54,058 bases of DNA from NCBI GenBank assembly GCA_003141415.1, contig PLLX01000194.1, positions 355-54,412 of the forward strand. The letters are read 5' to 3'. The notes under the pieces are model-generated. The model was not told the DNA's origin. It saw only the letters and a program-made list of their open reading frames with translations, and ran no database searches. Both the position numbers and the translations under genes were made by a program. The stretch comes from Bacteroidales bacterium. Lineage in GTDB: Bacteria; Bacteroidota; Bacteroidia; Bacteroidales; VadinHA17. Below are positions 1-54,058 of the stretch, one piece after another; positions within the stretch are counted from its first letter, which is position 1, and each line of letters opens with the position of its first letter.

Positions 1-671
1 GGGTTTTGCCCGGCTTTAGTTGCCCAGAACAGATCAAGTTCCATAGTCATATACTCTTTGTCCATTTCTGCAAGAAAGACATCAAAATAGGGAACTTTGC
101 CTTCTAAAGGTCCAAATTCGAAATTATGATTATGATATCCGAACTGGACACCCGCTTCCTTCATGATCTTGCCGACCTTGTTCCATTCAGCCACCATTTT
201 CTGATAACCTTCAATTGATTTGCGGTCTTTATCATCAACAAAGGGCTGCATACAATACTTGGCACCAACTTTGGCATGGTCCTCAGCCATTTTTTTAGCC
301 TCGTCGGCGGAAATTCCATTAGGACTAATCCCTGCATGACTACTGATTATCTCCATTCCCAGATCATTTACCATCTTTTTGAATTCGGTGGGCAGATAAC
401 CATAAAATTTCCCATTACCGTAACTGGCCATTTCCAGATTTTTATACCCGATATCAGAAACCATTTTCAATGATCCCGGAACATCTTTTCCCATAGCATC
501 ACGTATGGTATATAACTGGAGTCCTACTCCGAAGGTCTTTAGATCGACAACTTGTGATTTTGAAGCTGGAATTCCCAGTGTTTTCCAGTCACTCTTCGAT
601 ATAACAAATGCTCCAAGAGCACCTGTGGCAGAAACTCTTAGGAAATCCCTTCTTGATTGTTTTGTTTTCAT
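1..671 (-). CDS. Tat-exported sugar phosphate isomerase/epimerase family protein (3' end off the window)
   Basis: This minus-strand frame opens with ATG at 669-671 and is still open at base 1, so about 223 residues are seen and the C-terminus is missing. It is absent from the ORF track because it runs off the edge. The N-terminus has a twin-arginine motif (SRRDFLR, residues 6-12) followed by a short hydrophobic stretch, so export by Tat is likely. The body has the xylose-isomerase-like TIM-barrel pattern: 'GVGLQLYTIRD' near residue 50, 'SSHAGIS', 'GVQFGYHNHNFEF' and 'MELDLFW'. Such proteins act on sugars or sugar derivatives in the periplasm of Bacteroidota; the substrate cannot be told from sequence. 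The family call is firm, the function is not. Confidence 0.85.
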   Translation of the reverse strand, partial: MKTKQSRRDFLRVSATGALGAFVISKSDWKTLGIPASKSQVVDLKTFGVGLQLYTIRDAMGKDVPGSLKMVSDIGYKNLEMASYGNGKFYGYLPTEFKKMVNDLGMEIISSHAGISPNGISADEAKKMAEDHAKVGAKYCMQPFVDDKDRKSIEGYQKMVAEWNKVGKIMKEAGVQFGYHNHNFEFGPLEGKVPYFDVFLAEMDKEYMTMELDLFWATKAGQN

Positions 672-844
672 GGCAATGACAATAAAAAATTAATATAACA
701 AATTATTGATTCCGAATATTTTAGAAAATCAGAGAATAAAAGTAATATAATACCATTAAATTAACGAAAATAACTCAGACTTTATCATAAAATTCTGTTT
801 ATCTTAAAATGATAAGACAAAAGACAAAAGTAATAAGATAAAAG

Positions 845-852
845 TACCTTTG
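845..852 (+). promoter_or_regulatory. Candidate Bacteroidota -7 box (TACCTTTG)
   Basis: TACCTTTG matches the Bacteroidota -7 consensus TAnnTTTG. It lies about 84 nt before the TTG start of the next gene. No TTTG is present at the expected -33 position, so only half of the promoter is supported. Confidence 0.35.
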
Positions 853-935
853 CCAGTAATAAAAGGTCATCGTTATTTAAGCTTTTATAATTGACAACCA
901 GTAATGAGCAACTTAATAACAGTTAAATAAAAAGA

Positions 936-1592
936 TTGAATCAGATAATAAATACTGCCGACGGTTCACATACTATTTATGTCCCTGAATTAGATGAGCA
1001 CTATCATTCAGTGCATGGCGCCGTTCAGGAATCTGCATTCATATTCATCAATAACGGATTTGATGTTTGTAATGCTGACCCTTTGTCAATTCTTGAGATT
1101 GGTTTCGGAACAGGGCTAAATGCACTTCTGACTGCCATCAAAAGTATGACAGGCACAAGAGAAGTCAATTATACTTCAATCGAAAATCATCCGCTTGATA
1201 CTAAAATTATTAGTTCCCTGAATCATTATAAATTTGCCGGTGAGAATGGCAAGGAAATTTTTCATCAGATTCATTCATCACGATGGAATTTAAGCGTAAA
1301 TATCTGCAAGAATTTCAACCTGAAAAAAATTGAGACTGATTTCACAAAGGAACAACCATCGGGCAGGTATGATCTTATATATTTTGATGCATTCGGGCCG
1401 GATAAACAACCGGGAATGTGGACAAGGGAAATATTTACTTCAATTTCAGCAGTAACTAACAAAAATGGCATCTTTGTCACTTATTCTGCTAAAGGGGAAG
1501 TGAAAAGAAATCTTAAGGCATGTGGGTTTGATGTAACCTTGCTGCCGGGTCCTCCGGGGAAAAGACAGATGATCAGTGCAGTGAAAATTTAA
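936..1592 (+). CDS. mnmD: tRNA 5-methylaminomethyl-2-thiouridine methyltransferase, MnmD-type (DUF752)
   Basis: The 218-residue protein matches stand-alone MnmC N-terminal (methyltransferase) domains, which use S-adenosylmethionine to finish the mnm5 modification at the wobble uridine of some tRNAs. Visible signatures are 'TADGSHTIYVPELDEHYHS' near the N-terminus, the SAM-binding 'LEIGFGTGLNA' (about residues 52-62), the conserved 'YFDAFGPDKQPGMWT' and the C-terminal 'GPPGKRQM'. The start is TTG at 936: an in-frame stop lies at 924-926 and no ATG occurs between, while the family N-terminus begins right here. There is no MnmC oxidoreductase domain, as is usual for this stand-alone form. The gene is transcribed alone, with a candidate -7 box upstream. 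Confidence 0.88.
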   Translation: MNQIINTADGSHTIYVPELDEHYHSVHGAVQESAFIFINNGFDVCNADPLSILEIGFGTGLNALLTAIKSMTGTREVNYTSIENHPLDTKIISSLNHYKFAGENGKEIFHQIHSSRWNLSVNICKNFNLKKIETDFTKEQPSGRYDLIYFDAFGPDKQPGMWTREIFTSISAVTNKNGIFVTYSAKGEVKRNLKACGFDVTLLPGPPGKRQMISAVKI

Positions 1593-1661
1593 AATTTATT
1601 TTTTCGATGGCTTTTTTTCTTTCCCTAAAGTATTATCTTAGCGGAAATTTTAAATTTAAAA

Positions 1662-2384
1662 ATGTATTATATGAAAATCAAGGGATTAATTGTATTGACC
1701 GGTGTAATAGCTTTAATGCTTGGCTCTTGCGGAAAGAGTTCTCTTAAAAGTTCAAACCTTAAAAGTAAAGAAGATTCATTGTCCTATGCTTTCGGTATTG
1801 TAAATTATAACATCCTGAAGACAGACAGTCTTATTCTCGATCCTATGATTGTTGCAAAAGCAATGATGGATGGGAAAGAAGGCAAACCAATGATGGCAGA
1901 TGACATTGCCCGTTCATATCTTATGGTATTTTTCAATCAGCGTGAAGCTGTAAAAGCTACAAAAAAGGCAGAAGTCGATAAAGTAAAGTATAAAGATTAT
2001 ATCGATCAGAACGAAGCATTTCTCGTTAAGAATAAGGGGAAAGCCGGCGTAACTACAACGGTAAGCGGGCTGCAGTATGAAGTAATTAAAATGGGCACTG
2101 GTCCAAAACCAACTGCTCAGAATACTGTAAAAGTCAACTATGTCGGAACTCTCATCGACGGCACTGAATTTGACTCATCTGTTAAAAGAAATGAGCCTGC
2201 AACTTTCCCGGTATCAGGTGTAATTCCTGGTTGGACAGAGGCTTTACAACTTATGCCCGTTGGCTCAAAATTCAAACTCTGTCTTCCTGCATCAATCGCA
2301 TATGGAGCAGCCGGAGCAGGCGAGGTTATTAAACCATATTCAACACTTATTTTCGAAGTTGAGCTTCTCGAAATTGTAAAGTAA
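1662..2384 (+). CDS. FKBP-type peptidyl-prolyl cis-trans isomerase lipoprotein
   Basis: The 240-residue protein starts with a lipoprotein signal: hydrophobic 'LIVLTGVIALMLGSC' with the lipobox Cys near residue 23. An N-terminal FKBP dimerisation-type region ('DSLSYAFGIVNYN', about residues 38-50) is followed by a C-terminal FKBP domain ('GLQYEVIKMGTGPKP', 'VNYVGTLIDGTEFDSS', 'VIPGWTEAL', 'IAYGAAGAG'). This is the Mip/FkpA layout, a periplasmic, probably membrane-anchored proline isomerase for envelope protein folding. A second ATG at codon 4 is an equally possible start. The next gene, a cyclophilin, begins one base after this stop codon, so the two folding enzymes are co-transcribed. Confidence 0.92.
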   Translation: MYYMKIKGLIVLTGVIALMLGSCGKSSLKSSNLKSKEDSLSYAFGIVNYNILKTDSLILDPMIVAKAMMDGKEGKPMMADDIARSYLMVFFNQREAVKATKKAEVDKVKYKDYIDQNEAFLVKNKGKAGVTTTVSGLQYEVIKMGTGPKPTAQNTVKVNYVGTLIDGTEFDSSVKRNEPATFPVSGVIPGWTEALQLMPVGSKFKLCLPASIAYGAAGAGEVIKPYSTLIFEVELLEIVK

Positions 2385-2385
2385 C

Positions 2386-2844
2386 ATGACTACGGCAGAA
2401 ATACAAACTCCTAAAGGAAGCATGATGGTCAGTTTTTATAAAAATGACGCTCCTGGTACTGTGGAGAACTTTATTACACTTGCAAAAAAAGGGTTCTATG
2501 ACGGGCTCGCTTTTCACAGGGTTATTCCGGATTTTGTTATTCAGGGAGGTTGCCCGCTTTCGAGGGACATGAGTGATCCCAGAGTCGGGACCGGCGGTCC
2601 CGGCTATAAAATAAAATGCGAATTGGCAGGTGATAATCAATACCACGACAGAGGAGTTCTTTCTATGGCCCACGCCGGGAGAAACACAGGCGGGTCACAA
2701 TTTTTTATCTGTCATAGCCGTACAAATACCAAACACCTCGACAGACAACACACATGCTTCGGAAAAGTGTTTGAAGGTCTGGATGTTATTGATAAGATCC
2801 GTCAGGGTGACAAAATTGAAAAAATAATTATTCACGAAGAATAA
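2386..2844 (+). CDS. Cyclophilin-type peptidyl-prolyl cis-trans isomerase
   Basis: The 152-residue protein is a compact single-domain cyclophilin with no signal peptide, so it is probably cytoplasmic. Recognisable signatures are 'APGTVENFITLAKKGFYDGLAFHRVIPDFVIQGG' (quoted in part by 'FHRVIPDFVIQGG' with the catalytic Arg) and 'GVLSMAHAGRNTGGSQFFI', which hold the active-site residues of the family. It starts one base after the stop of the FKBP gene and ends six bases before the next ATG, so the three genes form one tight operon. Coupling a cytoplasmic cyclophilin with an exported FKBP points to general proline-isomerase duty in two compartments (inference). Confidence 0.93.
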   Translation: MTTAEIQTPKGSMMVSFYKNDAPGTVENFITLAKKGFYDGLAFHRVIPDFVIQGGCPLSRDMSDPRVGTGGPGYKIKCELAGDNQYHDRGVLSMAHAGRNTGGSQFFICHSRTNTKHLDRQHTCFGKVFEGLDVIDKIRQGDKIEKIIIHEE

Positions 2845-2850
2845 ATTGAA

Positions 2851-3231
2851 ATGGCATTTGAAATCACAGGAAAAATAATCGATATCTCTCCTGTAAATCA
2901 GGTAAGCGACAAATTTAAAAAAAGGGAGTTTGTCATCGAGAAAAAAGAAACTGGTGGAGCGGCTGTATTTATTGACTACGTCAAATTCCAGCTGATACAG
3001 GATAAGTGTGAACTTATCAACGAATCGTATCTTAACGAAGATGTTAAGATATGGTTCAACCTCAAAGGTAACAAATGGGAACGCGACGGTAAGATTAATT
3101 ATTTTACCAACCTTGATGCATGGAAGATAGAAAAAATTTCTTCTGCCATAAAGGATCAGAATGTTCCGTCACATACTACACTTGAGGATATACCGCCTGA
3201 AAACGATGAATTAAGTGACTTACCATTCTAA
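2851..3231 (+). CDS. DUF3127 domain protein (OB-fold-like, Bacteroidota-specific)
   Basis: The 126-residue protein has the DUF3127 pattern 'FEITGKIIDISPVNQVSDKFKKREFVI', then 'FQLIQDKCELIN' and 'VKIWFNLKGNKWERDGK..YFTNLDAWKIE', and an acidic tail ending 'DDLPF'-like 'ELSDLPF'. An acidic tail ending in an aromatic residue is typical of single-stranded DNA-binding proteins, and the fold is thought to be OB-like, but no function is established for the family. It is the last gene of the FKBP-cyclophilin operon, followed by a clear terminator. Confidence 0.9.
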   Translation: MAFEITGKIIDISPVNQVSDKFKKREFVIEKKETGGAAVFIDYVKFQLIQDKCELINESYLNEDVKIWFNLKGNKWERDGKINYFTNLDAWKIEKISSAIKDQNVPSHTTLEDIPPENDELSDLPF

Positions 3232-3242
3232 GAAAAATAATT

Positions 3243-3273
3243 AAAAGGCTGTTCCAATTTCGGGCAGCCTTTT
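3243..3273 (+). terminator. Rho-independent terminator after the FKBP-cyclophilin-DUF3127 operon
   Basis: AAAAGGCTG and CAGCCTTTT form a perfect 9-bp stem around a 13-nt loop, with the U-run formed by the 3' arm. It sits 12 nt after the DUF3127 stop codon. Confidence 0.8.
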
Positions 3274-3288
3274 AAAAATATAGTAAAT

Positions 3289-5928
3289 ATGAAGTATCTT
3301 TTTCTTGCAATTCTTACATTAACATCTGTCCTTAATCAGGCACAGGATTCAATCAATATATTTCCATCAAACCCGCACCAGATACAGCTTCCATTCAACA
3401 GGTTTATACAACCTGCAGGTACTCAGATATTCTTTGGTGATGCGTCCACAGAAAACCATGCACTCGATGCTGTGTTATCTCCTGACAGAAAATGGCTGGC
3501 AGTAGAAGAAAGAGAAAGTATAGTATTTATCAGTACATCAGATAATAAGGTGAAATTTATACTGAGGAATGTTGATCAGATGAATCTCAGAGGAGGAATG
3601 AACACTTATTCAGGTATTATATGGCATATGAGCAAAGAGGGCCCTGAAGTATTCTGGAGTGTAATTGGTATAAGAGACCGGTCATTTGTTGTATCAGCCA
3701 GTTGGAATGGTGCTAAGGCAGAATTCGGTCATATGTTTGAATATAAAGCTGCACCAGAAGCCGACATGGCCCTGCCCAATGAAATTCTGATAACAAAAGA
3801 ATCATTTAAGGAGTACTTGTATGTTGTGCTTAATGGCAACAATAAAGTTATAAAACAAGACCTTATTTCCGGCGACACAATATGGGTAACCGGACCTGGT
3901 GTTGCTCCTTATGGACTGACAATGGCTTCCAGGAAACTGTATGTCACAAACTGGGCTGGAAGAACTCCGGAAGCTGATGATAAAGAGGTTGCAGGAGTTC
4001 CCTGGGGACTTGCCAGGGTTAATAACAAAACAGCAGGAGGTGCCACAAGAGAAGGCAGCATTACGGTAATTGATCCGGCAAATGGGGAAATTATCAAAGA
4101 GGTGGTGGTCGGACTTCATCCAAATGAAATAATAAGTGATAAAACCGGTAAATTTGTATATGTCACAAATTCTAACAGCGATAATGTCACTGTCATAAAT
4201 ACTGAGAAAGATGAAATAACTGAAACAATAAGTGTCAGACTTCAGCCTGAAATAAACCCGTTTTTCGGTGATTCACCCGATGGGCTTTGTCTCTCACCCG
4301 ACGGTAAATATCTTTATGTTGCAAATGGAATGGATAATGCACTTGCCGTAATTGAACTTGGGAAAAATGCAAATGCAAAAGCATTGAACCCTGAAAGCAA
4401 AGTGATCGGATTTATACCTACCGGAGCTTACCCATCATCTGTAACTATATCAAATAAAGGCATTCTTTATGTTTCAAACCTGGAAGCTGAAGGTGCCCGT
4501 TGGGGAATTCATCATACTGGTACCAGCAATCTGATTTATAATTCACATAATATGCAGGCTTCAATATCAGTGATCCCAATTCCTGGTAAACAAGATCTTA
4601 ATGCCTATACCGATACAGCTATTGCAGTTAATAACCTCTCGAGAGCAATGACTGCAAGGGAAAAACCAAGGGAATCTGTTCAGCCAAAACCTGTACCGGA
4701 AAGAATTGGGGAACCCTCCGTGTTTAAACATGTGGTTTATATTATTAAGGAGAACAGGACCTACGACCAGATTCTTGGAGATATGAAACAGGGTGATGGA
4801 GATCCAGGTTTGTGTACATATGGAGCTGAAATTACCCCAAATACACACAAGTTATCTGAAGAATTTATGCTTCTCGATAATTTTTATGTTTCAGGGAAAA
4901 GTTCTGCCGAAGGACATCAGTGGACAGATGCTTCAATTGTTACTGATTATATTGAGAAGAACATGAGAGCCTGGTTCAGAAGTTATGCCCATGTACAAAC
5001 CGATGCGCTTGTTTACGCACCTACCGGATTCCTGTGGGATAATGCAACCAGTCATGGTAAGTCAGTCCGTATATATGGTGAAGCGTCAGTTCCAAAACTA
5101 GACAATAAACTTAAATGGACAGACATTTATAAAAAATATAAAAGCGGGGAAAAAGTTGAGTTCACAAACGTCACCACAATTGAACCTGTAAAAAAAATAC
5201 TGAGTCAGACATATCCTTCATATGGTAACCACGAATTTTCTGATGCAATGCGGGCTGATGCATTAATCAAAGAATTGCACGACTTTAATGCGATGCCAGG
5301 TGATCAGCTTCCGGAGCTGATGATAGTCGCCTTGCCAAATGATCATACTGCAGGCATAAGACCCGGATCTCCAACGCCAAGGGCTATGATTGCAGATAAT
5401 GATTATGCACTCGGTCGAATTGTTGAGGCATTTTCAAAAAGCCGGTTCTGGGAAAACACAGTCATATTTGTCGTTGAGGATGACTCACAGAGTGGGTGGG
5501 ATCATGTTTCTGCTTATCGGACAGTTGCGATGGTAATAAGTCCTTATTCCCGATTAAAAAGGACAATCCATACTTATTATACTCAACCCTGTATGGTTCG
5601 TACTATTGAGCAGATGTTGGGTTTACCCCCTATGAATATCCAGGATGCAATAGCAAACCCAATGGCTGATTGTTTTGGAACTATTCGGGATAGAACTCCT
5701 TATCAGTCTCTTCCAAATAATATTCCGCTAGATGAGATGAATCCACAAATCATTTCATTAAAAGGGAACGCTCGTTACTTTGCAGAAAAAAGCATGCTCC
5801 CTGAGTTCGACAGAGTTGATGCAGGTGATGATGATCTGCTGAACAGGATACTATGGTTTGCAGCAAAAGGGAATACACCTTACCCTTCAAAATTTGCAGG
5901 TGCTGAAAATGATAAAGGAGATAAGTAG
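3289..5928 (+). CDS. Bifunctional YVTN beta-propeller / phosphoesterase-family protein
   Basis: The 879-residue protein has a signal peptide (residues 1-18, ending near 'NQAQDS'). Residues about 40-440 form a YVTN-type beta-propeller: repeated 'KFVYVTNSNSDNVTVINT', 'GLCLSPDGKYLYVANG' and 'ILYVSNLEAEG' blades. From about residue 482 ('HVVYIIKENRTYDQILGDM') to 840 it has the phosphoesterase family domain (PF04185, related to phospholipase C and acid phosphatase) with 'EGHQWTDASIVTDY', 'LPNDHTAG' and 'VIFVVEDDSQSGWDHV', which carry the metal-binding residues. It is likely periplasmic or secreted. The substrate is unknown; phosphate scavenging is a guess. It is a single-gene unit after a terminator. 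Confidence 0.9.
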   Translation: MKYLFLAILTLTSVLNQAQDSINIFPSNPHQIQLPFNRFIQPAGTQIFFGDASTENHALDAVLSPDRKWLAVEERESIVFISTSDNKVKFILRNVDQMNLRGGMNTYSGIIWHMSKEGPEVFWSVIGIRDRSFVVSASWNGAKAEFGHMFEYKAAPEADMALPNEILITKESFKEYLYVVLNGNNKVIKQDLISGDTIWVTGPGVAPYGLTMASRKLYVTNWAGRTPEADDKEVAGVPWGLARVNNKTAGGATREGSITVIDPANGEIIKEVVVGLHPNEIISDKTGKFVYVTNSNSDNVTVINTEKDEITETISVRLQPEINPFFGDSPDGLCLSPDGKYLYVANGMDNALAVIELGKNANAKALNPESKVIGFIPTGAYPSSVTISNKGILYVSNLEAEGARWGIHHTGTSNLIYNSHNMQASISVIPIPGKQDLNAYTDTAIAVNNLSRAMTAREKPRESVQPKPVPERIGEPSVFKHVVYIIKENRTYDQILGDMKQGDGDPGLCTYGAEITPNTHKLSEEFMLLDNFYVSGKSSAEGHQWTDASIVTDYIEKNMRAWFRSYAHVQTDALVYAPTGFLWDNATSHGKSVRIYGEASVPKLDNKLKWTDIYKKYKSGEKVEFTNVTTIEPVKKILSQTYPSYGNHEFSDAMRADALIKELHDFNAMPGDQLPELMIVALPNDHTAGIRPGSPTPRAMIADNDYALGRIVEAFSKSRFWENTVIFVVEDDSQSGWDHVSAYRTVAMVISPYSRLKRTIHTYYTQPCMVRTIEQMLGLPPMNIQDAIANPMADCFGTIRDRTPYQSLPNNIPLDEMNPQIISLKGNARYFAEKSMLPEFDRVDAGDDDLLNRILWFAAKGNTPYPSKFAGAENDKGDK

Positions 5929-6016
5929 AAATAAGTAAAAATAAATAGAAATAAATAGATGTGAATAGAAATAAGTAGATAGGCACTCTAGGCATTCAAA
6001 GCATTCCAGGCACTTT
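5929..6016. repeat. Two degenerate intergenic tandem repeats
   Basis: The gap between the phosphoesterase and M3 peptidase genes has two repeat blocks. The first has about five copies of a 9-10 nt unit near AAATAAATAG / AAATAAGTAG. The second (5981-6016) has copies of an 8-10 nt unit near GGCACTCTAGGCATTC and GCATTCCAGGCACTTT. The second unit recurs in inverted form at 27921-28075. Confidence 0.7.
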
Positions 6017-6031
6017 AAACTATAAATATTA

Positions 6032-8062
6032 ATGACCAATCCGCTTCTTCAGGAATGGAATACTCCTTTCGGGACTCCTCCGTTTCATCTTATCGAGACA
6101 ATTCATTTCAAACCTGCAGTTGAGGAGGCTATTAAATCTGCTGCAAATGAAATAAAAATAATTACAGATAATAATGAATTGCCGGATTTTGAAAACACAA
6201 TTGCATCACTTGACAGAGCAGGCGAAACTCTTGGCAAAATTACTTCGCTCCTCTTCAACCTCAACAGTGCTGACACTAATAAACCTCTTCAGAAAGTTGC
6301 ACAGGAGGTATCACCACTTCTCACACGCTTTTCAAATGATATTACTCTTAACGAAAAACTTTTCGCCAGGATAAAAATTGTTTCTGAATCAAAAGGAACC
6401 TCAGAATTCACTGTTGAACAAAAGATATTATTAGAGAGAAAATTCAGAAATTTCATTCTGGGTGGTGCAGACTTAAAAGTAGAAGCGAGAAAACGGTTCA
6501 GGGCGATATCTGAGGAACTTGCAACACTTTCACTTAAATTTGAAGAGAATGTCCTTGAAGAGACAAATTTATTTGAACTGCATATTACTGATAGAGAGGA
6601 TCTTGCCGGACTTCCAGAAAGTCTGATTGAAACGGCTTCGAAGGAAGCTGAAATAAGAAAAAAAACCGGATGGGTATTTACTCTTCATTTTCCAAGCTAT
6701 GTGCCATTTATGCAATACTCAGATAGGAGACATCTTCGCGAAAAAATGTTAAAAGCATATTCCTCGCGTGCTTTCAGAGGCAATGAATTTGATAATAGAC
6801 AAAACGCCCGGAAAATAGCAAACCTGCGTCTTGAGATTGCCAGAATGCTGGGATTCAAAACCTTTGCTGAAATGATATTAGGTGATCGTATGGCCGATAC
6901 CCCTGAAAAAGTTGAAAATTTTCTGGAACAGCTTTTCCAGGCCTCAAAGCCGGCTGCGTCACGGGATTTTGAACATATCAGGAGTTTTGCTGAAAGCCAG
7001 GGACATACAGGTGCACTCGAAAGGTGGGACTGGGCCTTCTATTTTGAAAAACTAAAGAAAAAACTTTATGACATTGACGATGAAATACTTAAACCATATT
7101 TCAGCCTCGAAAAAGTTGAAACTGCCGTTCTGGGTCTTGCAACTACGCTATATGGAATCAGGTTTATAAGAAACAACACTATTCCTGTTTACCATCCGGA
7201 AGTTAAGACTTTCGAAGTATATGACCACGATAATTCTTTTCTTTCAATTCTCTATATAGATTATCATCCGCGTCCTGGAAAGAATGGCGGGGCCTGGATG
7301 ACCAGCTACAGAGATCAAAAGAATGAAAATGGAAATGATGTAAGACCCTTGATCTCAATAGTTGCCAATTTTACAAGACCATCAGAGACAAGACCTTCAC
7401 TCCTCTCGTTCAATGAGTTGACCACATTGCTTCATGAATTTGGACACTCTTTGCATGGGATGCTGACTAAATGCACCTACGAGGGTTTGTCTGGCACAAA
7501 TGTTGCACGGGATTTCGTAGAACTACCATCCCAGTTCATGGAGAATTTTGCTTTCGAAAAAGAATGGCTTGATACCTGGGCTACACATTATCTTACTGAC
7601 GAAAAAATCCCTGTCGAAATTATAAACAAGATAAAAGAAGCTTCGACTTTTAATGAAGGATATGCCTGCTTACGCCAATTAAGCTTCGGTTTTCTTGATA
7701 TGGCATGGCATACAATAATAAATCCAGTTGATATAAATATCTCTGATTTCGAATCTGTGGCAATGGCAAAAACAGAACTGTTTCCCTCAATTGAAGGTTT
7801 AAATATGAGCGCCTCTTTCGGACATATATTCGGAGGTGGATATGCAGCAGGTTATTATGGATATAAATGGGCAGAGGTACTTGATGCAGACGCTTTCAGT
7901 TATTTCACTGAAACCGGAATATTCAACAAGGAAACTGCCGCATCATTCAGGAAAAACATTCTTGAAAAAGGAGGAACCGATAAACCTAAAGATCTTTATG
8001 TCAGATTCAGAGGCAAAGAACCTTCAATTGATGCACTGCTTAAAAGAAGCGGACTGATATAA
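6032..8062 (+). CDS. dcp: M3 family metallopeptidase (peptidyl-dipeptidase Dcp/oligopeptidase A type)
   Basis: The 676-residue protein has the typical Dcp start 'NPLLQEWNTPFGTPPFHLI', a long helical N-terminal half, and the zinc site HEFGH at residues 468-472 in 'TTLLHEFGHSLHGML', followed by the third ligand region ('GTNVARDFVELPSQFMENF'). The C-terminal 'FGHIFGGGYAAGYYGYKWAEVLDADAF' loop is diagnostic of M3A enzymes that remove dipeptides or cleave short peptides. No signal peptide is present, so it should be cytoplasmic. Length is normal for the family. Distinguishing Dcp from OpdA needs a tree; the gene symbol is a best guess. Confidence 0.9.
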   Translation: MTNPLLQEWNTPFGTPPFHLIETIHFKPAVEEAIKSAANEIKIITDNNELPDFENTIASLDRAGETLGKITSLLFNLNSADTNKPLQKVAQEVSPLLTRFSNDITLNEKLFARIKIVSESKGTSEFTVEQKILLERKFRNFILGGADLKVEARKRFRAISEELATLSLKFEENVLEETNLFELHITDREDLAGLPESLIETASKEAEIRKKTGWVFTLHFPSYVPFMQYSDRRHLREKMLKAYSSRAFRGNEFDNRQNARKIANLRLEIARMLGFKTFAEMILGDRMADTPEKVENFLEQLFQASKPAASRDFEHIRSFAESQGHTGALERWDWAFYFEKLKKKLYDIDDEILKPYFSLEKVETAVLGLATTLYGIRFIRNNTIPVYHPEVKTFEVYDHDNSFLSILYIDYHPRPGKNGGAWMTSYRDQKNENGNDVRPLISIVANFTRPSETRPSLLSFNELTTLLHEFGHSLHGMLTKCTYEGLSGTNVARDFVELPSQFMENFAFEKEWLDTWATHYLTDEKIPVEIINKIKEASTFNEGYACLRQLSFGFLDMAWHTIINPVDINISDFESVAMAKTELFPSIEGLNMSASFGHIFGGGYAAGYYGYKWAEVLDADAFSYFTETGIFNKETAASFRKNILEKGGTDKPKDLYVRFRGKEPSIDALLKRSGLI

Positions 8063-8074
8063 TATTTTAACTTT

Positions 8075-8092
8075 CTCCTCCATGTGGAGGAG
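8075..8092. repeat. Perfect short hairpin (CTCCTCCA-TG-TGGAGGAG)
   Basis: An 8-bp perfect inverted repeat with a 2-nt spacer lies 13 nt after the M3 peptidase stop. No U-run follows, so it is not a classical terminator; the following bases (to about 8130) are purine-rich and look like a REP-like intergenic element. Confidence 0.5.
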
Positions 8093-8255
8093 GAGTACCC
8101 TGACCGAAGCGTCAATGGGAGATGGTGGGTTAATAAGAGAACCATAGAGTAAGCTGCGTAGGATATTCTTAAAACTTGAATTATATTTACACGTTATTTA
8201 TTGCATTGCATATTTTGCATAATATATTACTAATCAATATAATACAATTAACTTT

Positions 8256-11200
8256 ATGATTCTCTTTTTTGAAGACAATTCCAAAAATTTAATTGCAGTC
8301 GGTACCTCAGAAAAACTTCATGAAAAAGACATTGAAAAGCTTTGCTGGCTGTTTGGCGAAGCGAACCTTCTTATTCAGGACCTGGTTAATGGTGTCTTCG
8401 TAGGTCCACGAAAAGAGATGATAACTCCGTGGAGTACAAATGCTGTAGAGATTACACAAAATATGGGGATCGTTGGAATAAAGAGAATCGAGGAGTTTCA
8501 CTTAACTGCTTCAGATAAACCGCATTTCGATCCAATGTTACAGTCTCTTTACAAAGGATTAGATAAGAGCATCTTCACAATTGATAAACTACCTGATCCG
8601 GTTTTTTATATTGACAATATAAAACAATATAATCTGAATGAAGGACTCGCTCTGAATGCTGAAGAAGTTGCCTATCTTGATAAATTAAGTACTTCAATAG
8701 AGCGTAAATTAACTGATAGTGAGGTATTTGGCTTTTCACAGGTTAATTCTGAACACTGCCGTCATAAAATCTTCAACGGAACATTTATTCTCTCTGGTGA
8801 AGAAAAGAAGGAAACTCTTTTTCAAATGATCAAGTCAACGACAAGGATCAATCCAAATGGAGTTGTATCAGCGTATAAAGATAATTGTGCATTTGTGCAG
8901 GGTCCTGTTGTTGAACAATTTGCGCCTGGAACACAGTATAAGCCTGATTATTTTAACATAACAGACTATGAATCGGTTCTTTCAATTAAAGCCGAAACAC
9001 ACAATTTCCCAACCACTGTAGAACCATTTAACGGGGCTTCAACCGGTACCGGAGGTGAGATCAGGGACCGGATTGCAGGAGGCAAAGGAGCTTTCCCTAT
9101 TGCCGGGACAGCAGTTTATATGACATCCTATCCCCGTCCGGATGGGAACCGTCCATGGGAAAAAGCCACACCGGAAAGACCATGGCTTTATCAGACGCCT
9201 GAAGATATTTTAATTAAAGCATCAAATGGCGCCAGTGATTTTGGGAATAAATTCGGACAACCGCTTATTTGCGGTTCTGTTTTTACCTTCGAACATTTTG
9301 AAAATTTTAAAAAATTCGCTTATGATAAGGTAATAATGCTGGCGGGTGGAATAGGAATCGGGAAGAAAAAGGACAGTGAGAAAAACATTCCTGAGAAAGG
9401 GGACCTTATTGTATTACTGGGTGGCGATAACTACAGGATAGGAATGGGAGGTGGCGCTGTTTCATCGGTGGATACAGGTAAATTCGACAGCTCTATTGAA
9501 CTAAATGCTGTACAGCGCGCAAATCCCGAGATGCAGAAAAGAATATATAATGCAATAAGAGCACTTAGTGAATCAGCGAATAATCCAATAGTTTCAATTC
9601 ATGACCATGGTGCTGGCGGTCATCTCAATTGTTTATCGGAACTTGTCGAAGCAACAGGAGGTAAAATTGATATCAGTAAATTACCGGTTGGGGATCCCAC
9701 TCTGTCAGCGAAGGAAATAATCGGCAATGAGTCTCAGGAACGAATGGGACTGATAATGAAAAGAATTGATGTTGATACTTTAAGGAAAATTGCTGAAAGG
9801 GAAAGAGCACCAATCTACGTCATAGGTGAAGTAACAGGCGATATGCAGTTTACGCTGGAAAATCCTGTGACGAAAGAAAAACCAATTGATTTATCACTGA
9901 CATCACTTTTCGGGGACCCTCCTAAAACCATAATGAATGATGTAATTATTGAAAACAGGTACAAAAAACTTGAATATTCGATTCAAAATATTGAGGAGTA
10001 TGCTGAACAGGTTCTTCAACTTGAGGAGGTTGCCTGCAAAGACTGGCTTACAAACAAAGTTGACAGGTCAGTAACCGGCAGACTGGCCAAACAACAATGT
10101 GCCGGCCCTCTTCAGCTACCGTTGAATAATCTTGGTGCCATAACACTTGACTATAGGGGTAAAAAGGGTATGGCAACCTCCATCGGGCATGCTCCTGCTG
10201 CAGGACTAGTAGATCCGGCAGCCGGTTCAGTTCTGTCTATTGCCGAGGCACTTACAAATATAATCTGGGCTCCTCTCCCTGCCAAATTAAAAAGTGTCTC
10301 TCTATCCGCTAACTGGATGTGGCCCTGTAAAAATCCTGGTGAGGATACAAGACTCTATTCAGCTGTAAAAGCAGCAAGCGATTTTGCTATCGCACTTGGC
10401 ATAAACATTCCGACTGGAAAAGATAGTCTGTCGATGACTCAGAAATATAAAGATCAGGTGGTGTATTCACCTGGCACAGTAATAATCTCTGCCGCAGCTG
10501 AAATTGAGAACATCAGAAAAATAGTCGAACCTGTAATAGTAAATGATCCTTATTCCAGTCTTCTTTATATTGATATGAGCCGCGATGCCTTAAAACCTGG
10601 GGGCAGCAGTTTTGCCCAGATTCTGAACGGACTTGGTGATGATGTTCCAACTGTCACTGATCCTGCATATTTTAAAGAAGTATTTAATACGATTCAGGAT
10701 TTGATATTCAAAGGAAAGATTCTTTCAGGACATGATATCTCATCAGGTGGAATGTTAACAACCCTTCTGGAAATGTGCTTTTCAAATGTTTCCGGAGGAA
10801 TAACAGTTAACCTCACGGCCCTTGATGATAGTGATACGGTAAAAATACTTTTCAGTCAAAACCCCGGGATCATTATTCAGGTAAATGATGAGAATGAAGT
10901 AGCTGAAATTCTACTTGAAAACGGGATTTCATATTTCTCCATTGGTCACCCGGTTAACGAAAGTACACTGTTTGTAACAAACAATAATAACTCAATAACA
11001 TTCGATATTGATAAGCTGCGTGATAAATGGTTCCATACCTCATACCTTCTCGACAGGCGTCAATGCGGACCAGAGCTGGCACTTGAACGATTTCAGAATT
11101 ATAAAAACCATGAACTGAATATAAAAGTAAATGATTTTACCGGAACCTTTAAATCTCTCGGGATAACTCCTGAGAGAAGGACAAAATCAGGAATCAGGGC

Positions 11201-11942
11201 TGCAATAATAAGAGAAAAAGGAGTAAATGGTGACAGGGAGATGGCTTATGCTCTTTATCTGGCAGGCTTCGATGTTAAAGATGTGCATATGACGGACCTC
11301 ATATCGGGTAGAGAAACCCTTGAAGAGATTAGTATGATTGTTTTTGTCGGAGGCTTTTCAAATTCCGACGTCTTCGGATCAGCCAAAGGATGGGCAGGAG
11401 CATTCAGATATAATGAAAAAGCACGCATTACACTTGATAATTTCTATAAAAGAACTGATACACTGTCACTTGGAGTATGTAACGGATGTCAGCTAATGGT
11501 TGAATTGGATCTCCTTTATCCACATCACAAAGAAAAACCAAAGCTGTTGCTTAATAAGTCACATAAATTTGAATCGGGCTTTTTAGGGGTGAAGATTTTA
11601 AAAAATAACTCTGTTATGCTTGGAAACATGACAAATATGGAGCTTGGAATATGGGTTGCTCATGGAGAAGGACAATTCAGCCTGCCATATCCTGAAAATG
11701 AGTATCAGGTGCCTTTAAAATTTAGCAGACATTCCTATCCGGCCAATCCAAACGGGTCAGTTTATGATGTTGCCGGTTTATGTTCGGAAGATGGTCGGCA
11801 CCTCGTAATGATGCCTCATCTGGAACGGGCATACTTTCCCTGGCAATGTGGTTTTTATCCTGCTGATAGAATAAATGATGATGTTACTCCATGGATAAAA
11901 GCCTTTGTTAATGCAATGGAATGGATTAAAACTAACGGGTGA
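8256..11942 (+). CDS. purL: Phosphoribosylformylglycinamidine synthase, single-chain large form
   Basis: The 1228-residue enzyme makes formylglycinamidine ribonucleotide from FGAR, glutamine and ATP, the fourth step of purine synthesis. Signatures: 'SQVNSEHCRHKIFNG' near residue 165, the ATP-binding core 'AETHNFPTTVEPFNGASTGTGGEIRDR' (family hallmark), 'HDHGAGGHLNC', 'ADSL'-equivalent 'PTGKDSLSM', and a C-terminal class-I glutamine amidotransferase with nucleophile Cys1075 in 'GVCNGCQLM' and a 'MPHLERAYFPWQ' end. This is the fused PurL-PurQ form found in Bacteroidota and Proteobacteria. Its last 11 bases overlap the convergent lipoprotein gene on the other strand. Confidence 0.97.
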   Translation: MILFFEDNSKNLIAVGTSEKLHEKDIEKLCWLFGEANLLIQDLVNGVFVGPRKEMITPWSTNAVEITQNMGIVGIKRIEEFHLTASDKPHFDPMLQSLYKGLDKSIFTIDKLPDPVFYIDNIKQYNLNEGLALNAEEVAYLDKLSTSIERKLTDSEVFGFSQVNSEHCRHKIFNGTFILSGEEKKETLFQMIKSTTRINPNGVVSAYKDNCAFVQGPVVEQFAPGTQYKPDYFNITDYESVLSIKAETHNFPTTVEPFNGASTGTGGEIRDRIAGGKGAFPIAGTAVYMTSYPRPDGNRPWEKATPERPWLYQTPEDILIKASNGASDFGNKFGQPLICGSVFTFEHFENFKKFAYDKVIMLAGGIGIGKKKDSEKNIPEKGDLIVLLGGDNYRIGMGGGAVSSVDTGKFDSSIELNAVQRANPEMQKRIYNAIRALSESANNPIVSIHDHGAGGHLNCLSELVEATGGKIDISKLPVGDPTLSAKEIIGNESQERMGLIMKRIDVDTLRKIAERERAPIYVIGEVTGDMQFTLENPVTKEKPIDLSLTSLFGDPPKTIMNDVIIENRYKKLEYSIQNIEEYAEQVLQLEEVACKDWLTNKVDRSVTGRLAKQQCAGPLQLPLNNLGAITLDYRGKKGMATSIGHAPAAGLVDPAAGSVLSIAEALTNIIWAPLPAKLKSVSLSANWMWPCKNPGEDTRLYSAVKAASDFAIALGINIPTGKDSLSMTQKYKDQVVYSPGTVIISAAAEIENIRKIVEPVIVNDPYSSLLYIDMSRDALKPGGSSFAQILNGLGDDVPTVTDPAYFKEVFNTIQDLIFKGKILSGHDISSGGMLTTLLEMCFSNVSGGITVNLTALDDSDTVKILFSQNPGIIIQVNDENEVAEILLENGISYFSIGHPVNESTLFVTNNNNSITFDIDKLRDKWFHTSYLLDRRQCGPELALERFQNYKNHELNIKVNDFTGTFKSLGITPERRTKSGIRAAIIREKGVNGDREMAYALYLAGFDVKDVHMTDLISGRETLEEISMIVFVGGFSNSDVFGSAKGWAGAFRYNEKARITLDNFYKRTDTLSLGVCNGCQLMVELDLLYPHHKEKPKLLLNKSHKFESGFLGVKILKNNSVMLGNMTNMELGIWVAHGEGQFSLPYPENEYQVPLKFSRHSYPANPNGSVYDVAGLCSEDGRHLVMMPHLERAYFPWQCGFYPADRINDDVTPWIKAFVNAMEWIKTNG

Positions 11943-12483
11943 TCGGGGTAAGAAAGACTGATAAAAGTTTTGAATTCTCCGAAGCTGAAGATTCTCCTTT
12001 CCTAATATCCTTTTGAACAATTTTCTCACTGATTATCTGAATATTATATAGTCCGGTATCTTGTATATAAAGTGACCCGATAAATGAATCAGCCCTGAAA
12101 TAGGGATAAGTAACATCACTTGAGTTATGTATTATTTTGTCACAAGCCGGACGAGCTTCCAGCCTGTTATCAAGAATGCTAATCATTACCGAACTATTAT
12201 ATTTCAGATCAGTTGTGTCTTTGGTAGCGCTCGATAACCATACATTAAAACGGCCTGATTTCGAAACAACCACATTCCATTCAGCTGTATTGCTTGATGG
12301 ATTTACTATGTCCTGATAACAGTCAGCTTTATCAACTATTAAAGAAATAGTACCATCTTCCTGCTGCATGATCTTGCTCTGAACAATGTTCATTTTTGAC
12401 TCCTTCTGTTCTCCTGAATTCTTGCATGAATAGAATAAAACGATCCCAATCAATATCAGCAACCTAAATATATTCCTCCCCAT
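11932..12483 (-). CDS. Hypothetical lipoprotein
   Basis: The 183-residue protein has a lipoprotein signal ('FRLLILIGIVLFYSC', lipobox Cys at residue 20) and a mature part of about 160 residues predicted to be mostly beta strands ('EWNVVVSKSGRFNVWLSSATKD', 'SLYIQDTGLYNIQIIS'). The alternating pattern resembles carbohydrate-binding-like beta sandwiches found beside glycoside hydrolases in Bacteroidota, but I do not recognise a named family. It is convergent with purL and overlaps it by 11 bp. No partner gene is adjacent on its strand within 230 bp. Confidence 0.7.
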   Translation of the reverse strand: MGRNIFRLLILIGIVLFYSCKNSGEQKESKMNIVQSKIMQQEDGTISLIVDKADCYQDIVNPSSNTAEWNVVVSKSGRFNVWLSSATKDTTDLKYNSSVMISILDNRLEARPACDKIIHNSSDVTYPYFRADSFIGSLYIQDTGLYNIQIISEKIVQKDIRKGESSASENSKLLSVFLTPITR

Positions 12484-12579
12484 TTTCCAGAATTTTGATT
12501 AGTTTAAGACTTGACTTTAAAACGTATTAAAAACAATTTCAGTATATAAATTGTTTGAAATGGCAAATAAAATCTGATA

Positions 12580-12630
12580 ATTGAAGCTCTTCGCAGCAAG
12601 CAAGGGAAAATGCGCTCGCGGGGATTCAAT
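12580..12630. repeat. Imperfect GC-rich inverted repeat downstream of the Hdr-like operon
   Basis: ATTGAA at 12580-12585 and TTCAAT at 12625-12630 enclose GC-rich imperfectly complementary arms (…CTCTTCGC… / …GCGCTCGCGGGG…). The surroundings are AT-rich. It lies about 85 bp past the stop of the last hdr gene on the minus strand and could end that transcript or be a REP-like element. Confidence 0.4.
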
Positions 12631-12715
12631 TACCTGCCCGGGTTTATCTAACAAGAACTTTGTATTTTTAAATACTCCCTGGAAGGTTGAATACTCGACG
12701 TGTGATAGGTGAATA

Positions 12716-14638
12716 TCAAATATTTGCCAGCTCTTTTATTGAATTGGCATGACTGCCGCTGTTGATTTTTATAGGTTTTTCAATTAAAGCTTCAGCCACA
12801 ATCTCAGAAATATCTGCCACTCTTGTCTCAGTAACAGCAGCGAAAGTCTTTTTACAAAGAGGGCAAGCGGTTGCCAGAATATCAGGGTTATTTTTGGTCA
12901 GTTCAGTAGCAGCATCCAGAGCTATTTTCTTTCTCTTTTGAGAGCTTATTTTCATGTTGGCAAGACTTCCCCCGCAACAAAGAGAATTTTCATCTTCAAA
13001 GTCGCTTTTTTCAAGACGGGAAACATGATTCAGAACCTCCGTTGGTTCATCGTAGACACCTGATCCTCTCCCAAGATCGCATGGAGAATGATAGACAACT
13101 TTCTTACGTAAGAAATTCATCTTCACTGATCCTTCATCTATGAGCTTCTTGATGAATTGTGTATGATGAAGCACTTCAACATCGAGATAGTAGCTCTCCT
13201 TAAATACTTTATAACAGATAGGACACGAAGTTACAAGTGTATGGGCTCCTGATTTCCAAATCATCTGCGAATTATAATTAATCAGTTCCCTTGCTTCCTT
13301 ATCCTGTCCTGCAAGCATCAACGGACGGCCACAACAGACACCACCCTGCTCATCAATAAAATTGTATTTCACTCCTGAGGCTTCAAGAATTTTTATCATT
13401 GAGTTCTTAATAGCCGGTGTAAGGTGGGTCATACAACCGGCAAAATACAATATGTCAGCTTTTTGCGGATCGCTTTCCTGAAGAAAACTGTAATTTGAGG
13501 AACTAATCACTTTTTCAGGAATATTAATCTGCCTGCTTCTGAAATAACCATTGTATATATTCCTGATATCATTTTCAGCTTCACCTCCCCTTCTCTGGAT
13601 CATCCTGATGGGAGAAAGTTCTATACCCACAGGACATTTCTGATCGCATCTGCCACACATCAGACAGTTATCAACAATTTCAGAAACGTCATCATTATTA
13701 CGGATAGCTTTCATAAGGTACGCCGATTGAATATTGGTGATCCCTGCCGAAAAATTAAGCTGACATGCATCAATGCATATTCCACACGATGAACAGGAGT
13801 ATGTTTGAACCTCTGAATACGTACCTGCTTTATCGCCGGTTTTTATTCCCGAATTTCTCATAAAGATCAGGAACAGTTCAGTTGGAATGTGCATATATCG
13901 GGAAATCGGAAGAAGAATGAAAAAAGTTCCTAAAGAGATGGAATAGAGCCACCAGAAAGGATATGCTATCTGCTGGGCCGGGAGAAATGATGCAAGCCAG
14001 GCTCCCAGTGATCCTGTAAGAAAACTGCCGGTACCGTGAGCGCCACATGTGAAACTTTCAGCCAGCAGACGACTGGGGAAGATCAGCCATAGTGAGGTAA
14101 GGGCAATTCTGTCGGTGATCTTCAGACGGGTAGTCTTCTTCATCCCGACAACTCTTGAATAGAATCTTTTTATTACAGCCAGCAATAATCCTGACAGAAT
14201 AAATGCAAGTATCAGATCCATTAAAAATCCATAAGTTGCCTCAAACCCTATCCTGCCATGCTCTGGATTGAAGAATCTGAAAAAGATTGCTTTATATGGA
14301 GCGTTAAGGTGTTTCGTTCCAAAGATATCCGCTTCAATAGTGCCGAAAAAAATAAGTAAAAACCAGCCGAAAGCCAGACTCATATGCATATATCCAAGAC
14401 GCAGATTTGTTTTAAGTATCTTCCTGTGTATCAGACTCTCCATGAATATCTCCTTTAAGCTAAGGGCAAAAGGGATTCCGAAAAATCCACGTTGAAGCCT
14501 CAGTTTGTCTGGTCTCGACAAGTCATGAAACCAGATAACACTTCTCGCTACAACATAGATGATTATGAAGTACAATCCAATATTAAAGGGTATAATGAAA
14601 GGATCAAATTTCATATTCATCTGATTTTTGAAAGGCAT
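12716..14638 (-). CDS. Membrane HdrE/HdrD-type fusion: cytochrome-like N-terminus plus two CCG domains
   Basis: The 640-residue protein begins with about six membrane helices (residues 15-270) of the NarI/DsrM type, with His residues in helices that could hold b-haems. Two [4Fe-4S] motifs follow ('CSSCGICIDAC', 'CLMCGRCDQKCPVG'), then two canonical CCG domains: C…'GGVCCGRP'…'CPIC' and C…'NSLCCGGS'…'CPLC', which in HdrD/DsrK bind the unusual catalytic [4Fe-4S] cluster. This is the membrane outlet of the complex, likely exchanging electrons with the quinone pool (inference from HdrDE/DsrMK). It is the last gene of the operon and overlaps the upstream HdrC by 35 bp; starts at codon 7 or 9 would shorten the overlap. 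Confidence 0.88.
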   Translation of the reverse strand: MPFKNQMNMKFDPFIIPFNIGLYFIIIYVVARSVIWFHDLSRPDKLRLQRGFFGIPFALSLKEIFMESLIHRKILKTNLRLGYMHMSLAFGWFLLIFFGTIEADIFGTKHLNAPYKAIFFRFFNPEHGRIGFEATYGFLMDLILAFILSGLLLAVIKRFYSRVVGMKKTTRLKITDRIALTSLWLIFPSRLLAESFTCGAHGTGSFLTGSLGAWLASFLPAQQIAYPFWWLYSISLGTFFILLPISRYMHIPTELFLIFMRNSGIKTGDKAGTYSEVQTYSCSSCGICIDACQLNFSAGITNIQSAYLMKAIRNNDDVSEIVDNCLMCGRCDQKCPVGIELSPIRMIQRRGGEAENDIRNIYNGYFRSRQINIPEKVISSSNYSFLQESDPQKADILYFAGCMTHLTPAIKNSMIKILEASGVKYNFIDEQGGVCCGRPLMLAGQDKEARELINYNSQMIWKSGAHTLVTSCPICYKVFKESYYLDVEVLHHTQFIKKLIDEGSVKMNFLRKKVVYHSPCDLGRGSGVYDEPTEVLNHVSRLEKSDFEDENSLCCGGSLANMKISSQKRKKIALDAATELTKNNPDILATACPLCKKTFAAVTETRVADISEIVAEALIEKPIKINSGSHANSIKELANI

Positions 14639-14948
14639 TTTTTGCCAGAACTACAATATTTCTGGTATTCACTCCGCGGGGACAAACCAGGGTACACTTA
14701 CCACACAACATGCATTTGTTTAAATTCTGACGCACCTGATCATTTTCACCTCGTTTAATAAGTATATGAAGCTCCCTGAGGCTGAATCCTGTAAAATTAG
14801 CGGTTGTACAGGTCGCCGAACACCCACCGCATTCAATGCAAAGCCTGAAGCTGGGTTCTTTTTCAAAAATGTATTCGGCCAATCTCCTGTTGTTCGAATC
14901 ATAGTCGATCTGACGTCCTGCTGATATAGTAAAACCGAATTTATCCAT
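14604..14948 (-). CDS. HdrC-like 4Fe-4S dicluster protein (second copy, short)
   Basis: The 114-residue protein has two [4Fe-4S] motifs, 'CIECGGCSATC' and 'CMLCGKCTLVCPRG', separated by 'GFSLRELHILIKRGENDQV', the usual HdrC spacing. It is an electron-wire subunit that would link the flavin protein HdrA to a CCG subunit. It sits between HdrA (2 bp upstream) and the membrane HdrE/D fusion (35-bp overlap), so it probably serves the membrane CCG subunit while the first, longer HdrC serves HdrB (inference). Confidence 0.9.
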   Translation of the reverse strand: MDKFGFTISAGRQIDYDSNNRRLAEYIFEKEPSFRLCIECGGCSATCTTANFTGFSLRELHILIKRGENDQVRQNLNKCMLCGKCTLVCPRGVNTRNIVVLAKNAFQKSDEYEI

Positions 14949-14949
14949 A

Positions 14950-15978
14950 TTATCTTATACCATCATTAAGGTAATCAATTACTTCCACAACAGCGGCACG
15001 TGCATGTGATATTGTTTCGGGAATATTCATAGGCGCTGTACACGACCCGGCATAGAATACCCCATCAATATTGCTCCTGTTGCTACCAATAAGATTATCA
15101 GTTGCAGCGAAGAATCTGTTTTCGCCGGTTTTAAGACCAACAATACCTGCAATTTTTTCCCCGTCTTCTGACATTTCCATTCCTGCCATAAGAACCAGCA
15201 TATCGAGTTTCATTTTAAGTGGTCTGCCAGCCAGAGTATCTTCAACTTTTATTAGAAGCTTGTTTTCAATTGTCTCGCTCGCCTCAGATACTTTACCGCG
15301 AATAAAGTTCACTCCCCATTTTTCCTGGGCCTCACGGTAAAGCTCTTCATAAAAAGCTCCACCCATCCTCATATCCATATAGAAGCAGAATACTTTCGAA
15401 TCCGGAAGAAATTCCCTTATCTCAATTGCCTGCTTTACAGCAGTCACACAACACAATTTGGAGCAATAAAAATTACCTACTTTTTCATCTCGCGAGCCGA
15501 CACAATGTATGATTCCTATTGTTTCCGGAACAGTTTGATTGGTTAAAGCAATTTTTCCTTTCCGGAACATTTTCTCCAGATCAACAGAAGTAATAACATT
15601 ATCGTAAATGCCATAACCATACTCCTCTTTCCTCGAGCTTTTAAAGAGATCAAACCCCGTTGCAATAATAATTGCATCGGCAGTCAGCTCTTTTCCTCCA
15701 TTCGTAGTAATCAAAAAATGACTTGTGTTCCTTTTAAACACTTCTATCGTAGTATTAGTCAGTAGATTAATACCATGATTATGAGTCATCCCGTCGAGGT
15801 ACTCCTTTACCTCAGAACTATCCCTTCTATCAGGAAAGAGCCTGTACCAATTATTCAGATGTCCTCCTGTATTGATTTCCTTTTCTATCACGCTGACCTC
15901 AATTCCAGCTTTTGACAACTGACCTGCAACTTCAAGTCCTGCCACTCCTCCACCTATTACAACAACATGCTTACTCAT
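14950..15978 (-). CDS. HdrA-like FAD-dependent oxidoreductase
   Basis: The 342-residue flavoprotein starts with the dinucleotide-binding fold 'HVVVIGGGVAGLEVAGQLSKAG', then 'GGHLNNWYRLFPDRR', and carries the HdrA/QmoA cluster region 'CVGSRDEK..NFYCSKLCCVTAVKQAIEI'. The C-terminal 'VFYAGSCTAPMNIPETISHARAAV' closes the FAD site. It lacks the ferredoxin and thioredoxin-reductase-like additions of methanogen HdrA, so it is closer in length to QmoA-type or short HdrA proteins. Such a subunit could receive electrons from a cytoplasmic donor; whether it bifurcates cannot be read from sequence. It is six bases downstream of hdrB. Confidence 0.88.
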   Translation of the reverse strand: MSKHVVVIGGGVAGLEVAGQLSKAGIEVSVIEKEINTGGHLNNWYRLFPDRRDSSEVKEYLDGMTHNHGINLLTNTTIEVFKRNTSHFLITTNGGKELTADAIIIATGFDLFKSSRKEEYGYGIYDNVITSVDLEKMFRKGKIALTNQTVPETIGIIHCVGSRDEKVGNFYCSKLCCVTAVKQAIEIREFLPDSKVFCFYMDMRMGGAFYEELYREAQEKWGVNFIRGKVSEASETIENKLLIKVEDTLAGRPLKMKLDMLVLMAGMEMSEDGEKIAGIVGLKTGENRFFAATDNLIGSNRSNIDGVFYAGSCTAPMNIPETISHARAAVVEVIDYLNDGIR

Positions 15979-15984
15979 TTACAA

Positions 15985-17046
15985 TCAGACATTTATTAAG
16001 TTGTGCTTTTCTGAAAATGAAGGTATTATTTCAAGGTTATATTTATCTTCCGGGGAATAGTCAACTCCTATCTTGTCCAGAACAGGTTCACAATCCGTCT
16101 GATGCATTTGAAGACCTAATTCCCATGGATCATAACCAAGAACAAGACCCGCAACCTCTTCATATGTAAAAACAGGAATTCCTTCTCCATTCTGTCCATA
16201 TCTCTTGCCTTCCATTTCATTTATAACATACTGCCATCTGTCAAGAAACATTGGGCAACCAGGACAATTAGTAATAATCATGTCGGGTTTAAATGGCTCC
16301 ATTGATTCAAATTTTTCTTTTGAGCAGGCAATTGAGAAACCTCTGTTTGCCTGTACCAGATATTGCCTGAAACCAAATCCGCAACAGTGCCTCCTTTCAG
16401 GATAATCAATTATCTTGCCTCCCCATTCTTCAATCATACCTGCAAGAACATACGGATATTCTGCTCCCCCAACGCCTTTAGAAGGGAACATCTTAGCGTA
16501 ATGGCAACCAATATGATCGACAACTTTCAGTGGTTCACCGGTTTTTTTATTTATAAGCTTATATTTTGCTTTTGCAGCAATCTCTTTTCTGAATTTATAG
16601 ATAACGTCACTTGCATGAGCAAGGTTTTTGGGTTTTTTAAATTCCCTTCCGGTGGCTTTTTTCAGTTGTAGCCTGATTTTTTTCTCGACTTCGGGAAAGT
16701 GATGCCATGTATCCAGAATTTCGGTGTATAATCCGAACGAGGTGATGCACGATGGTACGAGATTTTCATAACCAGCTTCAGTCATAATCGCAAACTGACG
16801 TGCAACAACTGTCATCGTTGTTTCAACCGGTACTATATCACTGTGATAACCAATTCCTGTGCACGATGTATGACAAGGATGTTCATATACTTCCTTTTTA
16901 AGCTCTTCACGCATGATTTTAAGAAAGGCTGTTTCTGATCCTGGAAAGAAATTTTGTCTTACGCAGCTTCTTACATAATAATATTTATCGTCAGCAATTT
17001 CCTTCTGATAATCATTCCAAATAGCCTTTTTCCCTTCTAGTATCAT
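15985..17046 (-). CDS. HdrB-like CCG-domain protein with an altered first CCG domain
   Basis: The 353-residue protein has a canonical second CCG motif: 'DHIGCHYAKMFP', 'ERRHCCGFGFRQ' and 'TNCPGCPMFLDRW'. In the first half the equivalent positions read 'YVRSCVRQNFFPG', 'HPCHTSCTGIGYH' and 'VPSCITSFGLY', so the usual CC pair and CxxC are replaced by CHTSC and a lone Cys. In HdrB these domains hold the non-cubane cluster pair that acts on disulfides; here the first site may bind a different cluster or be structural. It is co-transcribed with hdrC (13-bp gap) and hdrA (6-bp gap). The natural substrate is not known. Confidence 0.85.
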   Translation of the reverse strand: MILEGKKAIWNDYQKEIADDKYYYVRSCVRQNFFPGSETAFLKIMREELKKEVYEHPCHTSCTGIGYHSDIVPVETTMTVVARQFAIMTEAGYENLVPSCITSFGLYTEILDTWHHFPEVEKKIRLQLKKATGREFKKPKNLAHASDVIYKFRKEIAAKAKYKLINKKTGEPLKVVDHIGCHYAKMFPSKGVGGAEYPYVLAGMIEEWGGKIIDYPERRHCCGFGFRQYLVQANRGFSIACSKEKFESMEPFKPDMIITNCPGCPMFLDRWQYVINEMEGKRYGQNGEGIPVFTYEEVAGLVLGYDPWELGLQMHQTDCEPVLDKIGVDYSPEDKYNLEIIPSFSEKHNLINV

Positions 17047-17058
17047 CTGTTGAAAATA

Positions 17059-17766
17059 TTATCTTGTGTGGCAACCATTATTAGTTTTATAAATATGTTG
17101 GAAGTATTCATTTTCAATACCTTCATCCAGTTGCATATTTAATTCTTTAGCTTTTTTCTTTGAAAATTCTTCAATATTTTCAAATCTTTTCATTCCGCCG
17201 GTAACCTTAAAAATCTCCCGGATCTCATCCATCGCATCTTCAGGTATTCTCCTAAGGATGCCCGGACCATCACCCTTATAATTAGCTCCCATTTTTTTAA
17301 ATAACGCGGTCCAGTTATCCTGAATCCAATCCCAGACTGGTCCCTGTTCGGGGTGCATTGATGTACCTACTCCTTCAAGATAAAGACAATAACCATATGT
17401 AAGCAACCAATGGCCGACTGTCCTTTTCAACGCAAGCTGTTGTCTTCCTTTTTCAGATTCTGTAAAATAACCGAGATCCTGTGAAAGCGATCGCAATGCC
17501 ATTATTATCAATCCAGGGGCATTTCCACGAGGACATCGTGTTTTACAGGACATACATTCGCCACAATACCAGATTGTTTCCGACTTTAAAAGTTCAGTTA
17601 TCTTATCATCATTCTTTGTCTGGACTGAATCAACTATTTTTCTGGGATCGTAATTATAAAACTCTGCTGCAGGACAGATAGCAGTACAGACACCGCAATT
17701 CATACAGGCATTCAGTCCTTCTTCGAACCTGACATCTTCTAATAATAAATCGTACAGTTTCCCCAT
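17059..17766 (-). CDS. HdrC-like 4Fe-4S protein with a C-terminal extension
   Basis: The 235-residue protein is the first gene of the operon. It has two [4Fe-4S] motifs, 'CMNCGVCTAICP' (about residues 21-32) and 'CGECMSCKTRCPRG', in normal HdrC spacing, followed by an extra 130 residues with no recognised domain ('LGYFTESEKGRQQLALKRTVGHWLL' and an acidic, helical tail). The tail is longer than in minimal HdrC subunits and may dock HdrB, whose gene follows 12 bp later. A candidate promoter with TATCTTTG lies 37-44 nt upstream. Confidence 0.87.
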   Translation of the reverse strand: MGKLYDLLLEDVRFEEGLNACMNCGVCTAICPAAEFYNYDPRKIVDSVQTKNDDKITELLKSETIWYCGECMSCKTRCPRGNAPGLIIMALRSLSQDLGYFTESEKGRQQLALKRTVGHWLLTYGYCLYLEGVGTSMHPEQGPVWDWIQDNWTALFKKMGANYKGDGPGILRRIPEDAMDEIREIFKVTGGMKRFENIEEFSKKKAKELNMQLDEGIENEYFQHIYKTNNGCHTR

Positions 17767-17802
17767 CAGCCTTTATGAATATCAATTGCTAAAAGATTAA
17801 CA

Positions 17803-17833
17803 CAAAGATAACTCGTAAATAAAGAGGGGGAAA
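17803..17833 (-). promoter_or_regulatory. Candidate promoter of the Hdr-like operon
   Basis: On the minus strand TATCTTTG (17803-17810) matches the Bacteroidota -7 box, and TTTC occurs 19 nt upstream at the -33 position (consensus TTTG, one mismatch). The leader to the ATG would be about 30 nt. Confidence 0.5.
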
Positions 17834-17902
17834 TAAGCGTAAAACCTATTTATATGGAGTATTTATACGTAGTAGAAAGGCAAAAGAGGAACGACCGATA
17901 AG

Positions 17903-17957
17903 AAATCAGCCCTTTGGCTGATTTTAGTGAGACGCCTGAAGATTGCAGGACTTCAGG
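17903..17957 (-). terminator. Two stacked hairpins downstream of the glutathione peroxidase gene
   Basis: AAATCAGCC/GGCTGATTT (17903-17924) is a perfect 9-bp stem with a 4-nt loop and T-rich flank; CCTGAAG/CTTCAGG (17935-17957) is a second, 7-bp stem. They lie between the peroxidase stop and the hdr promoter and probably insulate the two units. Confidence 0.55.
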
Positions 17958-18004
17958 ACCTTTGAAACTCCGGCCATTTCAAGGTTTCTTTTGTGGTTTG
18001 ATAA

Positions 18005-18490
18005 TCAGCTTTTTAAAAGCTTCTCAATATCCTTAATCAGTTTTTCAGGTATAGTGGTAGGTGAAAATCTTTTAACAGGATTTCCGTCAGAATCTATCAG
18101 GAATTTTGTAAAGTTCCATTTGATATTTTTGCCTAATGTGCCGGGAAGCTTGGTCTTCAGATATTTATAGATTGGATGAGCATTATTACCATTAACTTCA
18201 ATTTTGGAGAACATAGGGAATGAGACTCCATAGTTAATCAGGCATCCTTCAGATATTTCCTTATCCGATCCCGGTTCCTGATTTCCAAACTGGTTACACG
18301 GGAATCCGAGAATGACCAATCCTCCATCCTTATACTTCCTGAAGAGGTTTTCAAGTCCTTCATATTGTGGTGTAAGTCCGCAATTACTTGCTGTGTTTAC
18401 CGCTAGCAGAACTTTCCCTTTATATATATCCATACTAATATCTTTGCCCTGAAGTGATCGGGCGGTGAATTGATAAAAATTACTTTCCAT
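18005..18490 (-). CDS. Glutathione peroxidase family protein (cytoplasmic)
   Basis: The 161-residue thiol peroxidase reduces hydroperoxides. The peroxidatic Cys37 is in 'VNTASNCGLTPQY', with 'LGFPCNQFGNQEPG' (second Cys and Gln) and 'KWNFTKFLID' (active-site Trp-Asn). It uses Cys, not selenocysteine, and like other bacterial members it probably takes electrons from thioredoxin. No signal peptide is seen, unlike the paralog at 44279-44824. It is 18 bp downstream of the DUF3788 gene. Confidence 0.95.
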   Translation of the reverse strand: MESNFYQFTARSLQGKDISMDIYKGKVLLAVNTASNCGLTPQYEGLENLFRKYKDGGLVILGFPCNQFGNQEPGSDKEISEGCLINYGVSFPMFSKIEVNGNNAHPIYKYLKTKLPGTLGKNIKWNFTKFLIDSDGNPVKRFSPTTIPEKLIKDIEKLLKS

Positions 18491-18508
18491 ATCTTTTTCT
18501 CAGAATTT

Positions 18509-18940
18509 CTATTTTAATTTATTCTTTATAGCGATCAATCTCAGTACATTATCAACATCCATATTGTCATTTATTTTAATTGTAACTGCTCTAATTGCGC
18601 CATACTTCTTTGATGTCCTGAATTCATCTTTGATATTCTCGGAAAGACTGCATTCGTTTATCAGAGATTCAGCCTTATCACTAAACCAGAAAGTAACTCT
18701 GAAAGTATCATTCAGAATGCCAATCCAGAAAACAGTTTTCTTTCTATTGACCATCTTAAAAAGCCATCTTTTGCCATCATTATAAAAATTCCATTCTCCT
18801 GAGGAATCTTTATAGTTATCTATCATATAATTCATTATGCTCTGCCATAAGATCTTCTTATCCCGTATAATTGAAAAGATGTATTCATCCGTGGGATAGA
18901 TCCGCTCATCAGTGAGTAAAATATTTTCCTTTTCTGACAT
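18509..18940 (-). CDS. DUF3788 family protein
   Basis: The 143-residue protein has the DUF3788 features: start with 'LLTDERIYPTDEYIFSII', 'WQSIMNYMIDNYKDSSGEWNFYNDGKRWLFKMV', and 'TVFWIGILNDTFRVTFWF'. The family is related in shape to YdhG/DUF1801-type proteins and has no established function. It is cytoplasmic by sequence and sits between a SUMF1 protein gene and the glutathione peroxidase gene, with short gaps that suggest one transcript. Confidence 0.85.
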   Translation of the reverse strand: MSEKENILLTDERIYPTDEYIFSIIRDKKILWQSIMNYMIDNYKDSSGEWNFYNDGKRWLFKMVNRKKTVFWIGILNDTFRVTFWFSDKAESLINECSLSENIKDEFRTSKKYGAIRAVTIKINDNMDVDNVLRLIAIKNKLK

Positions 18941-18973
18941 ACTCTTAGTATTAAGTCCAAATAAATAAAAAAA

Positions 18974-19717
18974 TCATTTAATATCTTTCACACATCGGAA
19001 GCCAACTGCAAAATCGACCCAACTCGGAGATAAACCATTCCTGTAATATGTCTGCACGCACATTGGTCCGGAGTGCCAGCTTCCGCCTCGTATTACTTTA
19101 AACCTTCCAGTTTCCGGTCCTTTAGGATTTTCAGCAGGTGAATGGGCATAGTAATCACTGCCATAAAAATCAGAAGTCCATTCCCATACATTTCCAGTTA
19201 TATCAAACAATCCGAAACTATTTGGTGGGAAGGATCCTACTTTAAGGATTCCTTTATGTATTTTCCCATAGTTAACTTTCGTTGAGTCAATCTGATCTCC
19301 AAAAGGAAAGCTTTTGCCAGTCATTCCTCCCCTGGCTGCAAATTCCCACTCAGCTTCTGTCGGAAGACGTTTACCTGACCACACGGCAAACTTTTCAGCA
19401 TCAAAATAACTTATACCGACAACAGGATAATCAGGAAAATCCGGTCCACTTCTGAATTCTTTTAAACCCCAGAATTGTGGCAAAGGATTATTGGTTGCAA
19501 TACAGAAAGCATAATATTGTTGATTGGTAACCTCCTGTTTATCCATATAAAATGAATTAATCACAACATTATGTTCGGGTTGCCAGTCGGAAGGGGTTGT
19601 CGTATTCTTTCCCATGATAAATTCACCTGCTGGTATTAAAATCATTCCATCTTCTGATTTCTGAGAAATACCGCAATTACAAACTATGAATGCCAGGAAA
19701 AACAGAATCTGCCTCAT
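18974..19717 (-). CDS. SUMF1/formylglycine-generating-enzyme-like exported protein
   Basis: The 247-residue protein has a signal peptide with a possible lipobox-like Cys ('FLAFIVCNCGISQ') and a full SUMF1 domain: 'MILIPAGEFIMG', 'VVINSFYMDKQEVTNQQYYAFC', 'RLPTEAEWEFAARGG', 'FGLFDITGNVWEWTSDFYG' and 'RVIRGGSW'-type 'KVIRGGSWHSGP…GFRC'. True formylglycine-generating enzymes have two redox cysteines in the segment after GGSW; here only one Cys is present ('GPMCVQTYYRNG'). It is therefore probably a lectin- or ligand-binding member and not a sulfatase activator. No sulfatase gene is nearby. Confidence 0.88.
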   Translation of the reverse strand: MRQILFFLAFIVCNCGISQKSEDGMILIPAGEFIMGKNTTTPSDWQPEHNVVINSFYMDKQEVTNQQYYAFCIATNNPLPQFWGLKEFRSGPDFPDYPVVGISYFDAEKFAVWSGKRLPTEAEWEFAARGGMTGKSFPFGDQIDSTKVNYGKIHKGILKVGSFPPNSFGLFDITGNVWEWTSDFYGSDYYAHSPAENPKGPETGRFKVIRGGSWHSGPMCVQTYYRNGLSPSWVDFAVGFRCVKDIK

Positions 19718-19734
19718 AAATTATTTTTAATAAG

Positions 19735-20160
19735 TTAATATGAACTCTTTTTTACCGAACCATTGACAAGTTTTTCATAATCAATATCATCCGGTTCCCA
19801 TAATTCGATTATATTTCCCTCCGGATCAAGTAGATGTATAAACTTGCCATAGCTAAAAGTTTCGATAGTATCAACAATTGTAACTCCTTCCTTTCTCAAT
19901 TCTTCTACAAGATTTTCAAGATTTTCAACCCTGTAGTTTATCATAAAATCTTTTTGTGAAGGTGCAAAATAATTTGTTTCGTCATTAAACAGGCTCCAGA
20001 CTGTAAAACCTTTTTTAGACTCGTCAGCTTCTTGTCTCCATTCAAAAGTGGCACTATAGTCATCGGTCTGCAATCCAAGATGTTTTGTATACCAATCTTT
20101 CATCCTGTCAGGATCTTTACATTTAAAGAAGATACCTCCGATTGAATTTACACGTTTCAT
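19735..20160 (-). CDS. VOC (glyoxalase/bleomycin-resistance) superfamily protein
   Basis: The 141-residue protein has the paired beta-alpha-beta-beta-beta modules of the superfamily: 'RVNSIGGIFFKCKDPDRMKDWYTKHLGLQ' and, in the second half, 'GKFIHLLDPEGNIIELWEP' with the metal-ligand Glu. The fit is to small cytoplasmic glyoxalase-like proteins; the substrate is not predictable. It is 17 bp upstream of the SUMF1 gene on the same strand. Confidence 0.88.
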   Translation of the reverse strand: MKRVNSIGGIFFKCKDPDRMKDWYTKHLGLQTDDYSATFEWRQEADESKKGFTVWSLFNDETNYFAPSQKDFMINYRVENLENLVEELRKEGVTIVDTIETFSYGKFIHLLDPEGNIIELWEPDDIDYEKLVNGSVKKSSY

Positions 20161-20207
20161 ATTAATCTTTAAGCCAGTAAATTTTAATGAGGACTTTTTA
20201 TCTCAAG

Positions 20208-20546
20208 TTAATTCAGATTCCTCAGATTTGTAATAGCTTCGGGTACACTCTTATGAACTGCTGAAACCAAATTACAGGTATCCATCTCCTTGCATTCTCC
20301 GCAGGTTTTAAAACCCTTACCTGTTGCACATATTCTGATCTGGCACATACTCCAATGCCCTAACTTAACCCCTTCCTCTCTGCATCCCGTGCAATTTATC
20401 ATAGCCGGTGACATGTCAGGCACATTGTAAAATGTTTTCCATTTTTCCGCAGTTGCTTTTCTGAGTTCATCATCGTTTTTAATTGTTGCAATTCTTGCCT
20501 CACATATGGCACAATTTAATCCGCAACATGAAATGAGTTTTTCCAT
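20208..20546 (-). CDS. DUF3795 domain protein, cysteine-rich
   Basis: The 112-residue protein begins 'LISCCGLNCAICEARIAT', continues with 'NCTGCREEG' and 'CATGKGFKTCGECKEMDTCN', the DUF3795 pattern. With 11 cysteines in pairs it is likely to bind zinc or an Fe-S cluster; no activity is established. It heads the VOC-SUMF1-DUF3788-peroxidase gene string and has a 47-bp gap to the next gene. Confidence 0.88.
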   Translation of the reverse strand: MEKLISCCGLNCAICEARIATIKNDDELRKATAEKWKTFYNVPDMSPAMINCTGCREEGVKLGHWSMCQIRICATGKGFKTCGECKEMDTCNLVSAVHKSVPEAITNLRNLN

Positions 20547-20745
20547 AACTGAAAGTTTTTAAGAAGATTAGGTAACTGAATGAATGTTGACGAATTATTA
20601 ATCAATTTTCATCTATCAAGTTACATCTTTTTAGGAAATACAAAATATAAGCACTGGAAAATGTTTAAAATTAATTACACCAAATATTTTGTAGCAGCGA
20701 CAAATATGCAATATGAAATATTCTGAAATCCATTAATCATGGTGT

Positions 20746-20848
20746 AACACGGAGTTTTACGGAGTTAATTCTTAAAATTATACTTAATCATGGTACTATA
20801 AATAATTAAGCAGTGTTACTCAGTGATTACTCCTTGTAACTCCGTGTT
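20746..20848. repeat. Perfect 11-bp inverted repeat with degenerate tandem copies
   Basis: AACACGGAGTT (20746-20756) and AACTCCGTGTT (20838-20848) are exact reverse complements, and each arm has a second partial copy (TTACGGAGTTAA; TTACTCCTTGTAACTCC). The right arm touches the stop codon of the membrane-protein remnant. It belongs to the same style of private intergenic repeats seen elsewhere in the window. Confidence 0.6.
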
Positions 20849-21171
20849 TAAGAAGTAATTGTTGTTATAGTCAGCTCCATCGTACTGGTAACACTTCCGT
20901 ATCTCCAAGCTTTCAGAACTATTTTTATAAAGAAGAGAATTTGCGATAATATGAACATAAGAATTATGCCACCTCCGGTAACAGGCCTTATACTTGCAAG
21001 TAACCTTAATACCAGCCATCCATAAAGCGCCTGAACCATCAGTAAAATTAACATCAGGGTATAAGATGAAAAAAATGTTCTGAATGTCTGGCTCCTGAAT
21101 GTACATAGGATAATCGCCCAAGAGATTTGTCCGCAATCTTTAGAAAAGGATGATCTATAAGTCCTGAATTT
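20848..21171 (-). pseudogene. Remnant of a small integral membrane protein
   Basis: The frame ending at 20848 is open back to 21171 but has no ATG/GTG/TTG before codon ~40; the first Met begins 'MLILLMVQALYGWLVLRL'. It encodes two hydrophobic segments ('LILLMVQALYGWLVL', 'GGGIILMFILSQILFFIKIVL') and a basic-aromatic end 'KAWRYGSV'. The open frame upstream ('CTFRSQTFRTFFSSYTLM') also looks coding. The most likely reading is a small membrane protein that has lost its start, but a short intact gene from 21054 is possible. The overlapping ORF 20816..21136 is in another frame and looks spurious. Confidence 0.4.
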
Positions 21172-21306
21172 TCACCATAATAATGATCTGTAATTCTTTA
21201 TTCATAGTGCTCCTGCTATTTTTGAAGGCATTCATGTATAGATGCGACCGGATATCAGGTACGATATCACAGGAACACAGCAGGGATCTGAAACTTACAG
21301 ATCAAA

Positions 21307-21708
21307 CTATTTCTTTACTGCTGCCTCTGATGATAAAATCTTAGAAAGTGTTAGAGGAACTTCTCCTTCAGAATAGACTGCCTTACCTGACATGTTTGTA
21401 TCATTTTCAACTTTCAGTAACACTTTAATATCCTGTCCTTCAAGGTAAACAGTAAATAAAACACTATCATTGACGGTTTTAACGTTTTCACCTACAAGTA
21501 TGGAATCACTCCCGGTAAAAGACATTGTCGTAGTAGGTTTTTGGTTATTTAATCCAACTACTATTTTCCCGGAAGAATATCCTTCGGGTGCATAAGGGGC
21601 ATCAAACTTCCAGGTACCGATAGGGTTATTTTTATTAGAATTTTGTCCGCTGACGACTATCACAGAAAGTAATGAGAAGAACATTAATGTTAAAATTCTG
21701 TTTTTCAT
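21307..21708 (-). CDS. Small exported protein of unknown function
   Basis: The 133-residue protein has a clear signal peptide ('LTLMFFSLLSVIVVSGQN', cleavage near residue 22). The mature part is about 110 residues of alternating polar and hydrophobic strands ('IGTWKFDAPYAPEG', 'TTTMSFTGSDSILVG'), resembling lipocalin-like 'W..' extracytoplasmic beta barrels. I do not recognise a named family. A -7 box (TATATTTG) lies 24-31 nt upstream. Confidence 0.75.
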   Translation of the reverse strand: MKNRILTLMFFSLLSVIVVSGQNSNKNNPIGTWKFDAPYAPEGYSSGKIVVGLNNQKPTTTMSFTGSDSILVGENVKTVNDSVLFTVYLEGQDIKVLLKVENDTNMSGKAVYSEGEVPLTLSKILSSEAAVKK

Positions 21709-21731
21709 AATAATTCTGATTTATTAGATCT

Positions 21732-21739
21732 CAAATATA
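21732..21739 (-). promoter_or_regulatory. Candidate -7 box (TATATTTG)
   Basis: The minus-strand TATATTTG fits TAnnTTTG and would start a transcript about 17 nt before the ATG at 21708. No TTTG is at the -33 position. Confidence 0.4.
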
Positions 21740-21811
21740 GAAATCTAATATGAATTTTTATCATAAACATTCAAATTTGAATTGGTAAAGTAATGCAGCT
21801 CGATGCAATTA

Positions 21812-22435
21812 CTAGCAACCCCCGGCGGCCTTCTTCTTTTTCGGAGCAGATTGCAATGCTGGTTTTGCTGATTCAGTACTCTGGTTTTGATTTGATTGTA
21901 CTGCCATACCACCACCAAGGGCTTTCCCGGCACTTAAGCGAAAATCATATTTTGCAAACTCCTCATCAGGACTTGTAGATGCAGGTTTCTGGGGATTAAG
22001 AATTACATCAAACCAATAATTCAATCCGCCTTCCAATACTAAATTATTTTTATAACCAAGTTGCCTTGTCACCATCCATGCCTCATTGGCTGTGATAGTA
22101 CCATTTGAATAGAAGATGTTCATTTTAACATCCTGATTAAGTATATCCGTAAACTTATCTGAAAGCAAGTCTGCAACAGGTATATTTATTGCCCCCGGAA
22201 GGCTGAATTTTTCAAAATCATCCTTATTTCTTACATCAATAAGCTGGAAGGAAGGATCCTTTTTAATTATCATATCGGCTACAGTTTCTGGTGTAATATA
22301 CTGGGTTCGTGTATTAGCTTCACCAAGCAACTGATCTGCTGTAAGTTTGTAAGGTTTTGTTTTATTCTGCGGTACTGCGGCAATAATAAGACCCATCGGA
22401 ATTATAAAAAGTGCCAAAAGTCTGAGTGGTTTCAT
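21812..22435 (-). CDS. Exported rhodanese-fold protein without loop Cys, ending in a single C-terminal Cys
   Basis: The 207-residue protein has an N-terminal hydrophobic export or anchor segment (residues 3-21) and a rhodanese domain: 'FQLIDVRNKDDFEKFSLPGAINIPVADL' and 'GYKNNLVLEGGLNYW'. The active-site loop, normally C-x5-R/T, reads 'NIFYSNGTITANEAW': the catalytic Cys is Ser110. The only cysteine in the protein is the last residue, Cys207, in a flexible tail 'APKKKKAAGGC'. A classical sulfurtransferase reaction is therefore unlikely; a carrier that loads sulfane sulfur on the swinging C-terminal thiol is an attractive idea (inference). Neighbours are the YeeE/YedE pair and the Psr-like enzyme on the same strand. 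A heptanucleotide array lies 26 bp before the ATG. Confidence 0.9.
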   Translation of the reverse strand: MKPLRLLALFIIPMGLIIAAVPQNKTKPYKLTADQLLGEANTRTQYITPETVADMIIKKDPSFQLIDVRNKDDFEKFSLPGAINIPVADLLSDKFTDILNQDVKMNIFYSNGTITANEAWMVTRQLGYKNNLVLEGGLNYWFDVILNPQKPASTSPDEEFAKYDFRLSAGKALGGGMAVQSNQNQSTESAKPALQSAPKKKKAAGGC

Positions 22436-22460
22436 AATATATGTTTTAAGTTTTTGTTGT

Positions 22461-22530
22461 CTTGTTACTTGTTACTTGTTACTTGTTACTTGTTACTTGT
22501 TACTTGTTACTTGTTGCTTGTTGCTTGTTG
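22461..22530. repeat. Heptanucleotide tandem array (CTTGTTA)7(CTTGTTG)3
   Basis: Ten uninterrupted 7-nt units: seven CTTGTTA then three CTTGTTG. On the minus strand the unit is TAACAAG. The array occupies the region immediately upstream (26-95 nt) of the rhodanese-fold gene, where its promoter should be. Copy-number change would alter promoter spacing by 7 nt steps. Confidence 0.95.
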
Positions 22531-22617
22531 ACCGTTGCTCTCTGATTAAAACCAGTAAACAGAAACCAGCAACATTCTCTACATTTATCTTTTTACTTTT
22601 GTCTTTTATCTTTATGT

Positions 22618-23208
22618 TTAATATTCTTCTCTGGGGAATTTCTTCTCCGCCCATTCTGCCACCCGGAACATTGAAAGGGCAACTATTATAAGCAGAAAAG
22701 CAAATACTCCGTCGGAGAGTCCAATTGTTTGGCTAATCTTTGGAAAACCTAAAAACTTGGCAAGATACATTCCATCCCAGATTTTATAACCCAGTGCGAA
22801 AATCAGGATTCCTATAAATAATCCACCAATGAAGACAAATGCATCAATTTTACCAATTGAAGCACCACAGAAGCTTGTACCGGGACAGTATCCCCCGATA
22901 ATAAATCCCGCACCCATGATCATTCCGCCAACAATAGCCGATGTAAGATAGGTTGGGTTAACATAGATAAGGTTAAGATCTATCCAACCGAAAAGACTGA
23001 AGAAAAGCAAACCAAGCATAGCTGTAATAGCTGCAGTAAAAAACACTTTCAGAACTACAGTATCATAACCGTAAAAAACCCCTGCAAGTTTTCTGCTTGA
23101 TGAAAATCCACTCTGTTCAAGTACAAATCCAAAACCTATTCCAATTATAAAAGCCAGGAAAAGGTTAGTATTCGCTGAAATTAACTCGTTTACTGATAAT
23201 GGTCCCAT
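22618..23208 (-). CDS. YeeE/YedE half-transporter (CPGT half)
   Basis: The 196-residue membrane protein has about five helices and the motif 'GGYCPGTSFCGASIG' (Cys108, Cys114), the hallmark of one half of YeeE/YedE transporters such as TsuA, which carry thiosulfate through a cysteine relay. The full-length transporter is split here: this gene encodes the CPGT half and the upstream gene the 'GRGCTSG' half. It is expected to import a reduced sulfur species (or, in some YedE groups, selenium). The octanucleotide array at 23213-23260 ends 5 bp before the ATG. Length fits half-size members. Confidence 0.9.
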   Translation of the reverse strand: MGPLSVNELISANTNLFLAFIIGIGFGFVLEQSGFSSSRKLAGVFYGYDTVVLKVFFTAAITAMLGLLFFSLFGWIDLNLIYVNPTYLTSAIVGGMIMGAGFIIGGYCPGTSFCGASIGKIDAFVFIGGLFIGILIFALGYKIWDGMYLAKFLGFPKISQTIGLSDGVFAFLLIIVALSMFRVAEWAEKKFPREEY

Positions 23209-23212
23209 TATT

Positions 23213-23260
23213 TTTTGTCTATTTGTCTATTTGTCTAAATGTTTATTTGTCTTGCTGTCT
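23213..23260. repeat. Degenerate octanucleotide array near ATTTGTCT
   Basis: Six 8-nt units: TTTTGTCT, ATTTGTCT twice, AAATGTTT, ATTTGTCT, TGCTGTCT. The array abuts the start codon of the downstream (minus-strand) YeeE/YedE half gene, so it occupies its ribosome-binding region. Confidence 0.85.
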
Positions 23261-23375
23261 TGAGGTACTGTGGTCTTAAACCCGTTATGCCATTGTGCCT
23301 TTGTGACGTTTCGCCACCCTGCAGTCTGGCTCCTTCGCTAAATTTGCCCACCGAGCAAATTTTTAACGCTTGGCC

Positions 23376-23897
23376 CTATATCCAGTTCTTCCTGAAAAAA
23401 TAAGCAAGAGCATAGGCAGTTCCAAAAATTGCCATCATTGTAATGAACCCTCCAAGAGACAATACTGCCATTCCGCTCAGGGCTGATCCGCTGGTACATC
23501 CTCTTCCAAATTCGGCTCCAAAACCAAAAAACACTCCTCCTGTCAAAGCAAGAAAAAGTCGCTTTTTTGAGGTTATTTTTGGCGAATGTTCTACTTTCAA
23601 TTTCAGACGTCCTGCAAATGCACCTGAAAGAAATCCGCCAACAAGTACACCCGTCATTTCAAAAACGAGCCATGTTTTCATCGGGTTCCCAGGATGATCC
23701 GCTCTGAACTCTTTTACGAATCCCAATTTTTCTGAGGAGGATGGTGCAACTGCACTAATGGAAGTAACAACAACACTTTTCATTGCACCACTGGCACCAA
23801 GTCCACGTCCGGAAATAAAATTCGCCGCCAGAAGAACAATTCCTAACAGCGCCCCGCCTACGTAAGGGTTCAGGTACTTTGTTTTTTTTTGTTCCAT
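23376..23897 (-). CDS. YeeE/YedE half-transporter (GCTSG half)
   Basis: The 173-residue membrane protein has 4-5 helices and the motif 'GAEFGRGCTSGSALSGMAVLSLGG' with Cys134, matching the second half of YeeE/YedE transporters. A periplasmic-size loop (residues 51-72) separates the first two helices. With the adjacent CPGT half it should form a complete two-chain transporter for a sulfur compound. It follows the Psr-like membrane subunit gene by 107 bp, a gap filled with an inverted repeat of TACCGCA-like units. A hairpin AAATTTGC/GCAAATTT at 23340-23362 follows the stop. Confidence 0.9.
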   Translation of the reverse strand: MEQKKTKYLNPYVGGALLGIVLLAANFISGRGLGASGAMKSVVVTSISAVAPSSSEKLGFVKEFRADHPGNPMKTWLVFEMTGVLVGGFLSGAFAGRLKLKVEHSPKITSKKRLFLALTGGVFFGFGAEFGRGCTSGSALSGMAVLSLGGFITMMAIFGTAYALAYFFRKNWI

Positions 23898-23942
23898 GGA
23901 TTTACAGTTATTATTATCTAAATTCTGATTTCATTCTAACCG

Positions 23943-24004
23943 GCACGCGGTGTGCGGTACGGGGTCCTGCATTCCTCTTACCGCATACCGCAAACCGGTT
24001 ACCG
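23943..24004. repeat. Inverted array of TACCGCA-like units
   Basis: GCACGCGGTGTGCGGTACGGGG (23943-23964) faces TACCGCATACCGCAAACCGGTTACCG (23979-24004); the unit is a 7-mer near TACCGCA, in opposite orientations, so the RNA could fold on itself. It lies directly after the stop of the NrfD/PsrC-type gene. Confidence 0.75.
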
Positions 24005-24946
24005 TTAATACAGCCACCTGCTTATCTGTCCGGCATATGCAATAATAAAACGCAGCATCAGGCTTCCAAAAATCACAAGTACTGCAGGAACAATTGCCGG
24101 AATATGGAACTTTCCCAACTCCATAAATTCAAGCAGAGCAGGAATAAGCATTCCCATTGTCACAACAAATATCCAGAATGACATAGTATATGGTCCTCCA
24201 AGAAACAGTTTTGCAGCTTCGATCTGAACCTGGGTGCTCGCCAGAAAACCCATGAACATATGAATAATAAAAAACAGTTCAATCCCTATTAACACGAGAT
24301 CTATTCTTGCAAACTGCTTTCGTTCTGCTTTATCTTTTGATAAAATTAATGTTGCTGCTGCACCGGCTGAAAGTCCCGATGACAGAAACAATGGTCCCAG
24401 AATTGATGTATTCCAGAGAGGGCGGGCATTAAAGGCTGACAATAAGATCCCCGTATAGATTCCGAGGATAATCCCATAAATAAGCATGATCCATGCAAGG
24501 GCTTTCTTGTATTTGTTAAAGAAAGTCTCAATGTCACATATCCATTTGAATTTCCAATCCCAACGCGGGAAAATATCTCTTATATGAAGGGCGCACCAGA
24601 TAAATGAAACAGGGGTGATAACCATCAGTGTCCAGGCTCCCCATGACATTGGTGACTGCAATCGTATGTTTGTATATAGCTGCCAGAAAAACAGTTTATG
24701 TCTTAGGTCAATGAATAGTGTTAATAATCCAATAACCAGCAGAAAAGGAGCAAGAAAAGGTGTAATACGGACGGCTGTCCTGTAGTCATTTTCCCTGCCT
24801 CTTATAAAATAAAGTGCAGCAATACAAAGAATTCCGGCTGCCATTCCCCCGAGAAAGAGATAAAGCGGAATCTGCCAGTGCCAGATATTAAGTTGCGGAT
24901 CAATGAGTTGATTCATCCTGCCACTTACTAATATTTCTTCTTCCAT
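24005..24946 (-). CDS. NrfD/PsrC-family membrane quinone-oxidoreductase subunit
   Basis: The 313-residue protein has eight to nine membrane helices and begins with the typical 'LNIWHWQIPLYLFLGGMAAG' of NrfD/PsrC subunits, which exchange electrons with menaquinol and anchor the periplasmic molybdoenzyme. 'ESPMSWGAW'-like 'LQSPMSWGAWTLMV' and 'STSILGPLFLSSGLSAGAA'-like segments are also family features. It is the third gene of a psrA-psrB-psrC-type operon (20-bp gap from the Fe-S subunit). Name-level assignment to polysulfide, thiosulfate or tetrathionate reductase cannot be made from this subunit. Confidence 0.9.
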   Translation of the reverse strand: MEEEILVSGRMNQLIDPQLNIWHWQIPLYLFLGGMAAGILCIAALYFIRGRENDYRTAVRITPFLAPFLLVIGLLTLFIDLRHKLFFWQLYTNIRLQSPMSWGAWTLMVITPVSFIWCALHIRDIFPRWDWKFKWICDIETFFNKYKKALAWIMLIYGIILGIYTGILLSAFNARPLWNTSILGPLFLSSGLSAGAAATLILSKDKAERKQFARIDLVLIGIELFFIIHMFMGFLASTQVQIEAAKLFLGGPYTMSFWIFVVTMGMLIPALLEFMELGKFHIPAIVPAVLVIFGSLMLRFIIAYAGQISRWLY

Positions 24947-24966
24947 ATTAAATGGTCATTACTTGA

Positions 24967-25500
24967 TTAAATCAAAAAATAAAGTTGTGGTTTAGTTCCT
25001 GCTTCAGGAATAAGTGTTTTTGATTTACGCTTTTTCAAAACCACAGAGACATCGCTGTTCAGGTCATCCAAATCTCCAAAATAGATGCATTTGGTAGGAC
25101 AAACAGCTGCGCAGGCAGGAGCAAGACCGATTTTTATCCTGTGAATGCAAAACGTGCATTTATCTACATAACCTTCCGGGTGAGGGTACCGGGCATCGTA
25201 CGGACATGAAGCAATGCATGCCCCACAACCTATACATTTGTTATGTTCAACAAGCACAATTCCTCCATCAGCAAAATGACTGGCCCCGGTAGGGCAGCAA
25301 CGAACACAAGGTGCATTTATACAATGATTGCATCTCTCCGATCTGATCTCAATCTCAAGCTGCGGATAAGTTCCATTCATCGTTTCAACGACCCATTCAC
25401 GGCAAAAACCATGCGGCACATTATTCTCAGTCTGGCAGGCCACGACACAATCGCTGCAACCTACACATTTTCTTGTATCAACTGCCATTGCATACCTCAT
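24967..25500 (-). CDS. PsrB/PhsB-type four-cluster ferredoxin subunit
   Basis: The 177-residue protein has four [4Fe-4S] motifs typical of CISM-family Fe-S subunits: 'CVGCSDCVVACQ', 'CNHCINAPCVRCCP', 'CIGCGACIASCPYDARY' and 'CTFCIHRIKIGLAPACAAVCP'. It passes electrons between the membrane NrfD-type subunit and the molybdenum subunit. There is no signal peptide; it would ride out with the Tat-exported partner. It overlaps the psrA-type stop by 4 bp (ATGA), showing translational coupling. Confidence 0.93.
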   Translation of the reverse strand: MRYAMAVDTRKCVGCSDCVVACQTENNVPHGFCREWVVETMNGTYPQLEIEIRSERCNHCINAPCVRCCPTGASHFADGGIVLVEHNKCIGCGACIASCPYDARYPHPEGYVDKCTFCIHRIKIGLAPACAAVCPTKCIYFGDLDDLNSDVSVVLKKRKSKTLIPEAGTKPQLYFLI

Positions 25501-27734
25501 GATGCAACCTCCTTCTCTGACTTTTCAGTAACAAATGTTACAAAATTGGATCTCATTCCGGTTCCTCCCATCAACGGATCGGTTAGGACTTTTGTTATCA
25601 ACTGGGTATCACTCGCACCTTTTCCGAAACATCTCTTCATCTGCTTCTGACCATGACCAAAACCATGTACCATGTACACTGAATCCCATCGGATACGTTC
25701 GGTTACTCGGACTTTGATCTTAAAGTTGGAAATCACACCATCCTGGTTTTTAAGCCATATATACTGTCCCGTTACCAGACCCCACGCTTTCGATACCTTG
25801 GGATTTACCCAGGCCGTGTTCTCATGCATAAGGTCAGTAAGATTCGGATTATTGGAAGTTCTGCCAAATGTATGTTGTGGTGTCCGTCCATAGATAAGGC
25901 GGTAATAACCTTCAGAAGGCTCTTCATGAACAGTATATTTAGGAAGGGGATCAAAACCTGCCTGCTCAATATATTTAGAGTATAATTCTATTTTGCCTGA
26001 ATCAGTTGAAAATGCAACATTTTCATTTTCAGCGAAATACAAATCGTCTGCCTCTCTTTCTTTTGTTTTTACCCCGATACGTTGCATCTCTTCAAGCGAA
26101 GAACCGGATTGTTTAAGTTGCCAGTCCAGCAATTCCTCCTGCTTTTCAAATGGAAAATAGTTTTCGAGACCAAGTTTAACAGCTAATCCTCTGGCAATAT
26201 TGTAACCTGATCTGGTATTGCTTTTTGGCTCTGCTGCCGGCATCCTCAATGCTATGGCAGGTTTACGGTGAGGGCTGATTCTAAGCATATCATATCGTTC
26301 AAGATATGTACATTCGGGTAAAACAACATCAGCCCATCCTGTGATCTCCATCGGCATTGTGTCGACTGCAACTAACAGATCAAGATTCTGAATTGCCTTC
26401 AGAGTATTAGCCTGATCAGGTATTGATGATATCAGATTTGTTGCATTAACAATCCAGCCTTTAATTAAATATGCCGGTTTGTTTTCAGGGATTGAAGCAT
26501 CTATAAGTGCATTTGAGACCGGAGAACTTGCAATGGGATATTTTCCGGGGAAAGCATCTGTCCAGGCTTTTTTGGGTTCAGGGTACTTTGGTGTTTTTGC
26601 TGAAGGAACTACATAACTTGCAGGTCTGTAAAACCCTCCCCGTCTGCCCCATGAACCCAGGAGTGCATTTAAAATAGCAATCGCCCGAACCCTCTGGGTA
26701 TCATCGCCATACCATGTCACATGTCGCCCTGGGTGGATCAGAACAGCAGGACTTGCATTCGCCATCTCTTTTGCGGTTTTTCGTATCTTATCAGGCGATA
26801 TTGTTGTTATCCCGTAAGCCCATTCAGGAGTAAAATCCAAGACATGTTCTTTCAGTTTATCAAACCCGTTGCAATATTTTTCGACATAATTTTTATCATA
26901 ATAATCGTTATAGATTATTTCATGTATCCAGGCCAGGAGTAATGCAATATCGGTAGAAGGTTTAATAGGGAGCCAATATTTGGATTTCCCGGCAGCAGTT
27001 GAAAATCTTGGGTCCACTGTAATTATTGTCACACCTTTATCAATTGCATCCGACATTTCCTGAATCTGCCCGTTATGCATGTTTTCTCCAATATGTGATC
27101 CTATCAGTACAAGACATTTTGTATCTCGAATATCAGTTGTTTCAGGTGAGTAGACTTCCTCTCCGAATGTTGCAAGAAAGGCTTCATCTCTCGGTCCGCG
27201 ACATTGTGCATATGATGGTTCAGCTATATTGGAAGAACCAAACGCTTTCAATAAATTTGTAAAATAGGTACTGCCTGAACCATGTGTGAATAAAGCCATA
27301 CTTTCTGCGCCATGTTTTGAAGATATGTCCTTCATTTTGGCTGCAACATAATTCAGAGCCTCATCCCATGAAACCTCACGAAAGACCTGTTTGCCGCGTT
27401 CTTCAACCCTGATCAATGGTGTCTTCAGCCTGTCTTCATCATAATACATTCCAACACCACCGGTACCACGAGGGCAGAAGCGACCGTTAGAATGCTGATC
27501 TTCATCATTGCCTATGATTTTCCAGATTTTACCCTCAGATGTTTTGTAAACCCATCCGGCACATTTCCAGAAACATACCTCACAGTAAGTAGGTGTTCTC
27601 TTAAGATCCACTTTGAGTTTTTTTGCTTCATCGGGGGAGAAAAGTAATTTAGTAGCGCCAAATGTTCCTTTGGTAATTGCCAGAACACCGATTCCCATTA
27701 CCGAAATTCTTATAAAATCTCTCCTGCTAGTCAT
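25497..27734 (-). CDS. Molybdopterin oxidoreductase, polysulfide/thiosulfate reductase-like catalytic subunit
   Basis: The 745-residue protein begins with a twin-arginine signal ('SRRDFIRIS'), then an N-terminal [4Fe-4S] motif C-x2-C-x3-C…C (Cys51, 54, 58, 87). The molybdenum ligand position is Cys178 in 'SYAQCRGPRDEAF', as in PsrA/PhsA and nitrate reductases of the NapA type. The C-terminal MGD-binding 'YRLIYGRTPQHTFGRTSNN' is seen. Cofactor class, Tat export and the NrfD partner point to a respiratory enzyme of the Psr/Phs/Ttr group facing the periplasm. With a rhodanese and YedE genes downstream, a sulfur substrate is favoured, but arsenate or other oxyanions are not excluded. Confidence 0.9.
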   Translation of the reverse strand: MTSRRDFIRISVMGIGVLAITKGTFGATKLLFSPDEAKKLKVDLKRTPTYCEVCFWKCAGWVYKTSEGKIWKIIGNDEDQHSNGRFCPRGTGGVGMYYDEDRLKTPLIRVEERGKQVFREVSWDEALNYVAAKMKDISSKHGAESMALFTHGSGSTYFTNLLKAFGSSNIAEPSYAQCRGPRDEAFLATFGEEVYSPETTDIRDTKCLVLIGSHIGENMHNGQIQEMSDAIDKGVTIITVDPRFSTAAGKSKYWLPIKPSTDIALLLAWIHEIIYNDYYDKNYVEKYCNGFDKLKEHVLDFTPEWAYGITTISPDKIRKTAKEMANASPAVLIHPGRHVTWYGDDTQRVRAIAILNALLGSWGRRGGFYRPASYVVPSAKTPKYPEPKKAWTDAFPGKYPIASSPVSNALIDASIPENKPAYLIKGWIVNATNLISSIPDQANTLKAIQNLDLLVAVDTMPMEITGWADVVLPECTYLERYDMLRISPHRKPAIALRMPAAEPKSNTRSGYNIARGLAVKLGLENYFPFEKQEELLDWQLKQSGSSLEEMQRIGVKTKEREADDLYFAENENVAFSTDSGKIELYSKYIEQAGFDPLPKYTVHEEPSEGYYRLIYGRTPQHTFGRTSNNPNLTDLMHENTAWVNPKVSKAWGLVTGQYIWLKNQDGVISNFKIKVRVTERIRWDSVYMVHGFGHGQKQMKRCFGKGASDTQLITKVLTDPLMGGTGMRSNFVTFVTEKSEKEVAS

Positions 27735-27755
27735 CTATTAAGTATAATAATATTC

Positions 27756-27763
27756 CAAAACTA
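27756..27763 (-). promoter_or_regulatory. Candidate -7 box of the Psr-like operon (TAGTTTTG)
   Basis: Minus-strand TAGTTTTG fits TAnnTTTG and lies 22 nt before the ATG of the molybdenum subunit. No -33 TTTG is in place. Confidence 0.35.
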
Positions 27764-27920
27764 GGAAAAATAAATCTAGCTTTTATTCATATATTTACAT
27801 AATTATATGTATAGCTTAAACTCTGGAATATTATCTACTGTTAACAAATTAACAATCTGACAAATGCTATTTATTTAGAATCCGTATAAATTACATACAC
27901 GTAGACAATTTATAATGACT

Positions 27921-28075
27921 GAAGTGCCTGGAGTGCCAGGATTTTGGAGTACCTGGAGTTAAGAAAAAGTTTGGAGTGTGCCAATAATGGAGTGTTTAAA
28001 GTTGACAAAACTGAAGTATAGTATACTTATGGTAACTCTAAGTTCTCTGAACACTTTAGGCATTCCAGGCACTCC
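27921..28075. repeat. Inverted repeat of GGAGTGCC/GGCACTCC units between divergent genes
   Basis: GAAGTGCCTGGAGTGCC (27921-27937) and GGCATTCCAGGCACTCC (28059-28075) are reverse complements at 15 of 17 positions. Between them are further partial copies (TTGGAGTACCTGGAGTT, TTTGGAGTGTGCC, TGGAGTGTTT). The same unit occurs at 5981-6016. The rest of the 430-bp divergent gap holds the two promoters and no gene. Confidence 0.75.
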
Positions 28076-28096
28076 AACTTATAATTATGTTTCAGT

Positions 28097-28127
28097 TTTG
28101 ACATCTGAATAGTTAAACTTAATTTTG
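28097..28127 (+). promoter_or_regulatory. Bacteroidota-type promoter (TTTG-N19-TAATTTTG)
   Basis: TTTG at 28097-28100 and TAATTTTG at 28120-28127 are separated by exactly 19 nt, an almost ideal sigma-ABfr promoter. The start of transcription would be about 30 nt before the ATG of the class-V PLP enzyme. Confidence 0.65.
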
Positions 28128-28163
28128 AAGCGTTAAAAAACAATTATTATCCTAGTCCAATAA

Positions 28164-29669
28164 ATGACAGATCTTGAAATATATTTTGACCAGTATAGAA
28201 AAAATATCATCGGTATTGACGCAGAAATTAAAACACCTTACGGATCGAGGAAACTGATTTATGCAGACTGGATAGCCAGCGGAAGACTTTACGGACCTAT
28301 AGAAAAAAGGATTACTGAAGACATTGGTCCTTTGGTAGGGAACACACATTCAGAATCAACATCGACAGGTAAGGCGATGACCGATGCCTATCATCTCGCA
28401 CAGAAAATAGTGAAACGTCATGTGAATGCCAATGATAATGACATTCTGATATTTACAGGTACAGGAATGACGTCCGCAATTGCCAAGCTCCAAAGACTTC
28501 TTGGATTAAAGGTTCCGGAACAGGCTATTAATTACTGTTCTTATTCACATGGAAATTATGCCAATTGTAAGGACATTCCAAATGAAAATCGTCCGGTTGT
28601 TTTCTTAACTCATACCGAGCATCACTCCAACCATACTTCATGGTTTGAAACTCTCGCTGATGTAGTTGTTTTAGAACCATCTTCCGATCTGACAGTAAAT
28701 CCTGACGCTTTGCGTAAGGAGATAGTAAAATACAAAGATCGTCCTTTACTGATCGGTTCTTTTTCAGCATGCTCTAATGTAACAGGATATTTCCCCCCGT
28801 TTTATGAGCTGGCAAAGATAATGCATGAGCATAATGGATACTGTTTTGTGGATTTTGCAGCATCAGCTCCATATGTTGACATTGATATGCACCCTGATGA
28901 TAAGCTCAATCAGCTTGACGCAATATTTTTTTCCCCTCACAAGTTTCTCGGCGGACCCGGCAGCGCCGGAGTTCTGATTTTCAACAAAGAACTGTACAAA
29001 AATAATATTCCTGACAATCCGGGCGGAGGAACTGTAAAATGGACAAACAGGTGGGGTGGTTATAGCTATATAACAGATATTGAGGTAAAAGAAGATGGAG
29101 GAACCCCCGGATTCCTTCAGGGAATTAAAGCTGCTCTTGCAGTGACTCTTAAGGAAAACATGGATACAAGAAAGATGTATATGAGAGAAAGTGAGCTTAC
29201 CGAATTAACTTTCAGGGAATTATTGAAAATAAAAAATCTACACATTCTTGCTCCGGATATAAGGAACAGATTAGGTGTTTTTTCTTTTTACGTTGATAAA
29301 ATACATCATAACCTTTTTACCAGCCTTCTTAACGACCATTTTGGAATTCAGGTAAGAGGTGGATGTTCCTGTGCCGGCACTTATGGCCATTTCCTTTTAA
29401 ATGTTGATATTAAAATGTCAAAAGAGATCACAGATAAAATTGATGCGGGAGACTTATCGATGAAGCCCGGATGGATAAGATTATCTCTTCATCCGACGAT
29501 GACAAATGATGAGTTACACTTTATTCTTGATGCTATCAGGCAGACTATAGAGATGGCGCAAATATGGGTGAAGGATTATCGGTATGACTACCATACGAAT
29601 GAATTCCATCAAGATAAATTTCCTGAAAAAAATAGTGCAGATATTTCCAAATGGTTTTTATTAACCTGA
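28164..29669 (+). CDS. Class-V aminotransferase-fold PLP enzyme (cysteine desulfurase/selenocysteine lyase-like)
   Basis: The 501-residue protein has the class-V fold: 'YADWIASGRLYGPIE' near residue 35, 'TGTGMTSAIAKLQ', 'FVDFAASAPYVDIDM' and the PLP lysine K260 in 'FFSPHKFLGGPGSAG'. A loop with cysteines, 'VRGGCSCAGTYGHFLL', lies where group-II desulfurases carry the persulfide-forming Cys. It is longer than SufS (about 410 residues) and has a C-terminal extension ending 'DYHTNEFHQDKF'. It has a strong private promoter and is divergent from the Psr-like operon, so a role in releasing or trapping sulfur there is plausible. It could instead be an unrelated class-V lyase. Confidence 0.85.
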   Translation: MTDLEIYFDQYRKNIIGIDAEIKTPYGSRKLIYADWIASGRLYGPIEKRITEDIGPLVGNTHSESTSTGKAMTDAYHLAQKIVKRHVNANDNDILIFTGTGMTSAIAKLQRLLGLKVPEQAINYCSYSHGNYANCKDIPNENRPVVFLTHTEHHSNHTSWFETLADVVVLEPSSDLTVNPDALRKEIVKYKDRPLLIGSFSACSNVTGYFPPFYELAKIMHEHNGYCFVDFAASAPYVDIDMHPDDKLNQLDAIFFSPHKFLGGPGSAGVLIFNKELYKNNIPDNPGGGTVKWTNRWGGYSYITDIEVKEDGGTPGFLQGIKAALAVTLKENMDTRKMYMRESELTELTFRELLKIKNLHILAPDIRNRLGVFSFYVDKIHHNLFTSLLNDHFGIQVRGGCSCAGTYGHFLLNVDIKMSKEITDKIDAGDLSMKPGWIRLSLHPTMTNDELHFILDAIRQTIEMAQIWVKDYRYDYHTNEFHQDKFPEKNSADISKWFLLT

Positions 29670-29848
29670 TAATTCATCGTTTATTTGCCTGAATAAATTT
29701 CTATGATAATCAATCATTTATCCTTCTAAATTTGTTTTATAAAGGATTAGCAGTTAGTATTTTATTAAAAAAGACTGAACATCAGCACTAATCAACCACA
29801 AGGGTTTCTTAATTCATTGAAAATAAGTGAAATTAAACGAAAGCAAGC

Positions 29849-32242
29849 ATGCCCAATAAAACCAATTCATACGAAACAAAAACGATAACGGATGTATTAT
29901 CCGAATTTAAAGTGCTGGTTACAGATGGTCTTTCCGATGAAGAAGTAAAAAAAAGGCAAATAAGTTATGGACTTAATGAAGTTGTGGAGAAAAAGCAAGT
30001 AATGGTTCTGTTATTTCTGAAACACTTTTGGGGACTTACAGCTATAATGCTGGAATTTACCATTATTATTTCTTTTTTACTTCAAAAATATGTGGATGTT
30101 TATTTGATTGGCGGGTTAATGTTGTTCAATGCCATTATAGGTTTTATGCAGGAAAGTAAGGCTGCCAGGACAGTGCAGGCATTAAAGCAAAGTTTACAAG
30201 TGCTTGTACGCGTGTTACGAAACAAAAAATGGAAGCAGGTGAATGGAGACCAATTAGTTCCGGGTGATATTATACGTATCCGTACCGGGGATTTTATTGC
30301 TGCGGATGCTAAAATTATTGATGGGATCGCCGGGGCTGATCAATCAGCCCTTACCGGAGAGTCAATGCTTGTCAGCAAAAAGGAAGGTAATATGTTGTAT
30401 TCGGGTTCTATAATTAAAAACGGGGAATGTAATGCAGTAGTAACTGCAACCGGCATTAATACTTTTTTTGGCAAAACAATCCAGTTGGTTCAGATGGCTA
30501 AGCCACGATTGCACATGGAAGAAGTTGTGTCCAGTGTTGTGAAGATCTTATTTTTAATTGTTCTGGTATTTGTTGGCATTACATTTATTGTTTCATTAGT
30601 AAGGGGAGAAACCTTTTTATCAATGCTGCCATTAGTACTGATTTTACTGGTTACAGCAGTTCCGGTGGCTATGCCGGCTATGTTTACGGTAAGTATGGCA
30701 AAAGGATCTCAGCAATTAGTTGCCAAAGGAGTTCTGGTAAGCCGCTTAAGTGCTACCGAAGATGCTGCAACACTAACTATACTGTGCATTGACAAAACAG
30801 GAACTATTACACAAAATAAATTATCAGTACAGGATACTGAGGCTGCAGAAAACTTTAATAAAGACGATATTTTAAGATATGGCATACTGGCTTCGGTAGC
30901 TGCTAATAACGATCCGATTGATATGGCCTTTCTACAAAAAGCAACGAATGACAAAATAGATACTTCAGGTTATCAACAAACTTCCTTTACTCCCTTTTCT
31001 GCCGATATCAAAAGAACAGAAGCGATGGTACAAAAAGATGGTAAACAGTTTAAAGTAATGAAGGGTGCATATAATACTATCAAAGTTTTATGCAACCTGC
31101 AACAATCAAAACTTGATATGACTGTCGGGACCTGGGCAGCAAAAGGATTTAAAACAATAGCCGTTGCTATTCAGAGAGAAAATACAACATCATTGGTAGG
31201 TATTGTGGCTTTGGTTGACCCTCCGCTGAATGATTCTTCAAAGATGATTGCAGGAATAAAGGAATTAGGTGTTACAGTAAAAATGCTCACCGGCGATGCA
31301 TTGTCGATAGCTAAAGAGATTGCTGCTCAGGTAGGCGTAGGAGATGATATTGTTTCTGCCGGATTGTTACGGCAACATATAACAGGCAGCGATAGTCATT
31401 CCATAATCATTTCGCACAATGGATTTGCTGAAGTGCTGCCTGAAGATAAATTCAATATCGTAAAAATCTTACAGCAGCATAAAGAAATTACAGGTATGAC
31501 TGGTGATGGTGTAAACGATGCCCCGGCTTTAAAACAGGCAGAAGTAGGCATTGCCGTAAAATCAGCTACTGATGCTGCCAAACAGGCCGCCAGTGTAGTT
31601 TTACTGCATGAAGGATTGGAGAGCATTATTTATCTGATAACCGTTGGTCGCACAATACATCATCGAATCACCAATTGGGTAATCAGTAAAATTTCAAAAA
31701 CATTATTTACTGTGGTATTTGTATGTGTAGCTTATATTATTACCGGAAAGTTTGTAGTAGGTGCTTTTGATATGGTACTTCTACTATTTATTATTGACTT
31801 CGTAACATTGACCTTATCTACCGACATCGTCACCTGGTCAAAAAAACCTGAAAGCTGGAATATAAAACCCTTGGTAAAACAGGGTTTTCTTTTAGGATTG
31901 TTACTTACTGCAGAGGCATTGGCATGGTTATTTATCGGCAAGAAATATTTTGAGCTATCAGATATTAATCAGTTGCATTCATTTGGATTTGCAACCCTGT
32001 TTTTTGCCGGTATTTTCAACATATTTGTTGTCCGCACTCCTACCCGATTTTACAAACAACCTATCGGTAAAAATTTATTACTGGCAATAATAACAGATGT
32101 AATACTGGTCTGCATTATTATATCGCTGGGTTTCCCGGGTTTTACCACGTTACCAATCATGGTAACTTTTAGTAGTTTATTGTATTTTGCTATTTGCAGT
32201 TTTACTGTTAACGATTGGATAAAGGTAAAGGTCAACAATTGA
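29849..32242 (+). CDS. P3A-type plasma-membrane proton-efflux ATPase
   Basis: The 797-residue pump has all P-type landmarks: actuator 'SALTGESML', phosphorylation site Asp315 in 'CIDKTGTIT', 'KMLTGDALSIAKEIA' and hinge 'MTGDGVNDAPALKQAEVGIAVKSATDAAKQAAS'. The length and the 'VTAVPVAMPAMFTVSMAKGS' M4 segment match P3A H+-ATPases of plants, fungi and some prokaryotes and not heavy-metal or Ca2+ pumps. It would expel protons using ATP. Such pumps are scattered among bacteria, and the gene is flanked by relics (decayed YedE downstream), suggesting acquisition. It is a single-gene unit. Confidence 0.92.
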   Translation: MPNKTNSYETKTITDVLSEFKVLVTDGLSDEEVKKRQISYGLNEVVEKKQVMVLLFLKHFWGLTAIMLEFTIIISFLLQKYVDVYLIGGLMLFNAIIGFMQESKAARTVQALKQSLQVLVRVLRNKKWKQVNGDQLVPGDIIRIRTGDFIAADAKIIDGIAGADQSALTGESMLVSKKEGNMLYSGSIIKNGECNAVVTATGINTFFGKTIQLVQMAKPRLHMEEVVSSVVKILFLIVLVFVGITFIVSLVRGETFLSMLPLVLILLVTAVPVAMPAMFTVSMAKGSQQLVAKGVLVSRLSATEDAATLTILCIDKTGTITQNKLSVQDTEAAENFNKDDILRYGILASVAANNDPIDMAFLQKATNDKIDTSGYQQTSFTPFSADIKRTEAMVQKDGKQFKVMKGAYNTIKVLCNLQQSKLDMTVGTWAAKGFKTIAVAIQRENTTSLVGIVALVDPPLNDSSKMIAGIKELGVTVKMLTGDALSIAKEIAAQVGVGDDIVSAGLLRQHITGSDSHSIIISHNGFAEVLPEDKFNIVKILQQHKEITGMTGDGVNDAPALKQAEVGIAVKSATDAAKQAASVVLLHEGLESIIYLITVGRTIHHRITNWVISKISKTLFTVVFVCVAYIITGKFVVGAFDMVLLLFIIDFVTLTLSTDIVTWSKKPESWNIKPLVKQGFLLGLLLTAEALAWLFIGKKYFELSDINQLHSFGFATLFFAGIFNIFVVRTPTRFYKQPIGKNLLLAIITDVILVCIIISLGFPGFTTLPIMVTFSSLLYFAICSFTVNDWIKVKVNN

Positions 32243-32321
32243 GACATTTGTTAAAAAGTCTGTTAATTCAATATTAGATGCGATTATGGCTAAATATGAT
32301 CAGAAACTATATTTAATCAAA

Positions 32322-33122
32322 CTAAGAAACTTTAGCTTGTGACTTATAAAAATATTTTCCTGTTATAAGCAATCCTGCAAAAACAAATACAGCAAATACA
32401 AGCCTGCTATGAGAAAGCTGCATTCCGCCTGAGAGAATATGTCCACTTGTACAGCCACCCGCCATTCTGGCTCCAAAGATCAGGATTAATCCGCCTATAA
32501 AAGACCAGATGAGCCGTTTTGCCACTGAATTCCCTTTATACTTTTTCCAATTGCTATGAATAATAGTGATTTTAAATTCTTTCCTGAATACCGAAATTAC
32601 TATGCCTGATATAAATGCGCCTGTTAGAAACACCAATTCCCATTTTCCGGGTTCCTGAATTTTGGAAAAACAGCTGTTATGCGTTGTTCCTGTAATTAAA
32701 TCAGCTACAAATGGATATGCAGTTGAAGCTCCAATTATACGGTTTGTAATAACTGACAGAAACACTACTGCATTTAAAATGGCTAAACCTATACCTGAAT
32801 ATAACCATTTAAAATCCCGGGATTTTTCTATTTTATTCAATCTGAAAGCTATCCACACAAATGCCACACTAATAATAATATCAAGCAGATATAAAACAAA
32901 ATGATGCTGACCAATGAGAGTGTATAAAGAAAAGCTTCCAAGATCGGGACCTAGTATATTTTGAATAGGGTAATACTTATAGTATAAACAAAACCACCAA
33001 CCAGATCACCTGCTATTCCAATAAGCGCATCAAATGAACCTTCACCAAGCGAAATAGCCAAAGTTCCAGGGCAATACCCCAAATTCGAGGTGTTTTGAAT
33101 TCGTATACAACATGGCTTTTAA
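32322..33122 (-). pseudogene. Decayed full-length YeeE/YedE transporter gene
   Basis: The ORF-track frame 32322..32867 is only the C-terminal half: 'FGARMAGGCTSGHILSGGMQL' and four helices, starting at an internal GTG. Its reading continues upstream without a start ('GPDLGSFSLYTLIGQHHFVLYLLD'). A one-base frame change near 32955 then leads into the CPGT half ('NLGYCPGTLAISLGEGSFDALIG'), which itself lacks everything before the motif because a stop precedes it at about 33123. So the gene has a frameshift and an N-terminal truncation. It was a fused version of the transporter that is split into two genes at 22618-23897. Confidence 0.85.
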
Positions 33123-33328
33123 TATTTAAATTTACGATACAAAAATAAAGTCTAAGAACTCATAAATAGAGGAATTGAGAGTTCTGTGCAACAACTTACA
33201 AGATGATTCAGGACAACTTTTAAATTGATCTGAATCCTGTCTGGATACCATAATGTTATGGCCCACCTGAAAGTGTTGTCATTCTGAAATATAAAACTGT
33301 GGCATGCATGAATCTTATTAAATAATAA

Positions 33329-33336
33329 TAATTTTG
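33329..33336 (+). promoter_or_regulatory. Candidate -7 box before the ETF genes (TAATTTTG)
   Basis: TAATTTTG fits TAnnTTTG, 96 nt before the ETF-QO ATG. No TTTG lies 19-20 nt upstream. Nothing else is visible in the 310-bp gap 33123-33431 except an AGGAGG-like 'CCAGGAGGTCAT' just before the start codon, unusual for this phylum. Confidence 0.35.
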
Positions 33337-33431
33337 TGACCTCAAAACATTTAGATCAGAAAAAGTGTTTAAGAACCAATAATGTGCAGTCAACAATTTA
33401 GAATAAGAATATTAAACCAGGAGGTCATAGA

Positions 33432-35090
33432 ATGAGTGATATTGATACTGTATCAACGGATGTGTTAATAATCGGAGGTGGTCCATCCGGCTTAGCCGTT
33501 TCAATTCATCTGGCTGATATATTAAAACAAAGAGGCCAAACCAAAAGAATATTACTGATAGAAAAAGGTAGTTCTATCGGTAGTCATATATTATCAGGCG
33601 CTGTGATAAAACCATCTGTTTTTAAAGAATTATTGCCCGACGGGGAATTCTCAGAGATTCCCTTCAATGTGAAAGTAACTAAAGACAATATGATGTGGCT
33701 CACAGAAAAAAGAGCCATACCCGTGCCCTTTCATCTGCCATACATGAGTAATAAAAGCAACTATGTCGCATCATTAGGTCAGATATGTAAGTACTTAGCT
33801 ATAAAAGCCCAGGAAAAAGGTGTAGAAATATATACAGGTTTTGCCGTTGATGAGATTTTGTACAAAGATGGAAAAGTAACCGGCGCTAAAACCAAAGAAA
33901 CAGGTCTGGATCATCAGGGACATCAGTTGGAAAATTTTCAGGCCGGTACCCGCATTGAAGCTAAAATCACCATTTTTGCCGAAGGAACCCGGGGCAGTTT
34001 AACCAAAATGCTTATTAAAAGGTTTAACCTCAACAAGGACAGAAATGAGCAGGTTTACTCTTTAGGTGTCAAGGAATTATGGTCAGTTCCTCCTGGCAAT
34101 ATTGAGGCCGGTCAGATTTACCACACAATGGGCTATCCGCTCAATTTTGATGAATTTGGCGGAGGCTTTATTTATGGATTAAAAGATAATAAAGTAGCAG
34201 TTGGTCTTGTTGTTGGACTCGATTATAAAGATCCGTCTTTCGATGTTCACGATGCATTCCAGATCTGGAAAACCAATCCTTTTGTTTTTAAGATTTTAAA
34301 AGACGGCAAATTGGTGGAATATGGCGCCAAGACACTTCCTGAAGGAGGACATTATGCCATACCCAAATTATATATCGATAATGCATTGATTGTTGGCGAC
34401 AGCGCTGGGTTGGTTACAATGCCAGCATTGAAAGGCATACATCTGGCAATCAGGTCAGGAATGTTAGCTGCGCAAGCCTCTGCCGATGCATTGTCAAAAA
34501 ACGATACATCGGAAAAAAGCCTTCAGCAATACGAACTATTGCTAAATAACAGTGATATTCACAAAGAAATGTATGCTGTCCGTAATTTCAGACAAGGATT
34601 TGCAAAAGGGCTGATTGTAGGAGGATTACATTTTGGAACTCAACTTATAACCGGTGGAGCAGGTTTCTTTGGCCGACTTAGATCTCATGCCGACAATCAG
34701 ACTACACTAAAACTGAGCGAATTTAAAAAGAAACCTTTTAAAGAGAGGTTTAAAGGTAAACTGGTGTTCGATAAAGTATTGACATTCGATAAAGCAACCG
34801 ATGTTTACTATTCAGGAGTTTACCACGATGAACAGCAGGTTGTGCATCTTCATATTAACAACTTGGAGAATTTCAATGCTGTTAACATAGAACAATATGG
34901 TGCGCCTGAACAATTTTGTTGTTCATCTGAAGTATATGAGCTCCATACGAACAAAGACGGTAAGAAAGAGCTTAGAATTCATGCTGAAAATTGTATGCAT
35001 TGCAAAACATGCGACATAAAATCTCCCGGAGAAGGAATTACCTGGGTAGTACCAAATGGCGGTAATGGTCCGGATTTTCAAAATATGTAA
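33432..35090 (+). CDS. Electron transfer flavoprotein-quinone oxidoreductase (ETF-QO)
   Basis: The 552-residue flavo-iron-sulfur protein starts with an FAD-binding motif 'VLIIGGGPSGLAVSIHLAD', continues with the family segments 'IGSHILSGAVIKP' and 'FGGGFIYGLKDNKVAVGLVVGLDY', and 'SAGLVTMPALKGIHLAI'. The C-terminal [4Fe-4S] site is 'FCCSSEVYELH' and 'NCMHCKTCDIKSP' with the family end 'GITWVVPNGGNGPDFQNM'. It passes electrons from reduced ETF to the quinone pool and is membrane-associated. It starts with a strong Shine-Dalgarno-like AGGAGG. The fused ETF gene follows 21 bp later, making a self-contained ETF module. Confidence 0.94.
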   Translation: MSDIDTVSTDVLIIGGGPSGLAVSIHLADILKQRGQTKRILLIEKGSSIGSHILSGAVIKPSVFKELLPDGEFSEIPFNVKVTKDNMMWLTEKRAIPVPFHLPYMSNKSNYVASLGQICKYLAIKAQEKGVEIYTGFAVDEILYKDGKVTGAKTKETGLDHQGHQLENFQAGTRIEAKITIFAEGTRGSLTKMLIKRFNLNKDRNEQVYSLGVKELWSVPPGNIEAGQIYHTMGYPLNFDEFGGGFIYGLKDNKVAVGLVVGLDYKDPSFDVHDAFQIWKTNPFVFKILKDGKLVEYGAKTLPEGGHYAIPKLYIDNALIVGDSAGLVTMPALKGIHLAIRSGMLAAQASADALSKNDTSEKSLQQYELLLNNSDIHKEMYAVRNFRQGFAKGLIVGGLHFGTQLITGGAGFFGRLRSHADNQTTLKLSEFKKKPFKERFKGKLVFDKVLTFDKATDVYYSGVYHDEQQVVHLHINNLENFNAVNIEQYGAPEQFCCSSEVYELHTNKDGKKELRIHAENCMHCKTCDIKSPGEGITWVVPNGGNGPDFQNM

Positions 35091-35111
35091 CATTAAAAAG
35101 ATACTGCTATA

Positions 35112-37055
35112 ATGGCCCTGACAATAATAAGTTTAATAAAACAAGTCCCGCTCCCAAGCGAAATGAGAATGGGTGAAGATGGACTAATGGACCGGACAAA
35201 AGCAAAATCAATAATCAATATTGATTGTCAGTTTGGGTTGGAAGCCGGGTTACAACTCAGGAAACAGCATCCTGACGCAAGATTAATCGTTTGCTCTATG
35301 GGTCCAAAATCTTTTGAGACCTCTCTTAGAACAGCTATTTCAATGGGCTATGACAAAGCTTACCTGTTATCCGACCGCAAACTTGCCGGAAGCGATACCT
35401 ATGCTACCGGGCTGGCAATTTCTACCATGCTTAAACACTTAGGCTTTACAAAAGAATCTAAAGATCCTTTTATAATTTTAGCCGGCCGGCAAACAAGCGA
35501 TGGCGATACTGCACATGTTCCATCACAGGTAGCCGAAAATATCGGAATTCCTCAAGCCACTTTTGTAGAGAGCGTCAAAGCTGATGGAGACGGTAATGTA
35601 ATTGCAAAAAGGATTATAGAAGGGGGATATCAAATGCTGAAATTACCCATCCCTTGTGTTATATCACTGACTCCAACCGGAATTCCTCCCCGTAAGCCTT
35701 CGTTAATCGGAGCAATAAAAGCCCGCACCCTGGAAATTACAACTTTTGGAATTGACGATATTGGTTTGGGAACCGAAAAAATTGGCATTAATGGTTCCCC
35801 GACTATTGTAGTAAAAGTAGTTAATATTGTAAGCGACCGTCCGCCAATAACAATGTCGGAAGGTCACAATGAAGCTTCATTAGTTGATAGTTTAATAGCT
35901 AACTTTAAAAAAGGAGGGAATGTTTTAGAAAAGAAGGAGAAAGTAGTTAAAAAGGAAATTGAACGTCCTGATTTTCCCGAAAAAGACTTCAGAAACGGGG
36001 CAAGAGGAATTATTACCTGGGCTGAGGTAACTAACGGGAAAATCTCCAGACCTTCACTAGAACTGTTGACTCCGGCCAGAAACCTTGCAAAGCAGTTAGG
36101 TAACGACACGAAAGTGATGACATTAATAATAGGTAAAAATGTTAAACCATTGGCTCAGACTTTGATTGAACATGGTTCAGATGAGGTTATTATAGTTGAA
36201 AATGACAATCTTGAAGAATATCTTGTTCTCCCGTTTTCATCAATTTTCGCACAGGTCATTATGGAAAGAAAACCGGAAATTGCTCTTTTTGCTGCAACCA
36301 CATCAGGACGGGAATTAGCTCCGAGAATTGGCATGAAAACCGATAGCGGAGTAACAGCAGACTGTACCGGACTTGAAATCGGAGAGTACATAGATAAAAA
36401 AGAAAAAGTGATTTATAAACCCATTCTTGAATCACGGCGACCGACCTATGGTGAAAGTAAACTTGCCACTATTCTTGGATTTGTTTGTCCGCAGATCTCA
36501 ACAGCCAGGGCCGGCACATTTGAAGTTCCTAACCGTGTTGAGGGAAGACAAGGTATTATTTCAGCTTTCAATCCTGTTTTAAACGATAAAGATTTTGTTG
36601 TTGAAATTCTTAAAACAGTAAGAGGTGAAGGCGGATTACAAAATCTTTTCGATGCTGACATAATAATTTCGGGCGGCAGAGGTGCCACAATCGATAATTT
36701 AGCTCTGATAAAAGCTCTGGCTGAAGCATTAAAAAATCAGGGTGTAAATGCTGAATGGGCCAGCAGCCGCCCGGTAGTTGACGAAGGGATTGTTGAATAT
36801 GCAAGACAAATCGGTCAGACGGGTAAAACAATTCGTCCTAAAGTATATGTTGCCGTTGGTGTATCAGGTGCAATTCAGCACTTGGCCGGTATGAAAGAAT
36901 CTGAAAAAATTATTGCTATAGACCACAATCCAAAAGCTCACATTTTCCATTATGCAGACTTTGGGATTGTTGGTGAATATACCGATATCATACCGGAATT
37001 AATTGACCGGGTTAAGGCTGGATTTAAATTCGGTATTGAGTCTAAGAAAAATTAA
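35112..37055 (+). CDS. Fused electron transfer flavoprotein, beta and alpha subunits in one chain
   Basis: The 647-residue protein is EtfB (residues about 1-255: 'TIISLIKQVPLPSEMRMGEDG', 'AGRQTSDGDTAHVPSQVAE', 'CVISLTPTGIPPRKPSLIGAIKA') joined by a charged linker (about 262-290, 'NVLEKKEKVVKKEIERPD') to EtfA (about 295-640). EtfA carries the FAD site 'SGGRGATIDNLALIKALAEAL' near residue 520, 'SRPVVDEG', 'GVSGAIQHLAG' and 'AIDHNPKAHIFHYADFGIVGEY'. Usually these are two genes. The single frame shows no stop or frameshift at the junction. It should shuttle electrons from acyl-CoA-type dehydrogenases to ETF-QO; no such dehydrogenase gene lies in the window. Confidence 0.93.
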   Translation: MALTIISLIKQVPLPSEMRMGEDGLMDRTKAKSIINIDCQFGLEAGLQLRKQHPDARLIVCSMGPKSFETSLRTAISMGYDKAYLLSDRKLAGSDTYATGLAISTMLKHLGFTKESKDPFIILAGRQTSDGDTAHVPSQVAENIGIPQATFVESVKADGDGNVIAKRIIEGGYQMLKLPIPCVISLTPTGIPPRKPSLIGAIKARTLEITTFGIDDIGLGTEKIGINGSPTIVVKVVNIVSDRPPITMSEGHNEASLVDSLIANFKKGGNVLEKKEKVVKKEIERPDFPEKDFRNGARGIITWAEVTNGKISRPSLELLTPARNLAKQLGNDTKVMTLIIGKNVKPLAQTLIEHGSDEVIIVENDNLEEYLVLPFSSIFAQVIMERKPEIALFAATTSGRELAPRIGMKTDSGVTADCTGLEIGEYIDKKEKVIYKPILESRRPTYGESKLATILGFVCPQISTARAGTFEVPNRVEGRQGIISAFNPVLNDKDFVVEILKTVRGEGGLQNLFDADIIISGGRGATIDNLALIKALAEALKNQGVNAEWASSRPVVDEGIVEYARQIGQTGKTIRPKVYVAVGVSGAIQHLAGMKESEKIIAIDHNPKAHIFHYADFGIVGEYTDIIPELIDRVKAGFKFGIESKKN

Positions 37056-37137
37056 TAGTTCAATGAAATGCTGACATTCGGGAATCGAAAAAATTCCTGA
37101 AAAACAATTTTAAATTTCAATTAATCATTAAAGCTTG

Positions 37138-37755
37138 ATGAACGAATTTGATTTAAAAGCAGCCGAATGGGACCAGAACCCAATAATCTGGGAGCGTGCT
37201 GAGGCTATTGCAAATGAGATTAAAAAACTTGTTCCGCTACAAAAGCAGATGACTGCTCTTGAATTCGGTGCGGGCACCGGAGTAACCAGTTTTATCCTGA
37301 AAGATTCGTTAAAAGAAATCACTTTAATGGATAACTCATCGGAAATGGTTAAGGTAATGAATAACAAAATAAAGACATTGAAGGTTAAGAATCTCAAAAC
37401 ACTAAACTTCAATCTTGAACAGAACGACTTTAAAGATGCAAAGTTCGATCTTATCTTTAACCAGATGGTTCTTCATCATATTACTGATATTAAAGATATT
37501 ATCACGAAATTTTATAATCTCCTCAATCCCGGAGGTTTTCTGGCAATTGCAGACCTGTATACTGAAGACGGTTCGTTTCATGGTGAAGGATTTACAGGTC
37601 ATAAAGGTTTTGATCCGTCAGATTTGTCATCTATGCTCTTAAAGTCAGGCTTCAAAAATATAACCCATCATAAATGTTTTGTTATTAATAAAAAAATCTC
37701 AGATGCTGTAACAAAAGAATTTGATGTTTTTCTGCTTATAGCACAACGACCTTAA
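37138..37755 (+). CDS. Class I SAM-dependent methyltransferase
   Basis: The true start is the ATG at 37138; the ORF track begins one codon earlier at a TTG. The 205-residue protein has the methyltransferase fold with SAM motif I 'ALEFGAGTGVTSFIL', acidic motif II 'ITLMDNSSEMVKVM' and post-II 'FDLIFNQMVLHHITDI', plus 'LLNPGGFLAIADLY'. It fits small cytoplasmic methyltransferases of unknown substrate (Methyltransf_11/25 type). It is 80 bp after the fused ETF gene on the same strand and may share its transcript. Confidence 0.88.
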   Translation: MNEFDLKAAEWDQNPIIWERAEAIANEIKKLVPLQKQMTALEFGAGTGVTSFILKDSLKEITLMDNSSEMVKVMNNKIKTLKVKNLKTLNFNLEQNDFKDAKFDLIFNQMVLHHITDIKDIITKFYNLLNPGGFLAIADLYTEDGSFHGEGFTGHKGFDPSDLSSMLLKSGFKNITHHKCFVINKKISDAVTKEFDVFLLIAQRP

Positions 37756-38225
37756 ACTGCCTTTTACTTAATTCTGCGTTTAGAGCTGTCTCCATGGATG
37801 TGCGCGGGCTATTAATCGTCTCGTTACTGAATTCGCTAAAAGTTGTGGGTGGAAGAAGGTTAATCAGAAGTAATTATTATATTAGTACTTCTCAGAACAG
37901 ATTTAGATAAGCTTAAAAATGCCAAAGAACTTGGTGCCGCGCCAGTTATTTATAAATCTTTATTCAAATAGTCAATTATACACAAATTTTGAAATGCTTC
38001 CAGCATTCCTGGTTTTCAGCACCAATATTTTTAAATAAACTTGATTAAAAAAACTGTATTAAAAGGACAAAATAAATTCAACTCAGCACATTTGATATTT
38101 AACAGAAAGGTTCCTGGTCCCTTCAAAACAGGCTTTTTTGTCTACTCCTTATTCCTGGTGTTCAGACCAAAGGGCAGGTAGAGTGGACAAAAACTCAGAA
38201 GACTTGTGAGAGCAAGCAAAACGGT
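37756..38225 (+). other. 470-bp gap with gene relics
   Basis: No intact gene. At 37882-37971 a short frame ends 'LKNAKELGAAPVIYKSLFK', which resembles the C-terminal end of a response-regulator receiver domain. At about 38105-38225 an open frame leads into the next ORF with a signal-peptide-like 'LFCLLLIPGVQTKGQVEW' stretch that has no clear start. Both look like leftovers. A T-rich stretch near 38130 may be a terminator. Confidence 0.35.
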
Positions 38226-38543
38226 ATGTTCGGATTCAACATTATTAAAAGGTACTTCGAGCAAAACACAAACCTGATCAATACAGTCCGTAACCTTATG
38301 TATAAGCAGATGAATGGCCGGATGGCAGATTCATTATTATATATAGATAGTTTAAAAAACGAGAAAGCAGAAATATTTCAACTTCTTTCAAGGAAAAATC
38401 TAGCTGATTTTGCAGGAATTTCAACTGAAAGTGCAGTAAAGATGCTTAAAACATTTGAAAAAGACGGATTGATTAAACTGCAGGAAAAAGATATCAGAAT
38501 AATTAAACACAATGCCTTACTCGAAATAAGCCGAAAAGGATGA
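38226..38543 (+). pseudogene. C-terminal part of a Crp/Fnr-family regulator, N-terminal domain missing
   Basis: The 105-residue ORF matches the dimerisation helix and HTH domain of Crp/Fnr regulators: 'MYKQMNGRMADSLLYIDSL', 'FQLLSRKNLADFAGISTESAVKMLKTFEKDGLIKLQEKDIRII'. Members are about 220-230 residues with a cyclic-nucleotide-type sensor domain in the first half; nothing resembling it is encoded upstream. It is therefore probably a truncated relic, though a short DNA-binding-only protein cannot be excluded. Its stop lies 2 bp from the convergent CHAD gene. Confidence 0.75.
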
Positions 38544-38545
38544 TT

Positions 38546-39427
38546 TTAAATTACGAGCAACTTGAATCCCAAAATGTTTACGAGCTTCTGGCCCGGACAG
38601 AAAATCTGAAAAGCAGTGGGCCAGACTTTAGCAAGATAATGGTCCTGAGCTTCACGGAACTTTATTATTAACTCATCCATGGCAGGCAGGTTTGTGCCCT
38701 CTGAATATTTGTACTCTAAAGCTTTAATAATCTGAGCAAGGTCATTAAACTTTCCCAGATTCTGAGTCATACTATCAAGCTTTTTTTCAAGAGCTTTTAC
38801 CACTGATGGATTTAAAGGTCTGAAAAAGTAAAGCTGATAGAGAAAATCCTTGGCTTTTTTTCTTAATACATGCAACATTGCCGGTTTCGGATTATTTCTG
38901 CAGGACAGGTAAATATCCATAACCATTGTATATGAAATCTCGAGCCCTTTTATAAGAAGCTGAGGATCTATCATTTTCATAGATTGAAATCGTATCCGGT
39001 AACCTGTTTTATTTAAAAGAGAATCAATTTGTTCCAGTGCTGCTTTTAGCTCCTCTCCGGGTTCCGTTATAGGTTCACGTTTCTCAAGCAAAATGGTGAG
39101 GATAGCATTTTCGTGCAGTTGGGAAAAGATATCCGGATATTTTTTCCTGAACTCTTTAATAGTTTTTCGTTGCACAGAAGTTTCCCGCCATGGGCACATT
39201 ATTCTGCCTACTTCCCTTAGAGCGGCGATATCCCTCTCGTGGTAAGCCTTATCCAGCTGAGGAGCTGCAAGTTTCAAAACTGCTCTGGATTTCTTCATCA
39301 GAACACGAACATCATGGACTGTTTTCTCGTCAGTTACACCAGATTTCTTCAGCAAAGTTTGTGATTCTCTGATATATCCGGCAAGTGCAGGTTTGATCTG
39401 TTTCAATTTCACATAATCCAGTTCCAT
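38546..39427 (-). CDS. CHAD domain protein (polyphosphate-binding)
   Basis: The 293-residue all-helical protein has the CHAD pattern of conserved His, Lys and Arg: 'TVHDVRVLMKKSRAVLKLAAP' near residue 35, 'HVLRKKAKDFLYQLYFF' and 'LGKFNDLAQIIKAL'. CHAD domains bind inorganic polyphosphate along a basic surface and are often encoded next to polyphosphate kinase. Here ppk1 is 1.7 kb away on the other strand with PFK and SixA between. The C-terminus ends 'LVNILGFKLLVI' without a membrane segment. It is cytoplasmic or polyphosphate-granule associated by inference. Confidence 0.88.
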   Translation of the reverse strand: MELDYVKLKQIKPALAGYIRESQTLLKKSGVTDEKTVHDVRVLMKKSRAVLKLAAPQLDKAYHERDIAALREVGRIMCPWRETSVQRKTIKEFRKKYPDIFSQLHENAILTILLEKREPITEPGEELKAALEQIDSLLNKTGYRIRFQSMKMIDPQLLIKGLEISYTMVMDIYLSCRNNPKPAMLHVLRKKAKDFLYQLYFFRPLNPSVVKALEKKLDSMTQNLGKFNDLAQIIKALEYKYSEGTNLPAMDELIIKFREAQDHYLAKVWPTAFQIFCPGQKLVNILGFKLLVI

Positions 39428-39569
39428 CGAAATTATTGATACTATTAACTTACTTCATAAAATTAAGCAATTAATATAATACTAACAAACATACGAGAAA
39501 CACAGAGCACAATGAGAAAATCAAAATAATTGTAACAATTTATTAACTTCAATATAGCTATAAAGAGTT

Positions 39570-39577
39570 AAATTTGC
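39570..39577 (+). promoter_or_regulatory. Candidate -7 box (TAAATTTG) for the PFK-SixA-PPK1 genes
   Basis: TAAATTTG fits TAnnTTTG and lies 27 nt before the PFK start codon. The -33 position has no TTTG. Confidence 0.4.
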
Positions 39578-39603
39578 TTTAAACTAAATCTTAAGAAAAT
39601 ATA

Positions 39604-40647
39604 ATGAGTAAAATAACCAGAGGACAGAGGATTGGGATTCTTACTGCCGGAGGCGATTGTCCGGGTATAAATGCTGCTATACGCGGAGTCGGAAAAACTG
39701 CAATAGTTAAGTACGGCATGAGTCTGGTTGGCATAAGCGATGGATTCACAGGGATGATAAATAAGGAATACAGGGAACTTACTGAACAAGATCTTTCGGG
39801 CATACTTACTCTGGGCGGCACAATTCTCGGAACATCAAGGGAGAAACCATTTAAGAGCAGCGGGAAAGGGAAGAATGAAATAAGTAAACCTGTGCTAATT
39901 AAAGAGCATTATGATCAGCTGGGGCTCGATTGCCTTGTTTGCATAGGCGGAAACGGCACCCTTAAAACTGCTCACCTTCTCTCACAAGAGGGACTGAATG
40001 TTGTAGGCATACCAAAAACAATTGATAATGATGTCTGGGGCACCGATCTGACGTTCGGATTCGACTCAGCTGTAAATATTGCGACCGAAGCTATCGACCG
40101 TTTGCATTCAACGGCTAACTCCCATAAACGGATAATGATAATTGAACTTATGGGACACAATGCCGGATGGATAGCATTGTATTCCGGTATAGCAGGCGGA
40201 GGAGATGTTATACTGATACCTGAGATTGAATATGATGATAAGAAGGTTGCAGAATATCTTCTGCACCGTGTCAGCGAAAATAAACCGTACTCAATTGTTG
40301 TTGTCGCGGAGGGTATCAGGAATCCGCTAAAGGACAGCTGTTCTGCTGCTCAGTCTTTAAGTAAGAGAATATATGAACTTACCGGTCTCGAAACAAGAGA
40401 GACAGTATTGGGATACATCCAGAGAGGAGGTACCCCCTCTCCTATGGATCGTGTACTGGCAACAAGATATGGTTCTGCAGCTGCTGATTTGATCGCAGAG
40501 CGTGACTTTGGCAAAATGGTTGCTCTGAAAAATACTGAAATTGTATCCGTTCCCCTTTCTGAAGTTTCAGGAAAACTAAAACTTGTCGATCCAAAAGATC
40601 CTCTTGTGATCCAGGCTCAGAAGATGGGAACAAATTTCGGAATTTAA
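39604..40647 (+). CDS. pfkA: 6-phosphofructokinase (PfkA superfamily, group III-like)
   Basis: The 347-residue enzyme phosphorylates fructose 6-phosphate. 'RIGILTAGGDCPGINAAI' opens the fold; 'SREKPFKSS' and 'LVCIGGNGTLKTA' form the phosphoryl-donor site; 'IPKTIDNDVWGTDLTFGFDSA' holds the catalytic Asp; 'GHNAGWIALYSGIA' and 'LGYIQRGGTPSPMDR' bind the sugar phosphate. At the donor-deciding positions it has Gly (ATP-type) in GGNGT but Lys (PPi-type) in PKTIDND, the combination of group III enzymes such as actinobacterial ATP-PFKs. Asn replaces the usual Asp of GGDG. ATP use is likely but PPi or polyphosphate use deserves a test given the neighbours. Confidence 0.93.
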   Translation: MSKITRGQRIGILTAGGDCPGINAAIRGVGKTAIVKYGMSLVGISDGFTGMINKEYRELTEQDLSGILTLGGTILGTSREKPFKSSGKGKNEISKPVLIKEHYDQLGLDCLVCIGGNGTLKTAHLLSQEGLNVVGIPKTIDNDVWGTDLTFGFDSAVNIATEAIDRLHSTANSHKRIMIIELMGHNAGWIALYSGIAGGGDVILIPEIEYDDKKVAEYLLHRVSENKPYSIVVVAEGIRNPLKDSCSAAQSLSKRIYELTGLETRETVLGYIQRGGTPSPMDRVLATRYGSAAADLIAERDFGKMVALKNTEIVSVPLSEVSGKLKLVDPKDPLVIQAQKMGTNFGI

Positions 40648-40685
40648 TTCCTCGTTAACATTTGTTATTCAATTGATTGTAGGAA

Positions 40686-41183
40686 ATGAAAAAAATAATA
40701 TTTATCCGTCATGGAAAAGCCGAAGACGAATCCTCTGAGATTTCAGATTTCGAAAGATCCCTTACTCTGAAGGGAAAAGTTATCTCAAGACTTATGGCAC
40801 GTAAACTTGTTGAAAAAGAAAAATCTCCAGGGATCATTCTTTCAAGTCCTGCTTTCAGGGCTATTGAAACAGCATTAATCTTTGCAGGTGAATATGGTAT
40901 CAGTGCTGAAAATGTCTTCATGAACAGCAGTATTTATTATAAGATGAGCCTGCAGAATCTGCCTGCTATTCTTTCCGGCATCAATGAAGATGCTGAAGCT
41001 GTAACCCTTTTTGGACATAACCCTTCTTTTTCGCATATAGCAAATAGCCTTAGTAAGGAAGGATGCGATCTTATTCCTAAAAGCGGGGTAGTTTCCATCA
41101 TCTTCAATATCGAGACATGGTCTGATATCGTCCGCAAAAGCGGAAAGATTGAATATTTTCTAAATCCAGAAAAATTACTATGA
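40686..41183 (+). CDS. sixA: SixA-type phosphohistidine phosphatase
   Basis: The 165-residue histidine phosphatase has the RHG motif at residues 8-10 ('FIRHGKAED'), 'GKVISRLMARKLVEK', 'SPAFRAIETALIFAG' and the second catalytic His in 'VTLFGHNPSFSHIAN'. SixA removes phosphate from protein phosphohistidine. The gene overlaps ppk1 by 4 bp (ATGA). PPK1 works through a phosphohistidine, so the pairing suggests SixA resets or controls it (inference). The same pair is common near CHAD proteins. Confidence 0.9.
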   Translation: MKKIIFIRHGKAEDESSEISDFERSLTLKGKVISRLMARKLVEKEKSPGIILSSPAFRAIETALIFAGEYGISAENVFMNSSIYYKMSLQNLPAILSGINEDAEAVTLFGHNPSFSHIANSLSKEGCDLIPKSGVVSIIFNIETWSDIVRKSGKIEYFLNPEKLL

Positions 41184-43243
41184 ATAAAAAATATATTCCA
41201 AAGGAGATAAGCTGGCTGTCTTTTAATGAACGTGTTTTACAGGAAGCAGATAACAAAGAAGTACCCCTTCTGGAAAGGTTCAAGTTTCTCGGTATTTATT
41301 CCAATAACCTTGATGAATACTTCAGAGTAAGGGTTGCAACTCTGAAAAGGTTATCAATGTTTAGTTCCAGGTCAAAGGAAATACTTGGTTACAATCCAAA
41401 GACCACTCTTAAAACAATTCATGAAATTGTCATTGCCCATAATGCAAAATTTGAAAAGATCTATACAGGTCTCCTGCACGAGCTGGCGAAACATAATACT
41501 CATATTATAAATGAGAAACAGTTGAATCAGGAACAAGCTGAATTTGTCAGAAAATACTTTCATAAAGAGGTTAGAACCAGACTTATGCCTTTCCTGATTG
41601 AAAAGGATACAAACCTGCCTAATCTTACTGATGATGCTATTTACCTGGCTATCTATCTGGCAAAATCTGAAACACAAAGAAGAAGATATGCACTCCTCGA
41701 GATTCCAACTAATGTATTGCCCAGATTCATTATACTTCCTGAAAAAGATGATGGCAAGTACATTATTTTCCTCGATGATATCATCCGGTTTGGCTTAAAT
41801 GAGATTTTCTTCATCTTCGATTATGATGATATTTCCGCTTATACCATTAAACTCACTAAAGATGCTGAGCTTGAGATAGCCGATGATATATCTGAAAGCT
41901 ATATTGATAAGCTTTCCAAGAGTTTACTGCAACGTAAAAGGGGTACACCTGTTCGTTTTATCTACGATCGTACTATGCCTCCGGATCTTTTGAAAATCAT
42001 AACAAGGAAACTGAATTTCGGACCCGACGATGTGACTATCCCCAGTAACAGGTATCATAATTTTAAAGATTTCATGAATTTTCCGAATCCGGGTCGGAAG
42101 AAATTATTTAGTGAACCGCTCATTCCAATTCCTCATCATGATATTCAGCCGGGAAGGAGCATCTTATCGGCGATAAAAAAGAAAGACATCATGTTATTTT
42201 TCCCGTATCACCCTTTTGACCACTTTATTGACCTGCTACGGGAGGCGTCAATTGATCCTTATGTGACATCCATTCAGATCACCCTCTATCGACTTGCAAG
42301 GAACTCAAGCGTCATCAACGCCCTTTTAAATGCAGTCAGAAATGGCAAGTCCGTAACAACTGTGGTTGAACTGCAAGCCAGGTTTGACGAGGAAGCGAAT
42401 ATTCTCTGGGGTAATAAACTTCGCGAAGAGGGTGTAAAAGTAATTTATGGAGTGCCCGGCTTAAAAGTGCATTCAAAACTCTGTCTTATAACGCGGGTGA
42501 AAAATGATATTACTCAACGGTATGCTGCTGTGGGTACAGGCAATTTTAATGAAGATACTGCAAGAGTATATACGGACCTTCTTCTCTTAACCACCGATAA
42601 AAAGATCACAAATGAGGTTTTTAAAGCATTTAACTTCTTTAGTGTAAACTATAAAAAGGATAACTTCTATCATCTTGTTCTTTCACCATTTTTCCTGAGA
42701 AACAAGATTATTCTTCTTATTGAAAATGAAATCAAAAATGCCAAAGCCGGTAAAAAAGCTTTCATCTACATGAAACTTAATAATCTTACCGACAGTGAGA
42801 TAATTGACTACCTGTATGAGGCAAGTCAGGCTGGCGTCAAAATCAGATTGATCGTAAGGGGAATGTTATCTCTTATCCCAGGAGTGAAAAAACTCAGCGA
42901 AAAAATAGAAGCCATCGGAATCGTTGACAGGCTTCTTGAACACTCAAGATTCTTTATTTTTTGCAACGGAGGAAACGATCAGATATATATTAGTTCGGCG
43001 GACCTTATGACAAGAAACATTGATCACAGAATCGAGGTTACCTGCCCCATCTTTGACAAGAACATAAAATGCGAAATAAGGAAAATATTTGATATCCAGT
43101 GGGAAGACAATGTTAAAGCCAGGATATTTGACGCAACCCAATCAAATACATTTGTTAAGGCCGGCAAGAATATCATAAACCAATCTCAGATTGAAGTATA
43201 TAACTGGTTTAAGAAGGCAAATGAGAAACTTACTACCAAGTAA
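41180..43243 (+). CDS. ppk1: Polyphosphate kinase 1
   Basis: The 687-residue enzyme polymerises the gamma-phosphate of ATP into polyphosphate. N-domain 'ISWLSFNERVLQEADN' and head domain 'NNLDEYFRVRVATLKRL' are followed by the phospholipase-D-like catalytic domains: 'HPFDHFIDLLREAS', 'VELQARFDEEANILWGNKL', the phosphorylated histidine His431 in 'KVHSKLCLITR', and 'SRFFIFCNGGNDQIYISSADLMTRNIDHRIEV'. All catalytic features are present, and length matches E. coli PPK (688). It is translationally coupled to sixA, and an ICMT-like gene follows 18 bp later. Confidence 0.96.
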   Translation: MNKKYIPKEISWLSFNERVLQEADNKEVPLLERFKFLGIYSNNLDEYFRVRVATLKRLSMFSSRSKEILGYNPKTTLKTIHEIVIAHNAKFEKIYTGLLHELAKHNTHIINEKQLNQEQAEFVRKYFHKEVRTRLMPFLIEKDTNLPNLTDDAIYLAIYLAKSETQRRRYALLEIPTNVLPRFIILPEKDDGKYIIFLDDIIRFGLNEIFFIFDYDDISAYTIKLTKDAELEIADDISESYIDKLSKSLLQRKRGTPVRFIYDRTMPPDLLKIITRKLNFGPDDVTIPSNRYHNFKDFMNFPNPGRKKLFSEPLIPIPHHDIQPGRSILSAIKKKDIMLFFPYHPFDHFIDLLREASIDPYVTSIQITLYRLARNSSVINALLNAVRNGKSVTTVVELQARFDEEANILWGNKLREEGVKVIYGVPGLKVHSKLCLITRVKNDITQRYAAVGTGNFNEDTARVYTDLLLLTTDKKITNEVFKAFNFFSVNYKKDNFYHLVLSPFFLRNKIILLIENEIKNAKAGKKAFIYMKLNNLTDSEIIDYLYEASQAGVKIRLIVRGMLSLIPGVKKLSEKIEAIGIVDRLLEHSRFFIFCNGGNDQIYISSADLMTRNIDHRIEVTCPIFDKNIKCEIRKIFDIQWEDNVKARIFDATQSNTFVKAGKNIINQSQIEVYNWFKKANEKLTTK

Positions 43244-43261
43244 GCTACAACTTTTTTAATA

Positions 43262-43786
43262 ATGAAATATACAATATTTATTGCCGGAACTATTCTGATC
43301 ATAATCTTTTCCTGGTATTTATCAATTAAATACAAAAGGTATCATGGTATTGCCAGATTCTTCGCATTCGAGAGTGTTTTCATCCTTGTCTTATTAAATT
43401 TTAAGGTCTGGTTCATTAATCCGTTTTCACCGTTTCAGGTAGTCTCTTGGTTCCTTCTGATTCTTTCAGTTTATGTGGTTATTACAGGCTATCTTTTACT
43501 TAAGAGAAAAGGGAAGCCTGACAGTAATTTTGAAAACACATCATTGCTTGTGAAATCAGGTATTTACAGTTACATAAGACATCCATTGTACCTTTCAATA
43601 TTCCTTTTAGGTACCGGAGTTATGTTAAAAAATCCCGAACCGGCTCAATTGTGTCTTGGAGTCATTAACCTTATCGCTGTATACATTACTGCATGCATTG
43701 AAGAAAAAGAAATGATATCAAAGTTTGGAGACGACTACAGGGTGTATATGAAAGAGACTAAGATGTTTATTCCCTTTATAGTCTGA
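43262..43786 (+). CDS. Isoprenylcysteine carboxyl methyltransferase/phospholipid methyltransferase-like membrane protein
   Basis: The 174-residue protein has about four to five membrane helices and the C-terminal ICMT/PEMT signature 'GIYSYIRHPLYLSIFLLGTG' and 'EEKEMISKFGDDYRVYMKET', which binds S-adenosylmethionine. Bacterial members methylate lipids or unknown membrane substrates, not prenylated proteins. It follows ppk1 closely and probably shares its transcript, but I see no functional link to polyphosphate. Confidence 0.87.
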   Translation: MKYTIFIAGTILIIIFSWYLSIKYKRYHGIARFFAFESVFILVLLNFKVWFINPFSPFQVVSWFLLILSVYVVITGYLLLKRKGKPDSNFENTSLLVKSGIYSYIRHPLYLSIFLLGTGVMLKNPEPAQLCLGVINLIAVYITACIEEKEMISKFGDDYRVYMKETKMFIPFIV

Positions 43787-43787
43787 T

Positions 43788-43830
43788 TGTCTTGCATTCT
43801 TGCATTCTTGCGGTCTTGTTGTCTTGCCAA
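43788..43830. repeat. Degenerate octanucleotide array near TCTTGCAT
   Basis: Units TCTTGCAT, TCTTGCAT, TCTTGCGG, TCTTGTTG, TCTTGCCA follow the ICMT-like stop codon by one base. Farther on (43866-43910) the unit GCCTTTGTG/ACGCCTTTG appears, as also at 23288-23310. Apart from the relic below, the 490-bp gap to 44278 holds no gene. Confidence 0.75.
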
Positions 43831-44004
43831 TCTGTCAGTAAAGCCTTTACAGCCCTCTATAACTTTTATGCCTTTGTGCCTTTAAACTGTTACGCCTTTG
43901 AAACGTTACACAAATTCTCCACAAAAAAGTTTTATTCAGAATTATTCTAAACAATCTTTTTTAGGATTGTTAAAGAAGTACACAAAACTTAATAATTATC
44001 TCAA

Positions 44005-44136
44005 ATGAACAGACGAGAATTAGTCCAAAAAATTTTGCTGGTGGGCATAGTTCTTGCACTAGCTCAGTCAGTATTAGAAAGTTGTTCAAAAAGTTCAGCT
44101 ATGGATCAGTTTTTTCAACTTCAGGCAGTGTTTTAG
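44005..44136 (+). pseudogene. N-terminal relic of an exported twin-arginine/lipoprotein-like protein
   Basis: A 43-codon frame starts 'MNRRELVQKILLVGIVLALAQSVLESC', an Arg-Arg plus hydrophobic plus lipobox-like start that resembles Bacteroidota exported Rieske-type or similar proteins. It stops at TAG after 'AMDQFFQLQAVF'. Out of frame, the next 120 bp ('VITLAYQATTLNL') could be a continuation. Read as a gene fragment with frameshift; parent family is not certain. Confidence 0.4.
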
Positions 44137-44278
44137 TTGGCCGGCTTCCTCGCCATTGCGGTCGAATACGGTCAGTGTAACGGGTAATGTTCTTACAATC
44201 ACACTGTAAAAGAAAAAAGGTTATTACACTGGCATACCAGGCGACAACCTTAAATCTTTCCGGAAAGAAAAAAACAAT

Positions 44279-44824
44279 TTATTTTGAAGAGAGCCAGGAC
44301 AATACCTTATCTGACGTTACTTTTTCCTTTGGATCCAATACTTCAATGAGTTTTCCATTTTCATCTATCAGATATTTCTGGAAATTCCATTTTACTTCTG
44401 AGTCCATTACACCATTCTCCTTCTTGGAAGTGAGCCATTTGTAGATGGGAGCCATATCATCGCCCTTAACGGAAATTTTTTCCATCATAGGAAATGTGAC
44501 ACCATAATTCTCTGTACAGAATTTTCTAATCTCTGCAGCTGTTCCTGGCTCCTGGCTTGCAAAGTTGTTAGCAGGAAAACCAATAATTACAAGATAATCG
44601 TGGTATTTTTCATATAATGCTTCAATTTCCTTATACTGTGGAGTATTTCCACATTTGGAAGCTGTATTTATGATCATTACTTTCTTCCCTTTTAGTGAAC
44701 TGAAATCAAAATTGCCTCCTTCAAGTGTTTTTACCTTAAAATCATAAAATCCTGATGTCTGTGAGAAAGCATTAACAGAGAAAAGCGTCAGGAAAAATAG
44801 TAAGCTCAGTTTATTCGTTTTCAT
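44279..44824 (-). CDS. Exported glutathione peroxidase family protein
   Basis: The 181-residue protein has a cleavable signal peptide ('LLFFLTLFSVNAFSQT') and the peroxidase motifs 'INTASKCGNTPQYKE' with peroxidatic Cys58, 'IGFPANNFASQEPG' and 'KWNFQKYLID'. The second Cys of the cytoplasmic paralog ('GFPCNQF') is Ala here, but another Cys occurs in 'IRKFCTENYG', the likely resolving residue. It would reduce peroxides in the periplasm. It is divergent from the CAP protein gene with a 44-bp gap. Confidence 0.93.
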   Translation of the reverse strand: MKTNKLSLLFFLTLFSVNAFSQTSGFYDFKVKTLEGGNFDFSSLKGKKVMIINTASKCGNTPQYKEIEALYEKYHDYLVIIGFPANNFASQEPGTAAEIRKFCTENYGVTFPMMEKISVKGDDMAPIYKWLTSKKENGVMDSEVKWNFQKYLIDENGKLIEVLDPKEKVTSDKVLSWLSSK

Positions 44825-44835
44825 ATCTAATAATT

Positions 44836-44843
44836 TACTTTTG
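44836..44843 (+). promoter_or_regulatory. Candidate -7 box of the CAP gene (TACTTTTG)
   Basis: TACTTTTG fits TAnnTTTG and lies 26 nt before the ATG at 44869; a TTCG near 44814 is a weak -33 match. Confidence 0.45.
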
Positions 44844-44868
44844 CATCTCTAACAATCCGCAGAGAGTT

Positions 44869-45855
44869 ATGTTCAAAAGGACCTGGAAACAGATAAAAAT
44901 ATTAATTGTAATGATCATCATTTTAGTCTGTCTACCCCGGTCAGTTCTTCCCCACCTTACAGATGATACCGGGAAAGATGATCTGATGAACTATCAGAAG
45001 CTGAATGAAAGCGAAAAGAGACTTATTGAATTTAAAGATGATGATGAATCCCTGAAGCTAAAGATTGCTCAGATCGATATCATTAATAAAAGCAGGAATA
45101 AAAACAATGCATCTCCGGTAAAACTTGACATTCTTGCTTCAAGGGTTGCAAACAAGATGTGCAGGGAAGCTGCTGAAAATGAATATATCGGACATTGGAA
45201 TCTGGCCGGGGAGGAACCCTATCTCAGGTATGCACTTGCAGGTGGATATGACCATGTTTCTGAAAACGCTTATGGAGAATGGTCATCAAACAACTATGGC
45301 ACATCAATTTCGCTAATCAGTTCTCTTATGAAAACGGGACATGAAAAATTTATGGCTGAAAGAGCACCGGCTAATGGTCATAAAGAAAATATCATTGATA
45401 AATCCCATAATTATGTAGGCATAGGTTTCTATTTGTCAGGAAACCAGTTCAGGTATTATGAGGAGTTTATTGACAGGTATTTTGAATTTGAAAATATACC
45501 TGCAGAAGTGAGAGTCGGTGATCCTTGTAATATCACTGTAAACACGAACGGGGAGAGCTATCTATACTACATTATTATCTACAGGGAGAATTGGCCAAAG
45601 CCGCTTACGCCGGCTCAGATCAGTAAAAAAGGGAGTTACAGAGACTACACAAATGAAGAATACAAGGACATGACGGCCTGGGATATTTCCCGTTACAGGA
45701 CCGGGAATATTTATGAAATCCCTCTCAGCTTTTCTAAGGATGGTTTATACTATATTCAAATCTTTTCAGATAAAAAAGAGATAACAAAACCAGCGCCTCT
45801 TAATACAAAAGGAAAGACGCCGGAAAGTGGTATTGTAATTAAAGTTAACAGATAA
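44869..45855 (+). CDS. CAP-domain (SCP/PR1-like) exported protein
   Basis: The 328-residue protein has an N-terminal membrane or signal segment ('ILIVMIIILVCLPRSVLP'). Residues about 65-205 form a CAP domain: 'KLDILASRVANKMCREAAENEYIGHWNLAGEEPYLRYALAG', 'SENAYGEW' and 'PANGHKENIIDKSHNYVGIGFY' supply the His-Glu-His-type pocket. The C-terminal 120 residues look like a beta-sandwich ('PAEVRVGDPCNITVNTNGES'). CAP proteins bind lipids or act extracellularly; the bacterial role is unknown. It is convergent with the DUF6263-like gene, 9 bp apart. Confidence 0.88.
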   Translation: MFKRTWKQIKILIVMIIILVCLPRSVLPHLTDDTGKDDLMNYQKLNESEKRLIEFKDDDESLKLKIAQIDIINKSRNKNNASPVKLDILASRVANKMCREAAENEYIGHWNLAGEEPYLRYALAGGYDHVSENAYGEWSSNNYGTSISLISSLMKTGHEKFMAERAPANGHKENIIDKSHNYVGIGFYLSGNQFRYYEEFIDRYFEFENIPAEVRVGDPCNITVNTNGESYLYYIIIYRENWPKPLTPAQISKKGSYRDYTNEEYKDMTAWDISRYRTGNIYEIPLSFSKDGLYYIQIFSDKKEITKPAPLNTKGKTPESGIVIKVNR

Positions 45856-45864
45856 GGGAACCTT

Positions 45865-46746
45865 CTATTTTATAATTTCATTTGTGGAAGTTATAGTCAT
45901 AACAACCGGGAATGACATATTCTGATCGGGTATTTCAATATTTCCCGTCATTTTTGAAACAACGGATTCTTTAACAAAATAACCCTCATTTATTGCAAAA
46001 AAGATTGTCTGAGTCCCGGTAAAAGGTCCGCTTGTATGAATTTCCATACCCTGAGATTGGGCAGTCATTTTTCTTGTGCCGGAGACTGTTGCAGAAATCT
46101 TTGCGCAATCAATCCCAGCGATTTTTTCGATTCCTTCAAATTTATACTCAGAATGCATAGGCATCAAAAGTGACATATGTTCTGTTTTTGTTTGAATTGT
46201 GTCATCTGAAACCCAGGTGTCGCCCGTTTTTACAGTTGTTTTAGGTAAAGCCGGGAAAAAATTAAGGAATCCCTGCTCTAAATTGCTTTCCCCGCTCCCT
46301 TCAACGGTATAAACTATTTTAGAAGCTCCTGTAAGATCGACAATCTTACCCGAAGGTGAAATAATCATATTAAATACTTTTGCCTTGACATCATTTATTG
46401 TCCCGCCCGTACTTCCCTGCGGTGATTCAATACTTTGAGCCATTGAGTCTATCTTTATTTCAAGGTTAAGGTTTTCAGCTTGTTTCCCAGCTGATTTCAC
46501 TTCACATCCCAAATAAACAGCAATATTTACGAGCATCGATTGTCCGTTTACATCCATATCCTGAACTATTTTACTATCGGTAACATATTTAAAAGTTTTA
46601 CCTGCGGGGTAGTTGTATTCAAGCTTTACGCTTCCATTTGGGAGAGGATCATTAGATTTTTTTTGTGAATACCCTAAAGAATATATCCCGGATAGAAACA
46701 GGATCAATCCTTTACTAACTAAATTTTTAACATGTAGGTTTTTCAT
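45865..46746 (-). CDS. DUF6263-like exported protein
   Basis: The 293-residue protein has a signal peptide ('GLILFLSGIYSLGYSQ') and a mature part of beta strands: 'VKLEYNYPAGKTFKYVTDSKIVQDMDVNGQSM', 'LPKTTVKTGDTWVSDDTI', 'EYKFEGIEKIAGIDCAKI' and 'GTQTIFFAINEGYFVKESV'. This architecture, with paired copies of 'G..W' and 'G..CAKI', is seen in DUF6263 proteins of Bacteroidota. Function is unknown. It is convergent with the CAP gene. Confidence 0.75.
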   Translation of the reverse strand: MKNLHVKNLVSKGLILFLSGIYSLGYSQKKSNDPLPNGSVKLEYNYPAGKTFKYVTDSKIVQDMDVNGQSMLVNIAVYLGCEVKSAGKQAENLNLEIKIDSMAQSIESPQGSTGGTINDVKAKVFNMIISPSGKIVDLTGASKIVYTVEGSGESNLEQGFLNFFPALPKTTVKTGDTWVSDDTIQTKTEHMSLLMPMHSEYKFEGIEKIAGIDCAKISATVSGTRKMTAQSQGMEIHTSGPFTGTQTIFFAINEGYFVKESVVSKMTGNIEIPDQNMSFPVVMTITSTNEIIK

Positions 46747-47022
46747 TGATTAATAATTTTTATAAATATTCGAATGTTTAACGTGTCCATAATACAAATA
46801 TCACACTTTTATTTTAATTATCAGATTACCAGGAACAAGATAATCTGATGTTTTAAAGTTTATAACCCAAAAAGCCCTATGATTGTTTATCATTTTATTT
46901 CTATTGAGAATACTATGAAGAAAAAAATTCAGATTCTCAATGCTCATATAGCATCTTATGTTGGACTTCAGGGGAAATTATCAAATTACTTGTGATATAT
47001 TATGAAATAAGAAAATTTATGA

Positions 47023-47030
47023 TACTTTTG
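47023..47030 (+). promoter_or_regulatory. -7 box of the tRNA-Pro gene (TACTTTTG)
   Basis: TACTTTTG fits TAnnTTTG and ends 12 nt before the mature tRNA 5' end, the arrangement expected of Bacteroidota tRNA promoters. Confidence 0.6.
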
Positions 47031-47042
47031 CGCTTCGATATT

Positions 47043-47117
<75 letters not shown>

Positions 47118-47131
47118 CACAAACAAAGATT

Positions 47132-47168
47132 AATCCGCAGTACATTAATAACTTACAGCGGATTTTTA
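47132..47168 (+). terminator. Terminator after tRNA-Pro
   Basis: AATCCGC and GCGGATT form a 7-bp stem with a 19-nt loop, followed by TTTT. Two GTGGTAAT direct repeats follow at about 47173-47190. Confidence 0.6.
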
Positions 47169-47197
47169 CTTTGTGGTAATTAATGTGGTAATAAATA

Positions 47198-47416
47198 CTA
47201 TGGTTTATTATTGCTCTCATTGTTCCATTTAGTATTCTTCCAACCGCTAATTACACCCTCATTTTCACATTCAGGACAGTACCAATGAATTTCTTCAGAC
47301 TTTGGAATTAATGCTGTTTTACCCAATCCATGATATCTTTTTTGAAAGTACCTGATTTCGGTATAAGTATAAGGTAGGATATCATTGAGAAAATCAAGGT
47401 TTTTTGTTTTTATTGT
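47198..47416 (-). pseudogene. Small zinc-ribbon protein, start missing
   Basis: The minus-strand frame ends at 47198 and is open to a stop at 47417-47419, yet has no ATG, GTG or TTG start in front of the conserved part. It encodes about 65 residues: 'FLNDILPYTYTEIRYFQKRYHG' and the zinc-knuckle 'IHWYCPECENEGVISGWKNTKWN'. The composition and motifs look like real protein. I do not recognise a named family. It may be a decayed gene, or translated by coupling with the overlapping 47394..47549 ORF. Confidence 0.5.
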
Positions 47417-47549
47417 TTAGTAATTTTGTCTTTGCCGTTTTTAACCAATCTCTTACATGCCATTGTCGGTGTCGTATTCTCCTGAATTTCTTTGAAAAGC
47501 GTATAGCTACAAAAAGCATTAAAAGTATTATAACTATGGTTGTTATCAT
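47394..47549 (-). CDS. Short single-span membrane protein, 51 residues
   Basis: Below the ORF-track cutoff. ATG at 47547-47549 gives 'MITTIVIILLMLFVAIRFSKKFRRI', one hydrophobic helix followed by a strongly basic, aromatic tail ('RHRQWHVRDWLKTAKTKLLNN'). It overlaps the next frame (the zinc-ribbon remnant) by 23 nt. Codon choice and the basic-tailed single helix look genuine, but it may be a relic like its neighbours. Function unknown. Confidence 0.4.
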   Translation of the reverse strand: MITTIVIILLMLFVAIRFSKKFRRIRHRQWHVRDWLKTAKTKLLNNKNKKP

Positions 47550-47597
47550 AAAGTGTAAGTTTTGTTATTGTATATTGTTTTATGTTTTTTAATTTAA

Positions 47598-47800
47598 TAA
47601 TAACGAAAATTTACTTCTAAAATTATCAAGTTCATAATAAAGCCATTCGGCTTGTTTGCAGTTTTCAGAATATAATAACGTAAAATATTCGTGCTTAACT
47701 ATTTGCCCTTTGTGAAGGTTGGAAGTAATTCCTGAGCCGATTAAGCAATAAATATGCCAAGAAGTATCGTGAGAATAAGAAATACTGATTTTATTTTCAT
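47598..47800 (-). pseudogene. N-terminal relic of a DNA/RNA non-specific endonuclease
   Basis: ATG at 47798-47800 starts 'MKIKSVFLILTILLGIFIA', then an in-frame TAA, then 'SAQELLPTFTKG'. After one frame change the sequence continues 'QIVKHEYFTLLYSENCKQAEWLYYEL', the start of exported endonuclease G/NUC1-type nucleases of Bacteroidota. The catalytic DRGH part is absent. One stop codon, one frameshift and a 3' truncation show it is dead. Confidence 0.75.
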
Positions 47801-48071
47801 TGTGGCTTCAAAAGTAGCATAAATATTTATTATTTATTATTTATTGCCTTCCCTACAACAATAAGTTTTGATATCAAGAAGAAGTTATTTGGTTGGAATA
47901 GCACCAGAACCTTCAATTGCAAAGCATTAATAATCAATCATCCGAATAACTAATGATTAAAACTGTTGATGGATTTGATGATAAAATAATATGTTTTTGA
48001 GACTTTTGAAATTATCCCATCCCATCTTTTCGTGGAGATATGGTATGGGAAATAATACCACATACTGAACA

Positions 48072-48119
48072 CGTCTGACTCTGGATCAGAAAAATTCAGG
48101 TTCGAGCCCTGACAGAACA
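48072..48119 (+). tRNA. tRNA-like 3' fragment, anticodon CTG (Gln-type), probably not functional
   Basis: TCTGA-CTCTGGA-TCAGA is a good anticodon arm (anticodon CTG) and TCAGG-TTCGAGC-CCTGA is a perfect T arm, but the sequence in front gives no D arm and no partner for the 3' acceptor strand. It looks like the 3' part of a tRNA gene, as left at an attachment site. A strong terminator follows at 48136. Confidence 0.5.
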
Positions 48120-48135
48120 ACTTAAATAAACAAAT

Positions 48136-48170
48136 AAAGCTTTGATATACAACAATATCGAGGCTTTTTT
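48136..48170 (+). terminator. Strong hairpin terminator
   Basis: AAAGCTTTGATAT pairs with ATATCGAGGCTTT over 13 bp (including G-U pairs) around a 6-nt loop, followed by TTT. It is placed as the terminator of the tRNA-like fragment. Confidence 0.75.
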
Positions 48171-48248
48171 GTTTGTTATTACTGAAACTATACTGAAACA
48201 TTTACATGATTCAGGGTTTTTGGATTATATGTCCCAGGAACGGTTTGC

Positions 48249-48289
48249 AAAAACCGTGACAAGTCTTATAACCTTTATTGTCCGTGTTA
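48249..48289. repeat. Direct repeat, copy 1 (partner 48680-48719)
   Basis: AAAACCGTGACAAGTCTTAT… continuing to TTATTGTCCGTGTTA matches the copy at 48680-48719 with only a few differences. The pair is 430 bp apart in the same orientation, with an IS21-like end and a hairpin between. The 700-bp stretch 48171-48898 holds no convincing gene. Confidence 0.8.
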
Positions 48290-48422
48290 GTGGCAGGCAT
48301 ATTTTAATTGGTTTCGTTGGACACCAGAATCCCATTCGCAAAGTAACTATTGTTCTTTTTGAGGCTACTAATGTTGTAAGTCATTCTGGATTCAGTTTTT
48401 TCAGTGATTGATTTTACATAAT

Positions 48423-48560
48423 GGAAAAACCAGTGGCCTTGACCATAGTTGGCCGGATCAAATTGACCACCAAAAGCCAGAGTTAAGTGCTTGTTGTTTA
48501 GTTCTATATGTTAATGTTAATATGACCGGTTAAATATGGTTAACATGTCCAGCTTTTACA
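48423..48560 (-). mobile_element. IS21-type end remnant, copy 1
   Basis: On the minus strand it reads TGTAAAAGCTGGACATGTTAAC… through CTTTTGGTGGTCAATTTGATCCGG and ATGGTCAAGGCCACTGG. The repeated TGGTCA…CCGG units resemble the multiple terminal repeats of IS21-family elements in Bacteroidota. About three quarters of the bases match the copy at 52444-52580, in the same orientation. Confidence 0.55.
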
Positions 48561-48600
48561 ATTTACTGTCTTTTTATTTAGATAATTATTAAAACAAAAA

Positions 48601-48621
48601 CCCCAGAGTAAACCCCTGGGG
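48601..48621. terminator. CCCCAG/CTGGGG hairpin
   Basis: A 6-bp GC stem flanked by AAAA and CAATTTT; usable as a terminator in either direction. It lies between the IS21-like end and repeat copy 2. Confidence 0.5.
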
Positions 48622-48679
48622 CAATTTTGGATGAAATTAAACTACTTTGATTTTGTTTTAGTTGTTCTGTAAGTTATTC

Positions 48680-48719
48680 AAAAACTGTGACAAGCTTATT
48701 ACCTTTATTGTCCGTGTTA
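48680..48719. repeat. Direct repeat, copy 2
   Basis: Second copy of the 40-bp repeat at 48249-48289 (AAAACTGTGACAAGCTTATT…TTGTCCGTGTTA). On the minus strand it translates as 'NTDNKGNKLVTVFE' then stop, so it may be the duplicated tail of a lost gene. Confidence 0.8.
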
Positions 48720-48780
48720 TATGTAGGGTTAATTTTAAAACTGTCCAGATGTATGAGAACTTGTCATATAGTCCTAAATC

Positions 48781-48893
48781 TCGTCGACAGGCAGGGCAGG
48801 GCTGAAAGGCTCTTTTGCAGCTTTTCGTAGCAGCGGAGGCAAGTGCGAGCTGCAGATGTGCATGAAAGCGGAGGGAAGCTTACAATGCATAGG
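48781..48893. other. GC-rich non-coding stretch after the CHAT gene
   Basis: About 110 bp with clearly higher GC than its surroundings (GGCAGGGCAGGGC, GCAGCGGAGGCAAGTGCGAGC) and no ORF. Several short complementary arms (GCTGAAA/TTTGCAGC-like) suggest an RNA structure or an element end. No family is recognised. Confidence 0.35.
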
Positions 48894-48898
48894 GCTTC

Positions 48899-51800
48899 TT
48901 ATTCTATTAATACAAAAGCTGCCCAGTAAAAAGGATCATATTTTTTTCGCATGGTTCGTTGGGCTGTACTAAAAGCATTTTTTATACTCATCACGTTTAA
49001 CAAATTTGTATAAAAAAGCGTCATTAATTCGGATGTCTGGTAATCAGGTACCTGCCATAAACTCATGATAATGTACCTTACTCCAGCCATTTTAAAGGCA
49101 CGTTGTAAACCGAATACACCCTCAGACCCTTTTACATCTCCTAACCCGGTTTCACAGGCTGATAATACTACCAACTGCGTGTTATATAAATTCATGTTCG
49201 ATACTTCGTATGCAGTGAGTGTTCCATCTTCCACTCCTTCAATAGCAGGCTGATTTTGCCATGTACGGCTCGCACCAGACAGTAAAATTCCTGAACGAAG
49301 TAAAGGATTTTCCGAATGTGTGAATGCAGGTTCATTAAAAATACTGGAAGTATTTGATCCTCTGAAAACAACCTTTTCCGTTTCAACATTTTTAGGTTTT
49401 ATTTCAGGGAAAAAGAAACCGTGTGTTGCAATATGTATCATTTCGGGCGATTTCCCGTTGTCGGTCAGGTTCTTGAATGATTCTTCGGTTGCCTGTTTCC
49501 CTGTATATAATGTACAGGAGATTTGTTTAGACTTAAAAAGTTTTTCGATATTTGATATTTCGGAAAGCGTACCAGGTAAATACGACCATGTAACACCCCT
49601 GTTATCGTCGGGAATATTAACACTCCGGCTGGCCAGGAGATCATATTGTGAATTCTTATATTGCTGGGCTGATGCAATCATCTCTACGCTATCCAGGTCA
49701 TATTCTATTCCCCCATATAAAATAGCTCTAAAATTACCTCTTGAAGGCAGTTCAGCTTTATTAGCCTGGGTGAGTGCCCGTGTGCTGCCAACTAAGGTAA
49801 TGTTGTATTTATCAGATAAATAAGTGCTATCGGTAACAGGTATGGCGTTAAATGCAACTTTGTTAAGCAATCCGCTTGGTGCTATGTATACTGTGCTAAT
49901 GCCTTTCAATAAACTGTCAATAGGTTGCCATGTAAGACGGTATAACATGTTTAGAGAGTCAGATTGGTTATTCATTGAAGGCCGGGTTGATCGGTTACTG
50001 TATAATTGTGTAATATAAGTTGCATTATTGGTTGCCTTCGGTGTTGATATTATCTCCTGCAATTGTTTTTCTTCGAACAGGTAAATCATTTTAGGGTAAT
50101 TATATTCCTTTCGCAATATTAAAGCACAATAAAAGGTGCTGTCTGTCCATCTTTTATCATAATATTGAAAATTTACAAACTCAATTGCTGCTTCGTCGGT
50201 TTTAAGTGCTAGCTGCACATCCTGCCATTTTGCATTGGCTAAACCTGTCAGGTTTTCGAAACCGGGCAGGTCTTTTCCCTTGATTGCTAATTCTTTTTCG
50301 AGATTATCGGCTTCGTTTTCAAGACTGTCAATATTCATTGTACGTTCGGCAATGGGTGTAACATAAAGTTTTGAAAGTGTCTTGTGGATATTAATAAACC
50401 GATCGTAAATATTGATTAGCATGGTGTCGTTACTGTTATAAACAGCCTGCCGGAGAGCTGTATTACTTAATAACAACATGCCTTTGTGGGCCAGTTCGTT
50501 GTCGTAGTTTAAGCTTACAAACTCCGGCTTTTGGCTTTTGAAGCGCAGGGCAAAAGAATTGTAAATTTTAAAATTGGATTCTATCGTTTTCACAAATAGT
50601 CCCTTTTCGGTTTCGCTCATAAAAGCGAAATTTTGGCGTATTTGATTGTTGAGATTTTCGTTGGCTTGCCTATAAAGCGGTTCCGCTTTTGTGTAATTAC
50701 CCATATTGTAGTAGTTCATAGCCAGGGAGTTTAACGAGTTGGCATAATCGGGGTGGTTTTCACCCAGCACTTTTTTACGAATGGCTATTGCCTCAATAAA
50801 CAGCGGCTCCGCTTTTGCGTAATTACCAATTTTATAGTACAACAATGCCAGGTTGTTTAACGAGTTGGCATAATCGGGGTGGTTTTCACCCAGCGCTTTT
50901 TTATGAATGGCCGTTGCCTCAATAAACAGCGGCTCCGCTTTTGCGTAATTACCTATGTCTGTGTAAAACACTGCCAGGCTGCCTAACGAGGCAGCATAAG
51001 AGGAGTGGTTTTCACCCAGCGCTTTTTTAAGAATGGCTATTGCCTCAATAAACAATGGCTCCGCTTTTGCGTAATTACCCATTGTTTTATACAAAAAAGC
51101 CAGGCTGTTTAAAGAGATAGCATAATCGGGGTGGTTTTCACCCAGCGCTTTTTTATAAATGGCTGCTGATTTTATGAGCAGTGGTTCCGCTTTTGTGTAA
51201 TTACCCATTGTACGATAAAAATATGCCAGGTTAATTAACGAGTTGGCATAATCGGGGTGGTTTTCACCCAGCGCTTTTTTATGAATGGCCGTTGCCTCAA
51301 TAAACAGCAGCTCCGCTTTTGCGTAATTACCTATGTCTGTGTAAAACACTGCCAGGTTGTTTAAAGAGGTGGCATAATCGGGGTGGTTTTCACCCAACGC
51401 TTTTTTTAAAATGGCTACTGATTTTATAAATAGCGGCTCCGCTTTTTCGTAATTACCTATTGTATGATAAAAATATGCCAGGTTAATTAAACAGGCAGCA
51501 TAATTGGGGTGGTTTTTACCCAGCGCAAATTTACACATTGCTACTGATTTTATATGCAGCGGCTCCGCTTTTGCGTAATTACCCATTTCAGTATACAATC
51601 TTGCCAGGCCGGATAAGAAGGCATAATAGTGGTTGTCTCTTTCCAGCACATTTTTACGAATGGCTAATGCTTCAATAAACAACGGTTCCGCTTTTGCGTA
51701 ATTACCCATTTCAGTGTAAAACAGTGCCAGATTGAATAACGATATAGCATAATCGGGGTGGTCTTCACCCAACGCTTTTTTACGAATGGCCATTGCCTCA

Positions 51801-52069
51801 ATATACAGCAGCTCCGTTTTTGCGTAATTACCCATTGTTGTGTAAAACACTGCCAGGTTGTCTAACATGGTGGCGTAGTATTTATTTTCTTTGCCAAATA
51901 TTTTTTCTACAGCATCACGGGCTTGAAGAGCAAATTCAATTGCCTTTTGGTAGTTGCCTTCCTGGTAGTATTTTAATGCTTGATTATTGAGGGAGTTCCA
52001 ATTGTTTTTTTGTGACCAACATAGCAATGGCAGGGCAAACAAAGTGATAATCAGGATTAGTTTTTTCAT
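48899..52069 (-). CDS. Exported TPR-CHAT protease-like protein
   Basis: The 1056-residue protein has a signal peptide ('LILIITLFALPLLCWSQ'), 11 TPR units of 42 residues (about residues 27-485; each with 'MGNYAKAEPLFIEA' and 'LGENHPDYANSLNNLA'), a helical linker, and a C-terminal CHAT domain. The caspase-like dyad is intact: His883 in 'MIHIATHGFFF' and Cys972 in 'VLSACETGLGD'. CHAT peptidases are related to separase and to the TPR-CHAT of type III-E CRISPR, but no CRISPR or effector gene is near, and the signal peptide places this one in the periplasm. Substrate unknown. IS21-type relics flank it on both sides. Confidence 0.93.
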   Translation of the reverse strand: MKKLILIITLFALPLLCWSQKNNWNSLNNQALKYYQEGNYQKAIEFALQARDAVEKIFGKENKYYATMLDNLAVFYTTMGNYAKTELLYIEAMAIRKKALGEDHPDYAISLFNLALFYTEMGNYAKAEPLFIEALAIRKNVLERDNHYYAFLSGLARLYTEMGNYAKAEPLHIKSVAMCKFALGKNHPNYAACLINLAYFYHTIGNYEKAEPLFIKSVAILKKALGENHPDYATSLNNLAVFYTDIGNYAKAELLFIEATAIHKKALGENHPDYANSLINLAYFYRTMGNYTKAEPLLIKSAAIYKKALGENHPDYAISLNSLAFLYKTMGNYAKAEPLFIEAIAILKKALGENHSSYAASLGSLAVFYTDIGNYAKAEPLFIEATAIHKKALGENHPDYANSLNNLALLYYKIGNYAKAEPLFIEAIAIRKKVLGENHPDYANSLNSLAMNYYNMGNYTKAEPLYRQANENLNNQIRQNFAFMSETEKGLFVKTIESNFKIYNSFALRFKSQKPEFVSLNYDNELAHKGMLLLSNTALRQAVYNSNDTMLINIYDRFINIHKTLSKLYVTPIAERTMNIDSLENEADNLEKELAIKGKDLPGFENLTGLANAKWQDVQLALKTDEAAIEFVNFQYYDKRWTDSTFYCALILRKEYNYPKMIYLFEEKQLQEIISTPKATNNATYITQLYSNRSTRPSMNNQSDSLNMLYRLTWQPIDSLLKGISTVYIAPSGLLNKVAFNAIPVTDSTYLSDKYNITLVGSTRALTQANKAELPSRGNFRAILYGGIEYDLDSVEMIASAQQYKNSQYDLLASRSVNIPDDNRGVTWSYLPGTLSEISNIEKLFKSKQISCTLYTGKQATEESFKNLTDNGKSPEMIHIATHGFFFPEIKPKNVETEKVVFRGSNTSSIFNEPAFTHSENPLLRSGILLSGASRTWQNQPAIEGVEDGTLTAYEVSNMNLYNTQLVVLSACETGLGDVKGSEGVFGLQRAFKMAGVRYIIMSLWQVPDYQTSELMTLFYTNLLNVMSIKNAFSTAQRTMRKKYDPFYWAAFVLIE
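50680..51940. repeat. In-frame 126-bp tandem repeats inside the CHAT gene
   Basis: The TPR units are close to identical at DNA level (for example GGCTCCGCTTTTGCGTAATTACC and CATAATCGGGGTGGTTTTCACCC recur about ten times on the plus strand). The 126-bp unit equals 42 codons, so gain or loss keeps the frame. Confidence 0.9.
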
Positions 52070-52099
52070 GGTTAAGTATTTTTATTTGATTACTGATTA

Positions 52100-52147
52100 T
52101 TCCGGACAAACTGAGCCACCTTTCCGACAATAAGTGAACTACCCTTT
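52100..52147 (-). mobile_element. IS21-type right-end repeats
   Basis: On the minus strand GGGTAGTTCACTTATTGTCGG and GGTGGCTCAGTTTGTCCGG are two diverged copies of a 22-24 bp unit in the style of IS21 ends. They directly follow the istB-like remnant. Confidence 0.6.
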
Positions 52148-52294
52148 TTAAGGGTGGATTTGTAAAGTAAAATTACTCCTTTTTACCGATTTATTTTTTC
52201 TTAATGATTCTCCTTTTAATTCTATTCGATGAGCATTTCATACCAATCTATACATAATAGCATCAGCCAGGGTTGGAAAAAAGCATGTGTTTGG
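52148..52294 (-). pseudogene. istB: C-terminal remnant of an IS21 IstB-like ATPase
   Basis: The minus-strand frame reads '[13 protein letters not shown]', a TGA, then '[16 protein letters not shown]', the characteristic end of IstB helper proteins of IS21 transposons ('[24 protein letters not shown]' type). Only about 49 codons remain, with an internal stop. istA and most of istB are gone. Confidence 0.75.
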
Positions 52295-52443
52295 CGGTGA
52301 AGAGACGGTTGCAGGGATGTACCACCAAACTCTTGCTTGCGCGTTGGATATCACGGTATTATGTTGAAAACCTTACAGCTAACGGGAGTCTGTCTAATAA
52401 CCTAATCTGGATTTTTGATTTAAGCGATATTTAGTGATCTCTC

Positions 52444-52580
52444 TGGAAAAGCCAATGGCTTTGACCATAGTAAGCCAGACCTGATTGACCACCAAAAGCT
52501 GAAGTTAATAGGTTGTAATTAAGTCATTTATATAATATGTAATATAACCGTCAAGAAGTGGTCAATATGTTCGGCTTTTA
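52444..52580 (-). mobile_element. IS21-type end remnant, copy 2
   Basis: Minus strand: TGTAAAAGCCGAACATATTGACC… to CTTTTGGTGGTCAAT…ACTATGGTCAAAGCCATTGG. It matches copy 1 at 48423-48560 over about 137 bp in the same orientation, on the other side of the CHAT gene. The 150 bp between it and the istB remnant show no gene. Confidence 0.55.
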
Positions 52581-52761
52581 CAGACAATCGGAATATCTAT
52601 TATAAGTAAAAACCTAAACATTATTACATTTTTTAAATAAAAAAACTCAGCTACTGTTATTCACGGAGTTCTTTATTGCTAAATTCTTTCGTCTGGGTCT
52701 CGTCAGAAGTCAATTTTAATGTTCCCCCGGATGACTTTTCGAATATGGGACAGGTGTGAAT

Positions 52762-53280
52762 CTATATGATAATCCTATATGATAATCCAAATTTGAATCT
52801 GTCGATTATTCCTGTTCCTACATATACACCAATCCTTTTTATATATACTTTAGTAATTACTGCAAAATTAATATAAGAATGAAAATTACGATAACAATAT
52901 CCAACATAACTTGTGCTTTGATAAATTTCTCTTGAATATCCGTATCCAATCATCGGTGTAACAAACAATATTTTTGAGGAAAGTATGTTGATATTATATC
53001 CAACATTAATAACACCTGCACTCATTTTATTTGAATATATCATCGAAGAGGTAAAATTCGATTTATTACCATTTCCCAATCCCAAATTATCTGAAATATC
53101 AAAATAGTAGTGACCAATGGACCCGCTTCCATTAAAACCAACCTTAGGTGAAAATTGTGGTTCAAAAACCGCTACACCAAATGATATGTCAATTTGTTCA
53201 ATATCCCTAACCTTTCTTTGGCCAAAAGATGTTAATGTTAACACTAACATCATAGACATTAAAAATAAGATTCTTTTCAT
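52762..53280 (-). CDS. Exported beta-barrel-like protein of unknown function
   Basis: The 172-residue protein has a signal peptide ('ILFLMSMMLVLTLTSFGQ'). The mature part alternates hydrophobic and aromatic residues and ends in strands typical of small outer-membrane or porin-like barrels ('ILFVTPMIGYGYSREIY', 'IGVYVGTGIIDRFKFGLSYRI'). No family is recognised. The end 'LSYRIII' with aromatic residues in the last strand fits outer-membrane insertion. It follows the 53299..53670 gene by 18 bp, so the two are probably co-transcribed. Confidence 0.7.
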   Translation of the reverse strand: MKRILFLMSMMLVLTLTSFGQRKVRDIEQIDISFGVAVFEPQFSPKVGFNGSGSIGHYYFDISDNLGLGNGNKSNFTSSMIYSNKMSAGVINVGYNINILSSKILFVTPMIGYGYSREIYQSTSYVGYCYRNFHSYINFAVITKVYIKRIGVYVGTGIIDRFKFGLSYRIII

Positions 53281-53298
53281 TTGCTTTTATTTATTAGT

Positions 53299-53670
53299 TT
53301 ATAATATGTTTGTAACTCTTACCTTTGCTTCAACAGAAACAATACCCTCCGTTATAGCCGTAAAGTCTTTATACATTGTAACCTGATCCGAAGGAATGGT
53401 AGATGTCTTATTGAGTTTAATGCAAAGGTTATTGCTATCTTCAGGGTCGCTTTCTTCTGTCAGTGTACCTCCGGTCAATTCCGAATTTGTCATATCAACT
53501 GGTGCAACACCTTTCACTCCATAATCAAAAGTGAAATGTGCGTATATCGGGTTGTTTTTGGAGGGATCAGTGCTTCCTGAAGTATTGGCTAAAGACTCCG
53601 GCTGACATGATATGATGAATGGCAGGCAGTTCATCAAAATTATTTTGATAATATTTATCCGGATATACAT
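53299..53670 (-). CDS. Hypothetical small lipoprotein
   Basis: The 123-residue protein has a lipoprotein signal ending 'CLPFIISCQPES'; the Met at codon 13 may be the true start. The mature chain is polar ('STDPSKNNPIYAHFTFDYGVKG', 'TNSELTGGTLTEESDPEDS', 'SVEAKVRVTNIL'). It is short and ends abruptly in a beta-like stretch, and could be a truncated larger lipoprotein. No family recognised. It is 18 bp upstream of the barrel-like protein gene. Confidence 0.6.
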   Translation of the reverse strand: MYIRINIIKIILMNCLPFIISCQPESLANTSGSTDPSKNNPIYAHFTFDYGVKGVAPVDMTNSELTGGTLTEESDPEDSNNLCIKLNKTSTIPSDQVTMYKDFTAITEGIVSVEAKVRVTNIL

Positions 53671-54058
53671 GATTTCTGGTTATTATGACTTATTCAGCAT
53701 ACTAATGTCAAATATTTGCCTGTGTGTGGAGAATACTTTCTAAAACAAATTGCAACTTACCTTATAAAAATAATATTCATTTCTTTAAGATCACAATATG
53801 TGACCTTAATTTTTCTCTTGCTGGCGTTTTCGTTGACGCATGTTCTTTCATTTTACGCACTGGCATCTTCTGAATAAATCATATAGAATGATCATAATAT
53901 ATTAAAATATAGTTATTTGTGCAGTATTTATGGCTACATTGAATATATACGTAAACGGCCGCTTAATCGGCCAATCAGCAAACTGCATAAAGACTCTTTG
54001 GGGGCTGGTGGCACCACTTCTTTAAACTGCAAATCCCGCAAGATCAATGATCTGCGGG
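53671..54058. other. 388-bp gap with a terminal hairpin
   Basis: No supported gene; the longest frames are about 30 codons. CCCGC-A-AGATC / GATCTGCGGG at 54035-54058 is a 10-bp hairpin with one bulge running to the window edge, and GGCCGCTTAATCGGCC at 53968-53983 is a short hairpin. Confidence 0.4.

Follow-up and report, generated by a model that had tools for sequence, protein, structure and literature searches.

Sulfur-handling cysteines near the C-terminus, often beside glycine, are found in DsrC-type carriers. The same arrangement is described for LbpA (PMC6067878). SoxY (of SoxYZ) is a periplasmic carrier with a C-terminal Gly-Gly-Cys arm, and the Cys of its GGCGG motif is established as sulfur binding (PMC6067878). 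Handover from the SoxY Cys to the YeeE-type channel SoxT has been proposed and is called conceivable (PMC11582611). In another study, a divergent SoxY was located next to octaheme tetrathionate reductase (PMC11237559). The literature leaves open, explicitly for SoxT, how YeeE/YedE channels receive zero-valent sulfur from outside (PMC11582611). Direct relay from Cys to Cys within YeeE channels is disputed, because the cysteines are about 7 Å apart (PMC11582611). In split channels the halves are named PmpB (N-terminal) and PmpA (C-terminal) (PMC11582611). Uptake of zero-valent sulfur has been demonstrated for such PmpAB-type proteins (YedE1E2; PMC10812762). No Cys-tailed rhodanese is described with PmpA/PmpB of Serratia or Cupriavidus (PMC11582611, PMC10812762). 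Dedicated Cys-bearing partners of YeeE channels, namely YeeD/TsuB and TusA, are cytoplasmic and TusA-like (PMC11582611).

Rhodaneses are known beside related systems. Wolinella Sud, a rhodanese-type protein with one Cys, supplies polysulfide reductase and needs this Cys for sulfur transfer (PMC2754497 and references therein). Sulfurtransferase genes lie near polysulfide reductase in Caldithrix abyssi (PMC5317091). In Cloacimonadota, a periplasmic rhodanese is clustered with a sulfur transporter (PMC8542988). In the open-licence literature, we found no earlier account of a rhodanese with a Cys tail, nor of one fused to PmpB.

Here, we describe such a protein, encoded in 54,058 nucleotides of DNA from a Bacteroidales bacterium. 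This whole stretch is referred to as the window. The relevant features, with the evidence for each, are as follows.

21812–22435, minus strand: Cys-tailed pseudo-rhodanese gene, 207 amino acids (open reading frame and translation, PF00581, AlphaFold2 rhodanese fold)
21815–21817, minus strand: codon of Cys207, the sole Cys of the protein (invariant in 65/65 close homologs; Cys is the last or second-last residue in 156/157 family members)
21815–21910, minus strand: flexible basic tail, residues 176–207, ending KKKKAAGGC (mostly pLDDT below 50)
22013–22294, minus strand: rhodanese domain, residues 48–141 (Pfam; pLDDT 83–91)
22106–22108, minus strand: codon of Ser110, at the catalytic loop Cys position (translation; invariance in close homologs)
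22373–22429, minus strand: probable N-terminal transmembrane anchor, residues 3–21 (hydropathy 2.27; helix 6 of PmpB-rhodanese fusions)
22618–23208, minus strand: PmpB-type N-terminal half of YeeE/YedE channel (PF04143; Cys in GGYCPGTS)
23376–23897, minus strand: PmpA-type C-terminal half of YeeE/YedE channel (PF04143 positions 173–309; Cys in GRGCTSG)
24005–24946, minus strand: PsrC/NrfD membrane subunit (PF03916, E 1.1e-48)
24967–25500, minus strand: PsrB iron-sulfur subunit (PF13247 and related)
25497–27734, minus strand: PsrA/PhsA-type molybdopterin subunit with twin-arginine signal SRRDF (PF00384; Thermus PsrA 2VPW)

Translation of complement(21812..22435) gives 207 codons with an ATG start and a TAG stop; the plus strand has stops throughout. 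A preliminary description of this DNA had the coordinates right and left out the strand. PF00581 is the sole Pfam family matched (residues 48–141; E 8.8e-14; 52.2 bits against a cut-off of 22.2), the SoxY profile PF13501 giving no match. No NCBIfam model, as a curated family for the protein, scored at or above its cut-off. AlphaFold2 predicts a confident rhodanese fold, and Foldseek matches it to solved rhodaneses. Hence, the rhodanese assignment, also made in the preliminary description, is solid. The active-site loop reads FYSNGTITANEAW, with Ser110 at the usual Cys position. Minus-strand translation also bears out the earlier statements that Ser110 replaces the loop Cys and that the lone Cys is residue 207. 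In AlphaFold2 models, the tail of the free protein is mostly disordered and the tail end of a fused form has low confidence.

Close homologs were collected in one scan of 85,462 species genomes. This identified 64 loci, mostly in Bacteroidales and Marinimicrobia. Ser110, Lys200, Lys201, Gly205, Gly206 and Cys207 are invariant in all 65 full-length homologs, and the region from the last helix to the tail varies freely. The last 14 residues carry a median net charge of +5. Conservation of the tail had been put forward previously as a check, together with co-occurrence of loop Cys loss, a terminal Cys and a YedE/Psr neighbourhood. The tail is conserved at the five positions above from Lys200 onwards, and the three traits co-occur in all close homologs.

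The wider family was sampled using a profile search of 297 Bacteroidota genomes, 45 of which contain it. With a fused member as the query, a second search, of 245 genomes from another class, was positive in 99. We count 157 members, from Bacteroidota and Marinimicrobia; six further matches (other rhodaneses or a fragment) were left out and a Gemmatimonadota case was read separately. Cys is the last or second-last residue in 156 of the 157. In the lone exception, L204, a single in-frame stop interrupts the tail, and KKKKKEGC can still be read beyond it in the same frame. The commonest endings are GGC (117 members) and EGC (26), with a few GGCG, GGCS, GGCA, GLCS, DGC and EVC. Loci added later have the tails VRMGC, ANEGC and RFQC. 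The Cys-tailed protein of Gemmatirosa kalamazoonensis, one extra case from a plasmid search, ends RLRRRGC. The terminal GGC of the first account was thus too narrow: the Cys is universal, while EGC, MGC, GGCG, GGCS and others can stand in for GGC. At one locus (L073, 879–2172), PmpAB is followed by two tandem Cys-tailed rhodaneses, each ending PEGGC.

Chance was ruled out as the origin of the terminal Cys by two comparisons. Among 328 other open reading frames in the same DNA, each 300 codons or longer, Cys is the final residue of 1 and occurs in the last two positions of 2. In the source genome, where 30 of 33 GGC-stop patterns were read, an open reading frame of at least 60 amino acids ending in GGC occurs only in two copies of the rhodanese gene. 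A general Cys-tail tag was not seen in this genome, and other rhodaneses (L129, L130, L135) are without a tail Cys.

We then compared loop and tail. Rhodanese domains of 115 representatives have a median identity of 28% (minimum 11%). At the loop position, 57 have Ser, 30 Ala, 23 Gly, 3 Asp and 2 Cys. A maximum-likelihood tree of the representatives, built without the loop columns, requires at least 23 changes of the loop residue; the switch between Cys and non-Cys occurs once. Loop Cys is found only in L090 and L096, which form one small clade. As the loop drifts, the tail Cys is retained across at least three phyla. Hence, selection holds the tail Cys and not the loop. Since loop Cys persists in the L090/L096 clade, its loss is not strictly required. 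The loop Cys expected of a catalytic rhodanese is absent from the close homologs, all 65 of which have Ser110. However, Ala, Gly and Asp in the wider family, and the tree, rule out a fixed Ser as essential. Loss of the loop Cys, as claimed initially, is therefore upheld in 113 of 115 representatives; the emphasis on Ser is not, with Ala, Gly and Asp common and Cys kept in one clade. This contrast between loop and tail is the clearest indication of an apparent move of the working thiol to the tail tip.

Both channel halves, in the window and in fused forms, match PF04143 and resemble PmpA/PmpB (YedE1/YedE2) in keeping both indispensable cysteines. The Cys of GGYCPGTS is present in 64 of 64 PmpB sequences and that of GRGCTSG in 63 of 63 PmpA sequences. 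These PmpA and PmpB residues are the equivalents of TsuA Cys293 and Cys91, respectively (numbering from PMC11582611). As a reverse test, PmpB was searched for in the same 297 Bacteroidota genomes, with E 1e-30 or better defining a strong match. Such matches occur in 50 of the genomes, about one in six sampled. In 50 of these 50, the Cys-tailed protein is directly downstream of PmpB or fused to it. This test is independent of the rhodanese, whereas a larger set of 165 distinct PmpB open reading frames was partly collected via the rhodanese itself; in that set, 158 have the Cys-tailed protein adjoining or fused directly. Six more qualify once frameshifts (L065, L226), a stop (L204) or overlapping frames (L078, L091, L221) are considered. 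A beta-proteobacterial PmpB (L222) is the only one of the 165 without a rhodanese neighbour. Distant PmpB paralogs (L237–L239; about 33% identity) have no Cys-tailed partner, and beside one is an ordinary rhodanese with the loop ICSSGNRSS. Judged by this linkage, the split channel PmpA-PmpB is the obligate partner of the Cys-tailed protein. PsrABC was ruled out in that role, given the many loci without it and the fusions to PmpB.

PmpB and the rhodanese form one chain in 59 loci. Briefly, five PmpB helices are followed by a sixth helix, the rhodanese domain and the Cys tail. The Cys is retained in 58 of 58 fused sequences. A Foldseek search with the fusion model gave matches to the rhodanese part only. 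The sixth helix is the counterpart of the free protein's N-terminal hydrophobic segment, so this segment most likely stays uncleaved and anchors the protein in the membrane. In this region, Ala19, Val21 and Pro22 are invariant in the 65 full-length homologs. The persistence of this segment as a membrane-spanning helix in fusions speaks against an exported form with a cleaved signal peptide. Basic residues ahead of the anchor, and the positive-inside rule, would place the N-terminus inside and the rhodanese domain in the periplasm. Each family feature tested, namely the transmembrane anchor, rhodanese domain, terminal Cys and PmpB adjacency or fusion, was present.

Upstream of the channel genes, homologs of PsrA, PsrB and PsrC are all present and, by homology, the set is PsrABC/PhsABC. 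The closest solved structure to PsrA is Thermus polysulfide reductase (2VPW; E 1.1e-193). The order PsrA-PsrB-PsrC-PmpA-PmpB-rhodanese is constant in close-homolog loci with a long enough contig; extra DNA separates PsrB and PsrC in L067. All six genes are present in Ancylomarina sp. DW003 (L042). PsrABC is also the context of free forms in Bacteroidales, Marinimicrobia and others. Of 56 loci with fused forms, 50 have cytochrome b561 and none has PsrC. Every longer fused stretch read (L211–L214, L219, L220, L240) encodes an octaheme cytochrome. The two that were compared match the octaheme tetrathionate reductase of Shewanella (1SP3; E 1e-123 and 1e-130); nitrite and hydroxylamine can also serve as substrates of octaheme tetrathionate reductase (PMC4484225). 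Thirdly, some loci (L241, L242, L244 and Gemmatirosa kalamazoonensis) encode a thiosulfate sulfurtransferase of two domains whose loop, YCHIGQQ, is intact. The source genome also holds a divergent paralog (L068) with a GGCG tail; the 10 kb read at this locus include PmpAB and no PsrABC. From gene context, PsrABC is one of at least three interchangeable sulfur enzymes. Of the Psr and YedE setting proposed at first, only the YedE-type channel, as PmpAB, is constant; Psr is one of several options.

Other aspects of these loci were recorded. A divergent fused clade (L206–L209, L219) ends RSGGLCS and adjoins octaheme tetrathionate reductase. It is without the usual separate cytochrome b561, and the multihaem protein of L219 carries a cytochrome b-like domain. 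By eye, a MerR-like regulator lies near the upstream end of L211, L213 and L216, which include octaheme-type and Psr-type operons. In L216, molybdopterin biosynthesis-like genes come after the Psr-type operon. Besides PmpAB and the GGCG-tailed paralog, L068 (2580–5452) contains a divergently transcribed gene for a predicted lipoprotein that has two rhodanese domains. A 152-aa protein of this locus has no Pfam match; its length and loop-like LLFSSDPG suggest a further degenerate rhodanese. Contig C15 of the source genome carries a second PsrABC-PmpAB-rhodanese operon (L069, 6465–12078) in which the rhodanese is 91% identical and PmpB is split into two frames. A MobA-like gene, a methyltransferase and a full-length YeeE/YedE protein follow. 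This operon could be a co-binned strain variant. In the window, ten tandem CTTGTTA heptamers (22461–22529; 98% match) separate the PmpB gene from the start of the rhodanese gene, possibly as a variable-number repeat acting on rhodanese expression. About 4 kb downstream of the operon, on the same strand, a heterodisulfide-reductase-like gene set (12716–17766) encodes CCG and 4Fe-4S domains and an FAD oxidoreductase; it might supply a sulfur or electron partner in the cytoplasm. The window operon and the Gemmatirosa operon both have neighbouring class-V aminotransferase (cysteine-desulfurase-like) genes, at 28164–29669 of the window and at 1826–3190 of L221, respectively.

The Cys-tailed protein shares traits with each described system. 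The GGC tip of the window protein, and GGCG in paralog L068, resemble the tip of the SoxY arm in sequence. However, SoxY has its own fold (PF13501) and SoxZ as a partner, whereas the Cys-tailed protein has a rhodanese fold, a basic tail and a membrane tether or channel fusion. Searches of the source genome with PF13501 and PF11783 were empty, and control genomes were equally silent. Like Sud and other single-domain rhodaneses, it is a rhodanese-type protein with a single Cys, encoded beside PsrABC. Unlike in Sud, where the Cys is in the active-site loop, the Cys is at the chain terminus and is accompanied by a transmembrane anchor and constant PmpAB. As with YeeD/TsuB and TusA, the YeeE channel has a dedicated Cys-bearing partner, here predicted to be periplasmic and rhodanese-like instead of cytoplasmic and TusA-like. 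LbpA and DsrC-type carriers differ in having unrelated folds, a cytoplasmic location and other partners. The 'new kind of sulfur carrier' of the preliminary description is new in fold and partner; a swinging Cys arm was already known in SoxY.

Our preferred interpretation, which we consider probable, is that the Cys-tailed protein is a periplasmic accessory subunit of PmpA-PmpB, with a tail Cys that ferries sulfane sulfur from enzyme to channel. It builds on the observed sequence, fold, conservation, obligate linkage or fusion to PmpB, and interchange of enzymes. One transmembrane helix would tether the rhodanese-fold domain, which would act as a docking scaffold with a dispensable loop Cys. 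The lysine-rich flexible tail, of about 30 residues, would present the single Cys at its tip. This Cys would acquire sulfane sulfur, forming a persulfide, at an enzyme of the periplasm: PsrABC here and, elsewhere, octaheme tetrathionate reductase or thiosulfate sulfurtransferase. The arm would then swing to the outer mouth of PmpAB, where the conserved cysteines of the channel would accept the sulfur for import. The persulfide on Cys207, and contact with the channel cysteines, are what we infer from this arrangement. Two points count against it: the dispute over direct relay between channel cysteines, and the loop Cys retained in the L090/L096 clade. A broader proposal, which we hold more tentatively, is of a channel-dedicated carrier class spanning phyla. 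Degenerate rhodaneses, attached to a split YeeE channel by a tether or by fusion, may use a swinging terminal Cys to move zero-valent sulfur across the membrane. Interchangeable periplasmic enzymes would serve them, including the octaheme reductase, for which arm-bound sulfur is perhaps the true substrate.

Sulfur could also travel in the opposite direction. PmpAB would then export zero-valent sulfur onto the Cys arm, and a periplasmic reductase would make sulfide, as an electron sink or for sulfur disposal. In two of the three contexts, the enzyme is of reductase type and has quinone-pool membrane subunits, and an arm-bound persulfide would be a natural reductase substrate. However, homologous split channels are demonstrated importers (PMC10812762), and the thiosulfate sulfurtransferase fits better as a supplier of sulfane sulfur. 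Hence, we regard import as more likely and export as unlikely. Adjacency to PsrABC in the window and close homologs recalls Wolinella Sud, which feeds polysulfide reductase (PMC2754497). The Cys tail could similarly gather polysulfide for PsrABC, with the channel a mere neighbour. We think this improbable: PmpAB is constant, the observed fusions all involve PmpB and none a Psr subunit, PsrABC is missing from many loci, and the L068 paralog has PmpAB alone of the two in the DNA read.

A conserved terminal thiol could also serve in a disulfide, in metal binding or as a covalent anchor. In such a structural or regulatory role, it might tether the protein to PmpA or PmpB by a disulfide, link a dimer or act as a redox switch for channel gating, with no sulfur carried. 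Obligate co-occurrence and fusion with the channel suit a subunit tether equally well, and a lone Cys could dimerise the protein. Yet fused forms, already covalently joined to PmpB, still have the Cys (58/58), and a Cys placed at the end of a long disordered tail is typical of a carrier and ill suited to tethering. The Cys tail is also common to loci with varied sulfur enzymes. This role thus seems a little less probable even than service to PsrABC. Replacement of the loop Cys could, finally, mark a decayed rhodanese with a chance Cys, or one still catalytic via Ser. Decay is refuted by retention of the tail Cys across at least three phyla despite loop drift, and loop Ala and Gly are incapable of catalysis; we give these two ideas almost no credence.

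If the Cys-tailed protein is an accessory subunit for import, the family provides a candidate outer-side carrier that is physically part of its channel and occurs in about one sixth of sampled Bacteroidota genomes. The family links three enzymes previously without a common partner. It gives a testable physiological context to the PsrABC operons of Bacteroidales and Marinimicrobia, and to octaheme tetrathionate reductase. Apparently, the working thiol of an enzyme fold has here left the active-site loop and now sits at the end of a tail.
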